In this document: positions 1-29,930 of the stretch, in pieces
Numbering within the stretch: the stretch's first letter is position 1
How the letters are laid out: each line of letters starts with the position of its first letter
Virus record (IMG/VR): IMGVR_UViG_3300035698_011143
Span: 1-29,930 of that record
Source of the DNA: a virus
Direction: 5' to 3' (one strand)
DNA length: 29,930 nucleotides
The notes under the pieces: generated by a model
What the model saw: the letters and a program-made list of their open reading frames with translations, nothing else
Databases searched by the model: none
What the model was told of the DNA's origin: nothing
Made by a program: the position numbers and the translations under genes

Positions 1-373
1 CACAGTCTTCCTGGTCTTGTTTAATTCGTTTGGTCGTTTCTTCAGTAACAGCGATACTCAATTGCAACACCGCGTCATTGCCGCCATGCTGCGGACCTGA
101 TATGTTAGGGGAAAATATTTTCCGAAGTTCAAATGCAGCGTCATGAAGTGTGTAGGCTCGAAAATAAAATTTCAAAAATTCATCTATATCTAAATTTCCA
201 TGCAATATAGCTGCGCTGGCCCAAGTGCAAGCTGATTTATAAGATGAAAATTGAAACACGCTCGACATTCCTGTATATACCCCAATAAAGTCAGCCGAAT
301 TTGATTCCTCATAAGCTGCGATCTTAGCAAGCAATGTCTCATGGAGAAAGAGTACGTTTAATAGCACAAGCAT
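1..373 (-). CDS. Hypothetical protein, partial (runs off left edge)
   Basis: An open leftward frame of 124 codons runs without a stop to the window edge, so the C-terminus is missing. The coding-like part begins near codon 12 (HETLLAKIAAYEESNSADF) and continues with GVYTGMSSVFQFSSYKSA and a leucine/phenylalanine-rich helix. No family was recognised. The start is uncertain. The ATG at 371-373 gives a 35-nt overlap with the upstream gene and has no ribosome binding site. A more natural ATGA overlap with the upstream stop (ATG at 340-342) lies in a different frame and stops early. Either the start is unusual or one base has been lost near the start codon. Confidence 0.55.
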   Translation of the reverse strand, partial: MLVLLNVLFLHETLLAKIAAYEESNSADFIGVYTGMSSVFQFSSYKSACTWASAAILHGNLDIDEFLKFYFRAYTLHDAAFELRKIFSPNISGPQHGGNDAVLQLSIAVTEETTKRIKQDQEDC

Positions 374-716
374 CAGCTATAGTGTCAATGCTAATTGGCT
401 CATTAGTTTCGTTATAAGCATATGGAAATTCTTTACTTATGGTCGGCAGCACATCCTCTAGGATAACAGCATCAATGTAGATTGGATCAGAGCCTTCGAT
501 TTCGCGAGGCTGCCATGCGTCGCCTTTAACAAGGCCAAACTCGGTGTTATTTTCTAGGAGTTCGATGCCACCATAATCATATATGCCCAAGACCGGAGGA
601 ATTACTATAATCTGTTGGCTATTATAGCCTTCGCTATTGACCATAGCCACATATACTCGATTGTCGTACCTAATTTCCATTCCGGTCACGGCACAACTTT
701 CTGACCAACATCCCAT
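339..716 (-). CDS. Small conserved phage protein, GCW-x3-C-x2-TG type
   Basis: About 125 residues. The ATG at 714-716 is preferred over one 24 nt upstream. It has a GGAG ribosome binding site (minus strand, 724-727) with 7-nt spacing, and the upstream ATG would lie before the transcription start predicted from the promoter at 743-770. The N-terminus MGCWSESCAVTGMEI has two cysteines and a TG, a pattern I recall from small proteins of unknown function in large phages; this is recognition, not a search. The rest is rich in short beta-type segments (IIVIPPVLGIYDYGG). Function unknown. Its own promoter and its place away from the virion modules suggest an early accessory gene. Confidence 0.75.
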   Translation of the reverse strand: MGCWSESCAVTGMEIRYDNRVYVAMVNSEGYNSQQIIVIPPVLGIYDYGGIELLENNTEFGLVKGDAWQPREIEGSDPIYIDAVILEDVLPTISKEFPYAYNETNEPISIDTIADACAIKRTLSP

Positions 717-742
717 GTCTGTTCTCCATTTCTTATACATCT

Positions 743-770
743 ACTATAGCACCGTTAATAGATAGGTCAA
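743..770 (-). promoter_or_regulatory. Sigma70-type promoter for the leftward genes at 1-716
   Basis: On the minus strand, TTGACC (765-770) and TATAGT (743-748) are separated by 16 nt. Predicted initiation is near 735, leaving a leader of about 19 nt with a GGAG site before the ATG at 716. The same 16-nt spacing recurs at 15323-15350, 20696-20723 and 1382-1409. Confidence 0.65.
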
Positions 771-836
771 CCTATATTTAGATTCATTTTTTACTTGCTC
801 TCCATTAACTTTTACTATATAGTATAAGAACAATTA

Positions 837-1011
837 AATAAAGCACCCAATAAAGCTCAATAAAGCATTCAATAAAGCACAAGCGATAGTCTAACAAAGA
901 CATGCTGCATCCCCGCTATCAAGCACAACAGCACCTCAATAAAGCACATTAATAAAGCACCTCAGTACAGCACATTCGGCTATTCAGCATCCATGAACCA
1001 TTATAAAGCAC
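837..1011. repeat. Irregularly spaced AATAAAGCAC short repeats
   Basis: Copies of [A/T]ATAAAGC, mostly followed by AC, occur at 837-846, 849-856, 859-866, 871-880, 938-947, 951-960 and 1002-1011. Spacing is irregular: about 10-12 nt within the first cluster, then larger gaps. Related AGCAC words (AAGCACAAC, CAGCACC, CAGCACA) lie between them. Possible protein-binding sites or relics of slippage; no function can be assigned. Confidence 0.6.
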
Positions 1012-1013
1012 TC

Positions 1014-1047
1014 AATTGATATTGCTGTCCAGTTAAATTGATATTGC
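1014..1047. repeat. Direct repeat AATTGATATTGC x2
   Basis: Two identical 12-bp copies, at 1014-1025 and 1036-1047, directly follow the AATAAAGCAC array in non-coding DNA. Confidence 0.55.
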
Positions 1048-1381
1048 ACACTCATACCACACAGAACCCTTCGGTCTAAAGCACGTCAGACTTTACCATA
1101 GCCCCATATAAGAAAAAACCGATGCGTCCAATGGCTCGCGAATAATCCATTGAAGGGTAGAGTAAGATCAACTTTAGATTGAATGATGAAGGCTCTGTGA
1201 AAAAGATACAACCTTCGATCGTACATGTAGACAGCTAATTATGTCACATGGCGATACCGTTGCAGGAGGCTGGGGTAGGGAGTACAGGGCAACCGCTTCC
1301 GACTTATGATGTGATTAAAAATCGAATCCCCTTTAATTAGTATGACGAGACCAAGAACTCAGGGAAGTAACCACTAAGAAC

Positions 1382-1409
1382 TTGACAACTAGCAATAGCT
1401 CTCTATGCT
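1382..1409 (+). promoter_or_regulatory. Sigma70-type promoter, rightward
   Basis: A perfect TTGACA (1382-1387) sits 16 nt before TATGCT (1404-1409). Predicted initiation near 1416 would place the strong hairpin at 1423-1445 close to the 5' end of the RNA. The promoter lies inside an imperfect inverted repeat (AACTAGCA / TGCTAGTT, 1387-1413). It would serve the small gene at 1627, or an untranslated RNA. Confidence 0.45.
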
Positions 1410-1422
1410 AGTTCGTTTTAAC

Positions 1423-1445
1423 CTTCGCCCGCGTAGCGGGCGAAG
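1423..1445 (+). promoter_or_regulatory. Strong GC-rich hairpin, possible 5'-end RNA structure
   Basis: A perfect 10-bp inverted repeat (CTTCGCCCGC / GCGGGCGAAG) with a 3-nt loop. Neither strand has a T-run after it, so it is not a typical intrinsic terminator. If the promoter at 1382-1409 is used, this becomes a 5'-terminal stem in the transcript. A second small stem, AGTGAAC/GTTCACT, is at 1577-1594. Confidence 0.5.
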
Positions 1446-1626
1446 TATGAATAAATCTTGGGAAGCCAATACATAGTAGTGTTTGTTAAATATTAGTGTA
1501 TTAAGAATTGAAAAGAAAAAGATATATAATAGACTAGAAAGAAACTGAAAAGAACACGAGCTAAAAGCGAGTGTTGAGTGAACTTTAGTTCACTTCGTAA
1601 AGCAGAGAGTGGTAGAGTAAGACTGT

Positions 1627-1926
1627 ATGTTGCAGGAAGCTCTGAATGTAGTTCATTTAAAAACGATTGACCTTAAAGCTCTACTCTATTATAATGCTAT
1701 CAGTTTAAATTATTATGGATGTGAAATTATGCTAATTGACGATGTCATTATAGAACACAAAGAGAAAATTCATGAGGCCTTTGGCGCTTTTTGCGATATA
1801 GCTGCTGAGTTAGGGTTTGATTTTGTAGGGGAGAATCAGCTTACTATGCATCACAGAGATGGTTCGCGACATAACATACGTTTCAATGTTACGCTTAGGC
1901 CTACACGCGGCCGCCCGACTTCTTAA
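1627..1926 (+). CDS. Hypothetical small protein
   Basis: Up to 99 residues, no family recognised. The first 34 codons are AT-rich and look weakly coding. An internal ATG at 1729 would give a 65-residue protein starting MLIDDVIIEHKEKIHEAFG, whose residue pattern looks more like a real protein (amphipathic helix, then DFVGENQLTMHHRDGS and a basic tail). Neither start has a strong ribosome binding site. The end overlaps the convergent gene at 1901-2092 by 26 nt. Probably an accessory gene transcribed from the promoter at 1382-1409. Confidence 0.45.
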   Translation: MLQEALNVVHLKTIDLKALLYYNAISLNYYGCEIMLIDDVIIEHKEKIHEAFGAFCDIAAELGFDFVGENQLTMHHRDGSRHNIRFNVTLRPTRGRPTS

Positions 1927-2092
1927 TGATTTCTATGTGTTCTTCGATAACTTCATGAACTATCTTTCGTTCGCTGCTGGACAGGAACATAGCCTCTTCA
2001 TAAGACAATCCTCCCCTCATATATAAGCAGCTTTGAAATAAATCCTTTTTCAGACTCTTAACGACATTAGCCATTTGTGCTAACATAGTCAT
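1901..2092 (-). CDS. gp51-like small tail/baseplate assembly protein; probable -1 frameshift extension of gp26
   Basis: A 63-residue product when started at its own ATG, containing LSYEEAMFLSSSERKIVHEV. This E..x(M/L)S..ER helix pattern is common in short tail-assembly and T4 gp51-type proteins. T4 also has genes 26 and 51 side by side. The frame is open upstream of the ATG through the last codons of gp26 and is exactly the -1 frame relative to gp26. A canonical slippery heptamer lies at the junction (2131-2137), so part of the product may be made as a C-terminal extension of gp26, as with lambda gpG/gpGT. A weak GAAGAG purine stretch precedes the internal ATG, so separate translation is also possible. 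The function assignment is inference from order and motif. Confidence 0.6.
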   Translation of the reverse strand: MTMLAQMANVVKSLKKDLFQSCLYMRGGLSYEEAMFLSSSERKIVHEVIEEHIEIIKKSGGRV

Positions 2093-2112
2093 GATCTCTT
2101 CGTTGTCTAACG

Positions 2113-2964
2113 TTAAGAGTCTGAGTCGAAAAAATTTGCATTATCAAACGTAAACGGGATTTCATACTTATGCTGACATTCTGGACATTCGCCTAGTACA
2201 GGATCAGTCTTTGTCCCGTCATGAACAAGTGTGCTTGTATCTTTGATAAACTTAAACATTTTTCGAGTAGAATTGTTTATGAATTCTTTAAGCATCTCAG
2301 TGTCAGACACTGATTCTTCGTCAGTGGTCTCAATGTATTCAATCGAATCTGCAATGCTGTCAACAGTGTATTCTGTTAAGGTGTTGAAGATCTCTCTAGC
2401 TTTTTCAAGTTTCTCATCCTCTGGCATATTCTCTTCATTGACAGTCTGGAATAATCTTTGAGTTTGGTAGGTCTCTTTACCTAGATCATTAATAATCTTG
2501 TAGGTCATTGGTTTGAATTTAAACTTAAGGCCGGCGTGCTCGTAGATTTTGTCAAACGGCTCAATCTTTGGTGGCCGGTTCATGAAGTGATGTAGGTCCA
2601 TTAGCATTTCGTTTTCATGCTCGCATTTTGGGCAAACAGATTTGAACTCCATTTCTTCTCCATAGCTAGCAATTCTAATTGCAATCAGAATATGGTCAAT
2701 ATCAATGCTTGGCATTGCCCAAGCATTCTTGATGGCTGGCACGCAACTATGTATAACATCAATAACAGATTGCCCATTCATGAGTGCATCTGGAGTATTG
2801 AAATTGATCTCGTCTTTAGCAGTCATTGAGAATACCGGAAGCTCTCCGTTGCTTGTCATCTCTAAGGCTCCCATTCCCCAATAGTTGCCGCCACTAGGTA
2901 AACTGATTTGTATTTCAGGCGTTCTGAAATACTTTGACAAAGGATTGTTGTTCTCTTGATTCAT
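2113..2964 (-). CDS. 26: gp26-type baseplate/tail assembly protein
   Basis: 283 residues, resembling the T4 gp26 baseplate-hub family. Typical features are the N-terminal SLPSGGNYW, then PVFSMTAKDEINFNTPDAL and VIDVIHSCVPAIKN. Two CxxC pairs (CPKC near residue 111, CPEC near 260) could bind a zinc ion. In T4 gp26 acts in baseplate hub assembly. Its place beside a tape measure gene and its likely frameshifted partner suggest a tail-assembly chaperone role, as for lambda G/GT. It is transcribed leftward from a GATAAATA element at 2994-3001, divergently from the tape measure gene. It is longer than T4 gp26 (208 residues). Family assignment is by recognition. Confidence 0.8.
   Translation of the reverse strand: MNQENNNPLSKYFRTPEIQISLPSGGNYWGMGALEMTSNGELPVFSMTAKDEINFNTPDALMNGQSVIDVIHSCVPAIKNAWAMPSIDIDHILIAIRIASYGEEMEFKSVCPKCEHENEMLMDLHHFMNRPPKIEPFDKIYEHAGLKFKFKPMTYKIINDLGKETYQTQRLFQTVNEENMPEDEKLEKAREIFNTLTEYTVDSIADSIEYIETTDEESVSDTEMLKEFINNSTRKMFKFIKDTSTLVHDGTKTDPVLGECPECQHKYEIPFTFDNANFFDSDS
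2131..2137 (-). promoter_or_regulatory. Probable -1 ribosomal frameshift slippery site (A_AAT_TTT)
   Basis: Read on the minus strand in the gp26 frame, codons 276-279 are GCA AAT TTT TTC. This contains A AAT TTT, an X_XXY_YYZ heptamer in the correct phase. Slipping back one base gives AAA TTT TTT CGA and enters a frame open for 76 further codons, including the 63 codons of the downstream small gene. The predicted fusion is about 354 residues. The gp26 zero frame stops six codons after the site (TAA at 2113-2115). Confidence 0.6.
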
Positions 2965-2975
2965 TGAATTCTCCG

Positions 2976-2983
2976 TATAAATA
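2976..2983 (+). promoter_or_regulatory. Late promoter TATAAATA (rightward, tape measure gene)
   Basis: An exact match to the T4 late promoter consensus, 48 nt before the tape measure ATG. It forms one arm of an inverted repeat (ATAAATACT 2977-2985, AGTATTTAT 2992-3000) whose other arm is the leftward late element. Confidence 0.65.
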
Positions 2984-2993
2984 CTTATAAGAG

Positions 2994-3001
2994 TATTTAT
3001 C
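2994..3001 (-). promoter_or_regulatory. Late promoter GATAAATA (leftward, gp26)
   Basis: The minus strand reads GATAAATA 30 nt before the gp26 ATG. The same octamer precedes several other virion genes in the window at 23-30 nt. Confidence 0.6.
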
Positions 3002-3030
3002 TACCCGTTTGTTAGGTTTAATTAAAAAAT

Positions 3031-5088
3031 ATGCAAAATATTGAAGACATCTTTGAACCCACTGTAAGAAAAGGTGGGCCTGCTAGTGAAGACACGCTGT
3101 CTAATCTGCTTAAAGCCATGGAGAAAATGGCTTCAGGTGCGGACGAACGTGGTACTAGGACTGACGAAAGAGTCCGTCGGATGGGCGACCAAGCTGCGCG
3201 AACTGGAAATCGAATGGGAGCCGCGGGAGACGCTGTCGGAAATTTTGCTTCTGGTACTAGAGATGCTGCGGTATCAGTGGATAACTTTGGAAAGAAGATA
3301 ACAGCCCGCACTAAAGATATGGGCAGAAGTTTTAGTACGGCCGCATCAACAATGGCAAGTGGTACTGAAGATATAGTTGGTGTCATGAGCAATGCGACAC
3401 GATCTATAGGTAATGCGTTTGCAGGCATACCGGTTGCCGGAGCGGTGATAGCTGCTGGCATGGCGTCCATTGCCGCGGCCTTTGGGTTTGCTATGGGAGC
3501 AGCACAAAAAACTACAGATAGTTTTATAAAGCTTGCTGAGTCTGGTGCTAGTTTTAGTAACAGTATGCTAGCAATGAGAGACATTGCTCATGATGCTAGC
3601 ATACCACTAGAACGGTTTGCAGATGCAGTTTACAACAACGTCTCTGGGTTAGCACGGTTTTCTGGTAGTGCGACTGCAGGAGCAAAAGCATTAGGAGAAG
3701 TCCAACAGTCAATTAAGGATAATAACCTAGACCAACAATTCATGATGATGGGTGTTGCACTTAAGGACCAACCAGAATACATGGCACAGTTCTTAAGCGA
3801 CATGAGCGCAATGGGTATTTCTGCGCGCGATTTTAAAGGCAGTTTAGGATCTCTAGCATTTATGGCTGTTCAATACAGAAAAGAAATGCAGATTACTAAA
3901 CAGTTAACAGGTGAATCAAACGACGAACAAAAGTCTAGACAATCTGAATTACGGAAAGATGCTCAATTGCAGGCAAAGTTACGTGGTAAGACCGAAGAAG
4001 AAAGAATGGCTTTTGATAAGCTTATGCTAGCGGTGCCAGCTGGCCTCAAGGGTGTTACTAAAGATCTAGCGATATTTGGTACAGTTACCCAAGAGAACGC
4101 CGGCCAGTTAGCACTTTTCCCAGAGCAAGTCGAAGCTATTAGAGTATCATTGTCAGCAGGCGCAGGCGCTCCCCAAAGGTATTTTAAAGAACTTCAAGCA
4201 CGAGCATCGGTTTTAATCAAAGAAGAAGCCTCAGCAAGAGAAGCAATTATGTTATCTGGACAGGCGTCAAGCGATGCATTAACACAGGCAGCAGGAGCCT
4301 TTCTATCAGTTGCTAATTTAGTTGATCGATTAAAGAACGGGGCCTTAACAAAGATATTTGACCAGGTAGACAAAGCCGCGACCGGCATCGGCGCAGATAC
4401 GTTAACAACTAATATGCAAGAATTTCAGCAAGCCATGGAATCAATGAAGGTTGCTACTGAAGAACTTGCTGAGACATTTATTGATTCTGGAGTGTTTAGA
4501 TGGACGTTAGACAACTTCAATGACGCTATTAAAGAGATGACGGAAACAATACAAGGATTCTCTAAAGCCACTCGCTCTGAAATAAAGGATAAACTGAAAA
4601 GAATTCAGACACAATTAAATAAAGGAGAAACTGAGCAAGGGCCTGGATCCGGATCTCCATCTGCCACACCAGCCTCCAAGGGAGCGCCTTTAACAGGCGC
4701 TGAAACTCAGCGCCTGTTAAAAGCTGAGAGGAATGCAGCAAAAACAAAAGCAACAGCGGCAGCAGCGAACCCACCAGCTGGCAAAAAATTCGGCGGCCCT
4801 GTTAGTAAAAACCAAACCTATGAAGTTGGCGAAGTTGGTCCAGAATTATTCAAACCATCAACTGACGGCACTATAATAACTAATAGGGCAATTGAAACAA
4901 TGGTAGAGGCTGACAAGTCATCAGCAAAAGCTGCTAATAAATCGACAGTGCAGAACACACAGGTAATGACTGAATTAGTAGCAGCCTTGCATATACAATC
5001 AGATCTCATGAAGCAATTAGTCACTGGCAACAAACAAGGATTTGACAGTCAAGAAGAATTACTGTCTAGAATATCAAATTTATTATAA
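3031..5088 (+). CDS. Tape measure protein (gp29-type tail length determinant)
   Basis: 685 residues. Evidence: an Ala/Gly/Met-rich, largely helical sequence; a hydrophobic segment near residues 130-155 (IPVAGAVIAAGMASIAAAFG); a low-complexity linker near 530-590; and a C-terminal FGGPVSKNQTYEVGEVGPEL-type motif that recurs in phage tape measure proteins. The tail ends with helices rich in Gln and Ser. The protein spans the tail tube lumen and sets tail length; in T4 gp29 has this role and is part of the hub. Its late promoter is TATAAATA at 2976-2983. The ribosome binding site before the ATG is weak (TTAGG). A long antisense frame over its 5' half is a composition artefact. Confidence 0.75.
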   Translation: MQNIEDIFEPTVRKGGPASEDTLSNLLKAMEKMASGADERGTRTDERVRRMGDQAARTGNRMGAAGDAVGNFASGTRDAAVSVDNFGKKITARTKDMGRSFSTAASTMASGTEDIVGVMSNATRSIGNAFAGIPVAGAVIAAGMASIAAAFGFAMGAAQKTTDSFIKLAESGASFSNSMLAMRDIAHDASIPLERFADAVYNNVSGLARFSGSATAGAKALGEVQQSIKDNNLDQQFMMMGVALKDQPEYMAQFLSDMSAMGISARDFKGSLGSLAFMAVQYRKEMQITKQLTGESNDEQKSRQSELRKDAQLQAKLRGKTEEERMAFDKLMLAVPAGLKGVTKDLAIFGTVTQENAGQLALFPEQVEAIRVSLSAGAGAPQRYFKELQARASVLIKEEASAREAIMLSGQASSDALTQAAGAFLSVANLVDRLKNGALTKIFDQVDKAATGIGADTLTTNMQEFQQAMESMKVATEELAETFIDSGVFRWTLDNFNDAIKEMTETIQGFSKATRSEIKDKLKRIQTQLNKGETEQGPGSGSPSATPASKGAPLTGAETQRLLKAERNAAKTKATAAAANPPAGKKFGGPVSKNQTYEVGEVGPELFKPSTDGTIITNRAIETMVEADKSSAKAANKSTVQNTQVMTELVAALHIQSDLMKQLVTGNKQGFDSQEELLSRISNLL

Positions 5089-5101
5089 GAGTATATAATT
5101 A

Positions 5102-5109
5102 TATAAATA
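5102..5109 (+). promoter_or_regulatory. Late promoter TATAAATA before the portal gene
   Basis: Exact T4 late consensus in the 46-nt gap between tape measure and portal, 26 nt before the portal ATG, followed by C as in most copies here. Confidence 0.65.
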
Positions 5110-5134
5110 CACTGTAGTAAAAAGAAAGAAAAAC

Positions 5135-8100
5135 ATGAGCTGGCGCAAGCATTTTAAGATCGAAACACCTAGTCCGTTAACAGCAGAAACTAGAGGGCCA
5201 AACACAACTGGTGCATATAGTCACTATTCTAGTCATTTGCCCGAAGTTTATATCGGACACCCTAATCGCGTACAAAGATATCATCAGTACGAAAGCATGG
5301 ATGTAGATTCTGAGGTCAATGCTGCATTAGATATCTTAGCCGAATTTTGCACACAAACAAACACAGAATCAGGAACGCCATTCACTGTACATTGGCACGA
5401 AGATCCAAGTGATTCAGAAACTGATGTTGTAGCTAAACAACTAATACACTGGAACAACATTAACGAATTCAACAAACGAATATTCAAGATGTTCCGAAAC
5501 ACATTGAAATATGGTGATCAGGTATTCATTAGAGATCCTGAGACTTACAGATGGTTTTGGGTTGACATGAATGACGTTGTTAAAGTTATTGTTAACGAAA
5601 GTGAAGGCAAAAAACCGGATCAATACATACTAAGCCACATCAATCCAAATTTTGAAAATATGACTGCTACTCAGCGTACATTCAAAGACAATTTCATGTC
5701 GAACCAAGGCGGTGGCGGCGGGATTTCTCAACCAAATTCACCTTACAGTGGCGGCGGCAGTTCATCAACTGGACGGTTTGATTTAGGCATTAGTGAAGCC
5801 GCGATTGATGCAGAAAATATCATTCATGTTAGTCTAACTGAAGGCCTGGACGTTAATTGGCCTTTTGGAAACAGCGTCCTAGAGAATATCTTCAAGGTCT
5901 TCAAACAGAAAGAATTGCTAGAAGACGCAATTATCATTTATCGAATTCAACGAGCACCAGAGCGTAGAGTATTCTATGTTGACGTTGGTAGTATGCCGTC
6001 GCACATGGCAATGGCTTTCGTCGAACGGTTGAAGAATGAAATACATCAGCGTCGTATGCCGAGTAAAACAGGCGGCGGATCGAACATTCTTGATACTACA
6101 TACAACCCTCTATGTATATCGCTTGACACACGTATTCCGTTGTTAGACGGAAGAACACTACCGTTAACTGAAATTATTGCAGAGCAAGATCAAGGCAAAG
6201 AAAACTGGATTTATAGTGCGAATCCAGTAACTGGTAGTATTGTCACTGGAGAAATATCATGGGCCGGCGTTACTCGAACAGATGCTGAAGTGATTAAATT
6301 GCACCTAGATAACGGTGAATCTTTAACTTGTACACCAGACCATAAGATTCCTGTATTAGGAAAAGGATTTGTCAGAGCAGATGAATTGGTAGTTACTGAT
6401 AGTCTAATATCACATGAAACGAAACAAGAGCCTATTCATAACCACAAGATGGTCAAAATTGAATATTTAGAGGAAACAATAGACACTGGTTGCTTAAACA
6501 TTGACAATGAATACCATACTTTTGCAATAGAATCCGGTATTTTTATAAAGAACTCTATTAACGAAGATTATTTCTTTCCACAAACTTGTCTTTCTTTAGA
6601 TACACGTATCCCACTACTAGGAGGAACTGAAAAGACCTTAAGTGATATAATAGACGATCATAAAAACGGTGTACAGAATTGGGTATATGGGTTAGATAAT
6701 AAAACCCATGGGCTAGAACCTGCGAAAATTGAATGGGCCGGTGTTACAAGGCGCGATGCCACTGTTTATAAAATTACATTGGATAATGGAGAATCGGTTA
6801 CAGCAACACCTGACCACCGTTTTATAATGAGAGATGGAGTAGAGACTGAAGCCAAGGATCTATTAGTGGGCGATAGCTTAATGCCTCTAGAATTAAAAGA
6901 AGGATACAGCGGACCAAAGCAGAAAAACAAGAAGTATACTAGGTATACTAGGTATAGGTCAAATACTGACGGAAAGATTAAATTTGTTCATGCTACTATT
7001 GCGAATAAGCAAGTTGGAAAAGACACACAAGTCCACCACATAGATTTTAACAGTAAGAATAACAACCCAGATAATTTACAGGTCATGTTAACTGAAGATC
7101 ACACGGATTTACATAAAAAGATTGGGACTTATTCTCTAGAGAAGCAATGGAATAATCCGGTGTCGAGACAAAAGATAATTGATGGTATGCATAAACTTTA
7201 TGAAAACGCATCTCCGGAATTTACAGAGATGATTATCCAACGTAATCGAAAAAATGCCCTATCTGGTTGGGAAAATATGCCAGATGTTACGAAGACGAAG
7301 GTTCTAAACTCTTTGTATAATAATAGAGCACGAGTTACAGCAGCGAAACGCATTACTTATACCTTAGAGATGTTTAGCAGCATGAAGGATTCTTTTGATG
7401 CAGGAAACGACAGCATCTCAAAACTTGTTAAAGCATTACGATCTGATATTTGTTTTCAAAATGCATATCATGTAGCAAACAAGAATATTCTAAGAGACAA
7501 AACATTTGATAAGGGAAAAATATATCCAACTGATCAAACATTAAACAAGTTAGTTAAGTTAGTCGGATATGATAAATTTGGAGATTGGAAGGTGTCATAT
7601 ACAGGATGTACTAAATTTTCAAATAAGAAAGCACAACGACAAAATCATAAGATTGTTACAATTGAATTGCTAACAGAAACAATAGACACTGGAGATATAA
7701 CCATTAAGTCAGATTCAGACAGTCATTGGTTCGGATTGTCTGCAGGCATCTATGTACATAACTCCGAGGGTCGCGGGTCTAGAGTTGAAACATTGCCAGG
7801 CGGAACGAACCTAGGTGAAATTGACGATCTTCGATTCTTTACAAACAAGATGTATCGAGGACTACGAATCCCTAGTTCATATCTACCAACTGGTCCAGAC
7901 GAATCACAAGCTACCTACAATGATGGTCGAGTAGGGACTGCATTAATCCAAGAACATAGATTCAACGAGTATTGTAAGAGATTGCAGCGATATGTGGTCG
8001 AGAAATTCGATGATGAATTTAAACTTTTCTTGAAATGGAGAGGGTTTGAATTAGACAACGGCTCTTTTGAACTTCGGTTTAACGAACCACAGAACTTCTC

Positions 8101-8440
8101 TAAGTATCGGGAAATTGAACTTGATACAAGTAAGATCAGTACATTCTCTAGTTTAGAATCGTTTCCGTATTTTTCAAAGCGTTTCCTAATTAGTAGGTAT
8201 TTGGGACTATCGGAGCAAGAAATCCTAGAAAACGAAACAATGTGGCGCGAAGAAAATGAAGAAGATTCAGAAGCCAAGAAAGTTGACATGCGTAGCATAG
8301 GTATCACTCCAGGCGGGATCGATGCTGATCTAGAAGATTTCTCAGCAGATGATGAAGATTTTGGAGACGATATAGATGGCGGCGATTTTGATATCCCAGA
8401 TATGGATCTTGGCGATGCTGATCAACCGCCAAATGAATAA
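5135..8440 (+). CDS. 20: Portal vertex protein gp20, interrupted by two inteins
   Basis: The precursor is 1101 residues. Removing residues 327-473 and 485-876 leaves 562 residues, close to T4 gp20 (524). Portal signatures include YQYESMDVDSEVNAALDILA-like sequence near residues 49-70 (here HQYESMDVDSEVNAALDI), YRIQRAPERRVFYVDVG near 270, and after splicing DYFFPQT joined to SEGRGSRVETLPGG. The C-terminus is acidic. The portal forms the 12-subunit ring through which DNA is packaged and to which the neck attaches. Both inteins start with Cys and are followed by Ser. They lie in the conserved stretch just before the LPGG motif, so the portal should not fold until both are spliced out. The gene follows a TATAAATA element and heads the head module. 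Confidence 0.95.
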   Translation: MSWRKHFKIETPSPLTAETRGPNTTGAYSHYSSHLPEVYIGHPNRVQRYHQYESMDVDSEVNAALDILAEFCTQTNTESGTPFTVHWHEDPSDSETDVVAKQLIHWNNINEFNKRIFKMFRNTLKYGDQVFIRDPETYRWFWVDMNDVVKVIVNESEGKKPDQYILSHINPNFENMTATQRTFKDNFMSNQGGGGGISQPNSPYSGGGSSSTGRFDLGISEAAIDAENIIHVSLTEGLDVNWPFGNSVLENIFKVFKQKELLEDAIIIYRIQRAPERRVFYVDVGSMPSHMAMAFVERLKNEIHQRRMPSKTGGGSNILDTTYNPLCISLDTRIPLLDGRTLPLTEIIAEQDQGKENWIYSANPVTGSIVTGEISWAGVTRTDAEVIKLHLDNGESLTCTPDHKIPVLGKGFVRADELVVTDSLISHETKQEPIHNHKMVKIEYLEETIDTGCLNIDNEYHTFAIESGIFIKNSINEDYFFPQTCLSLDTRIPLLGGTEKTLSDIIDDHKNGVQNWVYGLDNKTHGLEPAKIEWAGVTRRDATVYKITLDNGESVTATPDHRFIMRDGVETEAKDLLVGDSLMPLELKEGYSGPKQKNKKYTRYTRYRSNTDGKIKFVHATIANKQVGKDTQVHHIDFNSKNNNPDNLQVMLTEDHTDLHKKIGTYSLEKQWNNPVSRQKIIDGMHKLYENASPEFTEMIIQRNRKNALSGWENMPDVTKTKVLNSLYNNRARVTAAKRITYTLEMFSSMKDSFDAGNDSISKLVKALRSDICFQNAYHVANKNILRDKTFDKGKIYPTDQTLNKLVKLVGYDKFGDWKVSYTGCTKFSNKKAQRQNHKIVTIELLTETIDTGDITIKSDSDSHWFGLSAGIYVHNSEGRGSRVETLPGGTNLGEIDDLRFFTNKMYRGLRIPSSYLPTGPDESQATYNDGRVGTALIQEHRFNEYCKRLQRYVVEKFDDEFKLFLKWRGFELDNGSFELRFNEPQNFSKYREIELDTSKISTFSSLESFPYFSKRFLISRYLGLSEQEILENETMWREENEEDSEAKKVDMRSIGITPGGIDADLEDFSADDEDFGDDIDGGDFDIPDMDLGDADQPPNE
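6113..6553 (+). mobile_element. Mini-intein 1 in gp20 (147 residues, no endonuclease)
   Basis: Precursor residues 327-473. It starts CISLDTRIPLLDG (block A). A TPDH motif (block B) occurs in LTCTPDHKIPV. It ends with HTFAIESGIFIKN before Ser474. There is no room for a homing endonuclease domain. The penultimate residue is Lys instead of the usual His; some inteins tolerate this, often with slower Asn cyclisation. Block A and the WAGVTR-x-DA region closely match intein 2, so the two are paralogs, and intein 1 probably lost its endonuclease. Confidence 0.9.
6587..7762 (+). mobile_element. Intein 2 in gp20 (392 residues) with HNH homing endonuclease
   Basis: Precursor residues 485-876. It starts CLSLDTRIPLLGG, has TPDH in VTATPDHRFIM and ends GLSAGIYVHN before Ser877, so all splicing residues are present (Cys1, block B His, penultimate His, terminal Asn, +1 Ser). 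Between the splicing blocks is an HNH nuclease, VHHIDFNSKNNNPDNLQ near residues 633-649 followed by LTEDHTDLHKK. Basic helical segments after it may bind DNA. The endonuclease would cut intein-free portal genes and drive homing. Only 11 extein residues (SINEDYFFPQT) separate it from intein 1. Confidence 0.93.
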
Positions 8441-8443
8441 ATA
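8436..8443 (+). promoter_or_regulatory. Possible late promoter AATAAATA
   Basis: NATAAATA overlapping the portal stop codon (TAA at 8438-8440), 17 nt before the next ATG and followed by C. Weaker than the GATAAATA/TATAAATA sites because the spacing is short. Confidence 0.4.
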
Positions 8444-8459
8444 CAACTAGGAGACTATT

Positions 8460-8735
8460 ATGTTTATTCGCGATTTATTTGAAAACCCATTGCCCGATCC
8501 GAACCGGTTCGCTAAGGACCAAGGTCGTATCGAAGAGTTTCAGAACCAAGATGATGAGAGCATTGCAAAAAAGACTGACACTAGGAAGACTAGGTTAACG
8601 CTAAAACACATTAATAGGTTAAGAATTCTTCGCGATAGTAAAATGGTCGAATATCATGCCAGTTTAGAAAAGGTGAAGACTCAATACGGATCTTCTAGTG
8701 AAGATGGTGATATGGGCGGCGATCTAGAATTTTAA
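8460..8735 (+). CDS. Small conserved head-module protein between gp20 and the core protein
   Basis: 91 residues with a TAGGAG ribosome binding site 6 nt before the ATG. The middle is strongly basic and helical (TRKTRLTLKHINRLRILRDS), followed by VEYHASLEKVKTQYG and an acidic tail. T4 has the small core genes 67 and 68 between 20 and 21. This protein has the position and size of such a gene, but the acidic gp67-like traits belong to the next gene. The basic helix may contact DNA or the acidic core. Function is inferred from position only. Confidence 0.8.
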   Translation: MFIRDLFENPLPDPNRFAKDQGRIEEFQNQDDESIAKKTDTRKTRLTLKHINRLRILRDSKMVEYHASLEKVKTQYGSSSEDGDMGGDLEF

Positions 8736-8804
8736 ACCGTTAAACGATTTATCATTTGTTTTGAATCAAAAAAGCTACATTTAATACTTAAAACCAAACT
8801 ACCC

Positions 8805-8812
8805 TGTAAATA
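8805..8812 (+). promoter_or_regulatory. Weak late-promoter-like element TGTAAATA
   Basis: One mismatch to TATAAATA, 42 nt before the gp67-like ATG, in the 118-nt gap after the preceding gene. Supported mainly by position. Confidence 0.3.
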
Positions 8813-8853
8813 AAGGTACAAGTGCCTTAAACATAACAGGGAGATTTAATCTA

Positions 8854-9639
8854 ATGAGCAAGTTTGAAAAAGTAGTTGAATTATACATTGCCGAAGACGA
8901 AGAGAAAGCGGCAGCTCTCTTCCATGATGTAGTAGTAGAAATGAGCCGCAACATATACGAAAATATTTTAAATGACGAAGACGAAGATCGTGGCCTAGGT
9001 GGTGACGCAGTAGATGACATGATTAATGACATCGAAGCTGACGAAGCCGGTATTAGCGAAGACGACCTAGACGGCGAGTATGACGACGAAGAAGTTGATC
9101 TAGATGCTGGTGGCGACATGGGCGACTATGCCGACGAAGACGGCATAGATGACGACATGGGCGAAGCTGAACTCGAAGATAGAGTAGTTGATCTAGAAGA
9201 TACACTAGATGAATTAAAGGCTATGTTTGATGAACTAGTAGGCGACGAAGACGACATGGGCGGTGAAGACGACATGGGCGACATGGGCGGTGAAGACGAC
9301 ATGGGCGACTTTGGTGACGAAGACGACATGGGCGACTTTGGTGACGAAGACGACATGGACGACGACGACGACGAAGCAACAGAAAGCTTTGTTCGCGAGT
9401 ACACCGAAAAGGTTCCGGCTCCGTCGAATACTGAAGACGGTAATACCAATAAGAAGTCAGTTTCACTAACAGGTAAAGGTCGCATAGCATCCAAGGCTAA
9501 GGCAACTAAGATCGGTAGCGGAAGCGAAGAAACAGGACGTTCAGCTGATACTGCAAAGAAGCAGACTTATGCAATGGACACTAGAGAAGCAGGCAGAAAG
9601 AAGTTGCAAGCTGCGCCGAAGCCAGTAAGAAAAGCGTAA
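8854..9639 (+). CDS. 67: gp67-like acidic prohead core protein
   Basis: 261 residues. The N-terminus (EKAAALFHDVVVEMSRNIYE, about residues 17-36) resembles the gp67-type core helix. It is followed by a very long Asp/Glu-rich region (about 45-175) with internal tandem repeats, then a basic, Lys/Ala-rich C-terminus. T4 gp67 is only 80 residues, so the acidic region is greatly expanded. In T4 this protein is part of the internal scaffold and is cut by gp21 to small peptides that remain in the head. AGGGAG precedes the ATG by 10 nt. The opposite-strand frames here are serine/arginine-rich artefacts of the repeats. Confidence 0.75.
   Translation: MSKFEKVVELYIAEDEEKAAALFHDVVVEMSRNIYENILNDEDEDRGLGGDAVDDMINDIEADEAGISEDDLDGEYDDEEVDLDAGGDMGDYADEDGIDDDMGEAELEDRVVDLEDTLDELKAMFDELVGDEDDMGGEDDMGDMGGEDDMGDFGDEDDMGDFGDEDDMDDDDDEATESFVREYTEKVPAPSNTEDGNTNKKSVSLTGKGRIASKAKATKIGSGSEETGRSADTAKKQTYAMDTREAGRKKLQAAPKPVRKA
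9247..9358 (+). repeat. Tandem repeat within the acidic core gene (27-bp units)
   Basis: Two perfect 27-bp units (9292-9318 and 9319-9345), encoding EDDMGDFGD, are followed by a partial third. They are preceded by shorter degenerate units encoding EDDMGG and EDDMGDMGG from 9247. This points to recent slippage or unequal crossing-over lengthening the acidic domain. Confidence 0.85.
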
Positions 9640-9655
9640 ATTAAGGACACTTTTG

Positions 9656-10279
9656 ATGATTTATCTTAGAGAACAACTTACATTTGACCAGGCGAAGATG
9701 GTAACTGAAGCGTCTACTGATGGCAAGAATCTCTTCATGAAAGGTATTTGTATCCAAGGCGGGGTAAAGAACGCAAACCAGCGTGTTTACCCCGTCAACG
9801 AGATCAAAGACGCCGTTACACAATTGAATGAATTAGTTCAAAACGGCAAAAGTGTACTTGGTGAAGTCGATCATCCAGATGATCTGCAAGTTAATCTAGA
9901 TCGTGTAAGTCACATGATTGAGAATATGTGGATGGAAGGAAATGACGGCTACGGCAAATTAAAGATCATTCCAACACCAATGGGAAACTTAGTTAAGACC
10001 ATGTTGGAAAACGGAGTAAAATTAGGAGTTAGCAGTAGAGGTAGCGGAAACGTTAATGAATCTTCTGGTGATGTATCTGATTTCGAAATTGTCACAGTAG
10101 ATATTGTGGCACAACCGTCTGCACCTGACGCCTATCCTAAAGCAATTTATGAGGGAATGATGAATATGCGAGGCGGCCACAAGGTATTAGAAATTGCTGA
10201 TGAGGTAAGATCTAATCCAGGTGTACAAAAATACTTGAAGGATGAAGCAATTCGTCTTATCAAGGACTTAAAGATCTAG
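9656..10279 (+). CDS. 21: Prohead core serine protease gp21
   Basis: 207 residues from the ATG at 9656, which is 8 nt after an AAGGA site; a TTG one codon upstream is less likely. The family is the T4 prohead protease. Catalytic candidates are His73 (GEVDHPDD) and Ser126/127 (LGVSSRGSG), with an Asp in the following VDIVAQPS region. The early NQRVYP motif and the PDAYPKAIYE segment are typical. It sits inside the prohead core and after assembly cleaves scaffold, core proteins and the gp23 N-terminus. Gene order 21-22-23 is as in T4. The stop is TAG, directly followed by the GGAG of the gp22 gene. Confidence 0.93.
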   Translation: MIYLREQLTFDQAKMVTEASTDGKNLFMKGICIQGGVKNANQRVYPVNEIKDAVTQLNELVQNGKSVLGEVDHPDDLQVNLDRVSHMIENMWMEGNDGYGKLKIIPTPMGNLVKTMLENGVKLGVSSRGSGNVNESSGDVSDFEIVTVDIVAQPSAPDAYPKAIYEGMMNMRGGHKVLEIADEVRSNPGVQKYLKDEAIRLIKDLKI

Positions 10280-10289
10280 GAGAATATAT

Positions 10290-11405
10290 ATGCTTGACGC
10301 ATTAAAGCCATTACTAGATAGCAACCTTATTAACGAAGCTGCTAAAACTGAAATCCAGGAAGCCTGGGAATCAAAGCTAGTAAATGTTCGTTCAGAGGTT
10401 AAGACAGAGCTAAGAGAAGAATTTGCTCGTCGCTATGAACATGACAAAAATGAAATGGTTAAAGCTTTAGATCGTATGGTAAATGAATCTCTTTCTGCAG
10501 AACTGAAGCTTATTGCCGAAGAAAAGAAAAAGATTTCAGAAGATCGTGCCCACTCTATTTCTAAATTAACTGAATCTAGTAGTAAGTTTCATGATTTCAT
10601 GATGGAACAGCTAGCTGAAGAAGTTAAAGAGTTACACAAGGACCGTCGTGTCCAGAATGAAACTGTTAAGAAATTAGAAAGTTTTATTGTAGCACAATTA
10701 GCTGAGGAAATTGAAGACTTCCAAGAAGACCGCAATGATATTGTAGAAACGAAAGTTCGTTTAGTTAAAGAATCGAAGGCTAGCCTAGCTTCTTTAAAGA
10801 AAGAATTTGTTTCTAGGTCAAGCGCGATTCTAGAAGGATCTATTGCCAAACATCTTAAGACTGAGATCACTCAACTAAAGGAAGATATCAGCGCAGCCAA
10901 AGAAAATGATTTTGGTCGCAAGATTTTCGAAGCCTTTGCAGCTGAGTTTGGTGTAAGCCACCTAAACGAAAATCAAGAAATCAAAGTGCTAAAGAGCAAT
11001 CTTGATGAAAGCAATACTAAGTTAGCAGAAGCTGAAGTAGCCATTGCAAAGAAAAACCACATTATTGAGGGTAAAATAGCCGAAGTTAAGAGAATCAATG
11101 AAAATACTTCTCGTAAAACAACTATCGACTCTTTGCTAAAACCTCTTAATAAAGAGAAGGCCGTTATCATGCGTGACCTTTTAGAGAGTGTTCAAACATC
11201 TAAACTAAGGAACGCTTTTGATCGTTATTTGCCAGCAGTAGTTGACGGTAAATCACTAAGAACCCGAGTTGCACCAGGCAAGAGAATGGTCAATGAATCT
11301 TTTACAGCAGTAACCGGCGACAAAACACAAAAAAACCCAACAGAAGTTGATTCTCAGTCTGACAGTGATGTCAAGGAAATGATGAAGCTTGCAGGGATAA
11401 AGTAA
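10290..11405 (+). CDS. 22: Prohead core scaffold protein gp22
   Basis: 371 residues, almost wholly helical and highly charged, with long coiled-coil-like stretches (about residues 10-330). It begins LDALKPLLDSNLINE and ends with DVKEMMKLAGIK, the usual end of gp22 proteins. It forms the prohead core around which gp23 assembles and is destroyed by gp21. AGGAG (10278-10282, overlapping the gp21 stop) lies 7 nt before the ATG, so translation of 21 and 22 is probably coupled. Confidence 0.9.
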   Translation: MLDALKPLLDSNLINEAAKTEIQEAWESKLVNVRSEVKTELREEFARRYEHDKNEMVKALDRMVNESLSAELKLIAEEKKKISEDRAHSISKLTESSSKFHDFMMEQLAEEVKELHKDRRVQNETVKKLESFIVAQLAEEIEDFQEDRNDIVETKVRLVKESKASLASLKKEFVSRSSAILEGSIAKHLKTEITQLKEDISAAKENDFGRKIFEAFAAEFGVSHLNENQEIKVLKSNLDESNTKLAEAEVAIAKKNHIIEGKIAEVKRINENTSRKTTIDSLLKPLNKEKAVIMRDLLESVQTSKLRNAFDRYLPAVVDGKSLRTRVAPGKRMVNESFTAVTGDKTQKNPTEVDSQSDSDVKEMMKLAGIK

Positions 11406-11423
11406 AGAACAGGAAACAGAAAA

Positions 11424-12605
11424 ATGTCAGTATTACTTGAATCACGCTGGGACGATACAAAGGCCGCTCTTCTCGAAGGGCTAGAAGGTAACCGTCGCGG
11501 AACTATGGGGGTTATCCTAGAGAACACCCGTAAATATCTAAGAGAAGCAGCAACCACAGGTTCGACTGCTTCGGGTAACGTAGCAACACTAAATCGCGTA
11601 ATTTTACCGGTTATTCGACGTGTAATGCCTACCGTTATTGCTAACGAAATTGTTGGCGTACAACCAATGCAGGGACCAGTTGGACAGATTCACACTCTAC
11701 GTGTGCGTTATGCAGATACCGTAACATCTACAGCAGCTGGTGACCTAGGCACTGATACAATAGCAGGCGATGAAGCTCTAAGCCCATTCAAAATTGCTAC
11801 TGCATACTCAGGTTCAGCAACAACTGGACGTGCCGCAACAACAGCAGCTTTAGAAGGTACTGGTGGTAATAAGATTTCCATTCAGATCCTAAAGCAGTCG
11901 GTTGAAGCAAAGCCACGTAAGCTATCGGCTCGTTGGACTTTTGAAGCAGCACAAGATGCTGAATCAATGCATGGTATTGATGTTGAAGCAGAAATTATGG
12001 CTGCTCTAGCACAAGAAATTACTGCAGAAATCGATCAGGAAGTTCTAGCGTCTCTACGTTCTCTAGCAGCTACCGAAGAAGCCTTTAACCAGTCAACAGT
12101 TAGTGGTACAGCAACATTCGTCGGTGACGAACACGCTGCTCTAGCAGTTCTAGTTAACCGCGTTGCTAACAAGATCGCTCAGCGTACACGTCGTAACGCT
12201 GGTAACTGGGCAGTTGTTAGCTCAGAAGCACTAACAGTTCTACAGAGCGCTAGCACGTCTGCTTTTGCTCGTACTACAGAAGGTACTTTTGAAGCACCAA
12301 CGAACACCAAGTTTGTCGGAACCCTAAACAATAACATGCGTGTTTATGTTGACGGTTACGCAGCTGATGGTAAAGCAGTTCTAGTTGGTTATAAGGGACC
12401 AAGCGAGACGGATGCAGCCGCATTCTATTGCCCATATATCCCTCTAATGAGCTCCGGGACAGTACTTGACCCAAGCACCTTCGAACCAACTGTTAGCTTC
12501 ATGACACGGTATGGTTATGTAGAGTTAAGCAACACTGCATCGTCACTTGGCAATGCTGGTGACTATCTTGGAGAAGTGAGCATGGCCAACATTAGCTTCC
12601 AGTAA
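11424..12605 (+). CDS. 23: Major capsid protein gp23
   Basis: 393 residues. The N-terminus LLESRWDDTKAALLEGL and NRVILPVIRRVMPTVIANEI with VGVQPMQGPVGQIHTLRVRY are characteristic of T4-like gp23. Shorter than T4 gp23 (521), so it lacks the extra inserted domain, as do many marine T4-like phages. A likely gp21 cleavage site is YLRE|AATTGS after Glu41, fitting the L-x-E rule of the T4 protease. AGGAAA precedes the ATG. No late element was seen directly upstream; expression may come from within or before gp22. A hairpin terminator follows. Confidence 0.95.
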   Translation: MSVLLESRWDDTKAALLEGLEGNRRGTMGVILENTRKYLREAATTGSTASGNVATLNRVILPVIRRVMPTVIANEIVGVQPMQGPVGQIHTLRVRYADTVTSTAAGDLGTDTIAGDEALSPFKIATAYSGSATTGRAATTAALEGTGGNKISIQILKQSVEAKPRKLSARWTFEAAQDAESMHGIDVEAEIMAALAQEITAEIDQEVLASLRSLAATEEAFNQSTVSGTATFVGDEHAALAVLVNRVANKIAQRTRRNAGNWAVVSSEALTVLQSASTSAFARTTEGTFEAPTNTKFVGTLNNNMRVYVDGYAADGKAVLVGYKGPSETDAAAFYCPYIPLMSSGTVLDPSTFEPTVSFMTRYGYVELSNTASSLGNAGDYLGEVSMANISFQ

Positions 12606-12650
12606 GTTAATATTAGTCTAAATACTACCAAATACAACCAATAAAGAGAC

Positions 12651-12676
12651 AGAAAGGAAGAGAAATCTTCCTTTCT
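12651..12676 (+). terminator. Hairpin terminator after gp23
   Basis: A perfect 10-bp stem (AGAAAGGAAG / CTTCCTTTCT) with a 6-nt loop, followed by TCTTGGGTTTTATT, a modest T-rich stretch. Located 46 nt after the gp23 stop, it separates the head operon from the endonuclease gene. Confidence 0.7.
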
Positions 12677-12718
12677 TCTTGGGTTTTATTCAGAAAATAT
12701 AGTATAATAAATACTACA

Positions 12719-14398
12719 ATGAAATCTTTAATACATTCTTATCTTGCAGGACACCATGCTAAAACAGTTAGTTCTATTATTAAGAATGACACTGTTCTAT
12801 GGGCATGGATATTAGCAAACGCCGATCAGACGATATTAACTTCGGCGACTAATTCTGAATTGATATATTCTGCATTGCATTCTACATTAAACAAATGTAA
12901 ATATGGCAAGAACCGAAAGTTCAAAGGAATAAACCTAGGATACGGCGGATGCGGCCGAGCAAATGTTTGTCGATGTACAAAGGAATCAGTTTCTAAAAAT
13001 GTATCTAAGTCCAAAAGACTAGCATCAGTTAGTCAAATACAAGATTCTAATCAAAAAAGATCAGACACAAATTTAATAAAATACGGAGTTAAAAATACAG
13101 CTCAAACGATAACAGCAAAAGAGAACCATGCAGCTTTTTACAGTGATCATGATAAGGTCAACCAAACAATTGACTCGATTAGACAGACTAATCTGTTAAA
13201 ATTTGGGGTCCATAATCCTCAGTCGCTTGATTCAACAAAACAAAAAACAGAAGAAACTAATTTACAGAAATATGGGCATAAGTATCCTATGCAGGATACT
13301 GATGTTAAACAAAAATCAATCAAATCAAGAAAGCAATTTTTTGATCCTAGTAAAGTATATAGAAAAAATTATAAGGCTTTTTGCAAAAATATGATTGATA
13401 ATTTTCAACTAGAAGTTTTAGTTAAAGAGAATGATTACTTGGGTGTAGCTTCTAGGCCATTAATGCAGTTTAGGTGCACGATTTGTTCTCATGAATTTGA
13501 AAAAAGATTTGATTATGCTGCGTTTCCTGCTTGCAAGATATGCAATCCTAGTAAATTCTCTTATAAGAGTAAACAAGAATTAGAAGTATTTGCATATGTA
13601 AATGGTTACGTGGATGGTGTTATAAGTGGTGACAGGAGTTTGATCAATCCATTTGAGGTGGACATATACATACCTTCACATAACCTTGCAATAGAATATT
13701 GTGGATTGTATTGGCACTCGGAAAATAGTTCTGGAAAAAAATGGAAATATCATAAAAACAAATATGACAGGCTGTTAGAAAAAGACATACGGTTAGTAAC
13801 TATTTTTAGTGACGAATGGATTTACAAAAATAACGTAACTAAATCTATGCTTCGTAATATTTTACAATTAGAAAAAAATAGAATATTTGCTCGTAATACA
13901 GAAATAAGAAAAATTGATCATACACTAGCAAAAGAATTTGTCGACAGTTATCACATACAAAATTCGCCAACTCGAATGTCTGTAGCTTACGGATTATACA
14001 ATCGTGGTAAATTAGTATCGGTTATGACCTTCTTACAAAAAAGTCCAGGAATATTTGATCTTACTAGATTGTGTTCATCTGTAAACGTAGTTGGTGGCGC
14101 TAGCAAATTGTTATCTGCATTTTGTAAAGAGTATAATTGGCAACAGATAATTAGTTTTTCAGACAATAGGTATAGTACCGGAAATCTATATAATGTGTTA
14201 GGATTCGTTCACATAAGTGACGTCCCGCCGATGCAATATTACACTGATTATGAAATCAAGCATCATAAACTATGGATGAGAACCCAGCCCAAGATAGAAC
14301 ATCTTACTGAATGGCAAACGGCTAAATCCATGGGATATGATAGAATTTGGGATTGCGGAAAGAAGAAATTTGTGTTAGAAAATAAGTCAACGGATTAA
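12719..14398 (+). CDS. Free-standing homing endonuclease, Vsr-like EDxHD type
   Basis: 559 residues. In order: three TNxxKYGxxN-type repeats (about residues 118, 157, 180) seen in phage homing endonucleases as DNA-binding units; a zinc-ribbon-like CTIC...CKIC (about 253-276); a nuclease core with QELEVFAYVNG, FEVDIYIPSHNLAIEYCGLY, WHSE and LVTIFSDEW (about 286-370), matching the EDxHD/Vsr fold; and a C-terminal domain (about 390-553) with GLYNRGKLVSVMTF, VGGASKLLSAF, SFSDNRYSTGNLYNVLGF and WDCGKKKFVL, which looks acetyltransferase/Mom-like. There is no ribosome binding site. A TATAAT at 12703-12708 (poor -35 TTGGGT, 18-nt spacer) and an overlapping AATAAATA suggest a nearly leaderless mRNA. 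More AT-rich than its neighbours, it sits as an insertion between gp23 and the early operon. It overlaps the convergent gene by 12 nt. Confidence 0.8.
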   Translation: MKSLIHSYLAGHHAKTVSSIIKNDTVLWAWILANADQTILTSATNSELIYSALHSTLNKCKYGKNRKFKGINLGYGGCGRANVCRCTKESVSKNVSKSKRLASVSQIQDSNQKRSDTNLIKYGVKNTAQTITAKENHAAFYSDHDKVNQTIDSIRQTNLLKFGVHNPQSLDSTKQKTEETNLQKYGHKYPMQDTDVKQKSIKSRKQFFDPSKVYRKNYKAFCKNMIDNFQLEVLVKENDYLGVASRPLMQFRCTICSHEFEKRFDYAAFPACKICNPSKFSYKSKQELEVFAYVNGYVDGVISGDRSLINPFEVDIYIPSHNLAIEYCGLYWHSENSSGKKWKYHKNKYDRLLEKDIRLVTIFSDEWIYKNNVTKSMLRNILQLEKNRIFARNTEIRKIDHTLAKEFVDSYHIQNSPTRMSVAYGLYNRGKLVSVMTFLQKSPGIFDLTRLCSSVNVVGGASKLLSAFCKEYNWQQIISFSDNRYSTGNLYNVLGFVHISDVPPMQYYTDYEIKHHKLWMRTQPKIEHLTEWQTAKSMGYDRIWDCGKKKFVLENKSTD

Positions 14399-14713
14399 AT
14401 TCCCACATAAAATCTCAAACAACACAAGATCTTCTTCGGTTTTAAATCTATATTGTAATGAAATTCTAGCTAGCGTAGAAGAGTATATAGCACAAATTTG
14501 AAGATCAATGTCGTTTGCGATAGTTAATTTTTCTAGACGTTCTTTCAAAGGATCCATGTAATAATAAAATCGTAATTGAGAAACATATCTTTCGATGACA
14601 AATGGATATTTCTCAGTGATTTCATTGAATCTAACTTTTTTGGTTGTGTCAAGAGTGTTCATGGGATAAGAGCTAGAATCAGGATTAAAAAGATAGAAGA
14701 CCAATACATACAT
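14387..14713 (-). CDS. FxTEED-family small protein (paralog A)
   Basis: 108 residues, ending in RFKTEEDLVLFEILCGN plus three residues. The N-terminal half has EKYPFVIERY, the family's (E)-x-YP block, but the usual WAxxNxIxC block is weak (TIANDIDLQIC). It is the last gene of the leftward operon, and its ATG overlaps the preceding stop as TAATG. Function unknown. It is among the most divergent members and converges with the endonuclease gene. Confidence 0.8.
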   Translation of the reverse strand: MYVLVFYLFNPDSSSYPMNTLDTTKKVRFNEITEKYPFVIERYVSQLRFYYYMDPLKERLEKLTIANDIDLQICAIYSSTLARISLQYRFKTEEDLVLFEILCGNLIR

Positions 14714-15000
14714 TAACCAAACCTCAATTGGTATAACATCATATCTTCTTCAGTTTTAAACATCATGTAATGGATAAAGGGGACCTTGCTTAAAAAATAA
14801 GTTACATAGAGTATCCGATAACAGGTAATCTGATTTGTGTTCGCCCAATTAGCAATATCTATGCTGTTGAGTTCTTTGTTAGTTGAACAATGATGTGAGA
14901 ATAAATCTTCGTCGATTCCTAGCTCTCCATAACACACGGCCCAATTACGGGGGCCCGCGAAGAATAGTTCAAGCGCATCAATTTCTGTGCAGTAAGTCAC
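14713..15000 (-). CDS. FxTEED-family small protein (paralog B)
   Basis: 95 residues starting at GTG, which overlaps the upstream stop as GTGA. Clear family blocks: IANWANTNQITCYRIL in the middle and HYMMFKTEEDMMLYQLRFG at the end. The N-terminus MTYCTEIDALELFFAGP resembles that of paralog C (MTYYSEYDVEYDPF). Function unknown. The short overlap implies coupled translation with the DGYD-repeat gene before it. Confidence 0.8.
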   Translation of the reverse strand: MTYCTEIDALELFFAGPRNWAVCYGELGIDEDLFSHHCSTNKELNSIDIANWANTNQITCYRILYVTYFLSKVPFIHYMMFKTEEDMMLYQLRFG

Positions 15001-15296
15001 ACAAATCCAGCAAGGTCATTGAATTCGTCATCGGTCATGGACTGATAATCTACTTCGGTGTATCCGGCTTTATCAATCCCGCTCATCATTCCAGAACAGC
15101 ATCCATCTTTGTTGTAGGCAGAATATCCATACGAATCGAATCCGTCTTTGTCGTAACCGTCAGACATAATTTCATGATTCCAATCCATGGTGCCAGGGAC
15201 GTATTCAACCGGAACTTCGCCTTTGGCATTAAAACGGAAATCCTCTAATGTGTTCTCGCCCGATTTAACGCACGGAGAATATTTGCCTTTGCTCAT
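14997..15296 (-). CDS. Small protein with GYDKDG-type repeats
   Basis: 99 residues. The centre has degenerate repeats of G-Y/F/I-D-K/S-x-G (DGYDKDGFDSYGYSAYNKDG, then GIDKAGYTE), with two adjacent cysteines (DGCCSG). Similar DGYD/DGF repeats occur in small phage proteins, and the spaced Asp and Gly could bind metal. It has its own sigma70-type promoter (15323-15350) and a AAGGGA site 7 nt before the ATG, so it starts a transcription unit with paralogs B and A. Function unknown. Confidence 0.75.
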   Translation of the reverse strand: MSKGKYSPCVKSGENTLEDFRFNAKGEVPVEYVPGTMDWNHEIMSDGYDKDGFDSYGYSAYNKDGCCSGMMSGIDKAGYTEVDYQSMTDDEFNDLAGFV

Positions 15297-15322
15297 GTGT
15301 TTTTCCCTTGTGTTGTTTATGT

Positions 15323-15350
15323 ATTATACAATTAATTAGGACTAATGCAA
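15323..15350 (-). promoter_or_regulatory. Sigma70-type promoter before the DGYD-repeat gene
   Basis: On the minus strand, TTGCAT (15345-15350) and a perfect TATAAT (15323-15328) are separated by 16 nt, in the only real gap of this part of the leftward cluster. Predicted start is near 15316. Confidence 0.65.
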
Positions 15351-15359
15351 GACCTAAGA

Positions 15360-15683
15360 TTAACCAAATCTCAATTTATATAACAGTAAATCTTCTTCGG
15401 TTTTGAATGCTAGGTACCTATGTGGCGGCAGCCATTCTTCTGAAAAATAACACAAGTCTGCATCAATGACCTGAATACAGTATATTTTGTTTTCTTTTGC
15501 CCAACTAGATACAGATTCTGCCCATTTATCCCAATCAATCCATGGACCTATATACCTAATTAGTTTTAATGCAACATGGAATGGAAAACTATCATCGATT
15601 TCTTGAAGTCTTATGAGAGCAGAATCAAGCCAATCATCATGAAATGGATCGTATTCTACGTCATATTCAGAGTAATAAGTCAT
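15360..15683 (-). CDS. FxTEED-family small protein (paralog C)
   Basis: 107 residues with the full family pattern: DDSFPFHVALKLI, SWAKENKIYCIQVIDADLCY and YLAFKTEEDLLLYKLRFG. The ATG overlaps the stop of the decayed upstream copy as ATGA. At the DNA level its 3' end is nearly identical to that of the decayed copy (15682-15720 against 15362-15400), so the two arose by recent duplication. Function unknown. Confidence 0.85.
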   Translation of the reverse strand: MTYYSEYDVEYDPFHDDWLDSALIRLQEIDDSFPFHVALKLIRYIGPWIDWDKWAESVSSWAKENKIYCIQVIDADLCYFSEEWLPPHRYLAFKTEEDLLLYKLRFG

Positions 15684-15996
15684 ACAAATCTCAATTGATA
15701 TAACAGTAAATCTTCTTCAGTTCCAAACATCATGCAATGATAATGAGTCGCTAACGGGTGTGTCGGAATGTCTATGGTTAGGTTTTAAATATCGAATTAT
15801 AAAACCTAACACACTTGATTTTGTTAGTTTCTGCCTATGGACCAATATCTATCACACTTTGTTTATATGTCAACGGACAGTGATACGGATATAATTCTAC
15901 AAATGGAGAGAAGAAGTCGAACCGGCCTTTAGGAACATGAATATTCTGTCCCTCGGAGAATATATCGCAAATATTGAGATTTATGAAATAACTCAT
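15680..15996 (-). pseudogene. Decayed FxTEED-family paralog D (nonsense + frameshift)
   Basis: Reading from the ATG at 15994-15996 (ATGA overlap with the upstream gene) gives MSYFINLNICDIFSEG, then FVELYPYHCPLTY and VIDIGP. Next comes an in-frame TAG at 15835-15837 (codon 54) where siblings have Trp of the WAxxNxIxC block. After it AETNKIKCVRFYNS continues in the same frame. A one-base loss near 15778-15787 then shifts to the frame ending HCMMFGTEEDLLLYQLRFV, whose TGA overlaps the next ATG. Full length would be about 105 residues, like its siblings. The terminal Gly is Val and FKTEED is FGTEED. Either a real pseudogene or two consensus errors; the nonsense change argues for real decay. Confidence 0.8.
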
Positions 15997-16301
15997 GAGA
16001 ACTGTAACACAAATAACATTTTTTCTGACTCGGTCTCAAATGCTGCATAGAATGATGGGTAACCTTGGTCAGGTAATAGATAATTAGTCCAATTCATGAG
16101 TACACAATTTATTTGATTCTCATTCGCCCATTTAATAATTCGATTTCCCGATGAAACATATGTGGGATGAGGTAATTCGACACGGTATGGATATATATCG
16201 TCGTATGCCTTAATCATGTTTCTATCAGTTTCTAATTCAGAATCTCCGGCCCAGAACGTTTTTTGACGACAATATTCTTTTTTCGTTGTTCTCAACGGCA
16301 T
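15993..16301 (-). CDS. FxTEED-family small protein (paralog E)
   Basis: 102 residues. Blocks: DDIYPYRVELPHPTY, KWANENQINCVLMNWTNYLL and FYAAFETESEKMLFVLQFS, a more divergent C-terminus. The ATG overlaps the preceding stop as TAATG. The basic N-terminus MPLRTTKKEYCRQK is not shared with other copies. Function unknown. Confidence 0.8.
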   Translation of the reverse strand: MPLRTTKKEYCRQKTFWAGDSELETDRNMIKAYDDIYPYRVELPHPTYVSSGNRIIKWANENQINCVLMNWTNYLLPDQGYPSFYAAFETESEKMLFVLQFS

Positions 16302-16729
16302 TATCCAGCGGCATTCTGTTGATAAACGTAAAGACTCTTATACATTTGGTAAACTAGATAAAGTTCTACCTTTGAATATCCGCCGGCGGAGAACTCGTCA
16401 ATCTCATCTTTGCCGTTTAGCATATGGTCGATGGTTTGGTTGAACAAGTCTTCTCGGTCATCAAACGACCATTTCTTCATGGTAGTAAGAAGTGCTTTTG
16501 CAGTACGAATTGGACCGAACAATTTCATTATACCCCAAAAAACGATCCGTTCGAACAAAGAAGTCCCGGTCGGCGTCATTAGGCCTAAAGAAACCAATCC
16601 AGTGACGAACATGAGTTTGCTATAATCATTAAGATTTGCTGTGATTTCGTCAGCAATATTTGACAAGCATTCTGCAGAAGTAGAATCTATTTCTTCATGA
16701 GTGTATTTAACTCCGTAGTTCGTAGTCAT
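16301..16729 (-). CDS. Hypothetical protein with a hydrophobic middle
   Basis: 142 residues, no family recognised. An amphipathic/hydrophobic stretch at about 38-70 (LMFVTGLVSLGLMTPTG, then IVFWGIMKLFG) could be membrane-associated or a buried helical hairpin. Charged, polar sequence follows (KKWSFDDREDLFNQTIDHML), with an Asn/Gln-rich end. GAAAGG precedes the ATG. It is followed with a TAATG overlap by paralog E, which suggests co-expression. Confidence 0.75.
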   Translation of the reverse strand: MTTNYGVKYTHEEIDSTSAECLSNIADEITANLNDYSKLMFVTGLVSLGLMTPTGTSLFERIVFWGIMKLFGPIRTAKALLTTMKKWSFDDREDLFNQTIDHMLNGKDEIDEFSAGGYSKVELYLVYQMYKSLYVYQQNAAG

Positions 16730-16759
16730 GACTTTGATACCTTTCTATAAAATTGTATT

Positions 16760-17179
16760 TTACTTTAATTCTCTATCTTTGTCTAGTATAATAATAGGGA
16801 ATTGCTCAATTAGATGCTCGGTAAACGGGATATCAGAATAAACATGTTCTCGCCATGCTTTTGGTTCAATCTCGTCATTGTGTGATGGTTTTTCTCGATT
16901 AACCTTTTCTTTCTTTCTACGATACGCTCGAACTTCGTATTCATACAAAGCTGATCGAAGATGCCACAGTGTAGCATCTGTTTCAGCGCAAGGCAATATA
17001 GAATTCAAATATTCGGTACGTTCAATTAAAGAACGTATAACCTCCTGTGTCTGCAAACCTGGCCATTCTTCATCATACTGAATAGCACCACCGGACCTTT
17101 TTACAAACGTAAGTGTAACAGAATCTTCGGATCCTAATTGCCACAGTTTATAAACATGCCCGGGATCAATTACTTCCAT
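16760..17179 (-). CDS. Conserved phage protein of the EWPGLQTQEV type
   Basis: 139 residues. The core VKRSGGAIQYDEEWPGLQTQ, then EVIRSLIERTEYLNSILPCA and LRSALYEYEVRAYRRKKEK, matches a pattern I recognise in unannotated proteins of many large phages. Length is typical. No catalytic motif is visible; the basic helix near 98-118 could bind nucleic acid. The ATG overlaps the previous stop as TAATG. Probably early, from its place in the leftward operon. Confidence 0.8.
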   Translation of the reverse strand: MEVIDPGHVYKLWQLGSEDSVTLTFVKRSGGAIQYDEEWPGLQTQEVIRSLIERTEYLNSILPCAETDATLWHLRSALYEYEVRAYRRKKEKVNREKPSHNDEIEPKAWREHVYSDIPFTEHLIEQFPIIILDKDRELK

Positions 17180-17529
17180 TACCCAGCGCTCTTTTGACTA
17201 AGTTGATAAATTTCGATGGTGATGTCGTCTCGATGCATGAATTTCTTAAATTCAATAAGTTCATTTGTTACATAAGAAGGTTTTCGATTTAGAAGTTGCG
17301 CATAGTTGCATGCCATGGTTTCTTCGGATAGCAGAGGGCCACCTCCAAACAACTCATTATCTCCTACTACGAAAATAACAACCAAGTGTCGCAGTGCATT
17401 CTCATTGTTGTTGTCGGGCCATTCTGCCGCTACTTCTGGACTCTTGAAGTAATCTAGGGTACTTCTAGCCTCGATTAGAATATCTCGACGGGTATTCCTC
17501 ATGGTAAATTTTCGAGTATAATCTTCCAT
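17179..17529 (-). CDS. Hypothetical protein
   Basis: 116 residues from the second of two adjacent ATGs (17527-17529), chosen because it lies 6 nt from a TAGGAG site; the first ATG would leave only 3. No family recognised. Features are a basic N-terminus (RKFTMRNTRRDILIEARS), a hydrophobic strand LRHLVVIFVVGDNEL and a polar C-terminus. Located directly after the ligase gene. Confidence 0.75.
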   Translation of the reverse strand: MEDYTRKFTMRNTRRDILIEARSTLDYFKSPEVAAEWPDNNNENALRHLVVIFVVGDNELFGGGPLLSEETMACNYAQLLNRKPSYVTNELIEFKKFMHRDDITIEIYQLSQKSAG

Positions 17530-17541
17530 CATAGTCTCCTA

Positions 17542-18669
17542 TTAAAGGTCGCGCCTGCCCTTGAAACACGTAACGGTTACTGGAAAACGTGGCTTGCCAT
17601 CCGGCGTCCAACGAAAATGCCGTACTGTTCCTTGCCCGCTGACATATTGATCACGTTCTGCCCACAATTCCTTGTAGAACTTAACACCGCCTTTAATACC
17701 GGATGAGAATTCACTGCCGTCCTCTAGCAAGTATACAATCCTGCCAGCCATTCCACTCCTGTTTCCAGAACCTTCTTCGATGCGAATAATCTTAAATTCG
17801 TCGTCGTCAAACTCTTTTCGTTTCAGCAAATTCTTCGAACGCTTCTGTTCATATTCGGTGCCGTTTACGCGGATGATCTGCCCTTCCATGCCATCTTCGA
17901 CATATTCTCCATAGGCTTCGTCAATGTCATCACTTGTTGCAACAAGGTCGGTTGGTACCATAACCAACGAAACAAAATTTGAAGCAAGAAAGAGACTTTC
18001 GATTGCAGCAAATCTAGTTTCAAATCCGCCTACTACCGACGGCATATCGTATACCCAATATTCAACAAGTTGCTTGCTCTTAATAAGGTCATCTTCAGTT
18101 ACCTTGACACGCTTGACCATGGAGACAATTTCGTTGAAGTCTTCCTTAAGTGCATGGTTGTAAAGTTCACCATCGAGGACTAGGTCTGGATCAACAGCAA
18201 ATACAGCAGCCAATTCCTGCATCACATGCGGGCATGATTCGATTGGTTTGCCGTTGCGTGTAAACATGCCATCACGGTTAACAATGCAACGGACGCCGTC
18301 TAGTTTCGGCTGGCTAAACAAACTATTTCTGCCACCGATAATCTTAGCGGAATATTTCTCAAAGCCTTTTGCTAGCATTGGTTTGAAGAACTTTGCAATA
18401 TCAATGTTGTCTTGTTCTGTATGATAATTCCCCTGCTCTAACTTCTTCTTGTAAGTTGCAGTAACTTCCAGGAGTGCCTGTTCCTCAGGACTGGTTTCAT
18501 TTGCACGGCCAACGTTTTTACCTTCGCATTCTGTCCAGTTTGAGGTAACTTTCTTGCCGTCAATCTGACCACTTACGGTCCTGTATTTGTTTCCTTCGAT
18601 TTCTTGGGACCATACTTGGGTCGCGCCCGTCGAAGTCCGTTTGAAAATAATCGTACCTGGTTGCGTCAT
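17542..18669 (-). CDS. ATP-dependent DNA ligase with WGR-like N-terminal domain
   Basis: 375 residues from the ATG at 18667-18669, which follows AAGGGA. An earlier in-frame ATG at 18693 would overlap the previous gene and lacks a site. Residues 1-80 (TIIFKRTSTGATQVWSQEIE, NKYRTVSGQ, KKVTSNWTECEGKNVGRANE) resemble a WGR-type DNA-binding domain often found on phage ligases. The adenylation domain has Lys122 in QPKLDGVR (motif I), LDGELY (III, 165-170), VYDMP (IIIa), EDGMEGQIIR (IV) and LLKRKEF (V). An OB domain ends FPVTVTCFKGRRDL. It seals nicks with ATP during phage replication or repair. This is the only clear enzyme in the leftward operon. Confidence 0.93.
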   Translation of the reverse strand: MTQPGTIIFKRTSTGATQVWSQEIEGNKYRTVSGQIDGKKVTSNWTECEGKNVGRANETSPEEQALLEVTATYKKKLEQGNYHTEQDNIDIAKFFKPMLAKGFEKYSAKIIGGRNSLFSQPKLDGVRCIVNRDGMFTRNGKPIESCPHVMQELAAVFAVDPDLVLDGELYNHALKEDFNEIVSMVKRVKVTEDDLIKSKQLVEYWVYDMPSVVGGFETRFAAIESLFLASNFVSLVMVPTDLVATSDDIDEAYGEYVEDGMEGQIIRVNGTEYEQKRSKNLLKRKEFDDDEFKIIRIEEGSGNRSGMAGRIVYLLEDGSEFSSGIKGGVKFYKELWAERDQYVSGQGTVRHFRWTPDGKPRFPVTVTCFKGRRDL

Positions 18670-18670
18670 T

Positions 18671-18859
18671 CTAGTTTCCCTTTTCAATGTCATTTATTAC
18701 TGTACACTCAAACAGATCTTTGTCAAGCCCTAACAGGCGAAACATAGATTCATATGCTTCTTTAATGGGGATACCACCATACATCGAATTCGGATCATGT
18801 TTTTGTGCGTAATACATATAAAATAACAGGGAAGTAAGGTCTCTATTCATTGCGCTCAT
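18671..18859 (-). CDS. Hypothetical small protein before the ligase
   Basis: 62 residues. AAAGGA lies 7 nt before the ATG at 18859. Sequence: LTSLLFYMYYAQKHDPNSMY, then GGIPIKEAYESMFRLLGLD, helical and aromatic-rich. The ligase ribosome binding site (AAGGGA) lies inside its last codons, so the two are tightly coupled. No function can be given. Confidence 0.7.
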   Translation of the reverse strand: MSAMNRDLTSLLFYMYYAQKHDPNSMYGGIPIKEAYESMFRLLGLDKDLFECTVINDIEKGN

Positions 18860-18870
18860 TGTGCAATCCT

Positions 18871-19143
18871 TTATAGGTATGTTAACATGAATTGGAGTTT
18901 AGTGTCTTCATCTTTGAATACGAAATGTTGTTCTGATAAGCAATACAACATTGACCAGGAGTTGTACTCAGTTACTTCTACACATATAAAATCAGGTTTA
19001 TTAGAAGGTTTCATATATAGCGGCATGATATAATAGCGGTCACCATCAACATAATTGCAAAGGTGCACAGGCCATTCTTCTAGAATATCAGCTATTAACG
19101 AATCTTCGCTTGGTCTATTGAACCTATGTACCCTGCCATCCAT
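18871..19143 (-). CDS. FxTEED-family small protein (paralog F, divergent)
   Basis: 90 residues. The family end is recognisable but drifted: HFVFKDEDTKLQFMLTYL. EEWPVHLCNYVDG matches the (E)-x-(Y/F/W)P block, and PDFICVEVTEYNS takes the place of NxIxC. Membership is inferred from block order and position rather than strong identity. It starts 1 nt after the preceding stop. Confidence 0.7.
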   Translation of the reverse strand: MDGRVHRFNRPSEDSLIADILEEWPVHLCNYVDGDRYYIMPLYMKPSNKPDFICVEVTEYNSWSMLYCLSEQHFVFKDEDTKLQFMLTYL

Positions 19144-19144
19144 G

Positions 19145-19408
19145 TTAATTAAATTTCAAATTAAATAGCATCATATCTTCTTCGGTTTCAAACATTAGTT
19201 GATCTTTATCAATTATACCCCAAGGCATTATAGCATGAATCATATGCATTGCATTGATTTTGTTATGAGCCGCCCAACCATAAACAAATTCGTATTTTGA
19301 CTTTGAGAAATCATCTAAGTAGCAACTAAACGGGAATTCTTCCTGTATCTGAATTAAGCTAGAACATGATGTATTAAGCCACTTCCGATATATGAAATTC
19401 TTTATCAA
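19145..19408 (-). CDS. FxTEED-family small protein (paralog G)
   Basis: 87 residues starting at TTG, which overlaps the upstream stop as TTGA. Blocks: EEFPFSCYLDDF, YGWAAHNKINAMHMIHAI (Cys replaced by Ala) and QLMFETEEDMMLFNLKFN. Function unknown. Confidence 0.75.
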   Translation of the reverse strand: MIKNFIYRKWLNTSCSSLIQIQEEFPFSCYLDDFSKSKYEFVYGWAAHNKINAMHMIHAIMPWGIIDKDQLMFETEEDMMLFNLKFN

Positions 19409-19665
19409 TGTGACATCATGTAAAGTAACAAATCATCAGTTGTCCTAAACCTAAGATAATTTCGACGCGGGCACTGTACATCCCTCTCTGCTACAAGAAA
19501 GCAATCTACGTTATTCTGCAAAGCCCAATGTCGACAGTCTGACAGAATGGGCCCGGAGTCAAGGCGACACACATGAGGATATCGTTTATTTCTTATTTCT
19601 ACTTCGCGTTGACTCCAATCCGATAATGCATCATCCGGATGGAATATGATTTTATAAAAAAACAT
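19405..19665 (-). CDS. FxTEED-family small protein (paralog H)
   Basis: 86 residues. Blocks: NKRYPHVCRLDSG, CRHWALQNNVDCFLVAERDV and YLRFRTTDDLLLYMMSH, truncated by two or three residues at the end. GAGGA lies just before the ATG, and the gene starts 9 nt after the stop of the 330-residue gene upstream. Function unknown. Confidence 0.8.
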   Translation of the reverse strand: MFFYKIIFHPDDALSDWSQREVEIRNKRYPHVCRLDSGPILSDCRHWALQNNVDCFLVAERDVQCPRRNYLRFRTTDDLLLYMMSH

Positions 19666-19674
19666 GAGTCCTCA

Positions 19675-20667
19675 TCAATCGCTAAACACCATAGATGCAA
19701 TTTCGCCCTTTACCATATCTTTAGTAACGGAGTTGCAGAAATCCTTTGCTTGGTTGTGGTCATAAAACCCAATCTTTGTCTTGATCCAGTTTATCTCGCC
19801 TTGCCCATTAAGGGTTTCTATCCTGTTATTAAAAAGCTTAATCGGATCTCCAGGCTGTACAAAAAGGTCCTTTATAGCATCGATTTCATCTTGGGGCGCA
19901 TCTGTTTTGATAATTTCTACAACTGTTGGCTTTGCAACCTGCAGATATGTCTTCCTGTAGGTAGCATGCATAAACAGATGACGTTTTGCCTGGAGAACAG
20001 CTTCTGGCTCTCCGTCGTGCAGCCCACCGATACGTTCTTCCTTGACAGCAATTCTATTGCTCCAACCACTTGGACTGTAGAGATACATAACTCTGGAAAT
20101 TACAGCAACGGTTATTTCGCCTAGGTAAATCATTTCTGATTTGTTCCGGAGCCTAACAGTGTCGCCAATTTTTACATCAGCCATCTTGATTGCACTTACT
20201 TCGCCACTTTCAATCTTGGAATCGCGAAAAGCTTTCGCGTACACGTCAGATCCTACTTTTGTCAAGTAGTTCACAGCGCCAGTTCTAACCCATATGCACT
20301 TGTCTTGTATAACGCCGTTAATAATTGTGCAATCTTGAATCAGTCCAAACAGGCTGTCTGCGTAAATCTGCAAGCTAAAGCCGCGAGGATCCTGGATATC
20401 GAACACCTTGTTATCAGTGGTATATCTCGAAGTCCATTCTGTGATTTTAAAGCCAGTTTGCGCGACATTGTCTAGCACCATTCCTGAATAAACCGTGTCC
20501 TTATCTGAAACTTTTGACGCCCGTGACCAGGTGTTAGCCACCCAATCTTCAACTGTGTCTTTTCGCTTCCGCGCTGCATAATTATTGCCATCTGGCACCA
20601 TAAACCCTGCGCCATTTGCTCTAACACCTACATACAATGTTGCAGGAAGCTTATAATTGTCTACCAT
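19675..20667 (-). CDS. Conserved large-phage protein, first gene of the leftward operon
   Basis: 330 residues. LPATLYVGVRANGAGFMVPD near the N-terminus, RKRKDTVEDWV, IQDPRGFSLQIYADSL and GVIQDKCIWVRTG form a pattern I recall in unannotated proteins of large phages. About 165-200 (AIKMADVKIGDTVRLRNKSE, then MIYLGEITVAVIS) looks like a small beta-barrel. No catalytic motif is evident. AAGGAG (20679-20684) precedes the ATG. A strong sigma70-type promoter at 20696-20723 probably drives this gene and the genes to its left. Early, function unknown. Confidence 0.8.
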   Translation of the reverse strand: MVDNYKLPATLYVGVRANGAGFMVPDGNNYAARKRKDTVEDWVANTWSRASKVSDKDTVYSGMVLDNVAQTGFKITEWTSRYTTDNKVFDIQDPRGFSLQIYADSLFGLIQDCTIINGVIQDKCIWVRTGAVNYLTKVGSDVYAKAFRDSKIESGEVSAIKMADVKIGDTVRLRNKSEMIYLGEITVAVISRVMYLYSPSGWSNRIAVKEERIGGLHDGEPEAVLQAKRHLFMHATYRKTYLQVAKPTVVEIIKTDAPQDEIDAIKDLFVQPGDPIKLFNNRIETLNGQGEINWIKTKIGFYDHNQAKDFCNSVTKDMVKGEIASMVFSD

Positions 20668-20695
20668 GGGACTCTTCTCTCCTTGTTATCGTGTT

Positions 20696-20723
20696 AATAT
20701 AACAGATATATAAAAAGAGTCAA
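20696..20723 (-). promoter_or_regulatory. Sigma70-type promoter of the leftward early operon
   Basis: On the minus strand, TTGACT (20718-20723) and TATATT (20696-20701) are 16 nt apart. The predicted leader includes the AAGGAG site of the 330-residue gene. It lies 3 nt from the rightward GATAAATA, so early and late transcription diverge from the same point. Confidence 0.7.
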
Positions 20724-20725
20724 CT

Positions 20726-20733
20726 GATAAATA
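20726..20733 (+). promoter_or_regulatory. Late promoter GATAAATA before the virion/glycan island
   Basis: GATAAATAC, 91 nt before the ATG at 20824, a longer leader than at other sites. The leader contains a small AGCTA/TAGCT inverted repeat at 20739-20753. Confidence 0.55.
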
Positions 20734-20823
20734 CTAATAGCTAAAAAATAGCTTTATGCTGATTGTAAACCCCTCAGCGTAGTGAATAGAACTCACACAG
20801 GACTTCTTTAAGGAGAAAACAAA

Positions 20824-21237
20824 ATGGGACGACCATTAAAAATGACAGAGACAGTTAGCGGATCGCTAAAGGTTGGAGTACTTGGCGACACTAGCCAAGC
20901 AGGTAATCAGATTCAGTTTATCGGATTTGTTACTAGTGGTAGCGCAAATAACGGATATGCAACCGCACAAAAAGGCGCAACTACATTCAAGATCACAACT
21001 AGTGACGGAACTGAGGATCTAGTTTTGACCACAGTAGCTAGTGGATCGCTTACGGCCGGTCAGTGCCAACTTACAGCAACAGATTCTGCTAGCGGAACAT
21101 ATTATGTTTCTAAGATCACTAGCAATTTTGTAACGCTTGTACCAGTTACAGGAAGCCAGTTTGCTTCTGGAGACCGCGCAACATGGGTTACATCTAGCCC
21201 AAGTGCTGGTGTTAGTGTTTCTATCGTAACAGCCTAA
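20824..21237 (+). CDS. Small virion protein, MGRPLxK type
   Basis: 137 residues, Gly/Ser/Thr-rich and beta-type with no helices evident. The MGRPLKM start followed by alternating strands (NQIQFIGFVTSG, GATTFKITTSDGTEDLVLTT, YYVSKITSNFVTLVPVTG) resembles a family of small structural proteins in T4-like marine phages. Probably a head decoration or fibre-associated protein. Strong AAGGAG, 8 nt before the ATG, behind a late promoter, with a hairpin terminator directly after: a well-expressed single-gene unit. Confidence 0.75.
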   Translation: MGRPLKMTETVSGSLKVGVLGDTSQAGNQIQFIGFVTSGSANNGYATAQKGATTFKITTSDGTEDLVLTTVASGSLTAGQCQLTATDSASGTYYVSKITSNFVTLVPVTGSQFASGDRATWVTSSPSAGVSVSIVTA

Positions 21238-21243
21238 GTCAAC

Positions 21244-21251
21244 GATAAATA
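21244..21251 (+). promoter_or_regulatory. Late promoter GATAAATA overlapping a terminator
   Basis: AACGATAAATAA, 29 nt before the ATG at 21280, overlapping the first bases of the hairpin at 21249-21276. The same extended sequence occurs at 24401-24408. Confidence 0.6.
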
Positions 21252-21276
21252 AGGGGGAAAGAAATTTCCCCCTTAT
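21249..21276 (+). terminator. Strong hairpin terminator after the MGRPL virion gene
   Basis: A perfect 12-bp stem (ATAAGGGGGAAA / TTTCCCCCTTAT) with a GAAA tetraloop, 12 nt after the stop codon. The T-rich 3' arm is very short. A transcript starting at the overlapping late promoter would begin inside the 5' arm and could not form the hairpin, so the element may terminate only upstream transcripts. Confidence 0.7.
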
Positions 21277-21279
21277 ATC

Positions 21280-21873
21280 ATGACAGAACATTCATTTATC
21301 TTAGGAAACGGCAAAACAAGATTGAATTATGATATCGATCTTCTGAAATCCATCGGCAAAGTATATGCTTGTAACCGAGCATATGAAGATTTTATACCAG
21401 ATGTACTAGTGAGTGTAGACAAAGATATTGCACATGAAATACAGCAAAATGGATATAGTGCCATTCATGATCATTATACCCGAGCTGCTAACATCATCAA
21501 ATATAGCGGAGCAATTCCTATTGCAAAGAATTATGGGTTTTCGAGTGGACCTGTAGCATTAACCATCGCTGCTATGAACGGTACAAAAAATTTATTCATG
21601 ATAGGCATGGATTTAATTAGTGATACGAAGAACATCAACAACCTTTATTCAGATCGGTTATTTTATAAGACGAGTGATTCTCATGCTACTTACCATGGTA
21701 ATTGGGTCACACAAATACAAGGTATTATGAAAGAACATTTGAACCAAACCTTTTACCATGTAGGCCCTTTGTCCGGATATACCCCGGAAGAATGGAAGAT
21801 GTGCAATAATTTTTGTACATTAGAAAATGAAGAATTTCTAGAATTGATAAATACAACGAATAAGATGGAGTAG
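21280..21873 (+). CDS. GNG-type (DUF115/sialyltransferase-like) protein
   Basis: 197 residues. It starts with FILGNGKTRLNYDIDLLKSI and GKVYACNRAYEDFIPDVLVS, then VDKDIAHEI. This Rossmann-like N-terminus is known in many phage and bacterial proteins near DUF115/MptE-like and CST-type sialyltransferase folds, where GNGxS-type loops bind a nucleotide or nucleotide sugar. GPVALTIAAMNGTKNLFMIG with MDLIS would be the second half of such a fold. It probably acts in glycan metabolism with the enzymes downstream; the substrate is unknown. No ribosome binding site: the ATG lies only 3 nt after the hairpin at 21249-21276. Confidence 0.7.
   Translation: MTEHSFILGNGKTRLNYDIDLLKSIGKVYACNRAYEDFIPDVLVSVDKDIAHEIQQNGYSAIHDHYTRAANIIKYSGAIPIAKNYGFSSGPVALTIAAMNGTKNLFMIGMDLISDTKNINNLYSDRLFYKTSDSHATYHGNWVTQIQGIMKEHLNQTFYHVGPLSGYTPEEWKMCNNFCTLENEEFLELINTTNKME
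21846..21853 (+). promoter_or_regulatory. Late promoter GATAAATA within the end of the GNG gene
   Basis: GATAAATAC, 23 nt before the ATG at 21876, inside the last codons of the preceding gene. Confidence 0.5.
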
Positions 21874-21875
21874 AC

Positions 21876-22139
21876 ATGTCAAAGACCTTAAAGATTAGCG
21901 GAAATTACACAATTGACAGTGACGGGAGTATTTCTATTGACCCCGGTGCATCTAACAGAGTTGTTATATGTGGCGATTCTATTACTATTGACACTACACG
22001 AACTGTTTCATCTGCGGTCGGCATAGCAGGCGACGTTGCAGGCATGTTCGCCTGGAGTGCTAGTTTTGTGTATATCTGTTCAGGAACCTATGATGGATCT
22101 ACAGAAATTTGGCGTAGGGTCGCAGTGTCCACTTGGTAA
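21876..22139 (+). CDS. Small beta-rich structural protein
   Basis: 87 residues. It begins KTLKISGNYTIDSDGSISID and continues NRVVICGDSITIDTTRTVSS, a beta-strand pattern like the short fibre/structural modules of T4-like marine phages (ISGDYTI...V.G.L.V). It ends GTYDGSTEIWRRVAVSTW. ATGGAG precedes the ATG by 6 nt. A virion or fibre-associated role is inferred from composition, late promoter and position. Confidence 0.65.
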   Translation: MSKTLKISGNYTIDSDGSISIDPGASNRVVICGDSITIDTTRTVSSAVGIAGDVAGMFAWSASFVYICSGTYDGSTEIWRRVAVSTW

Positions 22140-22182
22140 GTATTAAATTGCTCTAGCACTACGATTAGTAGTATAGTTAAGT

Positions 22183-23163
22183 ATGAATCATCTAACTGAA
22201 CTCTCTTTAACTAACAACGGGTCTATACATCCTTTAATCATACCGACTGACCACACAAATGGAACAGGATTAATGAATCCATCTATTTACAATGACGGCG
22301 GGAAAATACTTGTTAACTTACGGCATGTTAACTATACATTCTATCATTCAGAAGCAAAGCTATTTCAACACCCATTTGGTCCATTAACTTATATACATCC
22401 AGAACATGACTTGCGCCTTATTACGAATAATTTTTATTGTGAACTTGATGAAGATTTAAACATGACTAGATACAACAAGGTTGATACTAGCGCAAATGAC
22501 ATTCCTCCGGTTTGGGAGTTTGTAGGACAAGAAGACGCCCGCATTTTTAGGTGGGGCAAGAAACTTTATATGTGCGGTGTCCGTCGTGATGTAAAGGAGA
22601 ACGGCGAAGGCAGAATGGAACTAACTGAGATTACGGTTCATAGCAATTCTGTTACTGAGGTGTCTAGATTTAGAATTCCCGCGCCAATTGATGCAGGTTC
22701 ATATTGTGAAAAGAACTGGATGCCTGTGCTAGACAAACCCTATCATTTTATAAAATGGACAAATCCAACAGAATTGGTAAAGGTTGATCCTGTAGGTAAA
22801 ACATGCGAGCAAGTATCGATTGGAACTCCTGTAGCAATGCCGCGTGACATACGAGGCGGATCGCAAGTTTTGCGACTTGATAAGAATCATTATTTTGCAT
22901 TAACACATGAAGTGGATTTGTTTAAAAGTAGTACTGGCAGAAAAGATGCTGTATACCGACATAGGTTTATTGTCTGGGACAACGACTTTAATCTTGTAAA
23001 GTACTCGAATGATTTCTCAATTATGGATGCACACGTTGAATTTAGTACTGGTATGTGCAGGCACGGAAATGATATACTAATCTCGTTCGGATTCCAGGAT
23101 AACGCGGCATATGTATTGCGAACACCATGCCATATAATAGAAAGATTTATCGATGAAAGATAA
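22183..23163 (+). CDS. GH130/GH43-like five-bladed beta-propeller protein
   Basis: 326 residues. Repeated blade motifs: MNPSIYNDGGKILVNLRHVN, FVGQEDARIFRWGKKLYMCG, EKNWMPVLDKPYHFIKWTNP, RGGSQVLRLDKNHYFALTHE and VEFSTGMCRHGNDILISFGF. GQEDARIF corresponds to the EDPRI-type active-site motif of GH130 mannoside phosphorylases, with Ala in place of Pro. Such propellers occur in giant viruses and cyanophages beside glycosyltransferases. Likely substrates are sugars or glycans, but phosphorylase, hydrolase or transferase activity cannot be decided. No ribosome binding site. It overlaps the next gene by 11 nt. Confidence 0.75.
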   Translation: MNHLTELSLTNNGSIHPLIIPTDHTNGTGLMNPSIYNDGGKILVNLRHVNYTFYHSEAKLFQHPFGPLTYIHPEHDLRLITNNFYCELDEDLNMTRYNKVDTSANDIPPVWEFVGQEDARIFRWGKKLYMCGVRRDVKENGEGRMELTEITVHSNSVTEVSRFRIPAPIDAGSYCEKNWMPVLDKPYHFIKWTNPTELVKVDPVGKTCEQVSIGTPVAMPRDIRGGSQVLRLDKNHYFALTHEVDLFKSSTGRKDAVYRHRFIVWDNDFNLVKYSNDFSIMDAHVEFSTGMCRHGNDILISFGFQDNAAYVLRTPCHIIERFIDER

Positions 23164-24409
23164 TTTACAGACTCTCTTAAACAGATTTGCATTAGACACT
23201 TCCTCAGCAGTTAACAACTTTGATATGGCTAATTGGTATTTTGAAAACGGGCAATATGCTTCGGCAATCTCGTATTACATTAGAGCAGCAGAACGAACTG
23301 ATATAACCTTGCTATCATACGAATGCTTAATCAAAGCCAGTATGTGCTTTGATGAACAAGGTTCTCGTGGGTTTTCGGTTAAAGGAATGATCCAACGAGC
23401 AATTGCTTTATTACCGATCCGACCAGAAGGCTATTATATGCTGTCTCGATTACATGAGAAACAAGAGGAATGGAATGAAGGATATATGATATCCTCAATT
23501 GGACATTCTCTACTTGAACGAGACAGAAAACCCCTTTCTTCTTGGATCAGATATCCCGGTGACTATGGGCTATTATTTCAAAAAGGTCTTTGTGCTTGGT
23601 ATTCTGGATTGACTGACGAAGCTGCTGATATTTTTAAAGACCTGCTAGCCAATTATAAATTAAATCATGAACACCATCAAGCTTGTGTTAATAACTTGCA
23701 ATACATGGGGATGATGAAAGGATATGATCTACAAGAATACACGTCCTCTATGTCCAGAGATTTGAAGTATAAGTTTACTAATTCTGCTACTATAGAAAAG
23801 AACTATGCTGAAGCTTTACAGGACATGTTCGTTCTCTATATGCACGATGGCAAGAAAAGAGGGACATACTTAGAGATCGGCGCGGGCGATAGCACATATG
23901 GTAGTAACACACTTTTGTTAGAAAAAGACTTCAACTGGACAGGTGTTAGTATTGATTGGGACAAGAATTTTTACGACGATCATTGCTCTAATAGAAAGAA
24001 CCCTTGCTTAAAGTTAGACGCACAACTTGCAGGATATGAAGCTATTTTAGCAAAGCATAACCTTCCGGCAGATATTGATTATCTGCAACTTGATTGCGAT
24101 CCACCGTCGATAACTTATGAGGTATTACAGAAGATACCATTTGACACACATAGATTCGCAGTTATTACATATGAACATGATCATTACTGTGACCCGGACA
24201 TGAAATTTAGAGAATTGTCTAGGACCTATTTGAAGAGCAAAGGATACAAGTTAGCTATTCCCAATGTCTCTCCGGATAATTGGAGAAGTTATGAAGATTG
24301 GTGGTATCATCCTAGGTTAATACCCGCAAGCAGAGCAGCAGCTATTACAGTAGATAACATGACAACAAATGCGATAAAGATGCATATGATCAATCATAAC
24401 GATAAATAA
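23153..24409 (+). CDS. TPR protein fused to FkbM-type methyltransferase
   Basis: 418 residues. The N-terminal half (about 15-190) holds TPR-like helical repeats (DMANWYFENGQYASAISYYI, EGYYMLSRLHEKQEEWNEGY, LFQKGLCAWYSGLTDEAADI). The second half (about 215-400) is a Rossmann methyltransferase with GTYLEIGAGDSTYGSNT (motif I, SAM binding), FNWTGVSIDWD and IDYLQLDCD, as in FkbM enzymes that O-methylate sugars. TPR-methyltransferase and TPR-glycosyltransferase fusions often act on cell-surface glycans. It overlaps the propeller gene by 11 nt, and its stop codon lies in the next late promoter. Confidence 0.8.
   Translation: MKDNLQTLLNRFALDTSSAVNNFDMANWYFENGQYASAISYYIRAAERTDITLLSYECLIKASMCFDEQGSRGFSVKGMIQRAIALLPIRPEGYYMLSRLHEKQEEWNEGYMISSIGHSLLERDRKPLSSWIRYPGDYGLLFQKGLCAWYSGLTDEAADIFKDLLANYKLNHEHHQACVNNLQYMGMMKGYDLQEYTSSMSRDLKYKFTNSATIEKNYAEALQDMFVLYMHDGKKRGTYLEIGAGDSTYGSNTLLLEKDFNWTGVSIDWDKNFYDDHCSNRKNPCLKLDAQLAGYEAILAKHNLPADIDYLQLDCDPPSITYEVLQKIPFDTHRFAVITYEHDHYCDPDMKFRELSRTYLKSKGYKLAIPNVSPDNWRSYEDWWYHPRLIPASRAAAITVDNMTTNAIKMHMINHNDK
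24401..24408 (+). promoter_or_regulatory. Late promoter GATAAATA overlapping a stop codon
   Basis: AACGATAAATAA, 30 nt before the ATG at 24438. The TAA of the TPR-methyltransferase gene is part of the element. Confidence 0.6.
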
Positions 24410-24437
24410 ACGTAAATAGACAAACAGGAGAATTTTT

Positions 24438-24749
24438 ATGGCCGATTTCGGTAAGAATGCAAAAAAAGAATTAACATTAGCAACCCCAACAACCCGGATA
24501 GCAGACGACGTAGTACTAAGCTGGGAAGTCGAAGTTCGTTTTAGTTACGAAAACTATGCAAAAAGGTATCAGAAGACATTTGATGTTGCGTATCTAGGAA
24601 AGATTGCAACGGAGTTTACAAAGGCCGAGTTACTTTCGTTTTGTGACCTAGACCATATGGCTTTGGTTTTTGATAGCCAGTATGTAAGTACAGTGACTCC
24701 GTCTGTTGATCTCCGTCAGGATCCCATCGACCTTTCAACCTTAGTTTAA
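24438..24749 (+). CDS. Hypothetical late protein
   Basis: 103 residues with CAGGAG 8 nt before the ATG and its own late promoter. Sequence: FGKNAKKELTLATPTTRIAD, DVVLSWEVEVRFSYENYAKR, EFTKAELLSFCDLDHMALVF. The late promoter and good ribosome binding site suggest a virion component. No family recognised. Confidence 0.7.
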   Translation: MADFGKNAKKELTLATPTTRIADDVVLSWEVEVRFSYENYAKRYQKTFDVAYLGKIATEFTKAELLSFCDLDHMALVFDSQYVSTVTPSVDLRQDPIDLSTLV

Positions 24750-24765
24750 GTTATTAGATACATCA

Positions 24766-25464
24766 ATGAAAAAGAGAATTCTGTTAGCAACTCCTTCGTA
24801 TGATGGCAGGGTTGACGTCAATTATATAATAAGTCTAACAAAGACGATCAAAACATTAGAGAATAGCGGGTACATAATTGACCCGCTATTCTTATGTTAT
24901 GACTCCTTGGTGCAACGAGCACGAAACGACATTTTCAAAAATGCATATTTAGGTGAATATGATTTTCTGATTATGGTTGATTCTGATCAATCATGGATTG
25001 ACACTGATATATTAAGGTCTCTAACATACGATTTTGATATCCTAGGATATCCGGTCCGCAAGAAGAGTCTAGATGAACAGTATAACATAACATATTCAAA
25101 ATCTTACCATGACTATGATCCAAATTCTAATAACTTATTAAATGTTGATTCGGTCGGAACTGGATTTATGATATTAACCAAAAACGCAATATCAGTATTG
25201 TGGGATAATAGTCTAGAATACAGTAACCAAGGCACAATGAACCGAATGATATGCAATGTTCAGATTGTAAACGGCGATTTATGTAGTGAGGACGTAATAA
25301 TCTGTAAAAAAGCAATATCCCATGGGCTTCGAGTTGTAGTAGACCTCGACGCCAAATGCACTCATTGGTTAGTTAATCAAGCGTTTGAAAGCAATTTCAG
25401 ATCGTTCCTAGCGAGATACTTATCTCAATATATGAGAAAAAAACCACTTATTATAGGAAGATAA
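24766..25464 (+). CDS. GT-A glycosyltransferase
   Basis: 232 residues. It begins KRILLATPSYDGRVDVNYII, with IDPLFLCYDSLVQRARNDIF and then EYDFLIMVDSDQSW, where DSD (residues 72-74) is the metal- and nucleotide-sugar-binding DxD. Further GTGFMILTK and SEDVIICKKA with GLRVVVDLDAKCTHW complete a GT-A fold like those in many phage and giant-virus glycosyltransferases. Donor and acceptor are unknown. There is no ribosome binding site, and it starts 17 nt after the previous gene. Its setting among glycan enzymes and late virion genes suggests virion or cell-surface modification. Confidence 0.8.
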   Translation: MKKRILLATPSYDGRVDVNYIISLTKTIKTLENSGYIIDPLFLCYDSLVQRARNDIFKNAYLGEYDFLIMVDSDQSWIDTDILRSLTYDFDILGYPVRKKSLDEQYNITYSKSYHDYDPNSNNLLNVDSVGTGFMILTKNAISVLWDNSLEYSNQGTMNRMICNVQIVNGDLCSEDVIICKKAISHGLRVVVDLDAKCTHWLVNQAFESNFRSFLARYLSQYMRKKPLIIGR

Positions 25465-25468
25465 TACA

Positions 25469-25900
25469 TTGAATAAAGTACAAAGTGTCGGAACTTTGAT
25501 TTTTGCAAGATCAACAAATCGTTGTTTATTTTTGCTTAGAAATAACGTAACCCACAATGGAACATGGGGATTTTTAAGTGGGAAAGTCGAAGATGGAGAA
25601 TCTGAATTCGATGCACTTCAACGAGAAATGTTAGAAGAGATTCCAAACGTGCCAGCCATTATTAAACATGTTTCAGTTGAAAAGTATTGCAATGAGAAGA
25701 AGAATTTTGAATTCTTTACATACGCCACTATTATAGAAGATGAGTTTGTTCCAGAATTGAATAAAGAGAATAAAGGTTATGCGTGGACTAATATCGAAGA
25801 TTATCCAAAGCCGTTACATCCCGGCGTCTACCAAAGCCTTAACGTAGTTGAAATTATGAAAAAATTTAAAACTTTAGAAGAGATATTCGCTCTTAAATAA
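25469..25900 (+). CDS. Nudix hydrolase
   Basis: 143 residues from a TTG start preceded by AGGAAG. The Nudix box is complete: GKVEDGE (38-44), seven residues, REMLEE (52-57). N-terminal strands SVGTLIFARSTNRCLFLLRN are typical. It hydrolyses a nucleoside diphosphate linked to another group; in this setting a nucleotide-sugar or GDP-mannose-type substrate is possible, but nucleotide clean-up is equally possible. It ends 8 nt inside the convergent gp15 gene. Confidence 0.88.
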   Translation: MNKVQSVGTLIFARSTNRCLFLLRNNVTHNGTWGFLSGKVEDGESEFDALQREMLEEIPNVPAIIKHVSVEKYCNEKKNFEFFTYATIIEDEFVPELNKENKGYAWTNIEDYPKPLHPGVYQSLNVVEIMKKFKTLEEIFALK

Positions 25901-27296
25901 CAACACACCAGTCACCGGCTTTATATTCACCCTCCCATGACTTAACCCACGCAGTTCCATTCCATTTGTATTGAATACCTGTGTTAGTGTTGGTTATGTA
26001 ATGTGTGCTGGTTTCTTCACTTGCATCAAATGCAATCTGCCATTTAACACCAGTGTACTCGATGATGTCATTTGCTCCAGCAATAAGATCAGATCCGTCT
26101 GATCCTTTCCAAGCATCGGCTCCGTCAGTATTAGTTGAATCCCCTATACCTTTTAGGATTAGGTAACGTTGCCCTGTTGTAGCTTCAGTTAATCCGGCGT
26201 CAGGTCCTGTCTTAGTTGGATTGATAATCTTGATAACTGCATCTATATCATTTGTGGGAATAGTATCAGCATCTACTGTAAACAATAATTGAAAATCATT
26301 TGCTGGGTTAAAAGCTACTGTGCCTACAATTTCACCTACACCACTTTCGAATCGTACTTGACTGATCCCGGCTTGCAAATCACCATATTGGTTTAGTAAA
26401 GCTTTCCAGGAGATATCTTCGTCCCCAATTTTAACAGGAGGGTCATCTATAGAGCTAGTTTGATTTTCTACCTTATTTGTAACAGATTCGTCTCGGTCTA
26501 TAATCTGTATTATATTCCCTAAAACTAGTACTCCAAAGTTCATTGGAGTAAATTTCATTCTAGTGCCGAGCAGCAATCCTTGGTCTATTACTCCGTCACT
26601 AATGCTCCCTGTTTCGTCGTATATACTGGCGATGATTTTCTGTACTACGCCTAGTTTTTTTACTCTAGCAGGCGCAGTTAGCCATATGGGTACCTTAAAT
26701 TTTAATGAAGCAATGTCAATTTGGTCATCGGTTCCCATAGGAACAGTCCTACTAGACCAACTAGTGCTAACAAGTTCTATGTAACTTAGGCTAGTCCAAT
26801 CTAGATAGTTATCGGTACTCTGAATCTCTAACACAGGATTGAATAAGACGAGAATCTGTTCTAATAATTGAAGTTTCTGTGTGGTATTACTAGTCCAAAT
26901 GTCGACTGACATGTTTAATACATACGGCGCAGGCATCATGCGTTCAACAGTAAATGCGTTTCCTTGCTTTGTAGTATATTCACCTGTATCCTTGTCGAAG
27001 TCTCTCATCCTAAATGATTTCTTATCAACAAATGTTGGGTCTTGTAATCGTTCACGTTCATAATCTAATGCTTCGATATAACAACTTATCATTGGAACCG
27101 GTATAATTTTGTTTTCTGAATTCTCGCGGATTATACTAGACACCATTCTAGTAGCGTCTCCATATTTCACTGGCACAGTTAACAGACTAGTTTGGCCACT
27201 TGCATCCTTGCCGTATTCCACTTGGAAATTACTAAAAGCACGAACAAATTGCACTAAGAATCTTCTAACTTGGTTGTCGTAAAAGAATTTTTGCAT
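25893..27296 (-). CDS. 15: gp15-type tail completion/sheath stabilizer with C-terminal extension
   Basis: 467 residues. Residues 1-220 match the T4 gp15 pattern: FFYDNQVRRFLVQFVRAFSN, FQVEYGKDASGQTSLLTVPV, KYGDATRMVSSIIRENSENK, PYVLNMSVDIWTSN and QILVLFNPVLEIQ. In T4 gp15 (272 residues) forms a hexamer capping the tail and joining it to the neck. The extra 200 residues hold a module with RYLILKGIGDSTN, DAWKGSDGSDLIAGANDIIE, YTGVKWQIAF, TNTGIQYKWNGTAWVKSWEG and YKAGDWCVVI, a beta-rich unit seen in marine T4-like virion proteins. It is followed by none and preceded by the gp14-like gene with 2 nt between them, sharing its late promoter at 28514-28521. Confidence 0.8.
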   Translation of the reverse strand: MQKFFYDNQVRRFLVQFVRAFSNFQVEYGKDASGQTSLLTVPVKYGDATRMVSSIIRENSENKIIPVPMISCYIEALDYERERLQDPTFVDKKSFRMRDFDKDTGEYTTKQGNAFTVERMMPAPYVLNMSVDIWTSNTTQKLQLLEQILVLFNPVLEIQSTDNYLDWTSLSYIELVSTSWSSRTVPMGTDDQIDIASLKFKVPIWLTAPARVKKLGVVQKIIASIYDETGSISDGVIDQGLLLGTRMKFTPMNFGVLVLGNIIQIIDRDESVTNKVENQTSSIDDPPVKIGDEDISWKALLNQYGDLQAGISQVRFESGVGEIVGTVAFNPANDFQLLFTVDADTIPTNDIDAVIKIINPTKTGPDAGLTEATTGQRYLILKGIGDSTNTDGADAWKGSDGSDLIAGANDIIEYTGVKWQIAFDASEETSTHYITNTNTGIQYKWNGTAWVKSWEGEYKAGDWCVVI

Positions 27297-27298
27297 AA

Positions 27299-28489
27299 TT
27301 AATCGTCATCCTCTGTTGCTTCAAGTATACTGCTAAGGCCCTGCCGCTGTGGAATAACCTTGTTATCATCGGTTATGATAGTTTCGTTATTGTTAATAAA
27401 CGTATCACGCAATGTATTTCCTGTGCCCGGAGTCAATTGACTTCTAACATCATCTTCAACCTTTACCCATCGTGTACCACTAAACCTAAATAAACGATTT
27501 GGCAAAAAGTCTAAGCGTAGGAAAAATTCACCTTCAACAGAAGTTGATGGAAAGCTTGTACCCATTGTAACTGGATGTCCGTTTGGTGCTAATCCATCAC
27601 CGACTAAATGCCCGGCATATGCGTTTGCATTTTGCGGAGTAATTCGTGTGTTGCTGGCATCGATATTAGATGAATCACTGTCTACGGTATCTTCATCAGC
27701 ATTGTGCCCTTCGGGCTCATATGGCTTCCCGGTTGAATCAACTGGTACGATGTAGAATTTATCTATGTTATAACCAGATTCCGGAACCTCAGCTTCCGCT
27801 TGTTCTACAATTTTGTTAGTAATGTCAATCTCGGTTTGGTATGTACTCAATAGATCCCTTAATGTATTTCCTGTTTCTTCACCAGTACTAGAATCAATAT
27901 TGATCTTATTAAGTATGTCACTATATTCTTGACTGTCCATAAGAGGCGTCGCTTTTATTCTCCAAAGATGCGGAAACCATGTTTGTGAATATCCTTCACT
28001 TGGTCTACTACCTTCTTGAACCACATAATATCTACTAAGGGCAGATTCTAATCCGGTGTCCAACGAATAATAATCTTTTAGATGGGGTAATTCTAATACG
28101 TCGCCGGCCATAAGCTTTCGACCAATATTTTGTACCATATCAGTTAAATGAAAGGTGATAAAAACTGTGTCGTTCTGCAGAAACAATCCGAATTGACTTA
28201 GATCAAAATCTAAGTCAGCAATGTTATAAATTCCACGTAGGGCATAAACATCTTTATCATATTTTCTATCTCTGTTCTCTAAGAATAGAAAATCTTGAAT
28301 TGCTAGTGGGTCGTCTGCCGCCGCTGATGGTTGACTGGCGTCGGTTGTAGCACCTTGATCGTGTATGCCGAGATACTTGTATACATTAACGCCGGTACCT
28401 CCAATAGTATACATTTCTTTAATACGCTGATCAAAGAATTTATAGTCATTTGAGTGTGTACCGTTTTTCCAGACTGATAATCTAGGCAT
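27299..28489 (-). CDS. 14: gp14-like neck/virion structural protein
   Basis: 396 residues. QDFLFLENRDRKYDKDVYAL, DFDLSQFGLFLQNDTVFITF, AGDVLELPHLKDYYSLD and SQTWFPHLWRIKATPLMDSQ fit a T4-like neck (gp14-type) protein found next to gp15. A linker and acidic stretch follow, then a C-terminal FFLRLDFLPNRLFRFSGTRW module resembling the beta-rich extension of gp15. Longer than T4 gp14 (256). An AAGGATAAG-type ribosome binding site precedes the ATG within a hairpin. Gene symbol is by position and recalled pattern, so moderate certainty. Confidence 0.65.
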   Translation of the reverse strand: MPRLSVWKNGTHSNDYKFFDQRIKEMYTIGGTGVNVYKYLGIHDQGATTDASQPSAAADDPLAIQDFLFLENRDRKYDKDVYALRGIYNIADLDFDLSQFGLFLQNDTVFITFHLTDMVQNIGRKLMAGDVLELPHLKDYYSLDTGLESALSRYYVVQEGSRPSEGYSQTWFPHLWRIKATPLMDSQEYSDILNKINIDSSTGEETGNTLRDLLSTYQTEIDITNKIVEQAEAEVPESGYNIDKFYIVPVDSTGKPYEPEGHNADEDTVDSDSSNIDASNTRITPQNANAYAGHLVGDGLAPNGHPVTMGTSFPSTSVEGEFFLRLDFLPNRLFRFSGTRWVKVEDDVRSQLTPGTGNTLRDTFINNNETIITDDNKVIPQRQGLSSILEATEDDD

Positions 28490-28490
28490 G

Positions 28491-28530
28491 CTTATCCTTA
28501 AAATACTTCTAAGTATTTATCGAGGATAAG
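28491..28530 (-). promoter_or_regulatory. Large imperfect hairpin over late promoter and ribosome binding site
   Basis: CTTATCC (28491-28497) pairs with GGATAAG (28524-28530), and AAATACTT (28501-28508) with AAGTATTT (28511-28518). The minus-strand late promoter lies in one arm and the AAGGATAA ribosome binding site of the neck gene in the other. RNA read through from upstream could hide the site; RNA started at the late promoter could not form the full stem. Confidence 0.5.
28514..28521 (-). promoter_or_regulatory. Late promoter GATAAATA (leftward, gp14/gp15)
   Basis: The minus strand reads GATAAATAC, 25 nt before the neck gene ATG. Confidence 0.6.
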
Positions 28531-28533
28531 AGG

Positions 28534-28944
28534 TTAATCAGTTGCCACAAACGAGAATCCGTAATCTTTTGTTTTAACAAGATCATACAGTACCATTCGA
28601 TCTATTAATTCATATTCTATACTCGGCGCAATAATTCCAGTAGCCAATGCATATCTTTGTTCAAAAAGATGCCGTCGAAAATAAGTCGTTTCAACATCAC
28701 TTATATAAAGCAGTCTTATAAAATGATCAACAAACAGCGATGCTTTTCCAACATCATCTACATTGACACTAATCTTCTTAGGAAGACCAAACATTGTTAG
28801 CATTATTAGATCATCTTTACATCCCGGGAGATATTGGTCGAGAAAGTCGAGACAATCTTCTTTTGGGATGCTATTTTCATTTAAGACATCGACAGAACCT
28901 AAGAGATGTTTAAGTAATGAAACGGGATGAGTAAATTCAATCAT
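28534..28944 (-). CDS. Hypothetical protein
   Basis: 136 residues, helical, no family recognised (HPVSLLKHLLGSVDVLNENS, DLIMLTMFGLPKKISVNVDD, TTYFRRHLFEQRYALATGII). The ATG overlaps the stop of the broken metallophosphoesterase gene as TAATG, so it probably belongs to that leftward unit rather than to the late neck genes, which have their own promoter. Confidence 0.7.
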   Translation of the reverse strand: MIEFTHPVSLLKHLLGSVDVLNENSIPKEDCLDFLDQYLPGCKDDLIMLTMFGLPKKISVNVDDVGKASLFVDHFIRLLYISDVETTYFRRHLFEQRYALATGIIAPSIEYELIDRMVLYDLVKTKDYGFSFVATD

Positions 28945-29575
28945 TACAGATCAATGAATTCGAGTTCATTTAGGCATATAAACCGGGTATCACCGATGTA
29001 TTGATCCTGTGATTTATGCCAATGGCCGAACACCCAGACCTTTGGTTGATGTATATTAAACATCACATCTAGTGCGTCGCGTGTGATCGACACGGATACT
29101 CAAATTTAGTCCGACTGTTTTTACTAAACAACTTGAGAGCAGCAGAATTTGGTGCGTCATGTGTTATCATTATATCTGGTTTTACAGCTTCATATTGATC
29201 GATCAACGCATTGAATTCTATCACGGATAGCTCTTCATCAGGCCACATATCGTATCCCATTATCCTTTGATCTCGGTCAACACTGTAAGCGCCGCCTATA
29301 TGCATTGCACGCCCCAGGCCATCATAATATTCTTCGTCTCCATCATCGATCCATCCATGCATTTTTTCACAATGACCAGGATCATCATGATTGCCACGGA
29401 TATATCGATGCTGCGGATTTTCTTTCTGCTAGGCATCCATTTCTTTAGTATCATGATCTGACATAAACCCAACACCAAAGTCGCCAACCTGAATACTTTG
29501 CACAGAGTCCGTAGCGATGTCCATATAACGATTCCAATGTCCATGTACATCGCCAATAAATCTTAAATTGCTCAT
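28944..29575 (-). pseudogene. Metallophosphoesterase, broken by TAG and a frameshift
   Basis: All five calcineurin-type motifs are present when the breaks are ignored: IGDVHGHW (metal site, N-terminus), VGDFGVGF, RGNHDDP, ITHDAPN and, after the shift, VFGHWHKS. The frame from the ATG at 29573-29575 meets TAG at 29429-29431 (codon 49, between KEMDA and QKENPQHRYIRGNHD). One base is missing at 29094-29095, after KFEY, and the other frame continues VSITRDALDVMFNIHQPKVW to LEFIDL and TAA at 28944-28946. Intact length would be about 210 residues. The family hydrolyses phosphate esters; phage members are often small protein phosphatase- or nuclease-like enzymes. Inactive unless suppressed or mis-sequenced. 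Confidence 0.85.
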
Positions 29576-29581
29576 GTTCTT

Positions 29582-29610
29582 AACATACTATATTCTAAGA
29601 GAAACGTCAA
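29582..29610 (-). promoter_or_regulatory. Possible sigma70-type promoter before the metallophosphoesterase
   Basis: The minus strand has TTGACG (29605-29610), a 17-nt spacer and TATGTT (29582-29587). The -35 contains the stop codon of the upstream gene. Initiation would fall almost at the ATG (29575), giving a leaderless mRNA; no ribosome binding site is visible. Confidence 0.35.
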
Positions 29611-29930
29611 CCGTATCTTAACACAATAAGTGCAAGGTCTTCTTCAGATAATGATGTGGCCTCTAGTAAGGCAGAAAATGTATATTGAGTCCCTTTTATC
29701 CACCATTCATATCTGCCTCTTGCATAGGTGACGGCAGGCCCATCGGATCTATGGCATCGTCCTTTTACATACCATTTTTCTCCTTCTCCGGGCTCAATCA
29801 AAGCCGGACCATCTTCTCTATGGCGTTTCCCATTTAAGTACCATGCTAAAGAATGAGAATCAGCGCCCGGCCGCAGCCATACAATCGCAGGTCCGTCTTC
29901 TCGATGCAATTTATTGTGCTGATACCAAAA
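29607..29930 (-). CDS. HREDGPA (MORN-like) repeat protein, partial at right edge
   Basis: The frame is open to the window edge, so the N-terminus is missing. The visible part has three repeats of the form WY.NGK.HREDGPA: WYQHNKLHREDGPAIV, LAWYLNGKRHREDGPALIEP, KWYVKGRCHRSDGPAVTYA, then YEWWIKGTQYTFSALL. A helical end SLSEEDLALIVLRYG follows. Such MORN-like repeats are frequent in large phages and giant viruses and probably form a beta-stack; no function is established. The last five residues and SEEDLALIVLRYG loosely echo the TEEDLLLYKLRFG end of the family at 14387-19665. Confidence 0.8.
   Translation of the reverse strand, partial: FWYQHNKLHREDGPAIVWLRPGADSHSLAWYLNGKRHREDGPALIEPGEGEKWYVKGRCHRSDGPAVTYARGRYEWWIKGTQYTFSALLEATSLSEEDLALIVLRYG

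Follow-up and report, generated by a model that had tools for sequence, protein, structure and literature searches.

Two adjacent inteins of separate site lineages in a T4-type phage portal gene

Results

Organization of the portal gene

The window, which was the whole stretch of DNA analyzed (29,930 bases, one IMG/VR fragment from a single metagenomic contig), contained a T4-type head module composed of the portal gene gp20 and, downstream, the genes of the prohead protease gp21 and the capsid protein gp23. The portal protein is the gate for DNA entry into the virus head. The gp20 open reading frame (ORF; positions 5135 to 8440, plus strand, 1101 codons) was unbroken and matched Portal_T4 (Pfam; E = 1.3e-90), and this match together with the neighboring head genes identified it as a T4-type portal gene.

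The ORF was interrupted in the same frame by two inteins, Int1 and Int2, and all of its parts lay on the plus strand. The N-extein (5135 to 6112; 326 aa ending in TYNPL) was delimited by the Portal_T4 match and by alignment with the empty portals of phages Atu_ph07, Callisto and RaK2. Int1 (6113 to 6553) was a 147-aa, endonuclease-free class 1 mini-intein inserted at site a (YNPL/S, the slash denoting the insertion point), and Int2 (6587 to 7762) was a 392-aa full-length class 1 intein inserted at site b (FFPQT/S), assigned by its motifs and its position in the tree. Alignment with the empty portals placed between them an 11-residue mid-extein, SINEDYFFPQT (6554 to 6586), whose first Ser was the +1 nucleophile of Int1. 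The +1 Ser codon of Int2, TCC (7763 to 7765), opened the C-extein, which extended to the stop codon (7763 to 8440; translation beginning SEGRGSRVETLPGG) and was likewise aligned with the empty portals.

After removal of Int1 and Int2 in silico, the portal was aligned with its counterparts in Atu_ph07, Callisto and RaK2, and no gap fell at either junction. The mid-extein was ordinary portal sequence in this alignment and was not a repeat. A scan of the window for further intein blocks found none besides Int1 and Int2. The evidence for two inteins in gp20 is far beyond chance, and the pair proposed in the initial annotation, 147 and 392 aa long with an 11-residue spacer, was recovered with coordinates exact to the base. 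With the window being one metagenomic contig, the double arrangement might be a chimera created in assembly from two alleles, one with a only and one with b only. The ORF was unbroken, and the same a+b order with a spacer of 10 to 11 aa occurred in independent contigs (L010/L112, L283 and L280/L293), so that a chimera is hardly credible.

Elsewhere in the window, a 559-aa free-standing homing endonuclease was encoded directly after gp23 (12719 to 14398, plus strand; PHROG 3339, E = 4.7e-93; Pfam DUF7487). An acidic low-complexity protein with D/G-rich repeats was encoded between gp20 and gp21 (8854 to 9639, plus strand); minus-strand ORFs overlapping it (9126 to 9494) looked like frame shadows.

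Splicing motifs, endonuclease domain and predicted fold

Intein_splicing (Pfam) matched the gp20 ORF in two stretches (E = 3.6e-20), and TIGR01445 (intein_Nterm; NCBIfam) also matched it in two stretches. Both inteins had the class 1 set of C1, TPDH, terminal Asn and +1 Ser. In Int1, Cys1 was present, the block B motif TPDH was located at 6332 to 6343 (T74 and H77, invariant in the alignment), and N147 was followed by Ser. The penultimate residue of Int1 was Lys instead of the usual His, and the same Lys was found in 45/46 site-a inteins. A penultimate His is usual in inteins, yet not universal, and the Lys is therefore compatible with class 1 membership of Int1. In Int2, Cys1, the TxxH motif (TPDH, 6806 to 6817, invariant in the alignment), a terminal His-Asn and the +1 Ser were all present, and the penultimate His was found in every site-b intein. 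As a speculation, Lys at site a and His at site b could mean that C-terminal cleavage is faster in Int2.

One or both segments might splice no longer, and the product would then be a fused portal or one capable of self-cleavage only. The penultimate Lys of Int1 is consistent with such a loss. Nevertheless, C1 and TxxH were retained in all 73 complete inteins of the survey described below, the window pair had the full class 1 set, both sites lay where the portal is highly conserved, and none of the relatives examined had a comparable loop there free of intein signatures; loss of splicing is therefore considered very unlikely.

HNH_3 (Pfam) gave a match when the whole gp20 ORF was scanned (E = 3.5e-6), and PHROG HNH families matched as well (E = 1.8e-9); with Int2 scanned alone, HNH_3 scored 22.6 bits, below the cut-off of 24.8. 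The HNH core of Int2 (VHHIDFNSKNNNPDNL; 6983 to 7087, the HNH_3 stretch at residues 133 to 167 of the intein) was conserved in the aligned inteins of L005 and L010. The HNH motif formed an insertion between the splicing blocks, and Int2 is predicted to carry an HNH homing endonuclease. Family scans (Pfam and PHROG) were used in place of a strict HNH pattern, which overlooked most nucleases. One mini-intein and one HNH-bearing intein, as initially annotated, were thus confirmed by the nuclease-free Int1 and by the Pfam and PHROG matches of Int2.

The predicted model of the tract contained two HINT-like domains with moderate confidence (pLDDT mostly 70 to 92 in the splicing parts) and was of modest quality overall (pTM 0.40). 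A mixed alignment was kept out of the structure prediction because single site-b inteins spanned the Int1 N-block and the Int2 C-block. Comparison of the predicted model with solved inteins (TM by target 0.84 to 0.89, about 150 columns) suggests a HINT fold for Int1. Among solved structures, Int1 was nearest in sequence to the NrdJ-1 intein (PDB 8ubs; E = 2.8e-9), which was also a top fold match and which differs in being a split intein fusion and in belonging to a ribonucleotide reductase.

Survey of intein-bearing portal genes

Viral contigs were searched with Int1, Int2, parts of the portal and two junction patterns, and a mechanical census followed. The census yielded 166 intein-bearing portal ORFs, reduced to 59 genes by dereplication, with 73 complete inteins; loci were collected mainly via Int1, Int2 and related queries, and these counts describe a query-based sample and not unbiased occupancy. 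A scan of genome contigs for the site-a junction gave no match.

Inteins in the 59 genes occupied eight positions within 40 codons (40 residues from x1 to c), each followed by Ser: TGGG/ (x1), TGGGT/ (x2), YNPL/ (a), FFAQ/ and FFPQT/ (b, one codon apart), LPGG/ (d), LPGGE/ (e) and LPGGDNLG/ (c). At least two inteins were present in 14/59 genes and three in 3/59 (L264/L248, L275 and L282), with the first intein of L275 and of L282 cut by the contig end. The triple combinations were x1+a+d or a+b+d (L248, L264, L275 and L282). Spacers between inteins measured 10 to 29 residues, with 11 between x1 and a, and 11 between a and b (10 in L112). The Int1/Int2 pair is one case of a gp20 hot zone in which site-specific lineages come and go in many combinations.

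Several loci had peculiarities of their own. The x1-a and a-b spacers were equal in length at 11 codons (33 bp, or roughly three turns of DNA), which is probably a coincidence. The site-b intein of L010/L112 was inserted one codon upstream of the usual position (FFAQ/SAEGRGS), yet belonged to the same clade. At site d of L292 (reverse strand, counted among the 14), the N and C blocks of the second intein were in different ORFs, and at site a of L241 and L251 an intein was likewise divided between different ORFs; a frameshift, a decayed allele or a split intein are possible readings of these divided inteins. The portal ORF of L205 had an extein length of 733 after removal of the d-intein, which suggests a further undetected insertion.

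Empty alleles and co-conversion at site b

There were 71 distinct empty tracts with no insert at a or b, and the named phages Atu_ph07, Callisto and RaK2 were also empty. Close portals had no intein (L096), an intein at a only (L253) or an intein at b only (L092). The refuting case named in the initial annotation, relatives keeping these segments in a mature portal, was contradicted by the 71 distinct tracts devoid of both.

The +1 Ser of site a was native in 61/71 empty tracts. At site b, the equivalent position was Ala in 61/71 and Ser in 6/71 empty tracts, and Ser in 13/13 occupied ones; the site-b nucleophile therefore usually comes in together with its intein, or else was an uncommon permissive variant. 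Two empty portals (L115 and L127) had FFPQTSEGRGS, the exact flank of an occupied site b, which can be either the scar of a lost intein or a natural permissive allele.

Between L092, with an intein at site b, and the empty L096, 17/70 bp differed to the left of the site and 3/170 beyond (Fisher p = 9e-8). The codon at site b changed from GCT (Ala) in L096 to AGT (Ser) in L092, and the left-flank changes left the protein unaltered. This sharply bounded tract supports co-conversion of flanking DNA. The site-b inteins of L092 (385 aa) and L282 (152 aa) were the same at 446/456 compared bases, versus 61/78 in the flanking extein, and L282 was without the nuclease part that L092 carries; this indicates a recent transfer and a nuclease deletion. 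The L092/L096 tract and the L092/L282 likeness point to a mobile site-b lineage. For the window itself, the closest empty relative was about 75% identical in the extein, too distant to reveal a conversion tract.

Origin of the two inteins

Int1 and Int2 were homologous by BLASTP in the N-block (47% identity over 105 aa; E = 8e-29) and in the C-block (46% over 46 aa), which agreed with the distant common descent initially annotated. From this homology the second intein might have arisen locally, by duplication of the tract or invasion of the neighboring site, with later loss of one nuclease. Jumps to a nearby site seem to have happened elsewhere in the portal gene: the x2 intein of L025 and the site-a intein of L073 were sisters (98/94), and the x1 inteins (L024 and L264) clustered with those of d and c, the context GG/S being common to x1 and most d sites, a pattern of possible jumps.

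In the splicing-domain tree, however, 13/13 site-b inteins, Int2 among them, formed one clade (100/99), and Int1 was nested among site-a inteins, in a small group (100/98) with L017, L199 and L019, the last being of nuclease length. Sisterhood of the window a and b inteins was rejected (AU p = 2.4e-9). Int1 and Int2 were 46.5% identical, which ranked at the 64th percentile among pairs of a and b inteins taken from different phages (45.3 ± 2.8%), and the mid-extein was normal portal sequence and not a repeat. Local duplication was rejected by the splicing-domain tree, the AU test and the identity distribution, and a local origin of either kind is extremely unlikely. The part of the initial annotation that derived one intein from the other site or from a duplicated tract was thus not sustained, and its view of a lost nuclease was borne out, Int1 being a nuclease-free site-a allele.

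In the extein tree the window belonged to a portal clade of 12 rows, the remaining 11 of which were empty (100*), and the portals of the relatives of Int1 fell in a different extein clade. On this tree, site a required 20 changes and site b 11. With 11 close portal relatives empty and the kin of Int1 residing in portals elsewhere, both inteins were most likely transferred in, each probably out of the lineage specific to its site.

The a and b inteins might alternatively co-home as a cassette, with Int1 hitch-hiking on conversion initiated by the Int2 nuclease 33 bp away. A conversion tract longer than 33 bp did exist, extending about 70 bp leftward in L092. Mini-inteins were present in 7/14 multi-intein genes versus 6/45 genes (p = 0.008, uncorrected) and, at site a alone, in 4/11 versus 1/35 (p = 0.009, uncorrected), counts that were chosen after the data had been seen. 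The excess was lost per intein (7/28 versus 6/45; p = 0.22), and phylogenetically independent pairs gave no association (median p = 1); enrichment of mini-inteins beside neighbors was rejected, as only the raw gene counts were significant. Further against co-homing, the a partners of the four a+b genes came from scattered parts of the site-a clade, the a+b genes formed no group in the extein tree, which needed 4 changes for the 4 rows, and L278 had b without a, whereas its near relative L293 had both. A joint cassette is considered improbable.

Discussion

The locus is very probably explained by two class 1 inteins acquired independently at adjacent sites, each targeted separately, in a T4-type portal gene. 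At site a, the +1 Ser would already have been native before insertion. At site b, where Ala is usual, the Ser of the window was most likely gained by co-conversion when a site-b intein homed in. In this reading, Int1 is a site-a intein that lost its endonuclease and persisted as a splicing-only insert, and Int2, with its HNH endonuclease apparently intact, would presumably still be able to home to an empty site b. Each intein would form a separate HINT domain and excise itself, and after ligation the mature portal, 562 residues long, is expected to read TYNPL-SINEDYFFPQT-SEGRGS (TYNPLSINEDYFFPQTSEGRGS). A stronger interaction between the sites, in which Int1 spread by conversion at the Int2 site and co-resident inteins were also kept divergent against spacer-deleting cross-splicing, is regarded as doubtful.

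Neighboring inteins in one gene are already known; a search of the open-access literature turned up no description of inteins stacked in a T4-type gp20. The adjacent inteins of Haloferax MCM home singly, and poorly together, and one of the sites needs a +1 Ser (PMC10643990). The same study raised the question of whether a nuclease-free intein can home with the help, or the nuclease, of its neighbor. Haloferax MCM and gp20 have in common clustered sites within a single conserved gene, the occurrence of empty, single and double alleles, co-conversion of the +1 residue to Ser (Pro to Ser in MCM; Ala to Ser in gp20) and a lack of support for joint homing. They differ in that the former is an archaeal helicase with LAGLIDADG nucleases and the latter a phage portal with HNH nucleases, spacers of 10 to 29 residues, up to three inteins and a mini-intein beside a nuclease-bearing one. 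A mini-intein and a nuclease-bearing intein in one host protein are also described for Thermococcus kodakarensis MCM and Mycobacterium smegmatis DnaB (cited in PMC10643990; for DnaB also PMC6195587). Unlike gp20, these are other host proteins, and neither is a structural phage protein. Mycobacteriophage packaging genes (TerL and portal) carry inteins, several of them in a confined TerL stretch, and resemble gp20 as DNA-packaging genes; no stacked gp20 case is described in the accessible part of that source (PMC5050341).

An unannotated portal ORF of a huge phage, LR756508.1 (L298:1027-5190), resembled gp20 in having three intein-like inserts and differed in that they lay elsewhere in the portal than at a, b or d. 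Its first two inserts were short and 13 residues apart (SVLEGARRTWKQL); its third intein was distant (33% to Int1 and 28% to Int2).

The gp20 tract forms a natural series for neighbor-aided homing, with none, a-only and b-only alleles in close portals and two to three inteins, 10 to 29 residues apart, elsewhere. It could serve the study of splicing order and of cross-splicing over very short exteins, and it could show how phages tolerate many interruptions in an essential structural protein.
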